Of a stretch of 64,000 nucleotides of DNA, positions 1 to 64,000 are shown in pieces. A program made the position numbers and the translations under genes. A model generated the notes under the pieces. That model worked only from the letters and a program-made list of their open reading frames with translations, was not told the origin of the DNA and did no database searches. Position 1 is the first letter of the stretch; each line of letters begins with the position of its first letter. The DNA is from Leptospiraceae bacterium (GTDB taxonomy: Bacteria > Spirochaetota > Leptospiria > Leptospirales > Leptospiraceae): the NCBI GenBank assembly GCA_015075105.1, contig JABTUZ010000002.1, positions 592,001 through 656,000 on the forward strand, read 5' to 3'.

Positions 1-201
1 GAAAATTTGGATAGTTCTAATACTTACAGGTTTGTAAGATTTCTTCCTGAATATGTCTGGATTGGTTGGAGTAAAAAAGAAATCAGCTACCCGATATATG
101 GTATTTCAAAAAAAGAAACTGTATTTTCGATTTTCTCCCCTCTGCAAACTCAAAATGAATCTAACCCGGTTTCGATTACTTTTTTTCCCGACGTGAAGTA
201 G
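1..201 (+). CDS. C-terminal fragment of an unknown protein
   Basis: An open frame runs in from the left edge and stops with TAG at 199-201, giving the last 66 residues of a protein whose start lies outside the window. The tail is rich in aromatic residues and Ser/Thr and ends in FFPDVK. I recognise no domain or motif. The TTG at position 7 could in principle start a short protein, but no ribosome binding site can be judged so close to the edge, so a truncated gene is the simpler reading. It converges on the hydrolase gene, with 14 bases between the stop codons. Confidence 0.5.
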   Translation, partial: ENLDSSNTYRFVRFLPEYVWIGWSKKEISYPIYGISKKETVFSIFSPLQTQNESNPVSITFFPDVK

Positions 202-215
202 GGGTAATAAATTAA

Positions 216-1043
216 TCAAACAAGGCTTTTTATTTTTTTTAATGTCCAATCCGGAATTTCAAACGGAAAAAAATGTGTTGCTTCGTCTATTACTGTAATC
301 GAAGAATTTGGGTTTCCTCTAATTATTTTCTTTGCAGTATTTGGGGGACAGACTTCGTATTTTTTTGGATAGATCAAATGCGTTTCTGTTTTAATTTTTG
401 AAAATTTAAACAATGTAGAAAAATTAGACATGTTGAAAATTTTAGTTTCAATTTCAGGATCACAACAAAGCTCGATATCTGATCCATTCACTCTAAAGCA
501 AGATTTTAGATAATCTTCAAACACTCGGTTATCCCATTTTGAAAAGGCTGGAAATTTCTTGAAAGCCTTTCTTACAAATTCTATACTTTTAAATTTTCGC
601 CTTCTATTTTTAGAAGTTTTTGCAAGCGGCCCTCCAAAAACTTTAACATACAATATTCTATAAAAATCGAGTATTACCGGATCAAGAGCAATTACTTTTG
701 AAAATGAGCTTGGCTTTTTGGACGCAGCGAGTAAAAGAGAGGCACCTCCGAGAGAATGGCCGATTCCAATAACGTTTTCCAAAGACTCATGATTTATCAG
801 TTCTAAAATTTCATCTCTAAAATAGTACCAACTTTCAAAGTTTAAAGAAGGCTCGGATTTTCCGTGTCCCGTAAAATCAAGGGCTATGACCCGAAAGTCT
901 TTCGCTAATTCTTCCAAAATATACAAATAGCATTCAGAGCTGTAACCGTTTGCATGAGTGAGTAGAATTGTTTTTTCAAAATTCCCTTCAAAATCTATGT
1001 AGGACAGTGAATGAGAATCAAAAATAAATGATTTGTGCTTCAT
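216..1043 (-). CDS. alpha/beta hydrolase fold protein
   Basis: A 275-residue protein of the alpha/beta hydrolase superfamily, probably a cytoplasmic esterase or related hydrolase; the substrate cannot be told from sequence. The nucleophile elbow GIGHSLGGA places the catalytic Ser near residue 97. The early strand with HANGY resembles the usual HG oxyanion region, followed by LDFTGHGKSEPS, and the C-terminal EATHFFPFE supplies the catalytic His near residue 257. The acid residue is not assigned. I chose the ATG at 1043; an in-frame TTG at 1061 would add six residues, and neither has a clear Shine-Dalgarno. No lipase-type signal peptide is seen. It is divergent from the glycogen phosphorylase gene and convergent with the partial gene at the left edge, so it is probably transcribed alone. 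Confidence 0.85.
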   Translation of the reverse strand: MKHKSFIFDSHSLSYIDFEGNFEKTILLTHANGYSSECYLYILEELAKDFRVIALDFTGHGKSEPSLNFESWYYFRDEILELINHESLENVIGIGHSLGGASLLLAASKKPSSFSKVIALDPVILDFYRILYVKVFGGPLAKTSKNRRRKFKSIEFVRKAFKKFPAFSKWDNRVFEDYLKSCFRVNGSDIELCCDPEIETKIFNMSNFSTLFKFSKIKTETHLIYPKKYEVCPPNTAKKIIRGNPNSSITVIDEATHFFPFEIPDWTLKKIKSLV

Positions 1044-1131
1044 TTTAGAACTGATTTGCAAAATAAATTAGTTCATTTTTTTTAAAACTCAATTTTTAGC
1101 TTACTCAAGAACAAATTTTATAAAAAACCTC

Positions 1132-1161
1132 TTGCACTTTAATAACGATAGAAAGTAAAAT
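1132..1161 (+). promoter_or_regulatory. candidate sigma-70 promoter for glgP
   Basis: TTGCAC at 1132-1137 and TAAAAT at 1156-1161 are 18 bases apart, matching 3/6 and 5/6 of the sigma-70 consensus. A GAGGGA ribosome binding site follows at 1181-1186, six bases before the glgP ATG. The -35 match is weak, so this is a candidate only. Confidence 0.35.
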
Positions 1162-1192
1162 ACATTTTTGTATTAAATTCGAGGGAATCAAA

Positions 1193-3718
1193 ATGGATAA
1201 AAATCACGAAAAACTCTGGAATCTTTTGGATAGGGAGCAAAATACAGACGCAAGCTCTCTTGAGAAGTCTTTTGCACATCATTTGGAATATACGGTTGGA
1301 AGGCACAAGAACAATACCGAAAAGCAGGATATTTACAAGGCGCTTAGTTATACAGTTCGAGATATTATGATTGATCGGCTGAATGAAACTCAACTGAAAT
1401 ACAGGGAAGAGAATCCCAAAAGAGTGTACTATTTATCTCTTGAGTTTTTGATCGGCAGGACTCTTTGTAATTCTCTGATTAATCTCGGATTGTATGACGT
1501 TATGCAGAAAGTGATGCATGATTTTGGATATGACCTTACAGAAATCTTGGAGTTTGAACCGGATGCAGGACTTGGGAACGGAGGTCTTGGAAGGTTGGCT
1601 GCGTGTTTTTTAGATTCTATGGCTACTTTAAATTTACCCGGTTACGGATATGGGATTCGTTACGAGTACGGAATCTTTAACCAGCACATTCAAAATGGTT
1701 ATCAAATTGAAAAACCTGATCATTGGCTTGGAAATTTGAATCCTTGGGAAATGGTAAGGCCTGAGGTTCAATTTCCTGTACATTACTATGGTCATGTTGA
1801 AACAAGAGTGGATGCGACAGGCGAAATGGTTTCTGTTTGGATTCCCGGTGAAACTGTTCTTGCAGTTGCACACGATTATCCTGTTCCGGGGTACAATACG
1901 AATACTGTTAATGATTTGCGGCTTTGGTCTGCACGCTCATCTGAAGAGTTCAACTTAGATTATTTTAATCACGGAGATTATTTGAAAGCAGTTGAGGATA
2001 AACAAAAAACCGAAAACATTTCTAAAGTGCTTTACCCTAACGACACTACCCAGCAAGGAAAAATGTTGCGATTGAAGCAGCAATATTTTATGGTAGCATC
2101 AAGTCTCCTCGATATAATCAAGAGATATAAAAGAAAGAATACCAATTTTGATAATTTTTCAAAAGAAGTGGCTATTCAGTTGAACGACACCCATCCGAGT
2201 ATAGCGATTCCAGAGCTTATGAGAATTCTTGTAGATATTGAAAAAATTTACTGGGACACTGCATGGGAAATTGTACAAAATGTTTTTGCTTATACAAATC
2301 ATACAGTTTTACCGGAGGCTTTAGAAGTATGGAGTGCGAATCTTCTTGGTGAATTGTTGCCGAGACATTTAGAGATTATTTATGTGATCAACCATAGATT
2401 TTTAGAAGATATTAGAAAATTAGGAAAGTTTTCCGAAACAGAAATTTCTCAGCTTTCTATAATACAGGAAGGCCCGGAACAAAAAATCAGAATGTCTAAT
2501 CTTGCAATCATCGGAAGTCATAAAGTAAATGGAGTAGCCGAGCTTCATTCGGAATTATTGAAGACTTTGGTATTCCCGGCTTTTTACAAATTGTCTCCCG
2601 ATAAATTCAACAACAAGACAAACGGAATTACTCAAAGGCGTTGGTTGATACAGTCCAATCCTTTGCTTTCTGAGTTGATTCATTCTAAAATAGGTGGTAA
2701 TTTTGCGACCGACTTATACGCTTTAAAAGAATTAGAAAAATATTCTGAAGATAATAATTTTAAAAAAGCATGGCGTGAAGTAAAATTAGAAAACAAGAAA
2801 CGCTTAGCTCAGATTATTTTGGCAGATACAGGAATAGAGGTGGATATTCACTCTATGTTTGACGTACAAGTAAAAAGATTCCACGAGTATAAACGCCAAC
2901 TATTAAACGTGCTTGGAGTTATAGGTGAATTTATTAAGATCAAAGAAAATCCAAGAGCAGAGGTTGTGCCTCGAACAATTATTTTTGGAGGAAAGGCAGC
3001 TCCGGGGTATTATATGGCAAAGCTAATCATCAAGTTTATTACTTCTATTGCAGAAGTGATTAATAATGACCCTGATGTAAATGGTAGAATCAAAGTGGTG
3101 TTTTTGCCAAACTATAGAGTGTCGCTTGCCGAAAAAATTTTTCCTGCATCTGATCTCTCAGAGCAAATTTCGACAGCAGGAACAGAGGCAAGCGGGACAG
3201 GAAACATGAAATTTGCATTAAACGGAGCCTTGACTATTGGGACGTTAGACGGAGCAAATATTGAAATCATGGAAGAAGTGGGAGAGGAGAATATCTATAT
3301 CTTTGGTTTAAAAACCTCAGAGGTGCTTGAAATTAAAAAGAAAGGATACAATCCCCAAGATTATGTTAAAAGCAACCACGAGATAAAAAAAATCTTCACT
3401 CTAATCAGAGAAAATTTCTTTTCTAAAAATCAAGTCGATTTGTTTAAGCCGCTTCACGACAATTTGTATTATACGGATACTTATTTACTTCTTGCTGATT
3501 ATCAGATGTATTTTGATTGCCAGAGAAAAATTGATGAAGATTTTAAGAAAGAAGATATTTGGGTGAAGAAATCTATTATGAATGTTGCGAGAATGGGAAA
3601 ATTTTCTACAGATAGAACGATTCAAGAGTATGCAAAGGATATATGGAATATTCATCCGGTTCAGGTAAAAAAACCAAACACACTTTTCTCATTCAAAAAC
3701 ACTAAGCAGGGTAAATAG
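1193..3718 (+). CDS. glgP: glycogen/starch/alpha-glucan phosphorylase
   Basis: A full-length 841-residue family GT35 alpha-glucan phosphorylase, a cytoplasmic enzyme that releases glucose-1-phosphate from glycogen using pyridoxal phosphate. The family core is plain: YYLSLEFLIGR near residue 80, DAGLGNGGLGRLAACFLDSM near 125, the VKRFHEYKRQ block near 560, and EASGTGNMKFALNG, where the PLP-binding lysine is about residue 673. Length matches the family (about 800-850). The ATG at 1193 has GAGGGA at 1181-1186. The next gene starts 6 bases after the stop, so the two are probably co-transcribed. Other glycogen genes (glgA, glgB, glgC) are absent from the window. No frame damage is seen. Confidence 0.97.
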   Translation: MDKNHEKLWNLLDREQNTDASSLEKSFAHHLEYTVGRHKNNTEKQDIYKALSYTVRDIMIDRLNETQLKYREENPKRVYYLSLEFLIGRTLCNSLINLGLYDVMQKVMHDFGYDLTEILEFEPDAGLGNGGLGRLAACFLDSMATLNLPGYGYGIRYEYGIFNQHIQNGYQIEKPDHWLGNLNPWEMVRPEVQFPVHYYGHVETRVDATGEMVSVWIPGETVLAVAHDYPVPGYNTNTVNDLRLWSARSSEEFNLDYFNHGDYLKAVEDKQKTENISKVLYPNDTTQQGKMLRLKQQYFMVASSLLDIIKRYKRKNTNFDNFSKEVAIQLNDTHPSIAIPELMRILVDIEKIYWDTAWEIVQNVFAYTNHTVLPEALEVWSANLLGELLPRHLEIIYVINHRFLEDIRKLGKFSETEISQLSIIQEGPEQKIRMSNLAIIGSHKVNGVAELHSELLKTLVFPAFYKLSPDKFNNKTNGITQRRWLIQSNPLLSELIHSKIGGNFATDLYALKELEKYSEDNNFKKAWREVKLENKKRLAQIILADTGIEVDIHSMFDVQVKRFHEYKRQLLNVLGVIGEFIKIKENPRAEVVPRTIIFGGKAAPGYYMAKLIIKFITSIAEVINNDPDVNGRIKVVFLPNYRVSLAEKIFPASDLSEQISTAGTEASGTGNMKFALNGALTIGTLDGANIEIMEEVGEENIYIFGLKTSEVLEIKKKGYNPQDYVKSNHEIKKIFTLIRENFFSKNQVDLFKPLHDNLYYTDTYLLLADYQMYFDCQRKIDEDFKKEDIWVKKSIMNVARMGKFSTDRTIQEYAKDIWNIHPVQVKKPNTLFSFKNTKQGK

Positions 3719-3724
3719 GGATTT

Positions 3725-5602
3725 TTGATTAGTTTTAAAAAAGATGAGAAGATATTACAAAAAAATCTTTCTTGTTTAGACGATGAAATACGAGAAAAAA
3801 TACAAAACTCTCCGGATATAGGAGAGTTGATTCCGTCTAAGTCCGGTGAATGGAACTTAGTGATAGACAAAGTATTTTTTCACAGCAGATACAATCCTTC
3901 TACTGAAGCATCAAGACTTATATCAAATTTTATAGATGAAAAAGAAGAGCGAATACTCATCTTTTTTGGAGCTGGACTTGGTTATATGGTTCAGCAAACT
4001 ATTTTGAATCCGTATCTAAAAATATTTTGGTTAGAAGCATTTCCTGGGATAATGAAAATTGCTCTGTCTCTTGAAGACTATTCCGAAGCAATTCAAAACA
4101 ACCGCTTAGTCATTCTTGTCAAACCTCTAAAAGAAGATATTTTATTTTCATCGTTCAAAGGACTTTCGAGTCTTCCGGTGAATTTTATTCCCCACAGGGA
4201 AAGTTTTTTGTGGAAAGAATCCGAATACATAGAGTTTAAATATATCTGTGAGTCTTTTTTTAAAAAGAAAGATGTAAATATTGCTACTTTAAGTAGGTTT
4301 GAAAAAATTTGGACTCGAAACATTCTGCAAAACTTACCCGATATATTGAACCTTTCTCCCGTATCTAAAATTTTTAATATTTCGCCTAACGTACCAATTG
4401 TGATAGCCGGAGCTGGTCCAAGTTTATTTTATGACCTCGATAATTTAAAAAAATATCGAGACGAATTTTTACTAATTTCGGTAGATACCGCGCTCCATAT
4501 TTTAGAGAGTTCAGGAATACACCCTGATTTGATTTATTCTGTAGACCCTCAAGCGATGAATACTTCTTATTTAGAAGATTATACCGGAGACGGAAAAATT
4601 GTTTTTGATCCAACTTCCAGTTATCACACTCTTCGTTTGTCTGAAAACTTAAAACAGGGATTTTTCACCTCTTCTCCTTTTCCTCTTACGAAAATGATTT
4701 CAGATGTTTTTAATGAGGAAATAGGAGATGTTCCTTTTGGAGGCTCGGTTTCAACTAACGCAATTGGTCTCGCAGAATTAATGAAAGGCTCTCCTGTGTA
4801 TTTAGTCGGGCAGGATTTAGCATTTACGGATGGGTATGCACACTGCAAAGGTGCAGTATTAGAAGAACGATTAAATTTTTTAGAAAGCAGATTTTTTAGG
4901 CGAGAAAAACACAATTTTAGGCAAATTCATGCACTTGCCAAAAAAAAAGTTACAGGCTATAATGGGAAAACTTACACAACCAATGATAAAATGTTAATCT
5001 TTAAGAAATGGTTTGAAGATTCTTCAAAAGAAAAAAACTGGATCAACCTTACATCTTTTGGTGCAAAATTAGAAGGAATCCCACAGAAAAAGTTTCAGGA
5101 TTGTTTTGAAATTGGAAAAAATTCTAAACAAATTCAAATACTGCGAGAAAAAATTAAATTACTTGCTGGAAGAGGAAAAGAGTGTTATACTATTCTCGAT
5201 TTACAAAAAAAAATAGAATCCATCGTTTCCAATCTTTCTGATTTTGAAAAACTATTAATTCAAGGGAATAATTTAAGCAATACAATTTACAAGTCTATTG
5301 AAAATGGAGATACTCTTCCTTCAAAAATTCAATCTGCATTAAGTGAGATGGAAAAAATAGATGAGGCAGTTTCTTCTAAGAAAAATTTGAATGAGATTAT
5401 TGGAACAGCAATTCAAAGAATCATTCTAATGATTACAGAAGATTACGAGGTCAGTTTGAGTCTGAAAGAGAAAAAAAATCCTCACTTGCAAATTGCAAAG
5501 AAAAGCATTCTTTTATACGAAGGGTTGTTGGAAGGATGCAGGTTGACAAAGATTCAACTGAAAAAAGTTCTTTATCGAGTTGAAAATTACAAAAATTTTT
5601 AG
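3725..5602 (+). CDS. DUF115 motility-associated (Maf/MptE-like) protein
   Basis: A 625-residue protein with a central DUF115 domain (6-hydroxymethylpterin pyrophosphokinase MptE-like fold), as in Maf flagellin glycosyltransferase-like proteins. Signature pieces are PIVIAGAGPSLFYDLDNL near residue 225, SSGIHPDLIYSVDPQ near 265, and FGGSVSTNAIGLAE with YLVGQDLAFTDGYAHCKG near 340-380. The last 200 residues are Lys/Glu-rich and probably helical. It starts at a TTG six bases after the glgP stop, so its ribosome binding site would lie in the glgP end. In other bacteria Maf proteins transfer nonulosonic acids to flagellin; that role here is inference, since no flagellin or sugar-synthesis gene is adjacent. 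Linkage to glgP could point to carbohydrate metabolism instead. Confidence 0.8.
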   Translation: MISFKKDEKILQKNLSCLDDEIREKIQNSPDIGELIPSKSGEWNLVIDKVFFHSRYNPSTEASRLISNFIDEKEERILIFFGAGLGYMVQQTILNPYLKIFWLEAFPGIMKIALSLEDYSEAIQNNRLVILVKPLKEDILFSSFKGLSSLPVNFIPHRESFLWKESEYIEFKYICESFFKKKDVNIATLSRFEKIWTRNILQNLPDILNLSPVSKIFNISPNVPIVIAGAGPSLFYDLDNLKKYRDEFLLISVDTALHILESSGIHPDLIYSVDPQAMNTSYLEDYTGDGKIVFDPTSSYHTLRLSENLKQGFFTSSPFPLTKMISDVFNEEIGDVPFGGSVSTNAIGLAELMKGSPVYLVGQDLAFTDGYAHCKGAVLEERLNFLESRFFRREKHNFRQIHALAKKKVTGYNGKTYTTNDKMLIFKKWFEDSSKEKNWINLTSFGAKLEGIPQKKFQDCFEIGKNSKQIQILREKIKLLAGRGKECYTILDLQKKIESIVSNLSDFEKLLIQGNNLSNTIYKSIENGDTLPSKIQSALSEMEKIDEAVSSKKNLNEIIGTAIQRIILMITEDYEVSLSLKEKKNPHLQIAKKSILLYEGLLEGCRLTKIQLKKVLYRVENYKNF

Positions 5603-5643
5603 CATAGTAGAATTTTATGTTATGAGAAAAAATACTCAATTTA

Positions 5644-5760
5644 TATAGGCTTACGTACAAAAAGTCTTATTTGGAAAAATATACGACTAAATACACAGGA
5701 AAACGCTATTTCCTATCGGTACAAAACCTGTTTTAGGGTTTTTGCGGTAGTGTCACATAT
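5644..5760. repeat. palindromic intergenic repeat, long copy 1
   Basis: About 117 bases related to 24718-24837 and 26601-26654. Shared blocks are CGCTATTTCCTATCGGTACA (compare CGCTATTTACTAGCGTTACA in copy 2) and a right arm ending GCGGTAGTGTCACATAT. The inner segment AAAACC/GGTTTT (5723-5742) can fold as a hairpin and could terminate transcription from both convergent neighbours. The right part of this copy overlaps the last codons of the minus-strand gene ending at 5733. This copy is the most diverged of the three. Confidence 0.5.
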
Positions 5761-6527
5761 TTTTGAAATCTATAGACAAAAATTCCGATCCATTCTTTAA
5801 TTGCAATTGACGTGGTGCCTAACGCACTAATAGTCGGGATCACAGTTTCCCAATTCAACACAGGTAGAAGAGATTTATAATCGGTAGGAAAGGTTTCCAC
5901 TTCAAAGCCTACCTTTTTAAATAGAGCCTCACTTCTTTTTAAGTGGAAGGCAGATGTAACTAAGATAATTTTGTTAATTTTCTTTTCTTGTAAAATTTGA
6001 AAAGTGTATAAAGCGTTTTCGATAGTGTTTCTGGATTTTTCTTCGGTGAGAATAAACTTTTCATCTACCCCGATAGATATTAAAAATTTCTTAGCAAGTT
6101 CAGCCTCTGATTTTCCTTGAAAAAATAAAATTCCAGAGCCACCGGTTATAAGTATGTATTTTGCTTTTTTAGCCTTCCAGAGTAGAGCCGATTCGGTTAA
6201 TCTTTCTACTGACTCTCCTAATTCAATTTTGCTTTGATGCTTTACTAATATATTTATCATTCCACCGAGCACCACTATTGCTTCTGCAGGATGAATGGAT
6301 TGTATTTCTTTAGGGGGATAGTCGTCTTCGAGGGTTTCGATCAAATACTGGCTAACAGAAAAAGTGGATGCACTCCATAAAATTAAAATAGGAAAAATTG
6401 AAAGTAATTTGTTTCTAAATCCTCGAATCAGAAAAATTGATATGAATACGCTAATCAGTATAATTGCAGGTAAAGGAAAAATAAAAATAGACAATACTTT
6501 GGAAAAGAAAAAAAAATAATCGCTCAT
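5733..6527 (-). CDS. ElyC/SanA/YdcF-family (DUF218) membrane protein
   Basis: A 264-residue protein with two hydrophobic segments in the first 60 residues followed by a DUF218 domain outside the membrane. Family marks are AIVVLGG near residue 85, YILITGGSG near 125, EKSRNTIENALYTFQIL near 160 and KIILVTSAFHLKRSEALF near 185. Relatives in E. coli (ElyC, SanA, YdcF) act in envelope integrity and cell-wall precursor handling, but their biochemistry is not settled, so no reaction is claimed. The gene is transcribed alone or with a far upstream promoter; its 3' end merges with the repeat copy at 5644-5760. A second DUF218 protein lies at 25901-26566. Confidence 0.85.
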   Translation of the reverse strand: MSDYFFFFSKVLSIFIFPLPAIILISVFISIFLIRGFRNKLLSIFPILILWSASTFSVSQYLIETLEDDYPPKEIQSIHPAEAIVVLGGMINILVKHQSKIELGESVERLTESALLWKAKKAKYILITGGSGILFFQGKSEAELAKKFLISIGVDEKFILTEEKSRNTIENALYTFQILQEKKINKIILVTSAFHLKRSEALFKKVGFEVETFPTDYKSLLPVLNWETVIPTISALGTTSIAIKEWIGIFVYRFQKYVTLPQKP

Positions 6528-6587
6528 ACTATTCTTATTAAAACTCTAAAGTGAATTTGCTATAATCTTTTTCAAAAGGATTCATTT

Positions 6588-6624
6588 ACAAAAAAATAAA
6601 CGCCTTTGTGTTCATCAAAAGCGT
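6588..6624 (-). terminator. rho-independent terminator after the YegP-like gene
   Basis: On the minus strand, 10 bases past the stop at 6634, ACGC-T-TTTG pairs with CAAA-G-GCGT (6600-6624, one bulge per arm) around a short loop and is followed by a T-rich run (complement of AAAAAAATAAA at 6590-6600). It closes the glycosyltransferase-ndh-pyrF-YegP set. Confidence 0.7.
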
Positions 6625-6633
6625 CTAATAATA

Positions 6634-6813
6634 TTAGTCTTGCTCTACGATTTCAGCAACAGGTGCATTTTTTTTAACAGACTCTATTCCGTTAAGACAC
6701 GCCTTTTTAGAAGAATAACCTTCTCCAACTGCGATGACTTCTCCATTTCCAGCTTTTAATCTAAATCTGTATTCTCCTGCTTTGTCTTTATATACTTCAA
6801 ATTTTGCCGACAT
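6634..6813 (-). CDS. YegP-like DUF1508 small protein
   Basis: A 59-residue protein recognisable as a single DUF1508 (YegP) repeat. It begins MSAKFEVYKDKAGEYRFRLK and continues with NGEVIAVGEGYSSKKACLNG, the usual pattern of an FExYxDxxGxxRFRLKAxNGExIxxSExYxxKxxxxxGI unit. Single-repeat members of about 60 residues are common; E. coli YegP has two. The ATG at 6813 has a strong AGGAG upstream (AAAGGAGAAATT before the ATG). It lies 70 bases after pyrF and just before a terminator, so it is probably the last gene of that transcript. Its molecular function is not established. Confidence 0.85.
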   Translation of the reverse strand: MSAKFEVYKDKAGEYRFRLKAGNGEVIAVGEGYSSKKACLNGIESVKKNAPVAEIVEQD

Positions 6814-6883
6814 AATTTCTCCTTTCTAATAATAAAAAATTGATTAGAAAAAGTATCAACCAAAAAAGATAAGAGGTAATATA

Positions 6884-7729
6884 TTATTTCAATATTTTAT
6901 TTTGAAGTAGTGCTTTTTGATATAGTTTTTTCATTTCATTGTTGATCTCTATTGCTTTCAATTTTGCTGAATCCGAAAAGTTTTTTCCTGAGGAAGAAAA
7001 AATAATGGATCTGGAAGAATTGATGATGGAATTTGGTCCTGAATTTTTTACAATATCTTCCAATGACCCTCCTTGTGCTCCATAGCCCGGAATCAAAAAG
7101 TTTAGCTCCTTGTGCGTTTTTCTCAAATCACCGATTTCTTTCGGGTGAGTTCCACCAACTACAATTCCAACTTGATTGTGAAATTCTTGATTCAGTAAAT
7201 CAGAAAACTTGGCAACTTCCTTATAAAAGAAAATATCATCAGAAGTTTTTAACTTTTGAAAATCGCTCGAACTTGGATTTGAGGTGAGGCACAGCAAAAA
7301 TACGTGTCCCTTGGACATTTTTAAAAATGGCTCTATGCTATCTTTACCCATATATGGAGATAGTGTAACAGAGTCAACTCCAAGCTCATCAAAATAGTAC
7401 TTAGAGTATTCTTTTGCAGTATTTGCCAAATCTCCTCTTTTTACATCTGCTATGATTGGAGTTTGCGGATAAGTTATTTTAATATATCGAATTAATTTTT
7501 CAAATTCAGAAAAGCCTCTACTTCCTCTTCTTTCAAAAAAAGCAATATTAGGTTTAAAGCATACGGCTTCTTCACAAGTAGCATCTACAATTCCTTTGCA
7601 AAAATCCAATAATGGGGTTGGAGAATTTTTTATACTTTCGGGGAGCTTTTCTTCTTCAGGGTCAAGCCCTATACATAAAAAACTATTTAGTTTTTCTTTT
7701 TGAAGATTTATCTTTTCGTAAAAGCTCAT
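6884..7729 (-). CDS. pyrF: orotidine 5'-phosphate decarboxylase, type 2
   Basis: OMP decarboxylase, the last step of de novo UMP synthesis. The protein is 281 residues, typical of the longer type 2 PyrF subfamily. It carries FLCIGLDPEEEKLP at the N terminus, the catalytic DVKRGDLANTAKEY near residue 95 (the D-x-K-R-x-D charge network), SPYMGKDSIEPFL near 125 and GYGAQGG near 225. The frame is open to 7807, but I take the ATG at 7729. It gives the family N terminus and an ATGA overlap with the ndh stop at 7726-7728, which suggests translational coupling. pyrD at 23592 is the only other pyrimidine gene here. Confidence 0.93.
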   Translation of the reverse strand: MSFYEKINLQKEKLNSFLCIGLDPEEEKLPESIKNSPTPLLDFCKGIVDATCEEAVCFKPNIAFFERRGSRGFSEFEKLIRYIKITYPQTPIIADVKRGDLANTAKEYSKYYFDELGVDSVTLSPYMGKDSIEPFLKMSKGHVFLLCLTSNPSSSDFQKLKTSDDIFFYKEVAKFSDLLNQEFHNQVGIVVGGTHPKEIGDLRKTHKELNFLIPGYGAQGGSLEDIVKNSGPNSIINSSRSIIFSSSGKNFSDSAKLKAIEINNEMKKLYQKALLQNKILK

Positions 7730-8997
7730 ATTTTTTTCTCTATATGTGAAGCGTCTTCGTGTATCAGTCTTGCACCCGCACCAAAAGTAATATAGCTCCA
7801 AAGCCAAGTAATTAAAATAGATACCTTATTTTTAAATCCTACTTGATAAAACAAATGCAACAGTAACCAAGAAAGCCAACCTACAAATCCTGAAAATTTA
7901 AAGATTCCTAAATTGGCTACAGCATCTTTTCTTCCAATAGTTGCCATATTGCCCTTGTCGATATAATGAAATTCTTGCAATTGCTTTCCTTTGGTTAGTC
8001 GAATAATTTGCTCTGCAACATACCTCCCCTGTTGCATCGCTACAGGGGATACGCCCGGAAGAGATTTACCGTTCTCTTCAAAATAAGCAAGGTCTCCAAT
8101 GATAAAAATATTTTCCATTTCTGGTATTTGACAAAATTTATTTACATAAACTCTACCGGACTTATCCAAAGTAGAATTTAATTTTTCACCGATTGAGTTG
8201 CCTTTCACTCCGGCAGCCCAAATAATATTATGAGAAAAAATCTTCCTATCTTGAAGGTGTACTCCTTTTTCATCGATGTTCAATACTTTTTCATTCAGTA
8301 AAACTTTGACTCCTCGTTTTTCTAACTGCTTTTTGGTAATCTCGGAAAGTTTTTCGGGGAACGAAGACAGAAGTCTTTTGCCGGCTTCGATTAAAAATAT
8401 TTCGCTCATGGCAGGATCAATTTTACGGAAGTCTTTTCGAATAATTTTGTGTGACAACTCAGCAATCGAGCCTGCAAGCTCTACACCTGTTGGTCCTCCA
8501 CCAATAATTATATACGTCAAAAGCTCAGAGACCTCTTCTTTTGTCTGGGCAAGCTCTGCTTGTTCAAAAGACAAGAGAATTTGTTTTCTTATCTTTAGTG
8601 CGTCTACCAATGTTTTTAGGCTTGGCGCATAACGCTCCCAAGAATCATTTCCGAAATAACTCGTCTCTGCCCCACAAGCAAGAATTAAATAATCATAAGA
8701 AAGAATTCTTTGGCCAATATACAAAATACTTTTTTCTTTGTCTATGTTGGCTACCTCTGCAAACATTACTGATACATTTTTCCATTTTGTAGTCAAAGAT
8801 CGAGTAGGGATAGCAATATCTGCCGGACTTAATACTGCAGTTGCGATTTGATAAAGCAAGGGTTGAAATAAGTGATGATTTATTTTATCAATAACTGTAA
8901 TTTTTATTTTTGAGTGCTTCGCTATTTTTTTTATAAATTGCAGACCGCCAAGACCGGCTCCTACAATCACGACATGAGGTTCTTTAGAGATAGCCAT
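7726..8997 (-). CDS. ndh: type II NADH:quinone oxidoreductase
   Basis: A 423-residue non-proton-pumping NADH dehydrogenase (NDH-2) on the inner face of the membrane, passing electrons from NADH through FAD to quinone. The FAD-binding GAGLGGLQFIKKI is at residues 12-24, the NADH-binding IIIGGGPTGVELAGSIAEL near 165, the FAD-contact IFIIGDLAYFEENGKSLPG near 300, and PVAMQQGRYVAEQI follows, all standard for the family. The C terminus has a hydrophobic, amphipathic stretch (WLSWLLLHLFYQVGF) that probably docks on the membrane. It starts 6 bases after the glycosyltransferase stop and overlaps pyrF by ATGA, so it sits inside an operon. Confidence 0.93.
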   Translation of the reverse strand: MAISKEPHVVIVGAGLGGLQFIKKIAKHSKIKITVIDKINHHLFQPLLYQIATAVLSPADIAIPTRSLTTKWKNVSVMFAEVANIDKEKSILYIGQRILSYDYLILACGAETSYFGNDSWERYAPSLKTLVDALKIRKQILLSFEQAELAQTKEEVSELLTYIIIGGGPTGVELAGSIAELSHKIIRKDFRKIDPAMSEIFLIEAGKRLLSSFPEKLSEITKKQLEKRGVKVLLNEKVLNIDEKGVHLQDRKIFSHNIIWAAGVKGNSIGEKLNSTLDKSGRVYVNKFCQIPEMENIFIIGDLAYFEENGKSLPGVSPVAMQQGRYVAEQIIRLTKGKQLQEFHYIDKGNMATIGRKDAVANLGIFKFSGFVGWLSWLLLHLFYQVGFKNKVSILITWLWSYITFGAGARLIHEDASHIEKKI

Positions 8998-9003
8998 AAT
9001 TTT

Positions 9004-9810
9004 TTATACACCTTTTTTCTGAAAAGAATGCACTATTTTACCAATAAAAATTTTTATGAATACTGTAGAGAAAAAAAACTTCATCATACTTGTTAAATGC
9101 CACATAAAAAATCGGATATGTCTGTGACTTGTTCTTCTTGCATTGTGGACTACTACTGAATCAGGACAAAGAGCTATTTCCAAGCGAGCCAATCTAACCC
9201 TTGCACATAAGTCAACGTCTTCATAATATAAATAAAAATTTTTATTGAAACCTCTAATTTTTTCAAATATACTTTTTGGCATCAAAAGAAACATTCCTGC
9301 AACCCAATCCGGGTAGATAATCTCTTTGCCAATCATATAATCACTGCCCCTGCATTTACCGAATAATTTACAAATAATTCTTAATGGGGTAGGGAAGAAT
9401 CGTGCGTTATCTTCTATCTCTCCATTTTCATTGAGTACTTTGGGGCTAACAATTCCAATAAAAGAATTTTTTTGTAGGCAATGGATTAATTTTGAAAAAG
9501 GATCAGACTGAAAGCGAATATCCGGATTTAAAATACAAAAATATTTTCCCTTGATTTGTTGAAACGCTCTATTGTGATTTTCTGCAAATCCTTTTGGAGA
9601 CGAGTTTTGAATCATAGAAATAGGAAATATAAAATCCTTCAAAGAGAAGGGAAGAGCTTCTTTGGTATTTAAGGTGAGAATCACTTCTAAAGAATGTTTT
9701 TTACAGTGTTGGTTTAAATCTTTCAAAAGATTTAAAATTAAACTTAGATGAAAATGACTCACTATCGAAATAGAAATTTCTATTGAGTCATTTGTTTGAA
9801 TATTCGCCAT
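9004..9810 (-). CDS. family 2 glycosyltransferase (rhamnosyltransferase-like)
   Basis: A 268-residue GT-A fold glycosyltransferase of family 2, the group that includes WbbL-type rhamnosyltransferases. GFAENHNRAFQQIKGKYF near residue 95 and ILNPDIRF near 115 hold the nucleotide-sugar/metal-binding Asp. The acceptor-side YYEDVDLCARVRLARL near 195 matches the usual (E/D)DxDLxxR motif. The expected N-terminal VVxxNxSxD segment is diverged. There is no signal peptide; it is probably cytoplasmic and acts on lipopolysaccharide or another cell-surface glycan, though the donor and acceptor are unknown. It begins the minus-strand set that continues into ndh and pyrF, with a 6-base gap before ndh. Confidence 0.85.
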   Translation of the reverse strand: MANIQTNDSIEISISIVSHFHLSLILNLLKDLNQHCKKHSLEVILTLNTKEALPFSLKDFIFPISMIQNSSPKGFAENHNRAFQQIKGKYFCILNPDIRFQSDPFSKLIHCLQKNSFIGIVSPKVLNENGEIEDNARFFPTPLRIICKLFGKCRGSDYMIGKEIIYPDWVAGMFLLMPKSIFEKIRGFNKNFYLYYEDVDLCARVRLARLEIALCPDSVVVHNARRTSHRHIRFFMWHLTSMMKFFFSTVFIKIFIGKIVHSFQKKGV

Positions 9811-9835
9811 TTAATAAAAGGCTTGGAAGTGCACT

Positions 9836-9873
9836 GTTACGGCCTAAGTAAGAAACTTACAATAGACCGTAAC
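9836..9873. other. nested hairpin between phospholipase-like and glycosyltransferase genes
   Basis: GTTACGG at 9836-9842 pairs perfectly with CCGTAAC at 9867-9873, and inside it GTAAG pairs with CTTAC around AAA. There is no T-run after the hairpin on the minus strand, where the upstream gene ends at 9883; the T-run precedes it. It may be a processing, rho-dependent or regulatory structure rather than a canonical terminator. Confidence 0.4.
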
Positions 9874-9882
9874 AAAAAAATT

Positions 9883-11190
9883 TTACTTTTTAGAATTGGC
9901 ACGAATAATTGAAATCATAGTTCTAGTCCCTCTTCCTGTCATCTCAAAATCTTTTCCAGTTTCTGATAGTAGCAAATCAGAATCGTTTTGCTTAATACTT
10001 TTTAAGAAGGCATCCATCGAAAACTTTGAGTCATTTTCCAGAACATAACTTGGGTCTTCAGTCATTTTAGGACCAAATGCTTTTACAATCGCTTTATCCA
10101 AAGTTTGAGAATGCTCTGCCGCAAAAGTGCTTTGATGATTCATTAACTCTTCAGGGGTATTGACACCAGAGTAGATGGAATCACCCTTTGAAGCAAATTT
10201 GACTAAATTTTGATAGAGAGGATTTGTGTCAGTGTAAGACTTTTCTAAAGCAACAGAAACAAAATCTTCATAAGCAAAATGTCTATTTCCAAGAAGAGTC
10301 TCTGCCTCACTTTGAATTTTTGCTCTATTGGGAGACAGGATAAATTTAATATAGAACCACCAGTTTGCACTTGGAGAAGCCTTTGAGTGATAAGGCTGAC
10401 CTAAGTCTTGAATGTAATGAGAAGCCCAAGCAGAGAATCTATACGCCCAGTATTCGTGGCCGGTTTGAAGTGCAAGCGATGCAAGTCTGGAAAATAATTC
10501 GATTCGATCCAACATCATCCCACCAGAAACAATATTTGGAGCAAATTTTTTGATTAATAAATTCTCGTGTAAAAACTGCATGTGAAATGGTGCCTTAGAA
10601 CTTTCTCCTTCGTTTTTGCCGTAAGGTTGAGTCCCGTATCCGTATTCAGGAAAATCCCACAATTTGTGATCCATATTCCAATCAGGCTCATCAATAAAAG
10701 TAGTGAGAATGGATCGAATACTAACGTCTTGTCCTGTTACATCTTCAAACACCATATAAAAGTTTCCTTTATAGGTTTTAAAGTAAGGAGAAACTAAATC
10801 TTTATCTACAGTTTTTAGAGTAGGTTTAGATCCCGGTAGAATCCGATTTACAAGCATGTATTTGGTAGAAGGATTTAATCTTGCGGCTTTTAAAAATGCT
10901 AAAGTATTCGGATTTTTTACTTGGAATTCTGCTTTTTTGAAACGGGTTGAGCCTCTTTTCCCAAGCCAAATATAATAATCATCAAATAAAACTTTGAGTT
11001 TGTCTTTTTCAGATGCAAGAAATTTGTCTAAGGTTTCAACTTTTACCTTTTTATCCGTGAATGCCATAGAAGGATGCTCTAAAGATCTATCCATGACTAA
11101 ATAGTGAGATCCCCACGAAAATAGGGAGTTTGTGCAAACCAGAAAAGCGAAAATGAGTAGAATTACTCTGCGCAATAAATTTAGTTTCAT
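9883..11190 (-). CDS. exported S1/P1-nuclease / phospholipase C-fold protein
   Basis: A 435-residue exported protein. A signal peptide (MKLNLLRRVILLIFAF...) ends at about residue 25, so the mature protein would begin with Trp, as in S1/P1 nucleases and zinc phospholipases C, where the N-terminal Trp ligates zinc. WGSHY follows. Near residues 258-262, HYIQDLGQPYHS matches the family HxxxDxxQPxH zinc motif. Further upstream His residues (for example TGHEYW) could complete the zinc set. It probably cleaves phosphodiesters outside the cytoplasm; phospholipid or nucleic acid cannot be decided. I chose the ATG at 11190 over 11223 because AAGGTAAG precedes it and it gives a proper signal peptide. 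It is the last of three exported proteins encoded in a row. Confidence 0.7.
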   Translation of the reverse strand: MKLNLLRRVILLIFAFLVCTNSLFSWGSHYLVMDRSLEHPSMAFTDKKVKVETLDKFLASEKDKLKVLFDDYYIWLGKRGSTRFKKAEFQVKNPNTLAFLKAARLNPSTKYMLVNRILPGSKPTLKTVDKDLVSPYFKTYKGNFYMVFEDVTGQDVSIRSILTTFIDEPDWNMDHKLWDFPEYGYGTQPYGKNEGESSKAPFHMQFLHENLLIKKFAPNIVSGGMMLDRIELFSRLASLALQTGHEYWAYRFSAWASHYIQDLGQPYHSKASPSANWWFYIKFILSPNRAKIQSEAETLLGNRHFAYEDFVSVALEKSYTDTNPLYQNLVKFASKGDSIYSGVNTPEELMNHQSTFAAEHSQTLDKAIVKAFGPKMTEDPSYVLENDSKFSMDAFLKSIKQNDSDLLLSETGKDFEMTGRGTRTMISIIRANSKK

Positions 11191-11256
11191 TATTCTTACC
11201 TTGTTTTTGAATTGAATAGACATAGTGTAAGTTTTGCCTTTTCAAAATCAAGAAGA

Positions 11257-11272
11257 AAGTTTCAAGAAACTT
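11257..11272 (-). terminator. possible terminator upstream of the S1/P1-like gene
   Basis: The 16-base palindrome AAGTTTC-AA-GAAACTT lies 8 bases past the minus-strand stop at 11280 and is followed on that strand by a T-rich stretch (TTCTTCTTGATTTT). It could end the two-gene unit upstream. The stem is short, so confidence is low. Confidence 0.4.
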
Positions 11273-11279
11273 GCAAAAT

Positions 11280-12557
11280 CTAAAATTCTGTCTTGAACTG
11301 AAAATTCGCAAAATAGACCTCTCCTTTGCCGTCTTTTTTTCTTGAGCCACTAATATTAAATACTAAAAATGAGCCTGAGGTTTTTAGCTTAAATATAGCT
11401 TTTCTATCTGTTAGAATTGTATTTACATTTTCTCCATCGCTCCACTGCTCAAATAAAGATTTGAATTTATTCTCTTCACTTTGCACTACGGAAGAAATTT
11501 CAAATTTCCAATTAGGAATTGGTTTTAATGTGAGCTTAAATTCGAGTAGCTTGTCTCTATTTTTTCTTTCTTCAACGCCAAGTAAAAATTCTGTAGATTT
11601 TAAACGATACTCATACCCAAAACCTCCGGCTAAGGTATCGCTTGTTTGTTTTTCTTCTTCTAAATCTTTTTTCTCGTACCATCTTCCTTTCACACAAAAG
11701 GCACCTAAATTTCCGGAAATTAAAGCTGTATTGAATCCGTAAACACTTTCAATAGATCCGGGCTTTCTTTCTTGAAATGCTTCGATTCTATCGTAATGGT
11801 ATCTGGAAATTTTTACAAAGACTGCGTTTGTATTTTTATCAATTTGCGATTTGTCGCTATTCATGGCAAATAAGTTTCCTTTGTCTTCTCTGTAAATAGA
11901 TACTTCTGTTTCTATTCCTTGTCGCGGTACGATTAATTTTGGGTTTATATATCCATAATAATTTTTTTTATCTCCAAGAATCTGTGAGCTGATTGTAAAT
12001 TCCGGCTCTCCTTTTTTATCGTCAAATTTCAGATTACGAAAATCTAAATATAAAGTTCCGTATTTTGTTTCAGGGGAATAGGTGACTGCAAATTGATCTT
12101 TGGGAGATTTTAAATAATAAGAAAGATTATTCTCTGAAATATTTTTTCCCATGAATACTCCAAACCCCCATCCACTAAAAAATCCCCCTGCCCAAACAGA
12201 TCTTTCGAGAGGTTGAGGAATAATACCTGTTTCAGGATTTTGAAAAGCAGAATAAAATTTTTTATCTCTCAATAAATAAAATCCGGGAATTGCCTTGTAT
12301 CTGTGTCCCGCAGAAAGAAAAAAATATTTGTTTTGGATTTGCCCGGAGCCGTAGAATATTTCGTTTCTTTTTTCTAAGAATGCTTTAAAATAGGAGTAGT
12401 CGATAGCTCCGAATACACTTGTTTTAGATTGGCTATTCTCTTGAATAAACCTACTTTGCAGAATTTCAGCAGTTCCGCCTAACGTGTATTTTATATTTTC
12501 ATTGGAAAGAATTTCTGTTGAGAGGATAATAATAAATAGAAAAACTTTGCTATTCAT
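11280..12557 (-). CDS. exported hypothetical protein, probable outer-membrane beta-barrel
   Basis: A 425-residue protein I do not recognise. An N-terminal hydrophobic segment (MNSKVFLFIIILSTEILS) looks like a signal peptide. The mature part shows many alternating polar/aromatic strands (FFSAGHRYKAIPGFYLL, FGYEYRLKSTEFLLGVEER) and ends in YFANFQFKTEF. A terminal aromatic residue after alternating hydrophobics is typical of outer-membrane barrels. No conserved enzyme motif is visible. It overlaps the upstream 319-residue gene by 8 bases, so the two are co-transcribed and probably act together at the outer membrane. The barrel call is inference from composition and strand pattern. Confidence 0.65.
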   Translation of the reverse strand: MNSKVFLFIIILSTEILSNENIKYTLGGTAEILQSRFIQENSQSKTSVFGAIDYSYFKAFLEKRNEIFYGSGQIQNKYFFLSAGHRYKAIPGFYLLRDKKFYSAFQNPETGIIPQPLERSVWAGGFFSGWGFGVFMGKNISENNLSYYLKSPKDQFAVTYSPETKYGTLYLDFRNLKFDDKKGEPEFTISSQILGDKKNYYGYINPKLIVPRQGIETEVSIYREDKGNLFAMNSDKSQIDKNTNAVFVKISRYHYDRIEAFQERKPGSIESVYGFNTALISGNLGAFCVKGRWYEKKDLEEEKQTSDTLAGGFGYEYRLKSTEFLLGVEERKNRDKLLEFKLTLKPIPNWKFEISSVVQSEENKFKSLFEQWSDGENVNTILTDRKAIFKLKTSGSFLVFNISGSRKKDGKGEVYFANFQFKTEF

Positions 12558-13509
12558 TTTTTGTCTCGGATTGACTTTTTTTGTATTGGAGATAATTTAA
12601 TTTTTTAACTATTGCCTGCGGTAGAGTTTTTAGTATATTTGAGTAAGAGTCTTTGGATTTGCTTGCAGTTCTGATTTTCAAAGCGATCGCAAGTGGAATT
12701 TTTTCTTTTAAAAGCTCATCCAATGTTAACGGATAAACGATTTTTTCATTTTTGATTTTAACATTTTTTTTCTTTTTATTGAAATGAATTTCTTCTTCAA
12801 AGATTGGATTTTTTTCTTTACCCAGTAAACCCGAATTGCTTTGTTCTGAAAAATTGTACGCTAAAAATGCAGTGCTTTCGGATTTTTCTTTTGATTCAGG
12901 AAAACTTTGATAAAATCCAAGTTCACTGTTTCCGATTTTAAATCCAATAAGAATAGAAAATAAAAACTCAGGAGGATCGTGAGGGTAAAATTTTTTCCCT
13001 GCCTGGAATGTTAAATAAAATTGCTCTCCACTTTTTACCCCAAAAGAATATTCTTTCTCAAATTTTTGAATATCGGAGTATAGGAAAAATATTTTTTTAT
13101 TTTCAAATAAATGAACTTCGGTAAAAAAAAACTTCTTTTCAGATTTTTCTTTCTCATAACCTACTCCAACTTTAATGTTATAAAATGTAAGATAAGGGAA
13201 TAGAGCGTAATTAGTTTTTTTTAGTTTAACTTCCGGTGAATCTTCTATGTATGGATTTTTTTTAATTGTTTCATAATTGGAAAAAGAGGAGAGTACCCCA
13301 CCGCGAATTTTTTCAGAAAAATTTTTATTCAGATTTAGGAAAACACCCGGATTTGTGGAATTTATCCTATCATAAGTCTTTTTATTTGTAAAAATTCCTA
13401 AAAAATTTTGATCTTCGTGAATACTGAAAAAAACTACAGTTGGTTGAACCGCGCATAGGCTCGCCCCGCATAAAAAAAATACAAATGCAAATACAAATCG
13501 TCTCATCAA
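12550..13509 (-). CDS. exported hypothetical protein paired with the barrel-like protein
   Basis: A 319-residue protein with a signal peptide (MMRRFVFAFVFFLCGASLCA, cleavage near residue 20). Residues 25-220 show beta-strand-like alternation (FLNLNKNFSEKIRGGVLSSF, GVGYEKEKSEKKFFFTEV). The last 70 residues are Lys-rich and probably helical (DELLKEKIPLAIALKIRT). I recognise no family. Start is ATGATG at 13509/13506, and either is possible. The end overlaps the start of the next gene by 8 bases. The region upstream (13510-13844) is very AT-rich and should hold its promoter. Confidence 0.6.
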   Translation of the reverse strand: MMRRFVFAFVFFLCGASLCAVQPTVVFFSIHEDQNFLGIFTNKKTYDRINSTNPGVFLNLNKNFSEKIRGGVLSSFSNYETIKKNPYIEDSPEVKLKKTNYALFPYLTFYNIKVGVGYEKEKSEKKFFFTEVHLFENKKIFFLYSDIQKFEKEYSFGVKSGEQFYLTFQAGKKFYPHDPPEFLFSILIGFKIGNSELGFYQSFPESKEKSESTAFLAYNFSEQSNSGLLGKEKNPIFEEEIHFNKKKKNVKIKNEKIVYPLTLDELLKEKIPLAIALKIRTASKSKDSYSNILKTLPQAIVKKLNYLQYKKSQSETKNE

Positions 13510-13844
13510 TAGATGAGGTAAAAAAAATCGAGCTTATTAGAAAAAAATGGAAAAAACTAAGTGCACTTAAAGTGTAAAAATACAAAAAAATAGGAAAAAA
13601 ATTAAAAAAAATTTATATTTTTCCCTAATTTTGTCTGATCCACATAGTATTATTTTTTTCATAGATGAAAAAATTTACTTGCAGTAACTAAACATAGTTT
13701 TAGTATGGTAACAAAAGTATAGTTATTTGCTTTTTGATATTTTTTCAAAAATTGAAAATTTTTTATAAAATTTACGATTTTTGTCAAATTTTTATCGAAA
13801 ATTCATAGATTATGTCGTCTAAATATAAGAAATGGAGGGGTGCC
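13510..13844. other. AT-rich divergent intergenic region
   Basis: 335 bases between the divergent genes at 12550-13509 and 13845-14066. It is extremely AT-rich, with many A and T runs, and holds no convincing gene. A ribosome binding site for the right-hand gene (GGAGGGG at 13834-13840) lies at its end. Promoters for both sides are expected, but the runs produce many -10-like sequences and none stands out. Confidence 0.5.
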
Positions 13845-14066
13845 ATGGTGATAAGATCGTTGGAACAACCCGTTTACTACAGAAACAGAAGAGGGGGCTT
13901 ACCCGGAGCAGGCTTAAAAGCTAAAGGTGTAACCGAATCTCCTCTGGCAGGAAAATCTTTTGAAGAATATCTAACTGAAGCATTTCAGGGTGAGATTGTT
14001 CAAGAGGGCAATTGGTATTCAAGCCAATTAACTGAAATGGGAATGAAAAATTTAAAAAGAATCTGA
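13845..14066 (+). CDS. small conserved-looking hypothetical protein upstream of radC
   Basis: A 73-residue basic protein starting MVIRSLEQPVYYRNRRGG, with a Gly/Pro-rich GGLPGAGLKAKG followed by SPLAGKSFEEYLTEAF. I recognise no family. The ATG at 13845 has a very strong GGAGGGG four bases upstream; the frame extends to 13812 but without a site. Its TGA (14064-14066) overlaps the CTG that appears to start radC (CTGA), so both are probably translated from one message. There is no signal peptide or membrane segment. The strong ribosome binding site is the main evidence that the gene is real. Confidence 0.7.
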   Translation: MVIRSLEQPVYYRNRRGGLPGAGLKAKGVTESPLAGKSFEEYLTEAFQGEIVQEGNWYSSQLTEMGMKNLKRI

Positions 14067-14752
14067 AGTTATCATTCAGAAAAGGGGATTCAGATCCTCG
14101 CTCTAAAATTTTAACAGACCCGGAAAGACTCGAAAACTGGGAATTGTTTGCAATTCTTATAGGTAAGGGTTGTAAAACAAAAAATGTAGAAGTTCTTTCC
14201 AAAGAGATTCTTTCTAATTTCGGGGGCTTGATAGGATTTTTAAAAGCATCTGTAGGCTCTCTTTTGAAACTTCCCGGGATCGGGAATGCAAAAGTTGCCA
14301 GCTTACTTGCAGCCAAAGAGCTTGTGAATCGCTTTAAACTGATTCATTTGCAAAGCTATGATAAAAATTCTACGATTAAATTGCAAGATATATCTGAACT
14401 TCTATACTTGCGAACAGTTAGAGAATTCAGAGAGTGCTTTTTTCTTGTTCTTTTTGGTGCGGATAATCATCTTATCCATATCGAATTACTGTCAAAGGGA
14501 GGCTTAGAAGAAGTAGGAGTGTATCCAAGAGAAATCGCAAAAGTCGCCTTAGACTACGGAGCCAAATCAATTCTAATTTCCCACAACCATCCAAATGCTG
14601 ATGCAGTCCCAAGCAGAAAAGATATAATTTTATTGGAACGGTTAAGAGAGATTTTACGTCCATTGGAAATCACGGTAATTGACCAGTTGACTATCGGTAA
14701 AAATGGAGTGTATTCTTCAGATAAAAAAAATTGGACATATAAGCAAAAATAG
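14063..14752 (+). CDS. radC: RadC/JAB-domain protein
   Basis: A protein of about 229 residues with the RadC layout: an N-terminal UPF0758 helix-hairpin-helix part (LPGIGNAKVASLLAAKEL near residue 75) and a C-terminal JAMM/MPN metalloprotease-like domain with SHNHPNADAVPSRKD near 175, matching the family HNHPSGxxxPSxxD. Despite its name, RadC is not clearly a DNA repair protein. The start is unusual. The frame is open from 14036, but there is no ATG, GTG or TTG before the TTG at 14144, which would cut off the N-terminal helix (FRKGDSDPRSKILTDPERLE). The CTG at 14063 overlaps the upstream stop as CTGA and gives the expected N-terminal length. This start is inferred. Confidence 0.85.
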   Translation: MKLSFRKGDSDPRSKILTDPERLENWELFAILIGKGCKTKNVEVLSKEILSNFGGLIGFLKASVGSLLKLPGIGNAKVASLLAAKELVNRFKLIHLQSYDKNSTIKLQDISELLYLRTVREFRECFFLVLFGADNHLIHIELLSKGGLEEVGVYPREIAKVALDYGAKSILISHNHPNADAVPSRKDIILLERLREILRPLEITVIDQLTIGKNGVYSSDKKNWTYKQK

Positions 14753-14796
14753 AAATTTTTGTATAAGAATATTTTACGTGATAAATTTTTTTAGGT

Positions 14797-15432
14797 ATGA
14801 ATAAATATGAAATCTCAAAACTTTCAACTTCTCAAAATCCTTTTGGTAAATCTATAGTCGGAGTGGTTCTTTGTGGTGGGCTTTCTAAAAGAATGGGGAC
14901 GGACAAAGGCACATTGAAAACTCGCGGGAAATACTGGGCAGATTACTCTTTAACTATTTTAAAAAATTTTACAAATACTGTTATCTTTTCAATTCGTGAG
15001 GATCAATTTGGTTTATACAGAAAAATTTTTCCAAATTCAAATTTAATTTTAGATAATGCAAATGCTAAGGGCCCGTTGAATGGAATCCTAAGTGTCTATG
15101 AAAAATTTCCAGATTGTGATTTACTTATTCATGCCTGCGATATGATTTCAATGGATAAAAATATAGTTTCAATATTATATACAAAATTTAAAAATTTCAC
15201 TGGCTTCGAATTTTATGTTTTTAAAATTGATGGAAAAATTGAGCCTTTGTGTGGAATTTACACTTGTCATGGATTGAAAAAATTAAAAAATCAAATTGAT
15301 TCGGTAGGTTTTCAATCCTATTCACTAAAAGAAATTTTAGCAAAATTCAAAACTCTTTATATAGAGGATGAAAATATTTCTAAAAATTTTTTCAAAAATA
15401 TTAACTATCCGGAAGATATATTGCTTGAATAA
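14797..15432 (+). CDS. mobA: molybdenum cofactor guanylyltransferase
   Basis: A 211-residue MobA-like NTP transferase that joins GMP to molybdopterin to make Mo-bis-MGD or a precursor in the cytoplasm. The nucleotide-binding VVLCGGLSKRMGTDKGTL is at residues 22-39 (the LxGGxSxRMGxDK signature), and IHACDMISMD near 110 matches the HACDMP metal site. Length fits the family (about 190-210). It lies 44 bases after radC; no other molybdenum cofactor gene is in the window. A related family member (another sugar or nucleotide transferase) cannot be fully excluded, but the signature favours MobA. Confidence 0.88.
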   Translation: MNKYEISKLSTSQNPFGKSIVGVVLCGGLSKRMGTDKGTLKTRGKYWADYSLTILKNFTNTVIFSIREDQFGLYRKIFPNSNLILDNANAKGPLNGILSVYEKFPDCDLLIHACDMISMDKNIVSILYTKFKNFTGFEFYVFKIDGKIEPLCGIYTCHGLKKLKNQIDSVGFQSYSLKEILAKFKTLYIEDENISKNFFKNINYPEDILLE

Positions 15433-15582
15433 TAATATTTTAGAACATTATAAATTCTTTCTTTGAATAAATTGATTGTAAAAACTTAAACACTGCTACC
15501 ATTTACTATAGACAAAAAATCTCATGTTGAAGTTTTTGTAAGTATAACTACAAAGAATTTTTAATATTCGGAGAATATAGTT

Positions 15583-16422
15583 TTGGAAAGTATATATAAG
15601 AACACTACCAGATTTAGCGATCTGGATACGCAAAGACACGTAAATAATATCGTCTATGAAAACCTTGCTGAATCAGGAAGGATTTCTCTTTTGTCGGAAT
15701 CTGGTTGGACATTAGAAAAGCTTTTAGGAGAAGAAATACATTTTCGTCCTGTAAAGTGTTTCGTGAGTTTTACAGAGCAGCAAACAATGGGAACAGAGAT
15801 TATAACAAAAACTAAATTGTTTCCACAATCGGATGGAAAGCTACACTATTCTACTCTTATCTCTAATACAACCTCTACAAAAACAGCCTGTCAGATTGAG
15901 TTTTTGTTTGAGCCTCGCAAAAAAAATAAAAAGTTCGTTGTATTTGAAAATCTTTCAGAAAAAGCACCTTTTGAATTTGAGAAGGTCAAGAAATTTTCTG
16001 GAAGTTGTTCACAAATTTCATTTATCCATACTCCAAATTTATCCGAGAGAAATATTTTTGGAGTATTGCCGGGGGCATCTTATTGGAGGATATTTGAAGA
16101 GTCTCGTTGGGACTTTATGTCAAAACTTGGAATTACTTTTGATTTAATCAAAAAACAAAACTCTACTATGTTTTATATGGGCGGGACATTCCACTTTCAA
16201 AAAGAAATTCCCGCAGGTGAAAAATTAAAAATCTATACTTGGATAGATCGAATTGATAAAATTTGGGTGTATATGAGGCAAGATGCCTTTAGCGAGAAAA
16301 ATAAAGATTTACTCATGTCAACCAATGGAAGATTTTTAATTGTTTCTGTAGATAAGGCTCGCCCTAAAAAAGCAGATGAGCCATTAATAAATTTGTATAA
16401 AAAATATACAGAAAACAAATAA
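15583..16422 (+). CDS. two-hotdog acyl-ACP/acyl-CoA thioesterase-like protein
   Basis: A 279-residue protein with two hotdog-fold halves. The first holds RFSDLDTQRHVNNIVYENL at residues 9-27, the classical (D)xDxxxHVNNxxY motif of 4-hydroxybenzoyl-CoA/acyl-ACP thioesterases. The second (residues 150-275) has GASYWRIFEESRWDFM and MGGTFHFQKEIPAGEKL. Tandem hotdogs occur in FatA-type acyl-ACP thioesterases and in fused acyl-CoA thioesterases, which release fatty acids from their carrier; the substrate is not shown. It starts at a TTG with GGAG nine bases upstream. It converges on the DUF4139 genes with 9 bases between stops. Confidence 0.8.
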   Translation: MESIYKNTTRFSDLDTQRHVNNIVYENLAESGRISLLSESGWTLEKLLGEEIHFRPVKCFVSFTEQQTMGTEIITKTKLFPQSDGKLHYSTLISNTTSTKTACQIEFLFEPRKKNKKFVVFENLSEKAPFEFEKVKKFSGSCSQISFIHTPNLSERNIFGVLPGASYWRIFEESRWDFMSKLGITFDLIKKQNSTMFYMGGTFHFQKEIPAGEKLKIYTWIDRIDKIWVYMRQDAFSEKNKDLLMSTNGRFLIVSVDKARPKKADEPLINLYKKYTENK

Positions 16423-16431
16423 GCTGTATTC

Positions 16432-18051
16432 TTAAAAATTTAAACTTGAAGTTGCAGGAACTTTTACTTTATATTTCAAGTTTAATTCTTTTTTGACGTT
16501 AGGCGAAATCGTAACCGACCATTCATAAATACCGGAATTTTTAACTTTTTCTTTATACCCTGATGTAGAATTTTCTTGATCAATTTCTATTTCTGCCTCT
16601 TCTATATCAGAAACTGGAATTTGATCCATTACATTGATTTTTTTTTCTGATTTATCAAAATTCTCAATAGAAATGTATAAATTTTTTTCAAAGACCTTTT
16701 TATTCGATACGATTCCAGAGTTATAGTTTTTAGTATCGACTCTATAAGCAACCCTCACATTATTTTCGATTCCAAAGGATATAGTGAATTCTGATCCTAC
16801 AGGAATATAAGATATAGAAGACTCTCCTACATACCCGGATTCTCTATAAAGATTTACTTTTCCTGCAAGTAACGGAAAGCTAATTTTATTTTGTATCCTT
16901 CCTGTAAGAAAAACAGTCTTTTTTAATTTTGGAATTGTTAGAAGTTCAGGTTTTGAATTTGCCTGAAATTTAGATATAGCTACACGATGAAATTCTTTAT
17001 CAGAAGGAATTTCAATTTTTTCAGAAGAATGAAAAATAAAACTGCCGGCTGTCTTGTCAACAGAACCTTCAATATTTGTAGGCTCTGTCTCTGCTACAGG
17101 AGCTGCCATAGTTGTTGCGCCCCTTGCCGATTCTTTTTTATATAAAAAAAAGTTATCCTTTTTGGTTTGCGTTTCAATATTGTGCAATAATGTTCCAAAT
17201 ACTTTTGGACGAACTTGAGACTTTCTTGGTTCTGCTGTAGAAAGAGAGAGCTTTACATTTTTCCAGTTTTCACCACTTTCTTGTTGAATCTCTGCAATAT
17301 ACTCTACTTCTATTTGTCCGTTTTCAGAAAGAGTGATGTTATAGACCGGATTCCAAAGAGCACCACTCACAAGATAAGAAACTTGCAAGGGATAATTGAT
17401 AGTCTTGTTAGATGAGTTGATCACTTTCACTTCTGTAGTTCGAATTGACTTTCCGCTTCTGGAGATAATTTTATTCAATTTTTGATCTAAAATAGAAAGC
17501 TCAGATGTTACTTTGTCTAACTCTTTTTGTGTTTCATGGGAATAGTTTTCTAATTTTAAAAATTTATTTTTTAGTGATTCAAATGAATTTTTCCAGCCCA
17601 AAACTTCTTGTTCAGATTTTGTATAAGCTGCATTGTACGATACAGAACCAATTGTCAATTTTTCAAAATCTGAGTTTAGAGATTTCTCTTTTTGTATAGA
17701 AAAAAGTCTCCCTTCTAAAAATTTTCTTTCTTTTTCTTTTGAATCAATCTTTTCTTTAAGCTCTTGGATCGAAGAATCATTAAAATTAGTTGTTAGTTCA
17801 ACAAAAGAATTTACAGAAGAAATATTTAACTGATTTGATTCAGGGAAACTTGCTCTTAAAGTCGAATCCATTAAGTTTACAGGTAAAGAAGAAATTTTAA
17901 AAATTGTTTCTCCCGGAGGGATATTAATCTCTAAACGCCTTGTTATTTGTGCTCTGTCGCTGTAAATTAAAACTTCTTGAATCGGGATCGTTAAAGGCTC
18001 TGAAAAAAGTGAAGCAGTGGTTATTGTAAAAATTATAAAGATTTTTTTCAT
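16432..18051 (-). CDS. MuiA-family DUF4139 protein (downstream paralogue)
   Basis: A 539-residue exported protein of the mucoidy-inhibitor MuiA (DUF4140/DUF4139) family. A signal peptide (MKKIFIIFTITTASLFS) leads to a DUF4140 part (VLIYSDRAQITRRLEI near residue 28), then a long coiled coil (about 90-195), then DUF4139 with YLVSGALWNPVYNI near 225, GENWKNVKLSLSTA near 255 and the beta-rich C-terminal half ending in a KYKVKVPA motif. The family is widespread, but its function is not known. The start ATG overlaps the stop of the upstream paralogue as ATGA. Together they look like an ancient tandem duplication kept as a pair. Confidence 0.85.
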   Translation of the reverse strand: MKKIFIIFTITTASLFSEPLTIPIQEVLIYSDRAQITRRLEINIPPGETIFKISSLPVNLMDSTLRASFPESNQLNISSVNSFVELTTNFNDSSIQELKEKIDSKEKERKFLEGRLFSIQKEKSLNSDFEKLTIGSVSYNAAYTKSEQEVLGWKNSFESLKNKFLKLENYSHETQKELDKVTSELSILDQKLNKIISRSGKSIRTTEVKVINSSNKTINYPLQVSYLVSGALWNPVYNITLSENGQIEVEYIAEIQQESGENWKNVKLSLSTAEPRKSQVRPKVFGTLLHNIETQTKKDNFFLYKKESARGATTMAAPVAETEPTNIEGSVDKTAGSFIFHSSEKIEIPSDKEFHRVAISKFQANSKPELLTIPKLKKTVFLTGRIQNKISFPLLAGKVNLYRESGYVGESSISYIPVGSEFTISFGIENNVRVAYRVDTKNYNSGIVSNKKVFEKNLYISIENFDKSEKKINVMDQIPVSDIEEAEIEIDQENSTSGYKEKVKNSGIYEWSVTISPNVKKELNLKYKVKVPATSSLNF

Positions 18052-20111
18052 TCGATTTCTGCTCCTGATCCTTCTTTTAAAATATTTTTTGCAGGGTATT
18101 TAACAATGTATTCAAATTGTATTTTTTTTTCTTCACCTGGATTCAAAGAAATATTAAAATAAAAAGCACCATAATTTTTCTTTTCCGGATTGTGGGTTGC
18201 ATGAATAAGCTCAACTTCTATGTCTTTGTCAAATGTGTATGGAATTCGATCAATAACTCTCAACTGTATTTTTTCGTTCTTTTTATTTTTTAGTTGTATC
18301 TCAATCGAAGTTTTCACTGAATTTTTTTCTGAAAGAATTCCTTTCTTTTCTCTGTATTTAGTTTCTCTCCTGTCCACTTCAATATTATTGTCCGGACCTA
18401 AGTCGAATTTTAATTTTTCTCCTTTAGAGGTCATGTTGAGAATTGAAGTTCCTAAAAAATCTTCTTTGACAAATATATCTAAAGGACCAGCAAGAAGCGG
18501 TTCTTTATTTCTCGACAATGAAGAAGCAGACATAAAAACTGATTTTTGCGATATAGGAGAGGTTTCGTAATATAATTCAGAATTCAAATTTTCAATATTA
18601 ATCATAATTTTATTAAATGAATTATCTGATAGAATTGTTTCTTTTGACTTTGGAAAATATCTATAATCAAATCCACCCGAAGAAGATATAGGTGAAATGA
18701 GATTGACTCCGAGCTTGGAATTTGATTGTAAAATAGCCGATCTTCTTGAGATTTCTTCTATTTTTTCAGAAGTTTGTATTAACTCTTTTCGGTATCTTTC
18801 ATTTAAACGTAAAATTTTTTCTTTAGCTTGTTTTCCATAGTCTATCGCGTCAGAATAGTTTCTGGAAGCAAAAGAATCTTGCAAATTTTGAAAGTCATTT
18901 TTTAAGCTGTTCAAATTATTTTCTGTAGCAAAAGATCGAGATTGAACGGCATTGTTAGTAAGAAAATTTTTAGATTGAGCTTGAATGTCTGTTTGTTGAG
19001 GACTATATTCATTTGCTTCTTGAGGTTTAAATTTTTTCTTTTCAGACTTTTTACGAGGGCGTGGTTTATAATTTTCTACTTCTTCATCATCAGTGCTTAA
19101 AGTGTCACTTGATAGAGAATCATCTGAAATTTGACCGTCTAATTTTGAAGAAGGCATTTCTTTTTCTTCGGAAATTCTTCTTCGACTTTGTTTAGGCGAA
19201 ATTTGTGGTTTAAGATCGTCTTGGATTTCTTCATAGCCGATTCTCCATTCTTTCAAAATTGGTAGGTCCGAATTTTGATTCGGGTCTGCTGCCGAAAAAG
19301 AAAAATCAACATTTTGCCAATCTTCTCCTGTGTTGTTTCTAACTAAGGCGTAAAAAAATAGTGAATTTATTTTTGTAACTGTATCCACTTTTACTGCATA
19401 ATGCGGATACCATTCGGCACCTGAAACCATATAATCAACGTGAAATTGAATCTTCTCTCGAAGTGAAGATTGAAAATCAATAATGATTTTCTTTCTAACT
19501 TTTTCTTCTGCTCTTTTGTAAAAGTCTAATTTTGCTTCTGCTACGAGTAATTCTTCTCGCAAGTTGTCAATTTCTTCTAATTTGGCTATTTCTTGTTTTG
19601 CATTTTCTTCTAACATGACACTAATTGTTTTTTGTACAGTATTCCAAATAGAAGGATTCATCTGAATTTCCGGTACAGAAAAATTGGACTCTTTTTTCTT
19701 GGCAGTTATACTGTTGATTTTTTCTTTGTGTGAAATTAGAATAGAAAATTCTTTATTTAATAAGTTTAACTTTTTTAAAAGCTCATCGTATTTTATTTTA
19801 GCTTCTTTTGCTTGCTCATTCTGAAAAACCTTCTCGATTATTTCGACTACTTGAACACGTTTCACTTTGATAGGAAATTTCTTTGGCTCAAAGCTAATAT
19901 TGATTGACCTATCTATAATTGATTCGGGAATATTTTCTATGTAAAAACTAGTCAGATGTTTTTTGATATCCAACTCACCACTTCTACGAACATAAGCCTT
20001 ATTTTGATATAAACGAACTTGAGTTATTTTTGTATCAATACTTTCCGAAAAAATATCACCCGTAAATAGGCTAAACAAAAAAACAAAAAATAGTAAATAG
20101 GAATAGTTCAT
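18048..20111 (-). CDS. MuiA-family DUF4139 protein (upstream paralogue, with insert)
   Basis: A 687-residue exported protein of the same DUF4140/DUF4139 family as its neighbour. The N terminus (MNYSYLLFFVFLFSLFTGDIFS) is a signal peptide; VRLYQNKAYVRRSGEL matches the DUF4140 start. A coiled coil covers about residues 90-215. YMVSGAEWYPHYAVKVDT and GEDWQNVDFSFSAADP start the DUF4139 region near 230-270. Between about residues 290 and 460 it carries an insert absent from the paralogue: an Asp/Ser-rich acidic tract, a Lys/Arg cluster (YKPRPRKKSEKKKFKPQE), then a Gln/Asn-rich and helical segment. The ATGA overlap implies coupled translation and probably a joint envelope role. Confidence 0.85.
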   Translation of the reverse strand: MNYSYLLFFVFLFSLFTGDIFSESIDTKITQVRLYQNKAYVRRSGELDIKKHLTSFYIENIPESIIDRSINISFEPKKFPIKVKRVQVVEIIEKVFQNEQAKEAKIKYDELLKKLNLLNKEFSILISHKEKINSITAKKKESNFSVPEIQMNPSIWNTVQKTISVMLEENAKQEIAKLEEIDNLREELLVAEAKLDFYKRAEEKVRKKIIIDFQSSLREKIQFHVDYMVSGAEWYPHYAVKVDTVTKINSLFFYALVRNNTGEDWQNVDFSFSAADPNQNSDLPILKEWRIGYEEIQDDLKPQISPKQSRRRISEEKEMPSSKLDGQISDDSLSSDTLSTDDEEVENYKPRPRKKSEKKKFKPQEANEYSPQQTDIQAQSKNFLTNNAVQSRSFATENNLNSLKNDFQNLQDSFASRNYSDAIDYGKQAKEKILRLNERYRKELIQTSEKIEEISRRSAILQSNSKLGVNLISPISSSGGFDYRYFPKSKETILSDNSFNKIMINIENLNSELYYETSPISQKSVFMSASSLSRNKEPLLAGPLDIFVKEDFLGTSILNMTSKGEKLKFDLGPDNNIEVDRRETKYREKKGILSEKNSVKTSIEIQLKNKKNEKIQLRVIDRIPYTFDKDIEVELIHATHNPEKKNYGAFYFNISLNPGEEKKIQFEYIVKYPAKNILKEGSGAEIE

Positions 20112-20279
20112 CGTAAACCTTCAATATATTTTTAAAAATTGCGCATTGCTGTTCAATTTTTGAAATTCACAATATTCTAATACTTTTACAAGACTTTTCT
20201 TTTGTAAATAAATTTTTTGCTTGATTTGAATTTAAACTTATTTTCATATCTAAATATCTAATAATAGTAAGGAAAATTT

Positions 20280-20618
20280 ATGAGAAATGTGTTATTCTTT
20301 GGTTTTATTTTTACTGTAGTCCTTTCTAATTGTGCTCTACCTTATGCAGATAAGCAGTTTCTTAATTTTGATTCCTCGTCCAAGGCTGAAAGAGTAAAAT
20401 ATGAAATTATGGGTGAGAATTTTTTATTCTTAAAGATTAAATCTGGAGATTCTCCTTCTATCCGAACTGCAATCAATGTACTTGCAAAAATAAATTCATG
20501 TAAAGATTTAAAAAATATTGATATAGAATTTTTTGAAAATTACTATTTTCTTGTAGGCTTCCCAAAAATTATTATTCTTGCAGATTGTGTGAAAACTGTT
20601 GAGGAGAAAAAACAATGA
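20280..20618 (+). CDS. small lipoprotein, first of a tandem pair
   Basis: A 112-residue predicted lipoprotein. The signal peptide MRNVLFFGFIFTVVLSNC ends in a spirochaete-type lipobox, with the lipidated Cys at residue 18. The second half shares CKDLKNIDIEFFENYYFL-VGFPKIII with the next gene. Two further Cys (in SCKD and ADC) are conserved in the pair and could form a disulphide. There is an AAGGA ribosome binding site just before the ATG. Its TGA overlaps the next ATG (ATGA). Function is unknown; a small surface or periplasmic lipoprotein is the natural reading. Confidence 0.75.
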   Translation: MRNVLFFGFIFTVVLSNCALPYADKQFLNFDSSSKAERVKYEIMGENFLFLKIKSGDSPSIRTAINVLAKINSCKDLKNIDIEFFENYYFLVGFPKIIILADCVKTVEEKKQ

Positions 20619-20935
20619 AAATTATTTTATCAATTAGCTTTGTATTTTTATTAAGCTCGTGTATTGTTAGTCACTCGAATAATAATTTAATCGAATACGA
20701 ATGGAGTTCATTAGACAGCAAAATCCAACTCGTAACAAAATCATATAATGGAAATGCACTAATTCTCGGTATGTTGCCTACAGGTGAAGAGCCGGATACC
20801 AAACTTGCACTCCTTGATCTGATGACTGAAAACAAATGTAAAGATTTAAAAAATATTGAAATTGAATTTTATCAAAGAAATTTTATTCTTGTTGGTTTTC
20901 CTAGAATGATTATCAGCGCGCAATGTTTAAAATAA
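20615..20935 (+). CDS. small lipoprotein, second of a tandem pair
   Basis: A 106-residue predicted lipoprotein with signal peptide MKIILSISFVFLLSSC and lipid Cys at residue 16. CKDLKNIEIEFYQRNFILVG matches the upstream protein almost residue for residue, and the ending (FPRMIISAQCLK) also aligns, while the N-terminal halves have diverged. It is translationally coupled to the first gene by ATGA. This is a tandem duplication of an unknown lipoprotein. Downstream lies the decayed repeat element beginning at about 20985. Confidence 0.75.
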   Translation: MKIILSISFVFLLSSCIVSHSNNNLIEYEWSSLDSKIQLVTKSYNGNALILGMLPTGEEPDTKLALLDLMTENKCKDLKNIEIEFYQRNFILVGFPRMIISAQCLK

Positions 20936-20984
20936 TTTCTCGCATTTTTTCAAGATAAACATAAACTACAAGTAAAAATACTCT

Positions 20985-21695
20985 TTTTTGAAAAGTGTAT
21001 GTTTTATACTAATTTTGAACCTTTTATGCAAAAAGGTGGGAACTCCAATCGTTTTCAAGAGATTACGCATTTAATGCAGAATTTGGACTTTTTCTGTAAA
21101 AGTTAAAAAATTTTTTCTAAAATCGCAAAAATTTTATTTCTATCACGATATTATTTTACCTTATATCAAGAGGCAAGAAATGCCGCTGGGGCAGAAACTA
21201 TATGAGGAAAAAATTTTATAGAGACTACTGAACCCGGAAAAATTTGAGCGAACTCAATCAACAGTTTAATCATTTCAGAAAAATTTATGGATGAGTTTAA
21301 TTGTAGGACAGAAAATATTTCGAGAGAGGATTACTTGCATGATTTGTTAGAGAGAGTACAGGAATTAATTGCTGTAAAGACTTTTGAAGAAGTTGGATTG
21401 TGTGTTGAAACTTGATTACCAAGAAGAAGGCAGAATCTTCAGACAGAAGAATTCATTCTGAGAATGCAGATTGGATTGAGCTTGGTGAGTTTGCTCAATG
21501 GCTTGGTATTTCAAGAACATCTCTTTTACTTTCTTTTGTTACTTGACATTGCCGATGGGACATAATCATCCCTGCCAAGTTCTATGACTTTGGAGTTCCA
21601 CCCAAGGTCAGTTCGATTGCGATAGGAACCTCTTATCAAGAGAAATGAATGTATACGATACAATGACCTGATACGACATTCAAATGCAACAATAA
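20985..21695 (+). repeat. decayed repeat element, copy A (leader plus gene relic)
   Basis: This stretch aligns over nearly its whole length with the reverse complement of 43091-43806. The leader (20985-21180) shares blocks such as GGAACTCCA-TCGTTTT, GCATTTAATGCAGA/ACATTTAATACAGA and ATTATTTTACCTTATATCA. The gene part shares two near-identical blocks (21460-21519 and about 21554-21611). The two copies sit in opposite orientation about 21 kb apart. No terminal inverted repeats or transposase were found, so it resembles a duplicated gene with its leader more than an insertion sequence. Confidence 0.7.
21229..21695 (+). pseudogene. DUF1564-like gene relic, copy A
   Basis: The remains of a gene of about 150 codons. 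Fragments in different frames read ISEKFMDEFNCRTENISRED, YQEEGRIFRQ-like, WIELGEFAQWLGISRTSL, and PAKFYDFGVPPKVSSIA. At least three frame changes and internal stops separate them, and the expected ATG is altered (ACTG at about 21227-21230 where copy B has ATG). The pattern of an early IPE-K/RY-like motif, a YQEEG block and a W-x-E-LG-x-FAQWLGISR block resembles the Leptospira-specific DUF1564 family. That identity is from memory of the family, not a search. It makes no full-length product. Confidence 0.55.
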
Positions 21696-21867
21696 ACGAA
21701 GAAACCAGAAAAACAAAACTATGAACACAAGATAACCTAAAGAAGACATAGAACTACTCATGCCCAAAAAATGTATAGCTTTACAAAACATAGTTTACAA
21801 TTAGAATAATAAAAAAGTTGAACGAATTGGCTTGCATAATACTCTTTAATATGAAAGGAATTTTTTA

Positions 21868-23570
21868 ATGAATACTAAGGCTATTGAAAAAGAATATCCG
21901 GTAGAAGAAACTTCTGTATTGATTTCTCGAACCAATTTGAAAGGAGTGATTACTTATGTCAGTCCTGATTTTGCTCAAATCAGTGGTTATCCACCAAGTG
22001 AGCTAGTCGGAAAGCCACACAATATAATCAGGCATCCCGATATGCCAAAATCTATTTTTCGTTCTCTCTGGAGTACAATTAAACAAAATAAACCCTGGAG
22101 TGGGGTGATTAAAAATAAAAGGCAAGACGGAGATTACTATTGGGTTGATGCAACTGTTACTCCAATACGAAAAAACGATACACTTATCGGCTATATGTCT
22201 GTCAGAAAAAAACCTCTTCCCGGAGATATAGAAAAAGCAAAAGAATTGTATTCTTTATTACTTAGAGCTGAGAAAACTATCGCTTTTAAATTACAAACTT
22301 TTTTTGCTAGCATAAGGGCTTCACTTAGTCAGAAAAAATTTTTTATATCGATTGTTTTATTTTCAGTCGGATTAATCTATTCTATTGGCAATTTATTTTT
22401 TTCGGAATGGAATTTAAGAAATATTATAGCTTTGGGAACCCAGTTAATCTTTTTAGTTCTTGGAATATTTACTTCAATGTATTTTTATTTCAGTAAGCAA
22501 AAAGAAGAAAATATACTTCTTGAAGCGGCGGACTATATTAGCAGTGGTGGATTGAAAAAAAGTCTAAAGACTTTCAAGCAAGGAGGGATATTTAATAAAG
22601 AAATACTCCTACACTTAAAAAGTATTTCTACTGGTCTTTGGGGAGTTATATTTAAAATAAAGCTTAACTCAACAGAATCAGAAACTCTGTCTGTCAAGTT
22701 ATCAAAGTCAACAAAAGAAATTTCAGAACTAATTCAAAAGCAAGCTGCAGCAACCGAAGAAATTACTGCGTCATCCGAGGAATTATCTGCGACTATTCAT
22801 TCAATTTCTTCCAGTGTAGAAACCCAAACCGAAAATATTTCCTCTATCAAAGAAAAAATTGGGGTATTAGACGAGTCGATGAACAATGTGAAAGTAGAAA
22901 TGGGGAAGTTAGACGAAATCTCAGATAAAACGTCTAAGACTGCCCAAGAAGGAGATCAAAAGATTCAGAATCTTGTAGTCAGAATTCAAGAAATTAGCAG
23001 CAATTCTGCAAAGATAAATGAAATAGTTTCCCTCATTACAGCGATAGCAGATAAAACTAATTTACTTTCTTTGAATGCTTCGATAGAGTCTGCAAGAGCT
23101 GGAGAAGCAGGGAGAGGGTTTGCGGTTGTAGCAGGCGAAGTTTCTAAATTGGCTGATCAAACTGCGGTTAGCGTAAAAGAAATAACTGGACTTATAACTT
23201 CGAACAATAAAATTATTCACGCTACAAGTGAAGAAGTTACGGAAACAGTATCGTATTTACGATATATTTTAAATGGAATCCAAAAATCAACGACTCTGCA
23301 ATAGTAGTTTCCAAATCAGTTCAAGCAGAGGCAGAAAGGATTTCTAGAATAAAAGACAATATTTATGAAACTGAAAAAAGTGCGAATGAGATCAACTTTG
23401 GTATTAAAGAGCAAGGGCTTACTGCCAATGGAATTTCTGAAACAGTGATGTCTATTTCACACGAGATATCGGCGATCGGTCAGCAGTTGGACATACTCGC
23501 AGAGATTTCCAACAATTTAGTCAAGCCGGTCAGAATGATGGGTGAGCTAATTGATCACTTTGAAGTTTGA
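21868..23570 (+). pseudogene. PAS-domain methyl-accepting chemotaxis protein, frameshifted
   Basis: An Aer-like chemoreceptor. A PAS domain (residues 15-115; SPDFAQISGYPPSELVG, NIIRHPDMPKSIFRSLW, the usual redox- or small-molecule-sensing type) is followed by two membrane segments (about 155-215) and the signalling bundle with the canonical tip ADKTNLLSLNASIESARAGE and GRGFAVVAGEVSKLAD. The intact frame stops at 23304 (478 residues). Directly before it, in the A-run at 23283-23287, a one-base loss shifts the frame. In the other frame the bundle continues for some 90 residues (SKSVQAEAERISRIKDNIY through MMGELIDHFEV) to a TGA at 23568-23570. As read, the product lacks the C-terminal helix of the coiled coil and may not signal. 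A sequencing error or slippage at the A-run would restore it. Confidence 0.85.
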
Positions 23571-23591
23571 AAAATCTGTTTAACGAATTGT

Positions 23592-24692
23592 ATGGAAAAA
23601 AATATTATGAATTGGGCTGAAGATTTTTTATACAAAAACTTTTTCAAGCCATTGCTGTTTAATTTATACCCAGAAAATGCGCATGATGTTTCTTTTGAGC
23701 TTTTAAAACTAGCTGACAAAATTCCTGGAATTTTTTCTATTTTAGAAAAGAATTTTTCTTTTAAAAGTGCCAGATTAAACACTACTGTTTCAAAAATACA
23801 ATTTCAAAATCCTCTTGGTATGGCAGCAGGATTTGACAAGACCGGAGAATATTTTCCTTTTTTTGAAAAGCTCGGATTTGGATATGCAGAGGTAGGTACG
23901 ATTACTGGAGAAGAGCAACCTGGAAATCCTAAGCCAAGGTTGTTTAGATATCCAAACCAAGACGCTTTCATCAATAGAATGGGGTTCAATAACCCGGGTT
24001 CAGAGAAGGCATTTCAAATTCTTTCTACACAAAATAATTCTATTCCAATGGGAATTAATATCGGAAAGACAAAAGTTGTAGATTTAGAAAATGCACTTGA
24101 AGATTATTTGAAGTCTTATAAAAAACTCTACCCTTTAAGTGATTATTGTGCGATTAATATTAGCTCTCCGAATACTCCGGGTTTGAGGTCTTTGCAAGAA
24201 AAAGACACTCTTGCCTCACTTGTTGGAGGTTTAAGAAAAGAGCTTGGTGGAAGTTTTCCGATTCCTACTTTTATAAAATTTGCACCGGACTTTACAGATA
24301 CTGAATTTGAAAAATTATTGGACGTTGTACTGGACTTGGGAGTGCAAGGAATTATTTTGACGAACACTACCTTGGATAAATCTTTACTACAAGAAAAAAA
24401 TCCTGAGGAAGGTGGGCTTAGCGGAAAACCTTTACGAGAAAAATCTACTCATTTGATACGCCTTGCGAGAAAAAAGCTAAATGGAAGGTTAAATATTATT
24501 GGGGTAGGTGGAATAGATTCGGGCGAGTCGGCTCTTGAAAAAATTTTAGCCGGTGCAGACTTGATTCAAATCTATACCGGGTATATTTACAACGGTCCAA
24601 ATCTGCCGAGTACCATTTTAAAATACATCGACAATTATTTAGAAGAAAATGGAATTAAAAATATTTCTGAAATCGTAGGAAAATTTGTTTAA
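23592..24692 (+). CDS. pyrD: dihydroorotate dehydrogenase (quinone), class 2
   Basis: A 366-residue class 2 dihydroorotate dehydrogenase, bound to the inner membrane and reducing quinone while oxidising dihydroorotate to orotate in pyrimidine synthesis. The N-terminal helix (FLYKNFFKPLLFNLYPENAH) is the membrane and quinone tunnel part that defines class 2. NPLGMAAGFDKTGEYFPFFE, GTITGEEQPGNPKPRLFR, the FMN-site INISSPNTPGLRSLQ near residue 190 (with the catalytic Ser) and IIGVGGIDSGESALEKILAGA near 300 are all family signatures. It starts 21 bases after the chemoreceptor end and may be read through from it. It supplies quinol to the same pool used by ndh. Confidence 0.95.
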   Translation: MEKNIMNWAEDFLYKNFFKPLLFNLYPENAHDVSFELLKLADKIPGIFSILEKNFSFKSARLNTTVSKIQFQNPLGMAAGFDKTGEYFPFFEKLGFGYAEVGTITGEEQPGNPKPRLFRYPNQDAFINRMGFNNPGSEKAFQILSTQNNSIPMGINIGKTKVVDLENALEDYLKSYKKLYPLSDYCAINISSPNTPGLRSLQEKDTLASLVGGLRKELGGSFPIPTFIKFAPDFTDTEFEKLLDVVLDLGVQGIILTNTTLDKSLLQEKNPEEGGLSGKPLREKSTHLIRLARKKLNGRLNIIGVGGIDSGESALEKILAGADLIQIYTGYIYNGPNLPSTILKYIDNYLEENGIKNISEIVGKFV

Positions 24693-24717
24693 TTTTTCGT
24701 TAAATTTTTTATTTTAT

Positions 24718-24837
24718 AAATGGTGCGTCTGTAAAAGTCATTTTTTACTGAAATTGAGACTCAAAAACTCAATAAAATCGCTATTTACTAGCGTTACAAA
24801 AAGCCCAGAAAGTGATTTTTGTAATAGCGTCATAAAT
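24718..24837. repeat. palindromic intergenic repeat, long copy 2
   Basis: About 120 bases between pyrD and the CBS genes. It begins AAATGGTGCGTCTGTAAAAG and ends GTAATAGCGTCATAAAT; these arms are imperfect inverted repeats of each other. It shares CGCTATTTACTAGCGTTACA with the copy at 5644-5760 and AAAAAGCCC-GAAAG-G with the short copy at 26601-26654. It lies just past the pyrD stop and could act as a terminator. Confidence 0.6.
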
Positions 24838-24880
24838 AAATTTCTTGATTTATATTAAGTTGAATCTATAATCTTGAATT

Positions 24881-25357
24881 ATGCAAACTAAAAAGACAGT
24901 TGAAGAATTACTGAAAACTATTGAGCTTTGGAGAGTGGCAAACCCTCCTAAGGTCGTCGTTCAAAAAGGAACAAAGATTTCTAAATGTATTCAGATGATG
25001 AAAGAAAAGCGAACCGGAGCTTGTCTTGTTGTAGAGAATGAGAAACTCTGTGGAATATTTACCGAAAGAGATGTATTGAAAAAAATCCATCAACAAAAGG
25101 TTAGCCTATCCGAATTAGTTGAAAACTATATGACTCCAAATCCTAAAACTTTACCTGGCAATACCACCTTAGGGAAGGCGATCCACGATTTAGTCCAAGG
25201 TAGTTTTCGACACTTACCAGTTGTGAATAATGAGAACAAACCAATCGGGATGATTTTTGTTCGAGGAATAGTTGATTATATTGCAGAGCATTTTCCGAAT
25301 GAAGTATATAATCTTCCACCCAAGATTCAAACTTTTACTAATCAGGAGGGAGCATGA
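24881..25357 (+). CDS. CBS-domain pair protein
   Basis: A 158-residue cytoplasmic protein made of two CBS motifs (about residues 24-78 and 90-145), with the family signatures KRTGACLVVENEKLCGIFTE-RDVL and GSFRHLPVVNNENKPIGMIF. Stand-alone CBS pairs bind adenosine nucleotides and sense energy state, often regulating a partner. No catalytic domain is attached. Its stop overlaps the start of the next CBS gene as ATGA, so the two products are made together and may form a complex. Start is the ATG at 24881. The partner target is unknown. Confidence 0.9.
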   Translation: MQTKKTVEELLKTIELWRVANPPKVVVQKGTKISKCIQMMKEKRTGACLVVENEKLCGIFTERDVLKKIHQQKVSLSELVENYMTPNPKTLPGNTTLGKAIHDLVQGSFRHLPVVNNENKPIGMIFVRGIVDYIAEHFPNEVYNLPPKIQTFTNQEGA

Positions 25358-25863
25358 TTTGTCCAAGTTGTACTTCACACAATATTAATGGAGACGATAC
25401 CTGCAACAACTGCGGGCACGATTTAAGAGGAAACGATATTGAGAATCCTGAAACAGAGTTGCAAGAGTCTATCATGCTTGCAAGAATTGATTCACTCTTT
25501 CCTGTTACTCCTGTGTTTTTAAAACCAACAGATACTATTCGATCTGCGGTAAATGAAATGGTCAAGAATGGACAGGGTTGTGTACTGGTTCACGAAGAAA
25601 ATAAGCTCATAGGAATTGTAACCGAAAGAGATATACTGTTTAAAGCTACAGACGATTCTATTGACATAGATAAATTTTCTATCTCTACGATTATGACTAA
25701 AAACCCGGATACATTGAAAGGAGATGCACCGGTTGCTTACGCAATGAATGCTATGTCGGTTGGGGGATTTAGGCACATACCGATTTTGAACTCGGATAAT
25801 AGTTATAGCGTGCTATCTGTGCGACGCTTATTAAAACATCTTGCATCTACGATTAGTAGCTAA
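25354..25863 (+). CDS. CBS-domain pair protein with N-terminal zinc ribbon
   Basis: A 169-residue protein. Residues 1-21 form a zinc ribbon (CPSC at 3-6 and CNNC at 17-20), followed after a linker by two CBS motifs (about 50-105 and 112-165; GQGCVLVHEENKLIGIVTE-RDIL and GGFRHIPILNSDNSY). The CBS part is a paralogue of the upstream gene. The zinc ribbon suggests a nucleic-acid or protein contact added to an adenine-nucleotide sensor; that is inference. The ATG at 25354 has GGAGGG-type sequence (CAGGAGGGAGC) directly upstream and overlaps the previous stop by ATGA. Confidence 0.88.
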   Translation: MICPSCTSHNINGDDTCNNCGHDLRGNDIENPETELQESIMLARIDSLFPVTPVFLKPTDTIRSAVNEMVKNGQGCVLVHEENKLIGIVTERDILFKATDDSIDIDKFSISTIMTKNPDTLKGDAPVAYAMNAMSVGGFRHIPILNSDNSYSVLSVRRLLKHLASTISS

Positions 25864-25900
25864 TTTAAAAAAGTTTAGAATAGAATAGAAGGCAGCCATT

Positions 25901-26566
25901 TTGACCCGCAAGGGATTTTTCTTTATTTTAGTTTTTTCAATTTTTATATCGAGTATTTTAATCGATTTGAATTTTGAGCTATTGTACAAAAAATCCGATA
26001 TATCAAAAAATTACAGAACTGTTAGAGAAGCGACAGTTGCTATAGTTCCGGGGGCTGCAGTTTATGGGAAGACACCTTCACCGGTTTTGCGAGATAGATT
26101 AGAGTCAGCCTTACTTTTATACAAAAACAAAAAAGTTAAAAAAATTCTATTGTCTGGGGATAACGGATCACACTACTACAATGAATTAAAACCTATGTTA
26201 AAATTTATGTTAAATAACAAGGTCAGAAAAGAGGATATTTTTGTAGACCACGCAGGGTTTAGAACATTAGATACGCTCATCCGAGCCAAAATTATTTTTG
26301 AAATAGAAGATGCGATCTTTGTAAGTCAAAAATTTCATCTGCCAAGAGCTATGTTTATATCCAAACAACTTGGGATCAGAATAGCCGGTTATGAGGCAGA
26401 CAGAAGAATTTATACAAGTGAAAAGTACAATCGTATTAGAGAATTTTTAGCTAGGAATCTTGCTTGGATAGACATGAATTTAATGCACACAAATCCCAGA
26501 TTTTTGGGTAAGCCTTATCCTATTTCTGGTAGTGGAGAAAAAACATGGAAGGGATCTATTTTGTAG
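25901..26566 (+). CDS. SanA-like DUF218 membrane protein
   Basis: A 221-residue protein with one N-terminal membrane segment (GFFFILVFSIFISSILI) and a DUF218 domain outside the membrane. AIVPGAAVYGKTPSPVLRDR near residue 47, KKILLSGDNG near 83, and AIFVSQKFHLPRAMFISK near 140 match the SanA branch, linked in enterobacteria to vancomycin exclusion and envelope barrier function. The reaction is not established. It starts at a TTG 37 bases after the CBS gene. It converges on the antiporter gene; the short palindromic repeat and a second hairpin lie between them. Confidence 0.85.
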   Translation: MTRKGFFFILVFSIFISSILIDLNFELLYKKSDISKNYRTVREATVAIVPGAAVYGKTPSPVLRDRLESALLLYKNKKVKKILLSGDNGSHYYNELKPMLKFMLNNKVRKEDIFVDHAGFRTLDTLIRAKIIFEIEDAIFVSQKFHLPRAMFISKQLGIRIAGYEADRRIYTSEKYNRIREFLARNLAWIDMNLMHTNPRFLGKPYPISGSGEKTWKGSIL

Positions 26567-26600
26567 ATCAAAATCTTTCTACAAACTCCCAAAAGCCGAT

Positions 26601-26654
26601 AAATGGCGTACCTGTAAAAAGCCCTGAAAGGGGTTTTGCAGTAGCGTCATAAAT
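26601..26654. repeat. palindromic intergenic repeat, short copy 3
   Basis: 54 bases forming one imperfect hairpin: ATGGCGTACCTGTAAAAAGC pairs with the complement of the right arm GGGGTTTTGCAGTAGCGTCAT around TGAA. The right arm is nearly identical to the end of 24718-24837. The central part of the long copies is missing, as if deleted. It lies between the convergent SanA-like and antiporter genes. Confidence 0.6.
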
Positions 26655-26671
26655 GAAAAATTACAGAATAA

Positions 26672-26703
26672 GCCCTGCCCCTATACAAATATAAGAGCAG
26701 GGC
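26672..26703 (-). terminator. hairpin after the antiporter gene
   Basis: GCCCTGC at 26672-26678 pairs perfectly with GCAGGGC at 26697-26703, 6 bases past the minus-strand stop at 26710. The T-run after the hairpin is poor, so termination could be partial. It is a GC-rich stem in an AT-rich setting. Confidence 0.55.
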
Positions 26704-26709
26704 AAAAAA

Positions 26710-28176
26710 TTAAACGAAGAAAATAAATGTGATAACTACAAATAGTGGAATGAGTATTCCAAAAGAGTACAGTATATACCCACCAAAACTTGGCATATTT
26801 ACTTTATTTTCTTCTGCAACTGACTTCACCATGAAGTTAGGCGCATTCCCTATGTAGGTATTTGCTCCCATAAATACAGCACCCACAGAAATAGCTTTTA
26901 GTAGTCTTTCCCATTCAGGGTTTGCTAAGATTTGAGTTACACCTGTAGCACCCGTAAGCCCTTTAGCAAGGCTTAAAAAAGTCAGATAAGTAGGTGCGTT
27001 GTCCAACACTGATGAGAAAGCTCCGGCAGCCCAGAAAAATTGCCAAGGCTTGGTTACTCCAAGTGACTTCCCGTTTGCCTCGAGTAAAATTAGTGCCGGG
27101 ATCATAGTTAGGAAAATTCCAATAAACAAATAAGCGACCTCGATAATCGGATTAAGGGTAAACTTATTGTATTCTCTAAGTTTTGGACTTGAAGTAACCT
27201 TGGAAAGTAGTATAAGTAATATCATTACACCTTCTCTGATAAATGCAAGAAAAGGATTTTGTTTTATTGCAGGGATATAGTTTTCATTGATAAATGCAAC
27301 AGACAATACAATTCCGAATAACCATATAAAATTGACTTGTCCATTTAAAGAAATAGGCTCTGCATTGGATTTATCTTTTTTAATATCTGTCTTTAATTCT
27401 TTTTTGTATTGGATCGTATCCCAGACAAAATATATACTCAAAAGAACAACTATAGATAAAATCATCTCAGGAAATAAACTGAACGTCCATGTAAACGGCA
27501 CTCCCTGTAAATATCCTAAGAAAAGTGGAGGGTCTCCGAGTGGGGTGAGCGAGCCTCCAATATTCGATACCAAAAATATAAAAAATACTACCGTATGGAC
27601 TACGTGTTTTCTTTCGGAGTTAGTTTTCAAGACCGGTCGAATGAGTAGCATGGATGCACCTGTAGTTCCTATAAAGGAAGCAAGAAATGCACCGAGTAGT
27701 AAAAAAAGAGAATTGTTCAATGGAGTTGCTTCTATATCTCCTTTTAAAACAATTCCACCTGAAATATAAAATAACGCCCCAAGTAAAATAATAAAAGGCA
27801 CGTATTCAAATACTAAGGTGTGGAAAATTGTATGCCCCCAGTGGTTAGCAATAAGAATCCCAAAAGAAATTCCACCAAGTGCGAGTGCGATAATCAATTT
27901 GTTGTTATTATTTTCCCACCAGTGTGCAGTTACGTGAGAAGCAATCGGTAGAATCGCAATAGATAGTAAAATCGCAACAAAAGGAATGACCGACCAATAA
28001 GGAAGGGTGTCCCCTTTGTGGTGATCTGTTTCTGCCTTGACTTCTTTAGCTTCTACTGTAGTAGTTTCCTTAGTAGGGACAGGGGATTTTGTATCTTCTG
28101 CAAATAAACCTAAGGTTAAAGAAAAACAAAACCCGGTGATAAAAACTAGATAAAGTATCTTAGAGAAAAATTTCAT
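26710..28176 (-). CDS. nhaD: NhaD-type sodium:proton antiporter
   Basis: A 488-residue inner-membrane protein of the ion-transporter superfamily, NhaD type. After an unusual leader with signal peptide (MKFFSKILYLVFITGFCFSL) and a Thr/Glu/Lys-rich linker to residue 55, about 12 hydrophobic segments follow. Recognisable blocks are GGSLTPLGDPPLFLGYLQGV near residue 205, FSSVLDNAPTYLTFLSLA near 390, and FMGANTYIGNAPNFMVKSVAEE near 445, the conserved NhaD substrate-path motifs. It would exchange Na+ or Li+ for protons. The His-rich AETDHHKGD segment after the linker is odd. The substrate is inferred from family. The gene appears monocistronic, with a terminator-like hairpin downstream. Confidence 0.85.
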   Translation of the reverse strand: MKFFSKILYLVFITGFCFSLTLGLFAEDTKSPVPTKETTTVEAKEVKAETDHHKGDTLPYWSVIPFVAILLSIAILPIASHVTAHWWENNNNKLIIALALGGISFGILIANHWGHTIFHTLVFEYVPFIILLGALFYISGGIVLKGDIEATPLNNSLFLLLGAFLASFIGTTGASMLLIRPVLKTNSERKHVVHTVVFFIFLVSNIGGSLTPLGDPPLFLGYLQGVPFTWTFSLFPEMILSIVVLLSIYFVWDTIQYKKELKTDIKKDKSNAEPISLNGQVNFIWLFGIVLSVAFINENYIPAIKQNPFLAFIREGVMILLILLSKVTSSPKLREYNKFTLNPIIEVAYLFIGIFLTMIPALILLEANGKSLGVTKPWQFFWAAGAFSSVLDNAPTYLTFLSLAKGLTGATGVTQILANPEWERLLKAISVGAVFMGANTYIGNAPNFMVKSVAEENKVNMPSFGGYILYSFGILIPLFVVITFIFFV

Positions 28177-28311
28177 ACGACCTCTTATTTAAAAATTTAA
28201 GACATCTTCTCACGATCCCTTTAGAGTTACAAATGCTTTTTTAGGCAGATATCGAAAAAGTTAGGTGGCACGCCAAGGCGGGCAAAACTATTTTGGTACA
28301 AACGAAAAATT

Positions 28312-30153
28312 TTACTTTGCAGCCAAGTCTATTTTTTCTCGAACACGAATTACGTCGTAAGCGAAGTATTCACCCATTTTCCCTTTTAAATTCAAAGGCC
28401 CTTTTTTTTCTGCATCAATAAAATCTTTTACGACTTCATAAGTAGATTCACTAATCAAGACACCATTAGTTTTAGAATTACTCTCTAATCTTTGTCCGAC
28501 ATTTACAGTATCACCAATGACTGTGAAGTCTTTGCGATGAGTCTTACTTCCTATATCACCAATGTACAATTTTCCATAATTGATTCCAATTCGTATTTGA
28601 ATCGGAACTTTCTGGTTGAGGTTAAATTCCTTTAGTGCCTCGACCATTTCAAGCCCTGATTTAACAGCTTGATAGGAGCCGTCTTTATCACTGAATATTG
28701 CCATTATCGCATCACCAATAAACTTGTCTATGATAGCGTTGTTCCTTTTTAGCACGGTGCACATTAGATCAAAATAATCGTTCAATAAATTGATCAGATC
28801 TACCGGCTCTAGCATTTCACAAGTAGAAGTAAATTTTACTATATCCGAAAACAAGACAGTTGCATATATTTCTTTAGCCCGCATACTACTTGAACTTATA
28901 TTGTGCAGGGATTGTTGTTTTGCAGAAGCCAAGGCTACATCGGAAACATAAAATTTCAGAATTTCTCTTTCTCTATCAATTCTTTTCTCTGCCAAAACCT
29001 TTTCTATAACTACGAGTAATTTTTCGATTGGGAAAGGTTTTGTCAGGTAGGCTTTTACACCGGCTCCTGTACTTTTCCTTTTGTCAACAGTTGAGTCTCT
29101 TGACGTGAGCATGATAACAGGTATATCTTTTAGCGCATCTTCTCTTCGGAGAGCAGTACAAAATTCCCAGCCATTCATCACAGGCATATCGTAGTCGCTT
29201 GTTATTAAGTCCGGATTAATTTCTCTTGCTTTAGCAAGACCATCCATTCCATTCACTGCGGTAAATACACGAAAGCCTTGTTGTTTCAACCCTTGGTACA
29301 GCATTGACGAAACAATACTACTGTCATCGACTACTAAAATTTTCTCGCGCACAGAGCGGGCATTTTTTTGTAATAGATTTTGAATTCTGGAAACTAACTC
29401 ATCGTTGTTGATTGGCTTTGTTAGATAATCGTTTGCACCAGCTTCAAACCCTCGGTCAATGTCTAAGTTTGAATCTAAGGACGATAAAATCATTACAGGT
29501 ATGTGCTCTAAGTGGGTTGAATTTTTGATTGCCTTACAGAACTCGTACCCATCCATTTCAGGCATTTCGATATCGCTTATGATTATATCCGGTTTACACT
29601 TCTTTAAAAATTCCAAACCTTCCCAACCATTGTAGGCGTTCATTATTCGAAAATTATTTGCTGAAAGAACCTCGTCAATCATTTGGTGTATAATCTTACT
29701 GTCGTCTACGAGAAGTACGTATTTTTTTTCTGAAACAGCTTTATCAATTTTCATTATAAGCTCTTCTCTCCAAATTGGGAAATAAACAAAATGAAGTTTA
29801 GGATCAAAGTCAAAAATAGAATCGTCGTTGTCGTCTGTGTCTTTCTCTGAGCCTATCAGCGACAAAGATAGAATAGGTGTATCTGTAAAATTAATATCTA
29901 CGCGAAGTTTTTCATAGATTTTTTGAGAAGTAGGGTTTGTTTTTATATCTACAATCAAAAAGAAATCGACTGAATTTTCTTGAGTATAGCGATGAAATTT
30001 TTCATAATCGGAAAAATAGGTGATCTGATCTAAGGAGAGTGAATTTGCGATAACATCTAAATAACTGTTTCCTTCAAACGGAGAACAAAGTAGCTCGGTA
30101 AAATAATGGATATAGTTTTCATCTTCGGAAAAGAAAGCGATATTTTTATTCAA
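28312..30153 (-). CDS. receiver-receiver-adenylate/guanylate cyclase
   Basis: A 613-residue signalling protein. The first 125 residues look like a degenerate receiver. Two full receivers follow: VLLVDDSKIIHQMI...DIIISDIEMPEMDGYEF (about 135-250) and ILVVDDSSIVSSML...LITSDYDMPVMNGWEF (about 265-380), each with the phosphoacceptor Asp and the later Lys (YLTKP). A class III cyclase domain (about 425-600) has metal Asp residues in FSDIVKF and IGDAIMAIF, the substrate Lys in IDKFIGD, and DFTVIGDTVNVGQRLE carrying the Asp, Asn and Arg of the active site. It should make cAMP or cGMP; the Lys/Asp pair favours ATP. I chose the TTG at 30153 because AGAGG lies 7 bases upstream; ATG 30192 would overlap cheA by 47 bases. 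It is the last gene of the che operon. Confidence 0.88.
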   Translation of the reverse strand: MNKNIAFFSEDENYIHYFTELLCSPFEGNSYLDVIANSLSLDQITYFSDYEKFHRYTQENSVDFFLIVDIKTNPTSQKIYEKLRVDINFTDTPILSLSLIGSEKDTDDNDDSIFDFDPKLHFVYFPIWREELIMKIDKAVSEKKYVLLVDDSKIIHQMIDEVLSANNFRIMNAYNGWEGLEFLKKCKPDIIISDIEMPEMDGYEFCKAIKNSTHLEHIPVMILSSLDSNLDIDRGFEAGANDYLTKPINNDELVSRIQNLLQKNARSVREKILVVDDSSIVSSMLYQGLKQQGFRVFTAVNGMDGLAKAREINPDLITSDYDMPVMNGWEFCTALRREDALKDIPVIMLTSRDSTVDKRKSTGAGVKAYLTKPFPIEKLLVVIEKVLAEKRIDREREILKFYVSDVALASAKQQSLHNISSSSMRAKEIYATVLFSDIVKFTSTCEMLEPVDLINLLNDYFDLMCTVLKRNNAIIDKFIGDAIMAIFSDKDGSYQAVKSGLEMVEALKEFNLNQKVPIQIRIGINYGKLYIGDIGSKTHRKDFTVIGDTVNVGQRLESNSKTNGVLISESTYEVVKDFIDAEKKGPLNLKGKMGEYFAYDVIRVREKIDLAAK

Positions 30154-32377
30154 TGTTTTTCCTCTGATAAAAATATTGTTGGATGAGTTCATTTGGCTCT
30201 ATGATAAATCCTACACTTCCGTCTCCCATAATCGTTCCACTTTTTAATCCAGGAACTTCTTTGAATCTATTCCGAAAACTTTTTGACACTACTTTTTGTT
30301 TGTGTAAAATTTCATCTACTATGATTCCATAATAACTATTTTCATATTCAATGACCAAGATGATAGCTTGCTCGGGGTTTTTTATATAGTCTGAAATTTC
30401 GTAGTATTCTCCGAGACTGACGATTGGAGTAGTTCGATTTTCAAAGAATATATATGACCCTTCACTTCCGATTGTAAACTGAAAAGAATTTAATTTTGGG
30501 ATGAGTGTATATAAAATTTTATTTACTGGAAAAATAAATTTGCTTCTTCCCACACAGGTCACAAGCCCTTCTATAATGGAAGAAGAAAGAGGCAATTTAA
30601 TACTCATAGTTGTCCCTATATTCATCGTTGAAGAGAGGCTGATATTTCCACCGAGTTGTTCAATTGTTGTACGCACAACATCCATTCCAACACCTCGTCC
30701 AGAAATTTCAGTGATCTCATCCGAGGTAGAAAATCCCGGCATAAAGATAAGGTTGTAAATCTGGCTATCAGTAAGCTCTTGATTATTTGTAATAATTTTT
30801 TTTTCAATCGCTTTTGAAAGAATTTTTTCTTGGTTTAGCCCTGCCCCATTGTCTCGAACTTCAATACTTACGTTATCAGCAATATTTTCTACTTTCAAAC
30901 TAATAGTCCCGAATTCTGATTTTCCTTTTTTTAGTCGATCTGCCGAGCTTTCAATACCGTGGTCAATACAGTTTCTGATAATGTGCGATAAAGGAGAGTG
31001 GATTTGGTCAATCAATGTCTTATCAATTTCAACTTCACTTCCAATTGTTTCAAATTGAATTTTTTTATTTAGCTTCTGACTCAAATCTCTTACAGTTCTG
31101 GAGAGTTTGTTAAAAATACTCCCGATTGGAAACATTTTCATTTTTAAAATATTTTTTTGTAACTGCTCTATAGTAAGCTCCATTTGGTCGAGTTTTTCGG
31201 CAGTACTTTTATCTTGGTTATTATTAGAAATGGCTACTTGCTTTACAAGAGACAAAGCGATGGTCAATTCTCCAACCATCTCTTCTGCATCTTCAATTTT
31301 TTTTTGAGGAACACGAATTGTATCTGTCAAAAGTATTTCTGTTGTTTTGTTTAACTGGTTTGCATTGTCCGTATCCGTTTGATCTGTTTTAATATGAGAA
31401 ACAGCTCCACCCGATAAAACAGTTTGTAGTTGTTGAAGGGGTTCTACAATATCAACATTTTCAAAAATAGCATCGGGAATTTCTTTTGTAAGAACTTTTA
31501 GTTTGAGACTGATATTTTTAATCATTTTTTTTATAGTCTCTAAAACGGATAAGAACAAAGAAATTTTTTCACTATCGATTAGGATGAGCTTACTTCTGCA
31601 TTTTCCCAAGAGAGTTTCAAATGCGTGGCTCAATGTTTGTATATCAGAGAGTTTCAGAAAACCGGAGTCACCTTTGAGAGTGTGTATTCCTCGAAAAATT
31701 TCGTTGATAACCGATTCATTTTGAGGACTATTTTCAAGAATGAGCATATTGTCTTCAACAGCACTTAATATTTCGCTGGAGCTGGTAAGAAAATCATTAA
31801 GTAGATCTTTTTCTTCGATTTTAATATTTTCATAAGAGTTTTGAACGTTCTCTATATTTTGCAGAGCGATTGCAACTTCTGTAACCTTGTCCAAGCCTTC
31901 CTTATTTTTAAATTCATGAAATGTTCCAATGCTATGTTTTACACCATCTTTCCATACCGTGTTTAAAAGAGATTGAAATTTTTGAGTCATCTGATGAATT
32001 GTTTGCAGTTCTGAAATAACCATAGACTCATTTTCCTTTAGATACTCACTTGGCATATCATCCAATTGAGAAAAAAATTCTTCGATTTTGCTTATTATTT
32101 CAAAAACAAATTTGAAAGAATCAGGAGGTGCTTCCTTCAAGTGTACAGATTGAATGAATTCTGCACAAATGGAATAAGCGTTTCTAAATACGGCAAGATC
32201 ATCAATCGTAAATTTACGATTCAAATGAGAGAGAAGAGTAAAAAGGTGGATGCAATTCAATGCCTCAAGATTTTCTGTATCAAAAAGAGCAAGGCTTGCA
32301 TTCAAATCACTTCGGATTGAAACTGTTTGTTGCAATGTGTCTAAAAATTTATGCTTTGTAGTTTCAGAGAGTTCCAT
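30146..32377 (-). CDS. cheA: chemotaxis histidine kinase CheA
   Basis: A 743-residue CheA. The P1 phosphotransfer domain holds GIHTLKGDSGFL with the phosphorylated His near residue 232. P3 dimerisation begins near 355 (EDAEEMVGELTIALSLVKQ). The P4 ATPase has HIIRNCIDHGIESSADRLKK, VEVRDNG-like and GRGVGMDVVRTTIEQLGG, and a P5 CheW-like domain ends the protein (LPLSSSIIEGLVTCVGRSKF onward). About 200 residues precede P1, where most CheA proteins start directly with P1; this N-terminal part is helical and unassigned. The start is uncertain (ATG 32377 or TTG 32386), and neither has a clear ribosome binding site. It lies between cheB and the cyclase gene and phosphorylates CheB and probably the cyclase receivers. 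Confidence 0.93.
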   Translation of the reverse strand: MELSETTKHKFLDTLQQTVSIRSDLNASLALFDTENLEALNCIHLFTLLSHLNRKFTIDDLAVFRNAYSICAEFIQSVHLKEAPPDSFKFVFEIISKIEEFFSQLDDMPSEYLKENESMVISELQTIHQMTQKFQSLLNTVWKDGVKHSIGTFHEFKNKEGLDKVTEVAIALQNIENVQNSYENIKIEEKDLLNDFLTSSSEILSAVEDNMLILENSPQNESVINEIFRGIHTLKGDSGFLKLSDIQTLSHAFETLLGKCRSKLILIDSEKISLFLSVLETIKKMIKNISLKLKVLTKEIPDAIFENVDIVEPLQQLQTVLSGGAVSHIKTDQTDTDNANQLNKTTEILLTDTIRVPQKKIEDAEEMVGELTIALSLVKQVAISNNNQDKSTAEKLDQMELTIEQLQKNILKMKMFPIGSIFNKLSRTVRDLSQKLNKKIQFETIGSEVEIDKTLIDQIHSPLSHIIRNCIDHGIESSADRLKKGKSEFGTISLKVENIADNVSIEVRDNGAGLNQEKILSKAIEKKIITNNQELTDSQIYNLIFMPGFSTSDEITEISGRGVGMDVVRTTIEQLGGNISLSSTMNIGTTMSIKLPLSSSIIEGLVTCVGRSKFIFPVNKILYTLIPKLNSFQFTIGSEGSYIFFENRTTPIVSLGEYYEISDYIKNPEQAIILVIEYENSYYGIIVDEILHKQKVVSKSFRNRFKEVPGLKSGTIMGDGSVGFIIEPNELIQQYFYQRKNIE

Positions 32378-32390
32378 TGATTGCAAGTGT

Positions 32391-33428
32391 TTACATTTTA
32401 CCCAAAATTTTTAATAGCCGAATGGGAATCTCTTCTATGTCTTCAATGTAATCGACTGCATTTTTTTTAATGGCACTTGCAGGCATCCCAAAAACAGCGC
32501 AAGACTTCTCACTTTGAGCAATTGTTAGAGATCCACTATCCTTCATCTTTAACAGACCTTCAGCTCCATCTGATCCCATACCGGTAAGGATTACGCCTAT
32601 CGCATCTTTTCCGGCAGTTTGTGCCACAGAGAGAAACATTACATCTACACTTGGTCTAAAACGATTTACTTTTGGACTCATTTTTGTTGTGACCTTGTAT
32701 TTTAATCCATCCTTTTGTAAAATAAGATGATAGTTCCCGGGCGCAATCAAAGCAAGACCGTGTTGAAGTACGTCACCCGATTCTGCTTCGCGGACTTCAA
32801 GATACTTGCATAAGTCGTTTAATCGCTTTGCATAGGTAGTGGTGAAACCCTCTGGCATGTGTTGTGTAATTATGATTGGAGGAGTGCCTTCAGGAAGGTG
32901 CTCTAAAATATATCGAATTACCTCTGTCCCGCCTGTAGAAGATCCGATTGCAATAATTTTTTCTGCGGGACGAATGTTTGATAGTGATGTAATCTGTTTG
33001 ACTGTTTCTGGGTTTGCTTTAATAATCTGAATTTTTGCACCGTTGATTCCTCGAATTTTATTTACTAATATAGTTGAAATAGACGGGATTGCATTTGCGA
33101 GATCGTGCACTGGTTTTGGAACTACTTCTAATGCTCCTAGCTCCAATGCTTTTAAACTTGTTTCACATTCTCCATCTACGAGTGAGCTGAATACTAAAAT
33201 CGGTACCGGGTGGAACTCCATCAAAACTGTGATAAATTCAAGCCCGTTCATTCGAGGCATTTCCAAATCTAAGGTAATCACATCTGGTTTTAGTTCAACT
33301 ATTTTGTCGCGAGCATCGTAAGGATCGACTGCAGTTCCTACGACTTCTATGTCTGAAAATTTTTTTAGATTCTGATGTAATAAACTTCTTACGATCGCAG
33401 AGTCATCTACAATCAAGACTTTGATCAT
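32391..33428 (-). CDS. cheB: chemotaxis response regulator protein-glutamate methylesterase
   Basis: A 345-residue CheB. It has an N-terminal receiver ([14 protein letters not shown], phosphoacceptor Asp54 in [13 protein letters not shown]) and a C-terminal methylesterase with the catalytic triad Ser164 (IGSSTGGTE), His190 (ITQHMPEG) and Asp287 ([11 protein letters not shown]). It removes methyl groups from chemoreceptors and may deamidate Gln residues. The ATG overlaps the chemoreceptor stop as ATGA. No cheR methyltransferase gene lies in the window, so the opposing activity must come from elsewhere. Confidence 0.96.
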
Positions 33429-35470
33429 GATTTATCTTCATCCTCAAAATTTTGAAAATCATCCTTCATCGGAATTTGTCTTTTTGGATTGGAAAGATTC
33501 TTTTTTTCTTTGGAGTTCATTCTTGAGGACAAATGAGGTAAAAGATTTTTTTGAGTTGAGTTTTTTTGAGCAGTCATAAAATTTAGCTCATTTATAATAA
33601 GTAGGAGCGATTCGGCTTGACTATTCAATTCTTCGGCAGCCGATGAAGTTGCTTCAGATACGCTTGCATTTTGCTGAGTTACATTGTCTATTTGATGTAT
33701 TGCTTTTGCTACTTGCTCTATTCCCAACGATTGCTCAATTGTAGATCGTGATATATCTTCAATTTGATTTTTGACAGAGCTAACGTATTCTGCGGCTTGA
33801 TTAGAATTTGTATTTATTTCAGTAATGATATTTGCAATCTTGAAAGAGTTTTGTAAAACATCTTTTAAGGTTTCTGTCCCCATTTTTGCAATAAGGTTTC
33901 CTGACTCTACTTTTCTTACACTTTCTTTAATTAGCTCTGCGATTTTTTTTGCCGCAGCTCTACTTGTTTCTGCAAGCTTACTTACTTGATCGGCAACGAC
34001 CGCAAATCCAGCGCCATGCTCGCCGGCACGAGCAGCTTCTATTGCTGCATTGACTGCAAGCATTTTTGTTTGTTGGGTAATCTCGTTTATAGAGTCAATG
34101 ATCTCGGTAATTTTTTCACTTCCTTGACGAATTTCATCCATTGCCTTTGTGATTTCTGTGATAACTTCGTTTCCTGATTCTGCGGATAACCTCGCTTCCT
34201 CTGACATCCCAACAGCTTCTTTTGCACTGTTCGCACTCTGGTGAACTATGACTTCAACTTTATTCACAGATGCAGTTACATCTTTACTTGAATCTGCATT
34301 TAAGTGAGCTTGAGATGCAATTTCTTCCATAGTGCTGGAAATTTCTTCGATTGAAGCTGCTTGCTCTAATGTTCCTGATGAAAGTTGTGCACTTGCTGTA
34401 GCGATTTGATTAGAAGCTGCACTTACCTCTTTACTGCCTACACTTAAATTTGTGACGATTCTTGAAAAATTCCGAAACCCGATAAACCCAAAAATTATCG
34501 TAAACCCGACTACAATACACATAGTCAATATATAAAAGATAATTTCTTTCTCAATCCACTCGCTTTGTTTTTTTGTTTGAGCAAGAATCTTGGAAGATAG
34601 AGTGTTGCTAAAACTCCACATAAGATCTATTTTTCCAGTAATTTTTTCGAACCAAACGTTTGTGTTTACTGTAAACTTTCCATCTATTGCGTGCTCGATT
34701 GCTAAGTTTTGCATTTTTTCAACATCATCAATATCCGAGCCTTTGATGGTACTTTCTGCAAGTTGTATCCATTCGGATGGGGCGTTTCTTTTAAAGATGG
34801 CAAGAAAATTATTTTGTCCTGAAATAGCTGCTAAAAATTTTAGTAAATTTGCTTGAATAAATTTTCCGTCGGCGAATGCGTTAGTCAACACTGCTCTTTC
34901 AACCCCATTGAACTCTATAATAGAAAGAAAGGCCGCAAGAGCATTTAGCTGTAGAGAAAGGTCGGCGTTTGTAGTAAGCTTTGGCATAGCTGCAATTGTT
35001 TCTAAGAAATTCCAATTCATTTTGGTATAATATTCTGTTCCTTCAGGGCCAGAGATTGTAAAATTAGTTTGTGCTTTTCTCATTTCTTTGAGACGGTTTG
35101 TTTCAAGAATTGCTTTATCAATGGCAAATTTAAACTCTAAATTGTATTCATTGAAATCAAAATTCTTTAGTGCAATTTTTAGCTCTTCTAATTTTTCATT
35201 GGTTACAGAATGTTGCCTAGGTAATTCAATTGCAAACTTTTCTCCTTTAGAACCAAGAAAACCTCCGACCATCCCTCGTTCTTTTTGAGATTCTTGAATA
35301 AATGCACTTACTTTTATAGCAAGAACTGCATATCGTTCAAACTTATTTAATTCTTTTTTTGTTTCTAATTTCATAATCAAAAAAATAATTGAAAAAAATA
35401 AAAAGGCTATAACTGGAATGAATACCAGTAGAGCAAACTTTGTTGACATTTTCATTCGCAGTAGTTTCAT
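33425..35470 (-). CDS. methyl-accepting chemotaxis protein with NIT sensor domain
   Basis: A 681-residue transmembrane chemoreceptor. One membrane segment near residue 10-30, then a periplasmic nitrate/nitrite-sensing (NIT) domain of about 240 residues recognised by [20 protein letters not shown] near residue 52 and [13 protein letters not shown] near 200. A second membrane segment follows (about 310-335), then the signalling bundle with [25 protein letters not shown] domain is not obvious between the second membrane segment and the bundle. NIT domains bind nitrate or nitrite in characterised proteins; the ligand here is inference. The C terminus has no CheR-tethering pentapeptide. It is coupled to cheB by ATGA and follows cheW. 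Confidence 0.9.
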
Positions 35471-35490
35471 CGTATCCTCTTTTGTTGTAA

Positions 35491-35964
35491 TTATAATAAA
35501 TTATCTATTTCATCATTACTTAAAATTTTTTCAATTTCCAAAATTATGATAACTCTCTCGTCTAACTTTATCATTCCGGAGATGTAGTCCGAACGAATAT
35601 TTTTTCCGAGTTGTGGTGATGGTTCGTATTTTTCTGCATCAATTGAGATGACTCCAACAAGTTGGTCAACAATGATCCCTGTTAGCATGCCATTCAAATC
35701 AACTACAATAATACAGTTGTCTTTATCTGTTTCTTTGTGCTCTAAATTGAATTTGCGCCGCATGTCTACAATTGGGACAATTTTTCCACGCAAATTAATT
35801 ACACCTCTCATAAACGATGGAGTCCTTGGTACAGGGTCTATGTTTTGTATTTCAACAACTTCCCTTGCTTCTAAAATACGAATTCCGTATTCTCTTCCAT
35901 CTAAAAGAAAGGACAAGAGCTTTCCGGTTGACTTGTTTAATGGATTTTCCTGAGCAGGTGACAT
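35491..35964 (-). CDS. cheW: chemotaxis coupling protein CheW
   Basis: A 157-residue single CheW domain that bridges chemoreceptors and CheA. The family pattern is clear: [24 protein letters not shown] near residue 13, [20 protein letters not shown] near 45, and [17 protein letters not shown] near 90. The ATG at 35964 is preceded by AAGGAAAG. It is the first gene of the operon cheW-mcp-cheB-cheA-cyclase, 20 bases ahead of the chemoreceptor gene. The upstream gap to 36041 is short and probably contains the operon promoter. Confidence 0.95.
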
Positions 35965-36040
35965 TTCTTTCCTTTTTAAAATACGGCAACTTTTTACTAT
36001 TGCGTGAGTGTTTTTTGTCGTAAAGAGAAAAAGTGATTTA

Positions 36041-36529
36041 TTACTCCCAACCTGGAGTAGTTGGAGCTACGGACTTGTCTTCAAAGGGAACTAACTTTTT
36101 CTTTAAATCCTGTCCGCTAAACTGAAGTTTTAAATAGCAATTTCCACCCGGGTCGTTTTCTTTTTCTACAGTTCGTATTTGGATTTTTAATTCATGGAAT
36201 TGCTTTGAAAATTTTTGTTCCGGATAGAGCAGGCTATCCCCGGTGTTGATATTTTTCAAAAATCTATAGTTGAATACCTTAATACCATAATTTCTTGCAT
36301 TTTCGCAAGCGAGTAGTTTAGCAGTTGCTAAGTCCATTTGCTTTTCTGGCGGAAAGCCATTGGCTCTTAATTGAAAAGTGTGCTCATCTACCCATCCATA
36401 ACTATCGGATTCCTTTTCTTTAACAGGTGGAGGATTGACTGGAGGCTTTGCGCAAAAAACTAATGCGAAAAACATGAAAAGATATTGGCAAGCAGAAATT
36501 TTTATGAAAGTATTTTGGTTTAGTTTCAT
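36041..36529 (-). CDS. small lipoprotein encoded with csrA and fliW
   Basis: A 162-residue predicted lipoprotein. The N-terminal hydrophobic stretch ends ALVFC with the likely lipid Cys at residue 26, followed by a Pro/Lys-rich linker ([14 protein letters not shown]). The rest has [16 protein letters not shown], a pattern also seen in lipoproteins of the LPP20 type, and ends with a beta-rich segment. I do not recognise a family with confidence. The start ATG overlaps the csrA stop as ATGA. Expression with flagellar hook genes suggests a motility or cell-envelope role, but that rests on context only. Confidence 0.7.
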
Positions 36530-36765
36530 TTTTTCTTTTTTAGTATAGCACCTAACTTACCTAAATCTTCGGGTTTGATATTGATTGCAGATGCTTTTTT
36601 GTTTTCGTCTTGGATCTCCTGATAGATTTCTGCTCGGTGTACAGAAATATTCTTAGGAGCTTTGATTCCTATTTTTACTTGATCACCTTTGATGTCAACT
36701 ACAACAACTTCAACATCGTCTCCAATCATTATGGATTGATTTAACCTTCTTGCAAGTACGAGCAA
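36526..36765 (-). CDS. csrA: carbon storage regulator CsrA
   Basis: A 79-residue RNA-binding post-transcriptional regulator. [18 protein letters not shown] and [20 protein letters not shown] are the family's RNA-contact strands, with the binding Arg in HRAEIYQEI. It carries a C-terminal extension of about 20 residues after the usual end. CsrA represses translation of target mRNAs, typically flagellin, by binding GGA sites near the start. It lies 1 base after fliW, the CsrA antagonist, and is coupled to the following lipoprotein gene. That gene order (fliW-csrA) is common in bacteria that use FliW as partner-switch regulator. Confidence 0.97.
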
Positions 36766-36766
36766 A

Positions 36767-37222
36767 CTAAATTTTCTCCAATAATGAATAACACTCTAAA
36801 ATTTTTGTTCTGACAGAGTGGCTTTCATTTCTTGAAATACACTGTCTCCCAAGGGACAGCTCTGGATTTATAATTACAGGCCCTTGTAAATTTGCGGTCA
36901 TTTTAGAAGGGTCATCTGGAGGTATAGTTACAATCGTAAGAATTAGCGCAGCGTCTAACGTATCAAGTTTTATATCTACAAGATCATTCTCTGGTATCGA
37001 TGGAATATATTTCGGAGAAAACAATTGAGGCTGCATAATCACAAATGCGAGGTCAGTGTTTTCTGTAGATTGCAACCATTTGAATGGATTGTCAGGAGAA
37101 TCTTCGATCAGTGCATATTGTTTTTGCATTTCAAAACCGAGAAGTCCATCACGAAAATATATTAGTTGCTTATCGGAAATTTGTATTTTCCCGAAAGGTT
37201 TTGTAACTAGTTCAATTGCCAT
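36767..37222 (-). CDS. fliW: flagellar assembly factor FliW
   Basis: A 151-residue FliW, a cytoplasmic protein that binds flagellin or CsrA. When flagellin accumulates it releases FliW to inhibit CsrA, closing a feedback loop. Family signatures are [20 protein letters not shown] near residue 10, [17 protein letters not shown] near 40 and [16 protein letters not shown] near 110. The ATG shares one base with the flgL stop (TAATG), so translation is coupled. It is followed directly by csrA. Flagellin genes are not in the window. Confidence 0.96.
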
Positions 37223-38487
37223 TATCTTAGAAAGTCCATTAGAGTAGGTTTAATAATTTTTGATCCAACATTTAGAGCGTATTGATGAATCGTTTCTAAC
37301 CATTTTAAATTCATAATCGTTTCTGGAAAATCAATCCCCTCATTTTTTGCGAGAAGCTCTGTCATGTAGGCTGAATCAAAATCAACTCTTTTCGTGTGCT
37401 CTTCGAGTCTGTTCATTCTGGCACCAACAATCGACCTATATCTCAAAACATTCTCTAAAGCTAAATCTAAGTCTTGCAAATCTCTCCCGGAAATTCTTTC
37501 TTGATCTTTTCTGATTAAATCATTTCTAAGCTGAATTAATACATCAAAAATGGAAAGCCCTGTAACGCTTGCACTCTTTGAATAATTATTCGGAGGTTCA
37601 GAACTTGCGGCATCAACCAGTCCGATATCTTTTAGAACTGTTCCTCCATCTGTGTCTTCTAACCAGATTTGATGAGGCGCGGTTGAGCTAAGTGAAATAT
37701 TGTCCTGCGCCAGTTTACTTGCTTTCACTTCAATAGGAGAATTATTAATTTTATCTATAATATCGTCGATTGTATCACCCACAGAAATGTGAACCTCTAC
37801 ACCATCAATTTTAAATTTTTGATCTGAAGTTGCAGAATAAGAAGAATTGTCAACCTTACTTGTAATAGCCATGTTTGTTCCCCAGAAAACTTTGTTCCCA
37901 GGAAGAGAAACAGGAATATATTCTCCTCTCTCAATTTCACGAATTTGCTCACCTATATCTCCCCTATACTCTACTCCGATATATTGGTTTTTTAATTCAA
38001 GACCTTGAAGCCCTTTGATTTTAGATTCGATAGGCTCAAAAGGAGGTCTCTCAATTACATGTCCTCCAAATAAAGGTTGCCCTGTAGCATCTCTTGTGTT
38101 GGCAATATCAACTAACGCACGTAAATGTTCGTCGATTTCTTTTCCAATCGCTATTTCCAGTTCAAACCCTTTATCTCCTTGGTAGATACCATTGGAGGCT
38201 TGAACTGTCAGCACTCTTGCTCTTTGAAAAATACTCCCAATTCTATCTAACTCACCATCGATCTGTTGCAACCTTGAGTGACCATCTGTGATATTTTCTT
38301 GAAATTGCGTAAGCTCATTCAAACGAGAACGAAAATACATTTGGTTTGTCGCAAGACCTGGTTCATCAGAGGGTTTTCGTATTTTTAGTCCTGTACCTAA
38401 CTGGTTTTGGGTCTCATCTAAAAGAATCTGGTGTCTCCCCAAATTTTTGACCAGAGTGTTGTTTGTCATTTGGTTTGTAATTCTCAT
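37222..38487 (-). CDS. flgL: flagellar hook-associated protein 3
   Basis: A 421-residue FlgL, the junction protein between hook and filament. The N terminus, MRITNQMTNNTLVKNLGRHQ, and the coiled D0/D1 helices (LDRIGSIFQRARVLTVQASNG) match the flagellin-like family; the C-terminal helix runs ALNVGSKIIKPTLMDFLR. The middle (about 170-330) is the variable D2 domain. Exported by the flagellar type III system, probably with help from the FlgN-like chaperone encoded two genes upstream. It lies 6 bases after flgK and overlaps fliW by one base. Confidence 0.95.
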   Translation of the reverse strand: MRITNQMTNNTLVKNLGRHQILLDETQNQLGTGLKIRKPSDEPGLATNQMYFRSRLNELTQFQENITDGHSRLQQIDGELDRIGSIFQRARVLTVQASNGIYQGDKGFELEIAIGKEIDEHLRALVDIANTRDATGQPLFGGHVIERPPFEPIESKIKGLQGLELKNQYIGVEYRGDIGEQIREIERGEYIPVSLPGNKVFWGTNMAITSKVDNSSYSATSDQKFKIDGVEVHISVGDTIDDIIDKINNSPIEVKASKLAQDNISLSSTAPHQIWLEDTDGGTVLKDIGLVDAASSEPPNNYSKSASVTGLSIFDVLIQLRNDLIRKDQERISGRDLQDLDLALENVLRYRSIVGARMNRLEEHTKRVDFDSAYMTELLAKNEGIDFPETIMNLKWLETIHQYALNVGSKIIKPTLMDFLR

Positions 38488-38493
38488 TTATTT

Positions 38494-40404
38494 TTACACT
38501 CCCATTCTATTGATTACTGTATCGAGCATTTCTGTCATAACAGAAATCATCTTAGCTGATGCGTTATACGCCTGCTGAAACTGGACCATATTTGCCATTT
38601 CTTCATCTAAGTTTACTCCCATTACAGATTGACGCATATTTTCTAATTCTGAAAGCAAATCATTTTGAGTAGTAAATTCTTGCTTTGCCTCTCTTGCTTC
38701 TGTTCCAAGTTTTGCAATTAAAGAGGTATAAAAATCATCAGTAGTTTTTGAATATTCTACCATGATAGGCTTGCCTCGTAAAGAGCTTGCAATAAGAAGT
38801 GCGTTAGACCCATCCTTGTGTCCGTTAGGCGAATTATAATCTCCTGTTCCACCTACATCTTTCCCTCTACCGGCAGCAATATTTGCCGAATTATTTATTA
38901 CGTCTTCTGTCATTTTCACAAATGAGGCTGGATGGTAATGTGGGGTTAGGGTAATATCTTGAGTATTCGATTGGAGTTTTGCAATTTCGCCTAACTTCCT
39001 GTAATCGTAAGATCCAGAAGGGCCACTCGCATATAGTATTCCAGTTAATCCAACAAGTAAATCACCAGAGTCTTCCAAGTGACGTATGATGAAATTATTC
39101 TTTGGATTGTCTTCTGCAATTGTAGCTTTTAAAGCCAATTGATTGTCGTGGTTCATATAGGCTACGATTCCTGATTCGCTTCTATTGATTCTTTTGATAA
39201 CCTCTGCGAGAGTATCATCTTTGGAATAAGGGATGATAACAGGAGTAGATTCTTTATTTGGCTTGTGAAAAATTATATTCCCTGAAATCCCTATCGGTCT
39301 ATCACTATCAATAGACACCTTTCCTGTAACCCTAAATACTGCCGAAATATCATTTTGTCCATCACCGTTTGAATCATATTCTCCGAAAGAATTTGCACTT
39401 AAATTTCTTGGTTGAAAGAAATTCAAATTTGTCTTTCCGTTTAAACCAAATCCATCTTTATGGATTTCGTTTACAACATCGGTCATATTAATTGCAAGAG
39501 AATCAACGTAATCTATTTTCTCTCTTAGAACTTGATCTCTTATTTCCATGACCCCGTGAATTCTGCCGCTTCGTAAAAGAGTGGGTTTTCCTGTTTCTGC
39601 CCATACAAGATCGAACATCCCGTCTCTATCCGGATTTCCTATAAGTTGGATTTTATTTGACTTACTGCCTTGAACGAAAATTTGCTGTCCTATAAAAACC
39701 ATAAATTCATCTTCGTCACTTCGCCCGACGTTGATATCTACCAAAGAGGACAATTCTTGAAGAGCAGCATCTCTTTTGTCATATAAATCATTTGGTGTGT
39801 CGCCTAACGCTTCTGCCTTGCCGATTCTTTCGTTTAAGTTACGAATATTTTCTGCAAGTAGATTTATCATATTGGTTTTAGATTCTACTTCTCTGTTAGC
39901 TTGATCTCTTAGTTGTGTTAATTTTCTAAATGTATCTTCTATTCGTGTGCCAAGTCCTGTGGCTTTTTCTTTTACAATAGACCGATGTGCGCTTTCTTCG
40001 GGGTAATTGGCTAAGTCTTCCCAACTTGTCCAGAATTGATCCATTTGAGTACGAAGAGTAATCCCTGTAGGCTCATTGAAAACTGTCTCGATCTGATACA
40101 GGTAATCGTTTCTTGCACCCCAGTAATCTTTTTTATTATTTGTTTCAATGATTCGGTCATCAATAAAATTATCTCGAATTCTTTCAATTCTTGTCACCTC
40201 AGAGCCTTGCCCGATTTGTCCTGCAACAAGTGCACGATTGTAAGCCGGATCATAAAGTGGATCAGGTGCAGACATATTTACTCTTTGTCTCGAATAGTGC
40301 TTATTATCTGCGTTAGATATATTGTGTCCTGTAGTTTGAAGAGCTTGTTGGTGAGTGCTCAAGCCCCTTTTTCCTACTTCTAAACCCATAAACGTAGAGC
40401 CCAT
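38494..40404 (-). CDS. flgK: flagellar hook-associated protein 1
   Basis: A 636-residue FlgK. The N-terminal axial helix region, [20 protein letters not shown] with [14 protein letters not shown], is the classic rod/hook-family motif (TxGHNISNANTPGYSRQ). [20 protein letters not shown] near residue 110 and the C-terminal helix with [18 protein letters not shown] and [20 protein letters not shown] complete the family. Central regions (about 290-540) form the variable outer domains. It joins the hook to FlgL. Starts 10 bases after the FlgN-like gene. Length is slightly above average for the family. Confidence 0.96.
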
Positions 40405-40414
40405 TTTTCCTCCG

Positions 40415-40939
40415 TTATGCTTTTGTGTTTAACATGACCGGTGTGTTGCGGGTACTGGTCTTAACACTAACGCTTCCGTAAGAAACCGGGATTTCAGTTT
40501 CGGAAGCTCGTTTCAAAGCATCTATACTAAGTTTAAAAATTTCCTGATTGGTTTTCATTAATTTTTCGTTTAAGATAATTTTTTCTTTTAATGACTGCAA
40601 AACTTCTTTTAATTCTCCAGCGAGACCTTTTAGTTTAAAATTTGAATTTCTATCTATATGATTTAAAAACTCGTTAAATGAATTTTTTTCTTCTGAAATT
40701 TCAATTTTTTTTTCTTTGTAAAAATTTTCAATTTCGTTCATTCTTACTCTCTCTAATTCAGATGCACCCACCATTAAATTGTAAGATTCTTTTGTTAGAG
40801 ACTCTAATGCTTTACCGTTTTTTTCTAGGATATTACCTTTCTTTTGAATTTCTAAATCTAAAAGATTTTTATAAATTTTGATTTCTTTTGTAAAAATTTC
40901 AGATATATTACTAATCCATTCAATAAAAGGCTGTTTCAT
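40415..40939 (-). CDS. flgN: FlgN-like flagellar export chaperone
   Basis: A 174-residue mostly helical protein upstream of flgK. The length, the helical pattern with long amphipathic stretches ([40 protein letters not shown]) and its position as first gene before flgK and flgL match FlgN, the chaperone that keeps FlgK and FlgL soluble for export. Sequence identity to FlgN is low everywhere, so the call relies strongly on position. The last residues ([17 protein letters not shown]) are disordered. AGGA precedes the ATG at 40939, and a possible sigma-28-type promoter lies just upstream. Confidence 0.75.
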
Positions 40940-40959
40940 TTTTGCTTTTCCTATAGATA

Positions 40960-40986
40960 ACTTCGACCGAATCTATAAACTGATTA
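40960..40986 (-). promoter_or_regulatory. possible sigma-28 promoter of the flgN-flgK operon
   Basis: On the minus strand TAATCAGT (40986-40979), 11 bases, then GTCGAAGT (40967-40960) resembles the sigma-28 layout TAAAGTTT-N11-GCCGATAA with 5 of 8 matches in the -10 part. It would place the transcript start close to AGGA and the ATG at 40939. FliA is encoded at 60430-61230. The match is weak. Confidence 0.25.
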
Positions 40987-41068
40987 GGAAAAATTCATTC
41001 TTTTTTTGGTAGATATGTCTCTTTGTAATTAAGACAAAGTGATAACTTAGGAAAGGTGGGCTTATCCA

Positions 41069-41542
41069 CTAAATTGCATTCAATAAATTTAGCTCTAATT
41101 CTGCTTCTTTTTTTAATTTCGAAGTATTTTCTTTTGAAATGATCTCTTCAAAAATTTTTTTGGCTTCTTCAATTTTCCCTATTCTTACAAAGGCTTTAGC
41201 TACATTCAAATAAGCATTCATACCTTCTTCTGTTTCTGGACTCTCATTAAAAAGATTCATTTCTGTTTCTGCTACCAAATCCCACTTTTGTATTTTTTTA
41301 TACGCAAGACTTAAAATTTTGTAAGACTTTAGAAAAGACGGATGGTCGTGGTAAAGTATTTGAAATTCTTTAATTTTTTCTATACAGGAAAAATATTTTC
41401 TGTCTCCAAGAAACTCATTTGCCTGTTTTAAAGAAATTTCACCCTGAAAAATTTTTTCTTTTATATTCACAGGAATAAATCCTTCTTCTTCCGAATATAT
41501 ACTAAAAGTAAGTATTAAAAGACATAATAAAAAATATTTCAT
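41069..41542 (-). CDS. exported TPR-like repeat protein
   Basis: A 157-residue protein with a signal peptide (MKYFLLCLLILTFSIYS) followed by tetratricopeptide-like helical pairs, for example FLGDRKYFSCIEKIKEFQIL, FLKSYKILSLAYKKIQKWD and AYLNVAKAFVRIGKIEEAKK. TPR domains bind partner proteins; the exported form suggests a periplasmic or outer-membrane complex. The ATG at 41542 gives the signal peptide; the frame starts further up at 41575 with no ribosome binding site. Function unknown. It lies 129 bases upstream of the flgN operon on the same strand, so co-transcription is possible. Confidence 0.65.
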   Translation of the reverse strand: MKYFLLCLLILTFSIYSEEEGFIPVNIKEKIFQGEISLKQANEFLGDRKYFSCIEKIKEFQILYHDHPSFLKSYKILSLAYKKIQKWDLVAETEMNLFNESPETEEGMNAYLNVAKAFVRIGKIEEAKKIFEEIISKENTSKLKKEAELELNLLNAI

Positions 41543-41667
41543 AGTACTATTATCTTGAATTTTATAGGAAAGCATGATGTTTTTATTTTTGTGTATAACA
41601 AAAAATGGATCTTTTTAAAAACTAAAGAGCTTGACAAATTTGCAAAAGTTTTAATGATTTAAGGGCA

Positions 41668-43002
41668 ATGAGAAATATAAAAAAGATTTTATTAATTTTT
41701 ACACTTATCGAAATTTTTTTCTTTTTATCCAATTGTCAAAAACCAAAATTTGATAACCCTTGTGATCTAAATTCGGATTCTCATCGAAACACCAATATCG
41801 TAAAATATATAACCTCAGATAGTTCTTCTTTTTGTGGGATTATTCCTTCATTTGGAAGTGTAGCTACTCCTATATTTACTCCATCCGCAGGAAATAAAAC
41901 TTCCCTATCCGATATAAATATATTGACATCTACTTTTGGAGCAACGATCTACTATACCACAGATGGAACAAACCCAACAATCGGATCCAATAGATACTCT
42001 AGTGCTTTGGAGAATATTTGGTCCTTAGCTGGAAAAACGATAAAGGCATTTGCTGTGAAAAATGGAATGACTGATAGTGCAATTTTGTCCGGAGTGTTTA
42101 GCTATCCGCCTTTAAAAACAGGGCAACAGACTTCATACGCAGTTGGAGATGATGGAGAAAGTCAAACAGGTGTAAGTCGGAGCTACACTGATAATGGAGA
42201 TGGCACGGTAAAAGATAATGCGACAGGGCTTATTTGGCAGAAATGTAGCATGGGATTAAATAATGATGCGGGATGTACAGGAACTGCTTCAAACCCAAAC
42301 TGGGCAGATGCGGGCACTTATTGCAGTGGGCTTAGCTTGGGATCTAAAACATGGAGACTGCCATCAAGATTAGAATTAGAAACTCTATCACATTTTTCTG
42401 GACCAATTATAGCAATTGCAATTGATTCAAGTTATTTTCCAAATACTACAACAAACCCGTATTGGAGTTCAAGCAATTATGTGCCTTCCAGTACAGAGGC
42501 TTGGTATATAAATTTTAGTGCCGGTGAAATAAGTAAAGATAGCAAGGCAGTTTTTTACTATGTCCGTTGTGTTTCAGGTACAGTAAAAGAGTACGGTAAT
42601 AATTTAACAGAAAATGGAGATGGCACAGTAAAAGATAATGTGACAGGACTTATTTGGCAGAAATGTAGTAATGGGCAGAGTGGTTCGAACTGCTCTGGAG
42701 CTGCAAGTAGTGATCTTTGGGCAAATGCACTATCTGCTTGCAGTGGACTAAGTTTAGCCGGAAAATCATGGAGGTTACCAAATATCAATGAATTAAAATC
42801 CATCATTGATATAAATAAATCCAGTGGTGAAACTATAGACACAAATATTTTTCCAAATACTGCATCAGGTTCGTATTGGAGTTCAACTACTCTTGTGTCA
42901 AATACTAATTTTTCTTGGGAAGTCAATTTTTCTAGTGGTTTCTCAGTAAGCGATGACACCAATCTTCAATATTCTTATATTCGTTGCGTCTCTGGTCCTT
43001 AG
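41668..43002 (+). CDS. lipoprotein with two DUF1566 (Lcl) domains
   Basis: A 444-residue predicted lipoprotein. The signal peptide (MRNIKKILLIFTLIEIFFFL-SNC) gives a lipid Cys at 23. Residues 70-145 look like a chitobiase/beta-hexosaminidase C-terminal-type beta domain (ATIYYTTDGTNPT, KTIKAFAVKNGMTDSA). Two DUF1566 domains follow (about 165-310 and 315-443), each with GDGTVKDN-TGLIWQKC, CSGLSL, W-RLP-LEL/NELKSI and YWSS with a terminal RCVSG. DUF1566 proteins are often exported and may bind host or matrix components; no enzyme activity is known to me. The paired domains share near-identical DNA blocks, so the second arose by recent duplication. Confidence 0.85.
   Translation: MRNIKKILLIFTLIEIFFFLSNCQKPKFDNPCDLNSDSHRNTNIVKYITSDSSSFCGIIPSFGSVATPIFTPSAGNKTSLSDINILTSTFGATIYYTTDGTNPTIGSNRYSSALENIWSLAGKTIKAFAVKNGMTDSAILSGVFSYPPLKTGQQTSYAVGDDGESQTGVSRSYTDNGDGTVKDNATGLIWQKCSMGLNNDAGCTGTASNPNWADAGTYCSGLSLGSKTWRLPSRLELETLSHFSGPIIAIAIDSSYFPNTTTNPYWSSSNYVPSSTEAWYINFSAGEISKDSKAVFYYVRCVSGTVKEYGNNLTENGDGTVKDNVTGLIWQKCSNGQSGSNCSGAASSDLWANALSACSGLSLAGKSWRLPNINELKSIIDINKSSGETIDTNIFPNTASGSYWSSTTLVSNTNFSWEVNFSSGFSVSDDTNLQYSYIRCVSGP
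42191..42668 (+). repeat. internal direct repeat in the DUF1566 gene
   Basis: The blocks 42191-42248 and 42611-42668 are nearly identical (GGAGATGGCACGGTAAAAGA versus GGAGATGGCACAGTAAAAGA, and so on), offset by exactly 420 bases or 140 codons. They encode the start of each DUF1566 domain. The offset in codons and the low third-position divergence point to recent domain duplication or gene conversion. Confidence 0.8.
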
Positions 43003-43074
43003 GAAAAAAAATAGTTAGTGATTTGTATGAGTAGATTAGAGCTGTTTTTTTAGTTTTTCGGATTTTGGTTTTTT

Positions 43075-43806
43075 CCAGGCTTGTTTTTTTTTATTTCCGC
43101 ATCTTATGTCGTATTAGTCTATTGTATCGTATAGTTTTTCTCTTGGAGAGGTAAATTCCTACCGCAATAGAACTGACCTTGGGTGGAACTCCAAAGTCAT
43201 AGAACTTGGCAGGATGATTATGTCCCATTCTTTCAAATGTCAAGCAACAAAAGAAGAGTAAAAAGGCAGCTGTTCTTGAAATACCAAGCCATTGAGCAAA
43301 CTCACCAAGCTCAATCTAATCTGCATTCTCCGGACGAAATATTTTCTTTTGCAATGTTTTTATAATGGTTTCAAGAACCTGATACACCGTCTTAACACAA
43401 TCCAACTTTTCAAAAGTCATAGCCAATGTAAATTTTATTCTGTATCTTCCTCAACATTCATGCAAGGCTAATCCTTTCATCTGAAATAGTTTCAGTCCTC
43501 GAGGTAAACTCATCCATATACTTCTCTGGAATAATTTCAGACTCGATTGATTGTATCAAATTTTCTGGATTCATAGTATTCTCCTAATATAAAAAGTTTT
43601 TAATCTTGTTCTCTGATATAAGGTAAAATAATAGCGTGATATGAAATAAAATTTTGCGATTCATCTGAAGAAATTTTTTCATCTTTGCTACAGAAAAATG
43701 TCCCAAATCTGTATTAAATGTAATAATCTTGAAATTCCCTAAAACGATGGAGTTCCTTGTGATTTTTGCGTGAAAGGTGAACAATTGGTATAAAACATGC
43801 ACTTTA
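43075..43806 (-). repeat. decayed repeat element, copy B (inverted)
   Basis: The reverse complement of this stretch aligns with 20985-21695. The leader at 43585-43806 and the gene relic at 43091-43574 are both shared. Near-identical blocks are 43272-43330 and the segment with the sequence AAGTTCTATGACTTTGGAGT on the minus strand. Orientation is opposite to copy A. Confidence 0.7.
43091..43574 (-). pseudogene. DUF1564-like gene relic, copy B
   Basis: A relic retaining an ATG at 43574 with an AGGAGA ribosome binding site. It reads MNPENLIQSIESEIIPEKYM then a stop after about 38 codons. Later fragments in other frames give ELGEFAQWLGISRT, PAKFYDFGVPPKVSSIAVG and a C terminus RYNRLIRHKMRK ending at TAA (43091-43093). 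Frameshifts and stops differ in part from copy A, so each copy decayed on its own after or around duplication. The IIPEKYM and WLGISR pieces resemble DUF1564 proteins of Leptospira; identity not confirmed by search. Confidence 0.55.
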
Positions 43807-44150
43807 CTGGTAGAAAGGAGGTCCTAGCTATTTTAGCACGAAAAGTGCAAAAACTGCACTAAAAGCGAAATTTCAAAAACTCTACTAAAGCTCAAAACCT
43901 CATCCTAAAAGATACACCTAATTGCAAAGATTCTAACCCACCTATTTCCGACCTCAGACCTCAGTCTATTTGTCCTCCAAATTGGAGCCCCACATTCTTG
44001 AACGAAAACAACAGCCAAAAGGAGGCGAGGAATCTTATATCAATGGCTACACTAATGGATTAAGATTTTTTCAAATAACAATGAAGCCCAGACACAAAAC
44101 CTTATTCTTATATTTTTGAGGTATCTCAATCTCTAAACAATAAGAAATTT
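43807..44150. other. intergenic stretch between repeat copy B and czcA
   Basis: About 340 bases with no convincing gene. It contains alternative small hairpins at 43836-43859 (GCAC/GTGC and GTGCA/TGCAC share the middle arm), and a short direct repeat ACCTCAGACCTCAG near 43950. The sequence is less AT-biased around 43960-44030. It may be further remains of a mobile or duplicated segment. Confidence 0.4.
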
Positions 44151-47100
44151 CTATTTTTTCCTTTGATCACTCCCCATTAAATAAATGATTGGAAGCACGA
44201 ATAAAGTCAAAATACTCGAAGTGATTAATCCACCAATAACGACTGTAGCAAGTGGACGCTGGACTTCTGCACCCATGCTTGTAGAAAGTGCCATCGGCAA
44301 AAATCCAAGCGCTGCAACGACTGCAGTAGTTACAACAGGTCTTAGTCTAAGTTTAGCAGATTCAAATATTGCAGCTGAAGAATCCTTTCCTTCGTGCTCT
44401 AATTTTTTCGTAAAAGAAACGAGTACAAGTCCGTTAAGGACAGCAACTCCAAATAAAGCAATAAAACCTACTCCAGCAGAAATGCTAAATGGAATTCCTC
44501 GAATATAAAGTGAAATAACCCCTCCGGTAATTGCAAAAGGTACGTTAAGAAAAATAATCCAGGCAGGTTTCATTTCTCCAAACGCAACCCATAGTACAAA
44601 TAAAATTACAATTAGAGTTAAAGGCACTATGATAAGAAGAGTATTTCTTGCAGAGATATAATTTTCGTATTTCCCGCCGTAGTCATATCGAAAACCAGCA
44701 GGGAATTTTAGTTTTTTTTGCAAAATTTCTTCTACTTCTCGAATTACGCTTACCATGTCCTTGCCTCGAATATTGAACTCTACAATCATTCTCCTCGATT
44801 GGTGTTCATGGCTAATTTGAACGGGACCTTCTTCTGTATAAATTTCTGCAAGGTCAGACAAAGGGACAGTTTGCCCATAGTGGGAGCGTATTGGAAAAGA
44901 CTTAATTCTGTCTAATGGGTTTCGCCTATCGTCCTTTGCTTTTATTACTAAGCTAAATCTTTTATTTTCTTCAAAAATATTTCCTGCATAGTTTCCGGAA
45001 GAAATCATTTCCACTGCTTGGTTAACTTCATCAATGCTAATTCCATAACGAGAAAGGCTTTCCCTATTTGGGACTACTTTCAAATATGAAAGACCTTTCA
45101 ATTGTTCTATCTTTATATCCACAACACCCGGAATTTTACTTATATTGTGAGATACTTCTTCACCGATTTGTTTTAATAAGGAAAGGTCTTCACCATAAAT
45201 TTTTATACCAACATCGGATCTCACACCTGCAATCAATTCATTCGTCCTCATCTGAATCGGTTGTGATATAGAAAATGCAACTTCAGGAGTATATTTTTCT
45301 AAGGTCTCTGAAATTTTCTCAATAAGTTCATTTTTAGAAAATCTCCAGTCTTCTTTTGGTTTTAACACTAAGTAAATATCACTCCTATCAATTCCCATTG
45401 GATCGGTTGCAATATCCGGTGAGCCGGTTCTCGAAACTACATTTGTAATTTCAGGAAAATTTTTTAGCAAAATCCTTTCTATTCTTTTAGAAGTTTCTAA
45501 AGACTCAGTCAAAGAAGCAGATGGTAATCGATTTACTTCGAGCAAGAGTGAGCCTTCGTCAAGTTGCGGGATAAATTCTCCTCCAGAAAAATAAAACAGT
45601 ATGAGGGAAAATACAAATCCTCCAAGAGTTCCAAAAATTATTTTTTTTGGATTTTGAAATGCTTTTTCTAATAAAGGCTCATAATAGATTTTTAGTTTTT
45701 GAAAAATTATAGTTTCGTGTTCTTTTTCATCCGCAGGTTTTAAAAAAAGTAATGCAAGAACAGGAACGACGGTAAGAGTTAAAATGAACGCACCAAGTAA
45801 GGCATACAAAACGGTTAGCGCCATAGGGATAAACATTTTTCCTTCTACTCCAGACAATGCAAGAATAGGTAGATACACAATTGCAATTATGATTTCACCA
45901 TAGATCGTTGCTTTTCTGACTTCTACTGTGGATTCAAAGATTACCTTTTTTTTCTCTAGGAAAGTTAGTGCTCTTTTTAATTCGATTGTCTTTAAAGATA
46001 GTCTCCTATAAGAGTTCTCAACAAGAATTACAGCACCGTCAACAATCAAACCAAAATCTATTGCTCCCATACTCATCAGGTTTCCGGGCGCATCTCGAAC
46101 TCTCATTATGCTAATAGCAAAAAGCATAGCGAGAGGAATCGTGAGAGCGATCACGAGTCCTGCTCTAAAATTTCCTAACATAAAAAATAAAACTACGATT
46201 ACAAGTATTGCTCCTTCGAGTAAGTTTATGATTACTGTACGAATTGTTTTTTTTACCATTTCCGATCTATCGTAAAAAGATTCTATTTTCATTCCGGGTG
46301 CAAGAAACGGTTTTATTTCTTCTAACTTTTTTTTAATAGACTCGGTTACTTGAAGAGAATTTTCTTTCATTAGCATCATTGTGATTGCTCCGGTGACTTC
46401 ACCTTTACCATCTTTTGAAGTAGCACCTCTTCTCAGCTTGTGACCAATTTTTACATCTGCAATAGAAGAAATTGTTACTGGAAACCCATCCTTTGTTTTA
46501 CCTACATAAATTTTAGAAATATCTTCTAAAGAAGAAATTAGACCATCACTTCCGATTACGATATGCTCTTTTTCTTTTTCGATATATCCCCCACCTGTTG
46601 CAGCGTTATTTTTCCTTAACGCCTCTAATACATCCATTCCAGAAAACCCAAGAGACTGCATTTTATTTAAGTCTAAAATAATTTGGTACTCTTTGGATTC
46701 TCCTCCAAAAGTATTTACTTCTACAACTCCCGGTACAGTTTTTAAAATCGGATTTATAAACCAATTTAGTTGAGTCGTAAGATCAAGTAAACTATGTTTA
46801 TCGCTTGTTAAAGTAAACTGAAAAATTTCACCAAGCCCTGTAGATATTGGACCCATCGTAGGAATTCCGTAACTTGGAGGAATATTTGCTTCTGCTTCTT
46901 TTAATCTTTCTGAAACCCATTGCCTTGCTCGAAAAATATCCGTATCGTCTTGAAATACTATTGTCACTACAGAAATTCCGTAACGCGAGATGGAGCGAAC
47001 TTCTACAAGTTTTGGGAGACCTGCCATCGCTCTTTCAACTGGGTAAGTAACATACTTTTCAATTTCAATAGGCGACAAGGCAGGTGCAGTAGTGATTACT

Positions 47101-47249
47101 TGTACTTGTATTGTTGTAATATCGGGAACAGCATCAATTTTTAATTTTCTTGCAGAGTCGATTCCGAAAAATAGAAATATTACGGTTAAGCCTAATACAA
47201 TCGTTTGATTGTTGAGTGACCAATGAACTAAAGAGCTTAAAAATTTCAT
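44151..47249 (-). CDS. czcA: heavy-metal efflux RND pump, CzcA type
   Basis: A 1032-residue inner-membrane RND transporter of the heavy-metal (HME) branch, driven by protons. The first membrane segment is at the N terminus, followed by KLKIDAVPDITTIQVQVIT, the usual CzcA/CusA start. In TM4 the motif DFGLIVDGAVILVENSYRR carries both Asp and the Glu of the proton-relay pattern typical of divalent-cation pumps (Zn, Co, Cd, Ni), not the copper/silver branch, which lacks this DFGxxxDGAVxxxEN form. The C-terminal half repeats the fold (VAVLNGLVLVSF, LRLRPVVTTAVVAALGFLPM). The start overlaps the czcB stop by one base (TGATG). It forms a complex with the two genes upstream. Confidence 0.92.
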   Translation of the reverse strand: MKFLSSLVHWSLNNQTIVLGLTVIFLFFGIDSARKLKIDAVPDITTIQVQVITTAPALSPIEIEKYVTYPVERAMAGLPKLVEVRSISRYGISVVTIVFQDDTDIFRARQWVSERLKEAEANIPPSYGIPTMGPISTGLGEIFQFTLTSDKHSLLDLTTQLNWFINPILKTVPGVVEVNTFGGESKEYQIILDLNKMQSLGFSGMDVLEALRKNNAATGGGYIEKEKEHIVIGSDGLISSLEDISKIYVGKTKDGFPVTISSIADVKIGHKLRRGATSKDGKGEVTGAITMMLMKENSLQVTESIKKKLEEIKPFLAPGMKIESFYDRSEMVKKTIRTVIINLLEGAILVIVVLFFMLGNFRAGLVIALTIPLAMLFAISIMRVRDAPGNLMSMGAIDFGLIVDGAVILVENSYRRLSLKTIELKRALTFLEKKKVIFESTVEVRKATIYGEIIIAIVYLPILALSGVEGKMFIPMALTVLYALLGAFILTLTVVPVLALLFLKPADEKEHETIIFQKLKIYYEPLLEKAFQNPKKIIFGTLGGFVFSLILFYFSGGEFIPQLDEGSLLLEVNRLPSASLTESLETSKRIERILLKNFPEITNVVSRTGSPDIATDPMGIDRSDIYLVLKPKEDWRFSKNELIEKISETLEKYTPEVAFSISQPIQMRTNELIAGVRSDVGIKIYGEDLSLLKQIGEEVSHNISKIPGVVDIKIEQLKGLSYLKVVPNRESLSRYGISIDEVNQAVEMISSGNYAGNIFEENKRFSLVIKAKDDRRNPLDRIKSFPIRSHYGQTVPLSDLAEIYTEEGPVQISHEHQSRRMIVEFNIRGKDMVSVIREVEEILQKKLKFPAGFRYDYGGKYENYISARNTLLIIVPLTLIVILFVLWVAFGEMKPAWIIFLNVPFAITGGVISLYIRGIPFSISAGVGFIALFGVAVLNGLVLVSFTKKLEHEGKDSSAAIFESAKLRLRPVVTTAVVAALGFLPMALSTSMGAEVQRPLATVVIGGLITSSILTLFVLPIIYLMGSDQRKK

Positions 47250-48457
47250 CAGTCCTCTGCACCAAATGTTGATTTCAGTAAAATAGACTTTAAGAAAAAA
47301 ATTCCCTTTCGTACTACAAATTCTCTCTCGCTTATACCAGAAACGATTTCAACTAATGTATTTGATTTTCTTCCTATAGCCACTTCTCTAAATACATATT
47401 CTCCCGGTTTTTCTTCTACGAAAACTCCTACTTTCCCGTTCACCTCTGTCAAGCAATAAGAAGGCACAGAAATAACTTCAGGCTCTATGGCAGAAATCTC
47501 TGCGACTCCAAATAAGCCAACCTTAGCGAGATTTTTTTTGTTCTTTAGAACTATCCTTGCGTTAACAGTTCTTGAAGAAGGGTCAATCTGTATCCCAATA
47601 TACGTTAGTCTCCCTTCAAATTTTGTATTTGGATAAGCATTCAATTGAATAATTGCATTTTCTCCTGTGCCTATTTTAGATATATCTTTCTCAAATAATT
47701 TTCCGATAAACCATACTTCTGAGATGTCGCCTACCGTCCCCATATTTGTATTTGCATCTACCTGTCCACCAACGATTGCTTCTCTACTTAGTATTATACC
47801 AGACTTTGGAGAGCGTACTTCATAATTACCAATGGTTTCTTTTTTTTCTTTAGCCATATTAGGTATCGCAATATCATATACTCTAAGATTTTCTCTGTCT
47901 GCTTCAAGCTCTGACTCCATTATCCTTAATTCGGATTCGGCGTTTATAGCTTCTTGCTCACCAGCCAGTCTTAAAGTCACAAGCTCTTTTAATCGCGAAT
48001 AATTTTTTTGGGATGCAGTGTATCTCGATAAAGACCCAAGGAATTTGGATCGGAGTCTGGATGCATCCGGCGAGTCCAAGGTAATTAGGGTATCTCCTTT
48101 TTTCACGTGGTCACCTTCTTTAAAATTCACGCTTGTAATTCTTCCCGCAAGTCTTGCTCCAATTTTTCTTATATTGTCCGGATTTGCAGAAATCTCTCCT
48201 ATTACTGAAATCGTATCTTGGAAATCTTTTCGCTTCACCTCAATCGTTTCTATTTCAGTGTCTTCTTTAATTTCAGAAGGAACTTTTATCTTCATGGATA
48301 AATCTATTCTATTTGAATTTTCCTTATTGGAAGTTGTCGAATCTTCGGTTGGATTTTTTCCTTCGGGAATGGCTTTTTTTTCTTTTAGTTTTCCATACCC
48401 TAAAACTAAAAAGGTTACAGCCAAAATAGCTATAATAATATATTTACCTGTTTTCAT
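47249..48457 (-). CDS. czcB: efflux RND periplasmic adaptor, CzcB type
   Basis: A 402-residue membrane-fusion protein. A single N-terminal membrane anchor (YIIIAILAVTFLVLGYG) is followed by a flexible linker, a lipoyl-type half (ARLAGRITSVNFKEGDHVKK near residue 105), a helical hairpin (about 135-200), the second lipoyl half (SPKSGIILSREAIVGG near 210) and beta-barrel and membrane-proximal domains. It links the CzcA pump to the outer-membrane channel. It overlaps czcC by ATGA and czcA by one base. His-rich N-terminal metal-binding segments found in some CzcB proteins are not seen here. Confidence 0.9.
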   Translation of the reverse strand: MKTGKYIIIAILAVTFLVLGYGKLKEKKAIPEGKNPTEDSTTSNKENSNRIDLSMKIKVPSEIKEDTEIETIEVKRKDFQDTISVIGEISANPDNIRKIGARLAGRITSVNFKEGDHVKKGDTLITLDSPDASRLRSKFLGSLSRYTASQKNYSRLKELVTLRLAGEQEAINAESELRIMESELEADRENLRVYDIAIPNMAKEKKETIGNYEVRSPKSGIILSREAIVGGQVDANTNMGTVGDISEVWFIGKLFEKDISKIGTGENAIIQLNAYPNTKFEGRLTYIGIQIDPSSRTVNARIVLKNKKNLAKVGLFGVAEISAIEPEVISVPSYCLTEVNGKVGVFVEEKPGEYVFREVAIGRKSNTLVEIVSGISEREFVVRKGIFFLKSILLKSTFGAED

Positions 48458-49776
48458 TTTATTTCCTTTTTACTTTCAGAGTTTAGATAATCCGTAAACG
48501 GAATTCCTGATGCACGAATAACTTCAATCGAAGCAATTGCAAAATCTGTTTTAGATTGAATGTAAGAAATTTTTGTACCGATTAAGGATTGTTGACTCAT
48601 TAGAGCTTCACGTACATTAATTCTGCCGTTTAATAAAGCTTTCTTGATTGAGTCGAGGTCTTTATCTATTCTTTGCAGAAGCTCTTCCGAATAACTCTCG
48701 TACTCTTCTTTTAAAGAATTGTAACCAGAAATTGATTTAATTACTTCATATCGAATTGTATGCCGACTAACTTCCGCTTTGTTGATTAGTTGTTGTTTTC
48801 TTGATAGCTCTTCTAGTAATTCGCCGGAATTGTCTCGGAAAATTTTTAAAGGTAGAGACAATCTTCCTCCGATTACATTTTCGTTAAATCCGTCTCTTTG
48901 CAAAAATCCCGAGATCGTCAAATTGGGAATGGTTTCTTTTTTTAGTAAAGTAATTTTTGAGTCTTGGGTTAATATATCTGCTTCACTCGCTTGTATCTCA
49001 GCTCGCACTTTCAGTGCCTCTTCTGTCAATCTGTCAACACTCATATTTTGAAATACTGGATTTTTTGGCTTTTCCAACAACTCTATACTTGCATGAAATG
49101 GAATTCCCATCATAACTGTTAAATTTCCTTTTGCCAATTCCGTTTTTCTTTTTGTCAAAAGAAAAAATCTTTTCATCTTAACTAATTCTGCCTCTGCAAT
49201 ATCAGTATCAATCGGTGCAGCTAAACCTTTTTCTGATCTGGCTTTCGCGACTTCGTATATATCTTTTGCAAGAGAATATAAGTTTTCAGATAGCCTTAAC
49301 TCTTCGATGAGACTAAAATACATTAGGCTTGCAACGAGCGCATTATAGATCATTTCTCTTTCCATTACTGTGACTCGTCTTACTTGGGATGCAAACTCTT
49401 TGTCTGCTACATCGAGTCTGCCTTTTCTTTGACCTCCGATATAAATTTCTTGGGATAGCATTACTTCTCCATTTACCGAAGATTGAAGACCGGTAAATTC
49501 ACCCTGATTTTGTGTTTGCTTTCGATAACTTTGCATTAAAGAAACTTGAGGGTTCGATGGGAAAAAGTAACCGGCCGCAATTTTTCTGCCCTTAATTACA
49601 TTTAGCTCCAACCGTGAGCTTTTGTATTCGGGGCTATGGTCTATTACGCACTCTACAATATCTTTTAGAGTAACACTTCCTGTGCAATGTAGATGAGGTT
49701 CGTCGTGATCATTCCCACCTGAAAAAATTCCATAAGCTGGAATGAAAAAAAGTATAAATAAAAAATTAAATTTCAT
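48454..49776 (-). CDS. czcC: outer-membrane efflux channel, CzcC type
   Basis: A 440-residue TolC-family (OEP) outer-membrane protein with a signal peptide (MKFNFLFILFFIPAYGIFSG). It has two OEP repeats rich in long helices: SPEYKSSRLELNVIKGRKIA near residue 45 and SLPLKIFRDNSGELLEEL near 305. The mature N terminus is His/Asp-rich (GGNDHDEPHLHC), which may bind metal ions. It completes the tripartite pump with czcB and czcA; the three genes overlap in a row, and the order C-B-A is that of classical czcCBA operons. Function as divalent-metal efflux follows from the CzcA motifs. Confidence 0.88.
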   Translation of the reverse strand: MKFNFLFILFFIPAYGIFSGGNDHDEPHLHCTGSVTLKDIVECVIDHSPEYKSSRLELNVIKGRKIAAGYFFPSNPQVSLMQSYRKQTQNQGEFTGLQSSVNGEVMLSQEIYIGGQRKGRLDVADKEFASQVRRVTVMEREMIYNALVASLMYFSLIEELRLSENLYSLAKDIYEVAKARSEKGLAAPIDTDIAEAELVKMKRFFLLTKRKTELAKGNLTVMMGIPFHASIELLEKPKNPVFQNMSVDRLTEEALKVRAEIQASEADILTQDSKITLLKKETIPNLTISGFLQRDGFNENVIGGRLSLPLKIFRDNSGELLEELSRKQQLINKAEVSRHTIRYEVIKSISGYNSLKEEYESYSEELLQRIDKDLDSIKKALLNGRINVREALMSQQSLIGTKISYIQSKTDFAIASIEVIRASGIPFTDYLNSESKKEIK

Positions 49777-49896
49777 GTATATCTCCCGTTACATTGTGAG
49801 AAGACCGAACAGAATAAATTTTTGGTTTAATATTATTTCATTAACATAAATTTGCAAAAATTCTCTTGGCTTCTACAATCAGAATTAATTAAATTT

Positions 49897-50238
49897 TTAA
49901 GAAAGAGTATTTTTGGGGGGACGATTCAAATAGGAGATATAGAGAAAATTATACGTTTTTGAAAATAGGTTCACATTGTATGAGGATTGAATTTCCGTAA
50001 TTATTTTTGCTTCATCCATTCCCCAGTTAGAGATGAGTATTGAACTGCATGGACAATTCACGCAAGTGTGTCTATGGTCTGAATCTTTGTGGTTTGTTTC
50101 AACATTGTCTAAATAGGCAAACGAACAGAAATCTTCATTTATACCTTTTCCACCACAGATTGAGTCGTTATCAATTGCATATTGATAGGTAAAAAGCACC
50201 AAGAAAAATAGAAAAAATAAAAATTTCAGTTTCGCCAT
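49897..50238 (-). CDS. exported Cys/His-rich protein upstream of czcCBA
   Basis: A 113-residue protein with a signal peptide (MAKLKFLFFLFFLVLFTYQY). The mature part has a metal-binding-like cluster, NHKDSDHRHTCVNCPCSSIL, with three His and three Cys within 16 residues, and further Cys at ICGG and FCSF. The C terminus is basic. I do not recognise the family, though small exported Cys/His proteins next to metal efflux operons often bind or sense the metal. It lies 120 bases upstream of czcC on the same strand and may lead the operon. Confidence 0.65.
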   Translation of the reverse strand: MAKLKFLFFLFFLVLFTYQYAIDNDSICGGKGINEDFCSFAYLDNVETNHKDSDHRHTCVNCPCSSILISNWGMDEAKIITEIQSSYNVNLFSKTYNFLYISYLNRPPKNTLS

Positions 50239-50282
50239 AACATATTATTCAATATATATTTTTTATAAAAGTCAAGCAATTT

Positions 50283-50894
50283 TCAAAATTCTGATGGAAG
50301 TACTCCAATTGTAGTAGAAATTTTATCTACTATTCCATATTCAATTGCTTCTTTTGCAGTCATGTAATAGTCTCTATCCGTATCCTTTGCCACTTTTTCA
50401 AGAGGTTGGCTACACGCATCTGCAAGAATTTTATTTAGTGTCTCTTTAGTCTTTACAATTTCTTGAGCGTGGATTTTAATATCGGTTGCGGGGCCTGTGA
50501 TTTGACCGCCTATACTCGGTTGGTGGATCATTACTTTTGCGTGGGGCCAGATATATCTTTTGCCCTTGGCTCCGGCTGATAATAAAAATGAGCCCATAGA
50601 CGCAGCCATACCCATACATACTGTGGATACAGGAGAAGTTATCATTTTCATAGTATCGAAAATGGCGAGTCCTGCTGTCACAGAGCCACCGGGGCTATTG
50701 ATATAAAAAATTATATCTTTACCGGGGTCTGACATTTCTAAATACATTAATTTAGATACGATTTCTTTTGCAGAATCATCGTGAACGACTCCCCATAGAA
50801 AAATTTTTCTTTCATCTAAAAATTTTCTTTGGATCTTTCCGGCATTTTTTAAATCTTCTAAAATATCCGGTGAACTTTCTTCTTTGTCTGCCAT
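50283..50894 (-). CDS. clpP: ATP-dependent Clp protease proteolytic subunit
   Basis: A 203-residue ClpP serine protease, forming the tetradecameric barrel with ClpX or ClpA unfoldases. The catalytic Ser99 lies in [12 protein letters not shown], His124 in [10 protein letters not shown], and the Asp follows near residue 175 ([13 protein letters not shown]). [18 protein letters not shown] is the oxyanion/handle region. Length is typical. Start ATG at 50894 has AGAGGGAT upstream. It follows the FtsB-like gene by 38 bases, and the eno-FtsB-ClpP set may be one transcript. No clpX is adjacent. Confidence 0.96.
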
Positions 50895-50932
50895 TTATCC
50901 CTCTCTAAATTGAATTATATAACCATAATCAG

Positions 50933-52694
<1,762 letters not shown>

Positions 52695-52811
52695 TTAACC
52701 TCATTTTTTTCTATTTATGTTATTTTCTAACTATAAGAAGGCTTGTCCAGAAAAATCTCGTCACACTATTTTAAAAATAACAAAAATGTTTACCGTTATC
52801 TCTATTAAAAA

Positions 52812-53204
52812 ATGCTTGAATTTATGAAACTAAGAGATAGTAGAAAAGAGATAAAAATTTATCTAAACAGTAAAGATGAATTTGAAAAAGTGCCTTTATA
52901 CAAAGTGCTTGTGGATAAATTTCTTAAAATGGATATTACCGGCTGCACGATCATTAAATCAAATTCGGGTTACGGTTCAAACTTAAAGCTAAAATTTTCC
53001 GATGACTTACTTTCTACGTTACTTCAAAAAGAATCTACTGTAATTTTGACGGTGATTGAATCAGAGAAAAGAATCGAAGAAATCATCAAAGTTTTAGACG
53101 AGTTTATAGGAGACGGGATTGTAACGATCAAGGATGTAGAGTTCATTCGCTATACAAAAACAAAAATTACTCCAGAGGATATTCGCCTTGCCGAAGGGGC
53201 TTGA
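52812..53204 (+). CDS. DUF190 PII-like protein
   Basis: A 130-residue cytoplasmic protein of the DUF190 family, which adopts a PII/CutA-like ferredoxin fold and probably binds a small nucleotide or ion. Recognisable blocks are IKIYLNSKDEFEKVPLYKVL near residue 14, KMDITGCTIIKSNSGYG near 39, and STVILTVIESEKRIEEIIKV near 75. Several DUF190 genes sit beside CrcB/fluoride or transporter genes, but here the neighbour is lepA, 6 bases on. The start could be ATG 52812 or 52824. The reaction or ligand is not established. Confidence 0.85.
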   Translation: MLEFMKLRDSRKEIKIYLNSKDEFEKVPLYKVLVDKFLKMDITGCTIIKSNSGYGSNLKLKFSDDLLSTLLQKESTVILTVIESEKRIEEIIKVLDEFIGDGIVTIKDVEFIRYTKTKITPEDIRLAEGA

Positions 53205-53210
53205 TTTCAG

Positions 53211-55013
53211 ATGAGCGAAAGACTTAAATATATCAGAAACTTTTCAATCATAGCGCATATTGATCACGGTAAGTCAACTTTAGCCGATAGACTTCTTGAA
53301 TATGGTGCTTTGACTGATGATAGAACAAAAAAAAATCAAATCTTAGATTCTATGGATATTGAGCGAGAAAGAGGAATTACTATCAAGGCGAGTAACGCTT
53401 CTTTTGATTACAAATCTAAAGATGGAAACATTTATCATTTTAATTTAATTGATACTCCCGGGCACGTTGATTTTAATTATGAAGTTTCAAGAAGTCTCAT
53501 GGCTTGCGAAGGAGTTTTATTGATTGTAGATGCAAGCCAAGGTGTAGAAGCTCAAACTCTTGCCAATCTCTATTTGGCAATGGAGGCAAATTTACACATT
53601 ATTCCTATTATAAACAAGATTGATCTGCCGAGTGCCGATATACCAAGGTGTTTGAAGTTAATAGAGAACACGCTCGGTCTCGATTCAACAGAAACGGTTG
53701 CGATTTCTGCAAAGACTGGACTTGGTGTCCAAGATGTTCTTGAAGCAATTGTAAAATATATTCCTCCACCAACAGGGGATGATAACGCTCCTCTGAAAGC
53801 CTTGGTCTATGATTCTTATTTTGATGCGTACATGGGAGTTGTGGCAAAGGTTCGTATTTTTGAGGGAGTCGTAAAAAAGGGAGATCGGATTCTATTCATG
53901 TCAAATGGAAAAAATTTCACAGTGACAGAAATCGGAATCAACCAGTTAAGACTAATTTCAAAAGATACGTTATACGCCGGTGATGTAGGGTATATTGTTG
54001 CTGGAATAAAAAATGTAGCTGATGCAAGAACAGGAGACACGATTACTTTACTCGACAAACCTACAAAAGAGCCTGTTCACGGGTATAGAGATGCTAAACC
54101 AATGGTGTTCTCCGGGCTATTTCCGATTTATGGAGAACAGTTTGAGGAATTTGTAGAGGCTATAGAAAAGTTAAAATTAAACGATGCAGCGCTTATCTAT
54201 GAAAAGGAAAGCTCAAACGCTCTTGGTTTTGGTTTTAGAGTAGGGTATCTCGGACTTCTCCACATGGAAATAGTCCAAGAAAGACTCGAAAGAGAATTTA
54301 ACTTGTCTCTTATTACCACAGCTCCTTCTGTAAAGTACAGGATTACAAGTACGAAGGGAGAGACTTATGAAATAGACAATCCTTCTAAATTTCCTGATCC
54401 ACAAACTATTGAAATCATGGAAGAGCCTTATGTAAAAGCTACAATCCTTACTCCAAATGAATACGTCGGAAACATAATGAGTCTTGTAATCGAAAAAAGA
54501 GGTGTTCATCAAAACTCAGTCTATTTAGATTCTGATAAGGTACAATTGGTTTATGAGATTCCTCTGGCAGAATTGATATTTGAATTTTATGACAAATTAA
54601 AGTCTTATTCCAAAGGTTATGCCTCCTTAGATTACGAGCCGATTGGTTATATGCAGTCCAAACTCGTAAAGTTAGATATTATGGTGAATGGAGAAGTTGT
54701 AGATGCGTTATCTACCATCGTTCATAAGACAAGAGCAGAGCAAAGGGGCAGGGCAATCATTGAAAAACTAAAAGAGTTGATTCCTCGACAACAATTTGTA
54801 ATTGCAATCCAAGCAGCCATTGGAAGTAAAATCATAGGACGAGAAAATGTAGCAGCTGTAAGAAAAAATGTTACTGCAAAATGTTACGGTGGAGATATTA
54901 CTCGAAAGAAAAAACTTCTCGAAAAACAAAAGGAAGGCAAAAAAAGAATGAAACAATTCGGCTCCGTAGAAATTCCGCAAGAAGCCTTTCTCGCTGTTTT
55001 AAAGACAGATTGA
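53211..55013 (+). CDS. lepA: elongation factor 4 (LepA)
   Basis: A 600-residue translational GTPase LepA/EF4, which acts on ribosomes (back-translocation or assembly effects). N-terminal G domain: [20 protein letters not shown] (P-loop), [14 protein letters not shown] (switch I), [18 protein letters not shown] (G3), [11 protein letters not shown] (G4). Then domain II and LepA-specific C-terminal domain ending [20 protein letters not shown], the family hallmark. Full-length. It starts 6 bases after DUF190; an AAGGGG lies upstream. The next gene, an HtrA-like protease, begins 18 bases after its stop and is probably co-transcribed. Confidence 0.97.
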
Positions 55014-55031
55014 AATAGGTGTATTTTTATC

Positions 55032-56135
55032 TTGGAACGATTTAAAAATATTTCTCCATTGATTTACATAAACTCAATTCTTCTTATTGTTCTATTTTTA
55101 TTAATTTATCATCCGGGTGTAAAAAATAGAATTCTCTCGATAACAGCAAAAGAAACAAAACTTAGTAAAACCGAACAAAACAGCGCAGTTCAAATTCAAA
55201 AAGTTTTTCGGTCTGTTTATTCGCTTACCAAAGATAGCGTAGTTTCTATCAGAACTACTCAAGACGAAAATCTACCGTATTTTTATGAGGGAAGAGAAAA
55301 TGAAATCTCAGCGCTTGGAAGCGGGTTTATCATTGATTACAGCGGGCATATCTTAACAAACTACCATGTAATAAAAATGTCTAAGTCAATCGAGGTGATT
55401 TTACCAAACGGAAGAACTGAAAAAGCAGAATTTATTGGAAGCCACGAGAGAGCCGATCTTGCACTTTTGAAAATTCCAAATAGTGAAGGACTGAAACCGG
55501 TTACTTTTGGAAATTCTGATGAAGTAGAAGTAGGGGACTGGGCGATTGCTATTGGCTCTCCTTTTGGTTTGGAAAAAACTTTTACTGTAGGAGTAGTGTC
55601 CGCAAAATCAAGAGCTGATCTAGATGAGACAGGGCAAAGCCATATTCAAACAGACACTGCGATAAATCCCGGAAATAGTGGAGGTCCCTTACTCAATATT
55701 AATGGAGAAGTCATCGGAATTAACAGACTCATTCGATCAAATTCAGGCTCCAGTTCTGGAATAGCTTTTGCAATCCCTATAAACTACGCCAAAAAAATTC
55801 TTGAGATGATTAAGGAAAATCCAAAAGTTAATATTCGTCCTGCAACACTTGGAGTAGTTGCAACAGCTCCACCGACGGAACACAAAAGAGCACTTGGTAT
55901 TCCAGTTGACGAAACCGGAGTTTTGGTTTATGGAATCGAGCCTTTTTCTTCTGCCAATAGAGGCGGGCTTCAAAGATTTGATTTGATTCAAGAAGTCAAC
56001 GGATCTAAAATACTCAGTATTCGAGAGTTGAGAGAAGAAGTTTCTCTTGCAGGGCTTGGAGGAAAACTAAAAATCCAAGTACTCCGAAAAGGAAAAAAAA
56101 TTACAATACAATTAAAATTAATTCACAAACAATGA
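55032..56135 (+). CDS. HtrA/DegS-like trypsin-type serine protease
   Basis: A 367-residue S1C protease anchored by one N-terminal membrane segment (LIYINSILLIVLFLLIYHPG) with its catalytic domain in the periplasm. The triad is His112 (TNYHVIKM), Asp142 (ADLALLKIP) and Ser216 (NPGNSGGPLLN). A single PDZ domain follows (about 275-365; ETGVLVYGIEPFSSANRGG). The anchor plus one PDZ resembles DegS more than DegP. It would act in envelope quality control or stress signalling. The TTG start at 55032 is preceded by AGGTG at a wide spacing. Only one base separates its stop from the gmk stop. Confidence 0.93.
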   Translation: MERFKNISPLIYINSILLIVLFLLIYHPGVKNRILSITAKETKLSKTEQNSAVQIQKVFRSVYSLTKDSVVSIRTTQDENLPYFYEGRENEISALGSGFIIDYSGHILTNYHVIKMSKSIEVILPNGRTEKAEFIGSHERADLALLKIPNSEGLKPVTFGNSDEVEVGDWAIAIGSPFGLEKTFTVGVVSAKSRADLDETGQSHIQTDTAINPGNSGGPLLNINGEVIGINRLIRSNSGSSSGIAFAIPINYAKKILEMIKENPKVNIRPATLGVVATAPPTEHKRALGIPVDETGVLVYGIEPFSSANRGGLQRFDLIQEVNGSKILSIRELREEVSLAGLGGKLKIQVLRKGKKITIQLKLIHKQ

Positions 56136-56136
56136 A

Positions 56137-56691
56137 TCACTTTTGAAATAATATTTTAACTAATTCATTGTATGCAGTTTGCAAATCACTATTTACAATT
56201 CTGTAATCAAACTTTTCAGATAGTTTCAATTCCATTTCGCCATTCTTAATTCTTTTTTTAATTTCTTCCGGGTTGTCTGTAGCTCTGGATTGCAACCTAT
56301 TTATCCAAGTCTCTGTATCTGGGGGAAGAATAAAAATTGAAATGCATTCAGGGATTTTCTTTTTAACAATGGAAGCGCCTTGTACATCAATGTCGAGGAT
56401 TACGTTATTACCTTTTTCCAAATTTTCAAAAATTAAATTCTTAGGCGTACCATAATAATTCCCGTGAACCACAGCCCATTCAAAAAAACTATCTTTTTCA
56501 ATTAGTGTTTCAAATTCATTCTTAGAAACAAAATGATAGGTAACTCCTTCTACGTCACCGGGTCTTGGTTGTCTGGAAGTAACAGAAACAGAAAATTTAC
56601 ACTCCGGATAATCTTTTAAAACCATTCCGATCAGAGTTGATTTTCCCCCGCCCGCAACAGATGAAATTATGAATAATTTTCCTTTTCGCAT
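56137..56691 (-). CDS. gmk: guanylate kinase
   Basis: A 184-residue guanylate kinase (GMP + ATP to GDP + ADP). The P-loop reads SVAGGGKSTLI instead of the common GPSGAGKST. The GMP-binding block FSVSVTSRQPRPGDVEGVTY near residue 35 and FVSKNEFETLIEKDSFFEWA near 53 are typical, and DIDVQGASIVKK near 99 is the other signature. Length and order are standard. It follows the RemA-like gene by 2 bases, an order common in bacteria (remA-gmk). Transcribed as the tail of the flagellar block or from a local promoter. Confidence 0.96.
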   Translation of the reverse strand: MRKGKLFIISSVAGGGKSTLIGMVLKDYPECKFSVSVTSRQPRPGDVEGVTYHFVSKNEFETLIEKDSFFEWAVVHGNYYGTPKNLIFENLEKGNNVILDIDVQGASIVKKKIPECISIFILPPDTETWINRLQSRATDNPEEIKKRIKNGEMELKLSEKFDYRIVNSDLQTAYNELVKILFQK

Positions 56692-56693
56692 AT

Positions 56694-56978
56694 CTACTCA
56701 ATTGCTATACTTGACTCCTCTTCTTCTATTGCAACCGAATTATCCTCAGTTTCTATCCTCTTTATCAAAGATTCTACTCTAAGTGCAGACAAAATCAAGT
56801 GACCACTATCGGTAATTATAATAGACCTTGTTTTTCTGCCTTGAGTCGCCTCAATCAATAATCCTGATTTTTTTGCTTCATTTCTAAGACGCTTTCCTGA
56901 TGCAGAGTCTGATTGAATCATGGAAACAATTTTAGAAATCATAACTATATTGGAAAAGCCGACATTCAATACCTTCAA
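56694..56978 (-). CDS. remA: DUF370/RemA-family DNA-binding regulator
   Basis: A 94-residue protein of the RemA/DUF370 family (matrix gene regulator of Bacillus). MKVLNVGFSNIVMISKIVSM and GLLIEATQGRKTRSIIIT match the family core, with the Arg of GRKTRS in the DNA-contact position. Bacillus RemA binds DNA and activates biofilm operons; the target in this organism is unknown. The C terminus is extended and acidic (ETEDNSVAIEEEES). It lies between the 330-residue gene and gmk with 2-base gaps, so the three are co-transcribed. Confidence 0.85.
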   Translation of the reverse strand: MKVLNVGFSNIVMISKIVSMIQSDSASGKRLRNEAKKSGLLIEATQGRKTRSIIITDSGHLILSALRVESLIKRIETEDNSVAIEEEESSIAIE

Positions 56979-56980
56979 GA

Positions 56981-57973
56981 CTAAAGTTTAGGAAAAATTC
57001 CTCTCCTGTCAAATTTAATAGTTTCGATTAGAGAAACTTCTGGGATTGCAATTCCAAGCTCAGTGGCTATTTCTGAATGAGAATAATTTTTTTTCAACAG
57101 AAAAACAACTTTTTCTATTCTTGTTGCACTCTCCGGTATTTCTTTTAAAGCTACTCCGGCAGAAATTTTGATTTCATCTTTTTTTTGATTTCCATAGACT
57201 TCTTGTGGGTGTTGAACCATAGACAACACTTCTGCAAAAGAATTTTCTTCTTTCATATTGTTTGTAATATCAATAGAATTTGTCTGGCTCTTGAAAGGGT
57301 CTCCTCCTATAGAATAGTCTAAAGAATTTTTTACTCCTGATGATTGAACAAGGTAATTTTCTGAATGCTCTTCAATTTTCAACGGATCGTTTATTCCAAG
57401 AAAAGACTTTACGCCTTTTCCTAATCCTGTAATAAATTCCATGAGGATTGGACCCGATGTAAGTGAATCTGACTTGGACTCTTTATTTTTTGTATTGGAT
57501 CCTAAGTTATAATTTTCTTTCTGATGAATAAATTCATTTTTTAGATACTCTCGATTGACACCCAAGGCTTGAACCCCTTCACGTATATTTTCTTCTGCCT
57601 GTAAATTTTTGACTGTTTCTTTTTGAGAATATTCTTTAAGAATAGGAAAGGAAGAGTTTTCTTTTTTTAGGTTTGTTGTAGTAGAGGTGACTTCATTTGG
57701 TAGATTTAAAGACTCAGCTTTTTGAATCAGATTTCGTAAAATAACTATTCTAGAATCCATTTGAGCTAAATAACTTTCGCTTTCTTTATAAAATAAAAGA
57801 ATATCTCTGTTCATATCTGCTTTGAATTTTTTACTTTGATACTCTTTGACGCTATTTGTAACCTTGATGGAAACAGCATAGTACAACACTACTGCAAATA
57901 TTAAATTTATAATAACTAAAGCCAGAAGTTCCAAAAAAATCTCCCTCAATGAAAGTTTCCAACAACATTCCAT
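56981..57973 (-). CDS. membrane protein with C-terminal helix-turn-helix-like segment
   Basis: A 330-residue protein I do not recognise. Residues 8-33 are a membrane segment (LELLALVIINLIFAVVLYYA), residues 35-75 a coiled coil, and 80-275 low-complexity, Ser/Asn/Glu-rich and probably disordered. The last 50 residues read EKVVFLLKKNYSHSEIATEL-GIAIPEVSLIE, which resembles a helix-turn-helix like those at the ends of DUF2802-type flagellar-locus proteins. The ATG at 57973 has a strong AGGTGGGG upstream. It is encoded between fapA/fliA and the remA-gmk pair, so a motility or cell-structure role is likely but unproven. Confidence 0.7.
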   Translation of the reverse strand: MECCWKLSLREIFLELLALVIINLIFAVVLYYAVSIKVTNSVKEYQSKKFKADMNRDILLFYKESESYLAQMDSRIVILRNLIQKAESLNLPNEVTSTTTNLKKENSSFPILKEYSQKETVKNLQAEENIREGVQALGVNREYLKNEFIHQKENYNLGSNTKNKESKSDSLTSGPILMEFITGLGKGVKSFLGINDPLKIEEHSENYLVQSSGVKNSLDYSIGGDPFKSQTNSIDITNNMKEENSFAEVLSMVQHPQEVYGNQKKDEIKISAGVALKEIPESATRIEKVVFLLKKNYSHSEIATELGIAIPEVSLIETIKFDRRGIFPKL

Positions 57974-58039
57974 CGAAAATCCCCACCTATTTTTCTATTG
58001 GGTATTCTTTTTTAACGAATATCTGACATAGGCATATTT

Positions 58040-58384
58040 TTACGCAAAAAACTCAAAAGAGCTTTTCCCTGATATGCTTTTTATACCTTTTCCCTCAGAG
58101 TTGTAAAAAAGTATAGAGTTATTTTCATATTTTTTTAAATCTGAGCTATTTGCTTTTTTTTGTCCACGAATATAGGGCTCATCTTTTCCACTTCGATCCT
58201 CTTTCCAGAGAATGCCTGTTGACTCGACTGGGGGGGCTAATTTATTTCTTTTTTCAACGTATTCTTTTAGAATTTTTGTTTGTTCGACCATCTGATTTAG
58301 AGTAGTATATGGATTCTCAAACTGCCATTTTCTGGCAATATCGTGAGATTGAAGTTGTCCATATAAGGTCTCTGCTATTCTCAT
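58040..58384 (-). CDS. small hypothetical protein coupled to fapA
   Basis: A 114-residue soluble protein without signal peptide or membrane segment. It starts [20 protein letters not shown], is rich in Lys, Ser and Tyr, and has a short helical part near residues 28-50 ([20 protein letters not shown]). No family recognised. The start overlaps the fapA stop as ATGA. Position inside the flagellar regulatory block suggests a role there. Confidence 0.65.
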
Positions 58385-60387
58385 TTCACTTTGTTAGAAG
58401 GTTTTTTGTCCTTTGACCTTTTTTTCCTCCAGTCAGCCTTTGCAGGATTTGGATCCTCGTAGGGCATTTGTTTAATCAGACCGTTTTCTTGGTAAAAAGT
58501 TTTAGTTTTAATTTCGTTTTTTACTCTGTATTCTGCATTTTTAATTCTTAAAAAAACTCCACCAAAAAGTATCTTTTCTACGCTAATTTTACCATGCTCG
58601 CTTGTTTCTTCAAGATAATTTTGTAAAGTTTGGATTTCTTGTTCGTATTCGGTGATTCTTTTGTGAAGTTTTTTCCCGCCTTGCTCAAGTTTTACCATGT
58701 GCGCAGCATTTTCTTCGGAAAAAGAAGAAGGGTCTGCCTCTTTTCGGGCTTTTAAAGTTTTTAAACTTTTTTGAATTTGATCTAATTTACCCTTATTTTC
58801 CTCTTTTTTGGCTTCGTAGTCTGCGATTTGCTTTGATATTTTAGGATTAAATCCGACTACGAGATCAGTTTGCGGGTTTGCTTTAGAGCCGATAACCTTT
58901 GCTACAATTAGATTTCCTGCTTTGGAAACTCCACCTACAATTTGACCTCTTTTTCCTTGGCAGGCAATTTTTCCACCGGCACTTATTTCGGAGTGCATAA
59001 TTCCCTCTTGCACAATTACGTCTTTGTCTGTGGTTACAGTTGCATTCTGGATAAACTTAGCTACAATATTCCCACTGGTTGATTCAATTTTTGCTTCTCC
59101 TCTACCAGTGACTCCCTGACGAATTACAATATCCCCGTCTGCTTCAACTATCGCCTTTTGAACTGTACCGTAAACTTCTATATTTCCTGCGGCCTTAACT
59201 TGAAAATTGTCTTCGATATTGCCTGTAATTATGATAGAGCCGAGGAAGGTAATATTTCCAGTCCTATTTCCTACGTCTCCATTGATTCTATAAATAGTTT
59301 CTACAGACAGTTTATCATTTAGAAATAAAACCTGTCCGTTAACTTCTGCGGTTAATTTAGAACGATCCTCTGATAGAATTGTACCCTTCCCTTGCTTTAG
59401 TTGAATATCAACTCCGTCTTTTGCTTCTAATAACTGATTGTATAAATCTCTTCCCCATTTTCCTTTTTCAGGTGGAATTTTCTCTGCAAGCAGTTGACCA
59501 ACCACTACGTTTTCAATTAAGTCCATATTTCTATAATCTACTTTTCCAAAGCTATCTTCTTTGAATTCGATTACTTTTTCTGTTCTTACATGATACACGA
59601 TGCTTGCATTTTTCCCGTTCACAGGCGGGTCTCCTGTTGCTGCGAGAAATGCGATATTATAAGTATCTGCCTCTACTTGGTTTTTAATTTCTTCTTCTTT
59701 GATTCCATATCGAATCCCAGAATTTTTTAGAGTAGATACGATATCCGATACTTCTAAATCTCTACCGTTTGGTTTTGGAGGAATCAGTGTAACCATTGCT
59801 TTCATTTTATCAGCAGAAATATCCACCATGATTTTTCCTTCCATGCCTGCTTTAATTTTTGAGTCTGCAATTCTAACAGGCTCACCGGACTCTTCTTTTA
59901 AAGATTTTGAAATTAAACTTTGGTTTACGTCGGTGATTCCTTTATGGGACAATCTTCTTACTACTTCATCTTGCGTAACTCTTCTGCCTTCTCCTTTGGG
60001 TGGAAAGATTGTAAGCCAAACACCGGATTTATAATTTTTCAGGCAGACCCAACCATCTTTGTTCTTCGGTACAATTAATTCTTTTAAATTCGTGGACAAT
60101 AATTTCCCGGAACCACCTGTAAGTTTTTTGTCCAATGCGATTAAATCGTCATAGGATTCATCATCAGGTAAGATAGAAACTCGAATATGGTAAGGCTCTC
60201 CAAAGAAAAAATTTTTCTTTCCTCTTTTTAAAACGATGTAATCTAATTGGTGAATTTGTTTTCTGAGGTGCTTTGATGCCAACTTCAGACATTCATCTAC
60301 AGTATCGCCGATTACTTCTACTTGTTCGCCCTCGAGCTTGTGCAAAAGCTCGTCTTGCTCGCTCATGAATGTTTTTAAAGCACCCAT
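58381..60387 (-). CDS. fapA: DUF342 flagellar assembly protein A
   Basis: A 668-residue cytoplasmic protein of the FapA/DUF342 family. An N-terminal Jag-N-like part ([20 protein letters not shown]) is followed by the FapA core with a right-handed beta-helix-like run of short strands ([40 protein letters not shown]) and a C-terminal coiled coil (about 535-615). In other bacteria FapA helps localise or assemble polar flagella. It begins 42 bases after fliA, with GAGGGG upstream of the ATG. It is coupled to the following 114-residue gene. Confidence 0.88.
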
Positions 60388-60429
60388 ATCGCCCCTCTTT
60401 AAAGTATTAGAATGAATTAATTTTAAATA

Positions 60430-61230
60430 TTACTTTTTAGTAACTACTGATTTTACTTTTCCGAGTTTACTTCTAAGCCTCATTACAGCTTTTGTGTGGA
60501 GTTGAGAAATTCTAGATTCAGTAACTTCCAATACTTCACCGATTTCTTTTAATGTGAGGTCTTCATAATAGTATAGAACGATTACCTTTTTTTCTTTTTC
60601 CGGCAGAGTCTGAATTGCTTCCACAATTACATTTTTTACTTCTTCTTTTTCGATAATCACATCAGGATTCATATTAGCCGGAGATTCGAGAGTTTCCATA
60701 AAAGAAACTTCATCGTTTTCGTCTCCCAAAAACCAAATATCATTCAAGGAGACAAGTGAAGTCCCACTAATTTTAGTAAGTAAACTTCCTAGCTCTTCTA
60801 CAGATACTCCAAGCTCTTTTGCAATCGCTTCGTCTTCAACAGTCTGTCCTTCTTTATTTTCGAGCATTCCGATAATTTGTTCTAATTGTCTTGCTTTTTG
60901 TCGTATTGATCTAGGAATCCAGTCGATGGAGCGAAGCTCATCAAAAATACTTCCCCGAATTCTTGTCATTGCATAAGTTTTGAATTTGATTTCTCTGGCA
61001 GGATCAAATTTCTCGATAGCGTCTAAAAGTCCAAATACACCATAACTCACAAGGTCGTCGAATTCTACATTTTGTGGCATACCGATAGCCACTCTTCCGG
61101 CAACGTGTTTTACGAGTGGTGAATATTTTTCTACTAAATAGCTGCGTATTTCTTGTTTTTTAGAAATCCTGTATTCTTTCCAAAGCTCATTCTCTTCTAT
61201 CTGATTGTATTTCTCTAGCAGCTTTGACAT
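60430..61230 (-). CDS. fliA: RNA polymerase sigma factor for motility genes
   Basis: A 266-residue sigma-28 (FliA/WhiG) factor. Region 2 has [20 protein letters not shown] and [20 protein letters not shown] with [20 protein letters not shown] (core binding and -10 recognition), region 3 [20 protein letters not shown], region 4 [22 protein letters not shown] with the helix-turn-helix [16 protein letters not shown]. It directs late flagellar and chemotaxis genes. Its ATG at 61230 has GGAAG upstream. The 223-base gap to the upstream gene should hold a promoter. FlgM anti-sigma is not in the window. Confidence 0.95.
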
Positions 61231-61453
61231 ATTCTTCCGAAATCTAAAATCTAACCTTTATTTATTTCCAATCTTCTGATTGAATGCTATCTCTTTATAC
61301 ATTCGTTAAAAATGAATATTTAGAATAGTACTTTTTTGTAATTATGTAGCAAAAACGTAACTTTTTTAGACATAATTTCTATCTATTTCATTTTTGGGCA
61401 TAGGTATTTACAAAAAGGCTTTTTCTGGGTGTGTGGTTGCAAATAAAAATAGA

Positions 61454-61936
61454 TCAACCGCCAGCGTCGTCGTCTTTTGCGAGCATAGTTCTTACTGCTT
61501 CCGCCATAAGTTTAGGTTCATTTTTTAAAGTTATGTTTTCTACGATTATGTGATCTCCGTATTTTCCATCTTTTGTCTTGGTTTGAGGACGAGATATTTC
61601 TACTCCTAAATTATCCGAATGAGTTTCTGTAGGTGTTCCTGATTCCGTGCTTGCAGAAGTGGATCTGAAATTAATAGGGTTAGAAATTTTTGTAGTTTCA
61701 TCTTCGTCACTTTCTCCACCCATAAGCTCAAATTGACTTAAAATTTCTAAAAATTCAGGCACTTTCATTTGTAAAATAAAATGAATGCCGAACCCTAAAG
61801 TTGCAAATACGAATGAAGAAATGAGTGAAACAAAAGCAATATGGGTAACTCTATTTCCTACAATAAAGCCGGAAATTGTGCTGATTAAAAGACCTAAAGC
61901 AAAAAAGAAAACTATAAATTGGAGCTGTAAGCTCAA
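61454..61936 (-). CDS. membrane protein encoded with flhG
   Basis: A 160-residue protein with two membrane segments at the N terminus ([20 protein letters not shown] and [20 protein letters not shown]) and an acidic, Ser/Thr-rich, probably disordered C-terminal half. I do not recognise it. The start overlaps the flhG stop as ATGA, so it is co-translated with the polar-flagellum regulator. A membrane partner for FlhG or FlhF positioning is a reasonable guess from context only. Confidence 0.7.
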
Positions 61937-62850
61937 GTGTCTTCTCCCATCTGTTTTTCCATTTCTTGTTCTCTATGATCTAAGAATCCAAAAAACTTTT
62001 TAAAGAAATCACCAATCTTTAGTTCATCCGTTAGAGAATTTTCTGAATTTGTTAGGGTGTATGTAATTCTGTTTAAACAAGATGCAGCTTTTGAACGAGG
62101 ATAATTTATTACATAAGGTTTTTGTTCTCTGATACTTTTTTCAACTTCTTCGTCTTGGAAAATAAAACCTAAATGTTCAACTCTTACCTCTAAAAATTGA
62201 CCGCTAATATCAATTACGCGATCAGCTACTTTTTTTCCTTCTATGGCACTTTTTACTCGATTTACAATAATCTTTAGATTTTTTTCTTTGCTTTGAGTTA
62301 CAATAGATTTGATAAGCCCGTAAGAGTCTGTAATTGAAGTAGGTTCAGGGGTAGTGACAATAATCACTTCATCGGCGGGCATGATTAGTCCGATTACATT
62401 CGAGCTGATGCCTGCACCGGTGTCTATTATCATATAATCGTAGTGTCCTAAATCTGAAAAGCCTTTGATCAGGTTGTTTCTTTGGGTCTCGTTTAAGTTT
62501 GCAAGTTGAGCGTAGCCACTGGCTCCGGCAATTATATCGACACCTTCTGTAGTCTGAATAATTATGTCTTTTAAAGATTTATGTCCCTTAACTACATGGT
62601 ATAAGTTGTATTTAGGAATAATTCCCAAGAGCACATTTATATTTGCCAAACCAAGATCCCCATCAAAAATTAAAACTTTTTGGCCGGTTTTAGCAATAGA
62701 TATTCCCAGATTTACGGACAGGGTAGTTTTACCCACTCCACCTTTACCGGATGCCACAGCAAGAATTTTAGTTCTTCTTCTCTGTGGGTTGATTACCTTT
62801 AAAGGTGAAACCTGATTAGCCAATTTTCGTAAATTTGTAGCTTGATCCAT
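61933..62850 (-). CDS. flhG: MinD-like ATPase FlhG (FleN/YlxH)
   Basis: A 305-residue ParA/MinD-family ATPase that controls flagellar number and placement with FlhF. The deviant Walker A is [19 protein letters not shown], Walker B-like [15 protein letters not shown] near residue 140, and [18 protein letters not shown] near 175. The N terminus ([13 protein letters not shown]) carries the conserved DQAxxLR activation motif that binds FlhF. An amphipathic C-terminal segment may dock at the membrane ([14 protein letters not shown]). It starts 31 bases after flhF and is coupled to the next gene by ATGA. Confidence 0.95.
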
Positions 62851-62881
62851 TCTTTAACCTACTATTTTAGCTAAAAGTGGA

Positions 62882-64000
62882 TCAACCGGCAACCGCAAAG
62901 ACCTCACCTTTAAGCTCTCTGATTTTCTCAGGATAAACAACAATTTCAGCAAGCAACTTTCGGTCGGCAGACGTAATATCAAAAGGAACATCCTGACCAG
63001 TACTGAAAAATGTAAATCTCTTATTTAGTGTATCGGCTAATTCTACAAAGCTACATAAAAAATCTGCCTCGTCTGTTTTGGTTACTAAAATTCTGTTGTA
63101 ATTTAAACTTTCGTAAGCTGAAAATACAGACTTTGCATTGCTGTAGGAAGACGTTGCAGAAATCACCAATATATTTTCAACTGAATCTCTCTCAGAAAAT
63201 ACACCTGAAAATTCCTTCATTTTAGAAAAAAATTCAGGATTTCTGTGGCTGTGACCTGCCGTATCTATCAGAATTAATTCTGATCCGTCTCGCAAAAGTG
63301 CTTCTTTCATTTTTTCGGGGTCTTTTGCTGCATAAAACGGCAACTCCATTGTATCCGCATACCTTTTTAATTGCTCGATTGCAGCAATTCTGTAATTGTC
63401 TAAGGTGTATAAGGAAACTGCTTTTCGCATATTTAGGTAATACCTTGCTGCAAGTTTTGCAATCGTGGTAGTTTTCCCGCTACCTGTTGGTCCTACAAAA
63501 AAGATTATCTTTCTTCTGTTTCTGGGAGTTCCCGCAAATAAATCCGAATCTACTGAAATCCTCTCTCTTAGCACTTCAACGCATTTTTCATTTACAAGAG
63601 AGCTTTTCGACTTTTCGATCAAAGACAAATTTTCTTCGAGTCTGTCCATTAATTCGGAAGCATAAAAAGAACTCATACCTTCTGTGATAAGTCTTTCTCT
63701 TAATCTTATCAAATTGGTCGAGAGAGATTCTTTTATAGTAAATTTTGAATCATTTCTTTTTTCGATTTCCTCGTGCAAAGAAAGTCCTAAATTTTTTCTT
63801 TCTGGTTTGATCAATTCTTCTTTTTCTTTTTCAACCAAGATAGAAGTAATCTTTTCTTCTTTTGGGATATCGTCTAACTTATCAGATAGAGTTTTTAACT
63901 CACTTAATGGTTTTGCTTTTTTTGCTTCATCTGTTTTTTGTCGAAGAAGTTCTTTTAAGTCCTGAACTTTCTTTTCTACCTTGTCCTTTGAAGATAGCTT
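62882..64000 (-). CDS. flhF: flagellar biosynthesis GTPase FlhF (partial, start beyond window)
   Basis: An SRP-type GTPase that sets the position of flagella. The frame is open through the right edge, so at least 372 residues are here and the N-terminal end is missing. The visible N-terminal part is Lys/Glu-rich and helical (KKVQDLKELLRQKTDEAKKA). The GTPase domain has IIFFVGPTGSGKTTTIAKLA (P-loop), YTLDNYRIAAIEQLKRYADT, LILIDTAGHSHRN (G3) and LVTKTDEADFL (G4-like). TTG 63838 could be read as a start, but the open frame beyond it and family domain structure argue for a longer protein. It is first in the transcript flhF-flhG. Confidence 0.93.
   Translation of the reverse strand, partial: KLSSKDKVEKKVQDLKELLRQKTDEAKKAKPLSELKTLSDKLDDIPKEEKITSILVEKEKEELIKPERKNLGLSLHEEIEKRNDSKFTIKESLSTNLIRLRERLITEGMSSFYASELMDRLEENLSLIEKSKSSLVNEKCVEVLRERISVDSDLFAGTPRNRRKIIFFVGPTGSGKTTTIAKLAARYYLNMRKAVSLYTLDNYRIAAIEQLKRYADTMELPFYAAKDPEKMKEALLRDGSELILIDTAGHSHRNPEFFSKMKEFSGVFSERDSVENILVISATSSYSNAKSVFSAYESLNYNRILVTKTDEADFLCSFVELADTLNKRFTFFSTGQDVPFDITSADRKLLAEIVVYPEKIRELKGEVFAVAG

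Follow-up and report, generated by a model that had tools for sequence, protein, structure and literature searches.

The window examined here is a stretch of 64,000 nucleotides from a Leptospiraceae bacterium, and it contains five closely packed genes on the minus strand in the order cheW, NIT-domain receptor, cheB, cheA, and receiver-cyclase. Listed in the direction of transcription, these are:

35491..35964, minus strand: cheW, a coupling protein of 157 aa and the first gene of the operon (Pfam CheW, E=1.5e-40)
33425..35470, minus strand: NIT + MCPsignal chemoreceptor, 681 aa (Pfam NIT, E=6.8e-43; MCPsignal, E=4.3e-39)
32391..33428, minus strand: cheB, 345 aa, receiver plus methylesterase (Pfam)
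30146..32386, minus strand: cheA, 746 aa (Pfam Hpt, dimerisation, HATPase, and CheW)
28312..30192, minus strand: receiver-cyclase, 626 aa (Pfam two Response_reg, summed E=3.1e-54; Guanylate_cyc, E=1.1e-30)

Along the operon, 20 bp separate cheW from the receptor gene, which overlaps cheB by 4 bp; cheA follows cheB after 4 bp and itself overlaps the cyclase gene by 47 bp. The start codon of cheA is either the TTG at 32386 or the ATG at 32377. Coordinates and Pfam domains, the latter with E-values far past chance, agree with the five-gene operon of the original prediction. No cheY or cheR had been seen in the window, and this holds: profiles built for this analysis found neither a CheR nor a further receiver gene elsewhere in the window, and the only receivers in the cluster are those of CheB and the cyclase.

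Just upstream of the operon there is a small lipoprotein-like gene, and between it and fliW lies a csrA gene that starts with TTG (about 36526-36765, minus strand) and is missing from the ORF list owing to its shortness. Sites resembling sigma-70 promoters and terminators occur at chance level, and repeats inside the operon appear to be short AT-rich chance matches. Two adjoining genes, both of the DUF4139/DUF4140 family, occupy 16432-20111 (minus strand), and a second receptor gene, missed initially, is found at 21868-23304 (plus strand). The N-terminal part of this receptor is PAS-like, and its MCP signalling domain ends 71 residues past the hairpin tip, compared with about 160 in most receptors of the genome, so that the second arm looks cut short.

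The assembly (3.42 Mb in 4 contigs, from a genus represented by one genome) encodes four CheA, three CheR, and eleven receptors. The other three CheA clusters (L036, L037, and L038) each possess their own single-receiver protein. L036 has no cheR of its own and encodes an F1-type CheA-CheX fusion (L036 6226-9327), as reported for the F1 CheAs of the class Leptospirae (PMC10782961). One cheR lies outside any che cluster: L039 6338-7234 and 8064-9377 (C1, about 517-520 kb) hold this gene and, about 1 kb from it, a class III cyclase gene whose product has no recognised N-terminal domain.

The operon lies 3' of a series of flagellar genes that share its strand (flgN-flgK-flgL-fliW-csrA), and the genome also encodes unlinked single-receiver proteins. 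Both observations would suit a system that mainly tunes flagellar behaviour, with CheA acting on a CheY encoded elsewhere and the cyclase as a secondary or cross-regulated output. We regard this as unlikely, as each of the other CheA clusters already owns a single receiver, L036 having the F1-type CheA-CheX; sigma-28-like sites are not in excess in the window (94 found, 89 expected); and the cyclase occurs again with CheA in two genomes of another genus (G003 and G005, see below), where an unsystematic look noted no fliW/flgK-type context.

The operon CheA begins with an N-terminal extension of about 190 aa, which is followed by an Hpt domain with the predicted phospho-acceptor His235 (HTLKG). 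The N, G1, F, and G2 boxes of the ATPase are all present by motif position, and no match to P2 was found in the protein. Judged by these motifs, the kinase is catalytically complete. Pfam detects no CheX or CheC fusion in it, unlike in the F1 flagellar chemotaxis system of Leptospirae.

The operon receptor is a transmembrane protein with a NIT sensor at residues 57-295 and then the MCP signalling domain; Pfam finds no HAMP match in it. Its signalling arm is 30 residues longer than that of the L037 receptor of the same genome, and a methylation-type motif of the classical form, [10 protein letters not shown], can be recognized by inspection. The C-terminus (window 33425-33470) reads [12 protein letters not shown]. 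The receptors of the L037 and L038 clusters end in DDFEKF and EFEGY, which resemble CheR/CheB-tethering pentapeptides, and the operon receptor possesses a similar pentapeptide-like motif followed by six further residues.

The NIT domain is described, in a passage of PMC8199190 citing Shu 2003, as a predicted nitrate-responsive module. A periplasmic nitrate or nitrite signal had been proposed for the operon; the NIT family assignment stands (E=6.8e-43), whereas nitrate itself is a lead at the level of the family. NasR is the sole related PDB sequence found for the receptor, in a weak match (E=0.0019) within which QKER of the receptor (R65) aligns to QCER of NasR, and the second nitrate-binding Arg cannot be placed. 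Nitrate as the ligand is a guess from family membership.

The receiver-cyclase can be sub-divided into a degenerate receiver (about 14-150), receiver 1 (159-271, D207), receiver 2 (about 283-398, D333), linker helices (389-429), and a class IIIb cyclase domain (444-608). Two intact receivers had been predicted, and indeed each possesses all five key residues, D163/D164/D207/S237/K259 in receiver 1 and D289/D290/D333/T363/K385 in receiver 2. Residues 1-150, which had been overlooked, constitute a third, degenerate receiver that is detected by profile comparison only (hhalign 97.6% vs receiver 1 and 98.2% vs receiver 2) and lacks the phosphorylation pocket.

All six catalytic residues are present in the cyclase domain (the metal-binding D450 and D494, K490, T557, N564, and R568), and they are conserved in 30/30 aligned rows. 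The original prediction of a complete class III cyclase was right as to the catalytic set but not as to the adenine-specifying residue, which is Thr557 rather than Asp; by this residue pattern, the domain is class IIIb. Nearest in sequence and fold are CyaB (3r5g, 34%) and CyaC (1wc0, 30%), and the fold is almost as close to that of the guanylyl cyclase Cya2. An AlphaFold model built from 6 sequences, in which the domain arrangement is uncertain (pTM 0.37) and residues 1-154 are unreliable, shows long helices (389-429) linking receiver 2 to the cyclase, and its best solved fold match is PleD (REC-REC-GGDEF).

A search of related genomes for conserved linkage between the cyclase and CheA had been suggested, and the linkage does recur, both in one other genus of the same class (here g4) and in Myxococcota. 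The full-length cyclase is found in 5/48 genomes of the class, namely that of the window and four of g4. Of the 28 Leptospirae genera sampled, only two have the family, which is also present in some Myxococcota (23/379 genomes). In G003 and G005 of g4, the genes run in the order receptor, CheW, CheA-REC, cyclase, the last two directly abutting; in the other two g4 genomes, the contig ends at the cyclase and the upstream region is unreadable. CheA is directly upstream of the cyclase in 3/3 readable Leptospirae loci (window, G003, and G005). The g4 core consists of a dCache receptor, tandem CheW, and CheA-REC, with no cheB near; since the sensor is dCache rather than NIT, the input is not conserved along with the output.

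Over residues 135-604, the window cyclase is closest to those of Myxococcota (40-44% identity, vs 30-33% for g4). The 22 main-group loci of Myxococcota all have CheB, which in 18 of them comes immediately after the cyclase on its strand, and nine have CheA, immediately upstream of the cyclase in eight. Complete loci are ordered cheW, mcp, cheR, cheA-REC, cyclase, cheB.

One might argue that the dual-receiver cyclase follows cheA by chance and has some unrelated histidine kinase as its partner, considering that the genome holds 22 class III cyclases and that dual-receiver cyclases without che neighbours exist, in L052 and in the distant relatives L177-L180 (two of these four being near a contig edge). 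The 47-bp coding overlap with cheA, together with the recurrence of the cyclase with CheA or CheB across two phyla, makes such a coincidence quite improbable.

Co-occurrence was assessed by running a profile of the partner CheA on 12 Myxococcota genomes whose cyclase locus is without CheA. A partner-type CheA-REC was found elsewhere in 11 of the 12, with scores of 790-926 bits (next-best CheA, at most 472), and in 2/6 examined its neighbours are cheR, mcp, and cheW, which indicates a cluster split in two. Among 379 Myxococcota, the cyclase is present in 16/17 genomes having the partner CheA (Fisher p about 6.5e-22), and the partner CheA in 15/16 genomes with the most similar cyclases (Fisher p about 8e-24), though these p-values ignore shared ancestry and so overstate the evidence, the split clusters being the stronger point. 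It should be kept in mind that this test is not directly applicable to the window CheA, which is distinct from the partner CheA of the myxobacteria. With the cyclase family lying beside, or co-occurring with, chemotaxis kinases in organisms as distant as the myxobacteria, the pairing is likely to be genuine rather than a chance effect of gene order. Linkage in g4 and Myxococcota and co-occurrence when unlinked both support the earlier suggestion that CheA would be the natural kinase for the cyclase.

All readable relatives retain an intact phosphorylation site in receiver 1 (residue table). Receiver 2 keeps its full set of key residues in the window and in 23/26 myxobacterial rows, where selection probably maintains it as a receiver, and its Asp has been lost in g4 and in L178-L180. 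It had been proposed that two receivers in series would allow graded or opposing control. The observed distribution suits a protein in which receiver 1 acts as the switch, with receiver 2 serving as an adaptor that is optionally phosphorylated. In a stricter version, receiver 1 alone would be phosphorylated, and receiver 2 and the degenerate receiver would act as dimer adaptors with no integration of two inputs. PleD, the best fold match, is activated in a comparable way according to PMC8999164 (citing Paul 2007), in that phosphorylation drives its dimerisation and the second receiver serves as adaptor. We take this stricter version as a serious possibility that falls somewhat short of even, the retention of an intact receiver 2 in the window and in most myxobacterial rows speaking against it; it is a sub-case of the cAMP-output explanation that follows and is compatible with it.

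The MCP, CheW, and CheA core is encoded together with a multidomain (non-CheY) response regulator; of the adaptation genes, which do not define this class of pathway, cheB is in the cluster and three CheR genes are elsewhere in the genome. Counting also the recurrence of the cyclase with CheA, the intact phosphorylation and catalytic sites, the fold match to PleD, and the receivers that the other CheA clusters have for themselves, we think it probable that the operon encodes an "alternative cellular function" chemosensory pathway with cAMP as its output.

In this cAMP pathway, the receptor and CheW would control CheA, and the receptor-CheW-CheA complex would autophosphorylate His235. Phosphate would then pass to Asp207 of receiver 1 (perhaps also to Asp333 of receiver 2) and to CheB, and the receivers and linker helix would bring two cyclase domains together as an active dimer, in a manner like that of PleD and DgcR. 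The cAMP may act via proteins with cyclic-nucleotide-binding domains, of which the genome contains 14 matches, and CheB with CheR supplied in trans would provide adaptation. Class III cyclases require two domains to build the active site; it is from this requirement, the precedents of PleD and DgcR, and the long helices of the model that we infer the mechanism. In DgcR of Leptospira biflexa, the phosphorylated receiver shifts a coiled-coil linker, thereby aligning the two catalytic domains (PMC8041772). The receivers of the window protein could also be phosphorylated by kinases other than CheA.

In the CheB tree, the window CheB groups with the CheBs of the L037 and L038 clusters of its own genome, and the myxobacterial cyclase-linked CheBs form a separate clade (97/95) across a starred branch (99/97) from it. 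The window CheA does not join the myxobacterial cyclase-linked CheAs in the CheA tree; constraining all cyclase-linked CheAs together is rejected (AU p=0.031) and constraining the window and g4 alone gives p=0.053, which is a modest result given the long branches. Vertical inheritance of the whole operon, shared with the myxobacterial system, was considered and is disfavoured for CheB and weakly so for CheA, where long branches should be borne in mind. The position of cheB is before cheA in the window and after the cyclase in myxobacteria.

The cyclase-linked CheAs (window, L041, L046, and L172) all have about 150-220 residues preceding Hpt, and the L037 and L038 CheA of the same genome have Hpt at the N-terminus. 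As a shared trait, the extensions of the window, g4, and myxobacterial CheAs were rejected, since profile comparison found no homology between them; those of the myxobacteria and g4 have just a weak Hpt-like match (32-34%).

Because the window CheB belongs with the CheBs of its own genome and not with the myxobacterial cyclase-linked ones, one effector appears to pair with different chemosensory cores. Two histories would account for this, repeated joining of the cyclase to different cores or exchange of the core around a resident cyclase; the cyclase tree gives no clear answer as to the direction of transfer or as to an origin of the window gene in Myxococcota. We suggest tentatively, at just under an even chance, that this triple-receiver putative cAMP synthase is a portable output module that has been coupled on separate occasions to at least two, perhaps three, cores in two phyla. 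These would be the window-type CheA with native CheB; the dCache receptor, tandem CheW, and CheA-REC of g4; and the myxobacterial CheR, CheA-REC, and CheB. If so, receptor arrays would control cAMP with built-in adaptation in two phyla, and one effector with different cores would offer natural replicates for how a chemosensory pathway changes its output.

A che cluster with a cyclase output is not new, since the 2012 survey of CheR-TPR clusters (PMC3447774), in the sections considered here, already lists a mononucleotidyl cyclase among the receiver-fused outputs of alternative-cellular-function clusters, in which multidomain response regulators are frequent. The CheA, CheW, and MCP core and a receiver fused to an enzymatic output are common to those clusters and to ours, which differs from them in being without cheR, in the class IIIb cyclase, and in having a degenerate plus two intact receivers; an effector family common to several cores and phyla is not described in those sections, which do include a chemosensory link to c-di-GMP. 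Within the open-access literature, we found no description of this three-receiver cyclase, of its co-occurrence with a specific CheA, or of its pairing with different cores.

The Wsp pathway, in which a CheA-type kinase acts on WspR (REC-GGDEF), is likewise a chemosensory array controlling a nucleotide second messenger via a receiver-cyclase. WspR makes c-di-GMP and has one receiver, whereas the window effector is a class III mononucleotide cyclase. PleD shares with it two receivers in series ahead of a cyclase domain, a likeness of architecture only, and DgcR (REC-GGDEF, PMC8041772) shares receiver control of a dimeric cyclase. The window protein differs from both in being class III rather than GGDEF, in its extra degenerate receiver, and in its pairing with CheA instead of a conventional histidine kinase.

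CyaC of Spirulina platensis (1wc0) is a two-component-linked class IIIb cyclase with kinase and receivers fused in one protein; the window cyclase, also class IIIb, is separate from the kinase CheA. CyaB of P. aeruginosa (3r5g) has a similar cyclase domain but is a membrane protein and not a cluster receiver-cyclase, and it is tied to the Chp chemosensory system only indirectly, perhaps through FimL (PMC3019171). In the literature found, chemosensory arrays are connected to cAMP by this indirect tie, whereas a direct link would become testable with a few purified proteins where the cyclase doubles as the receiver protein in a CheA operon.
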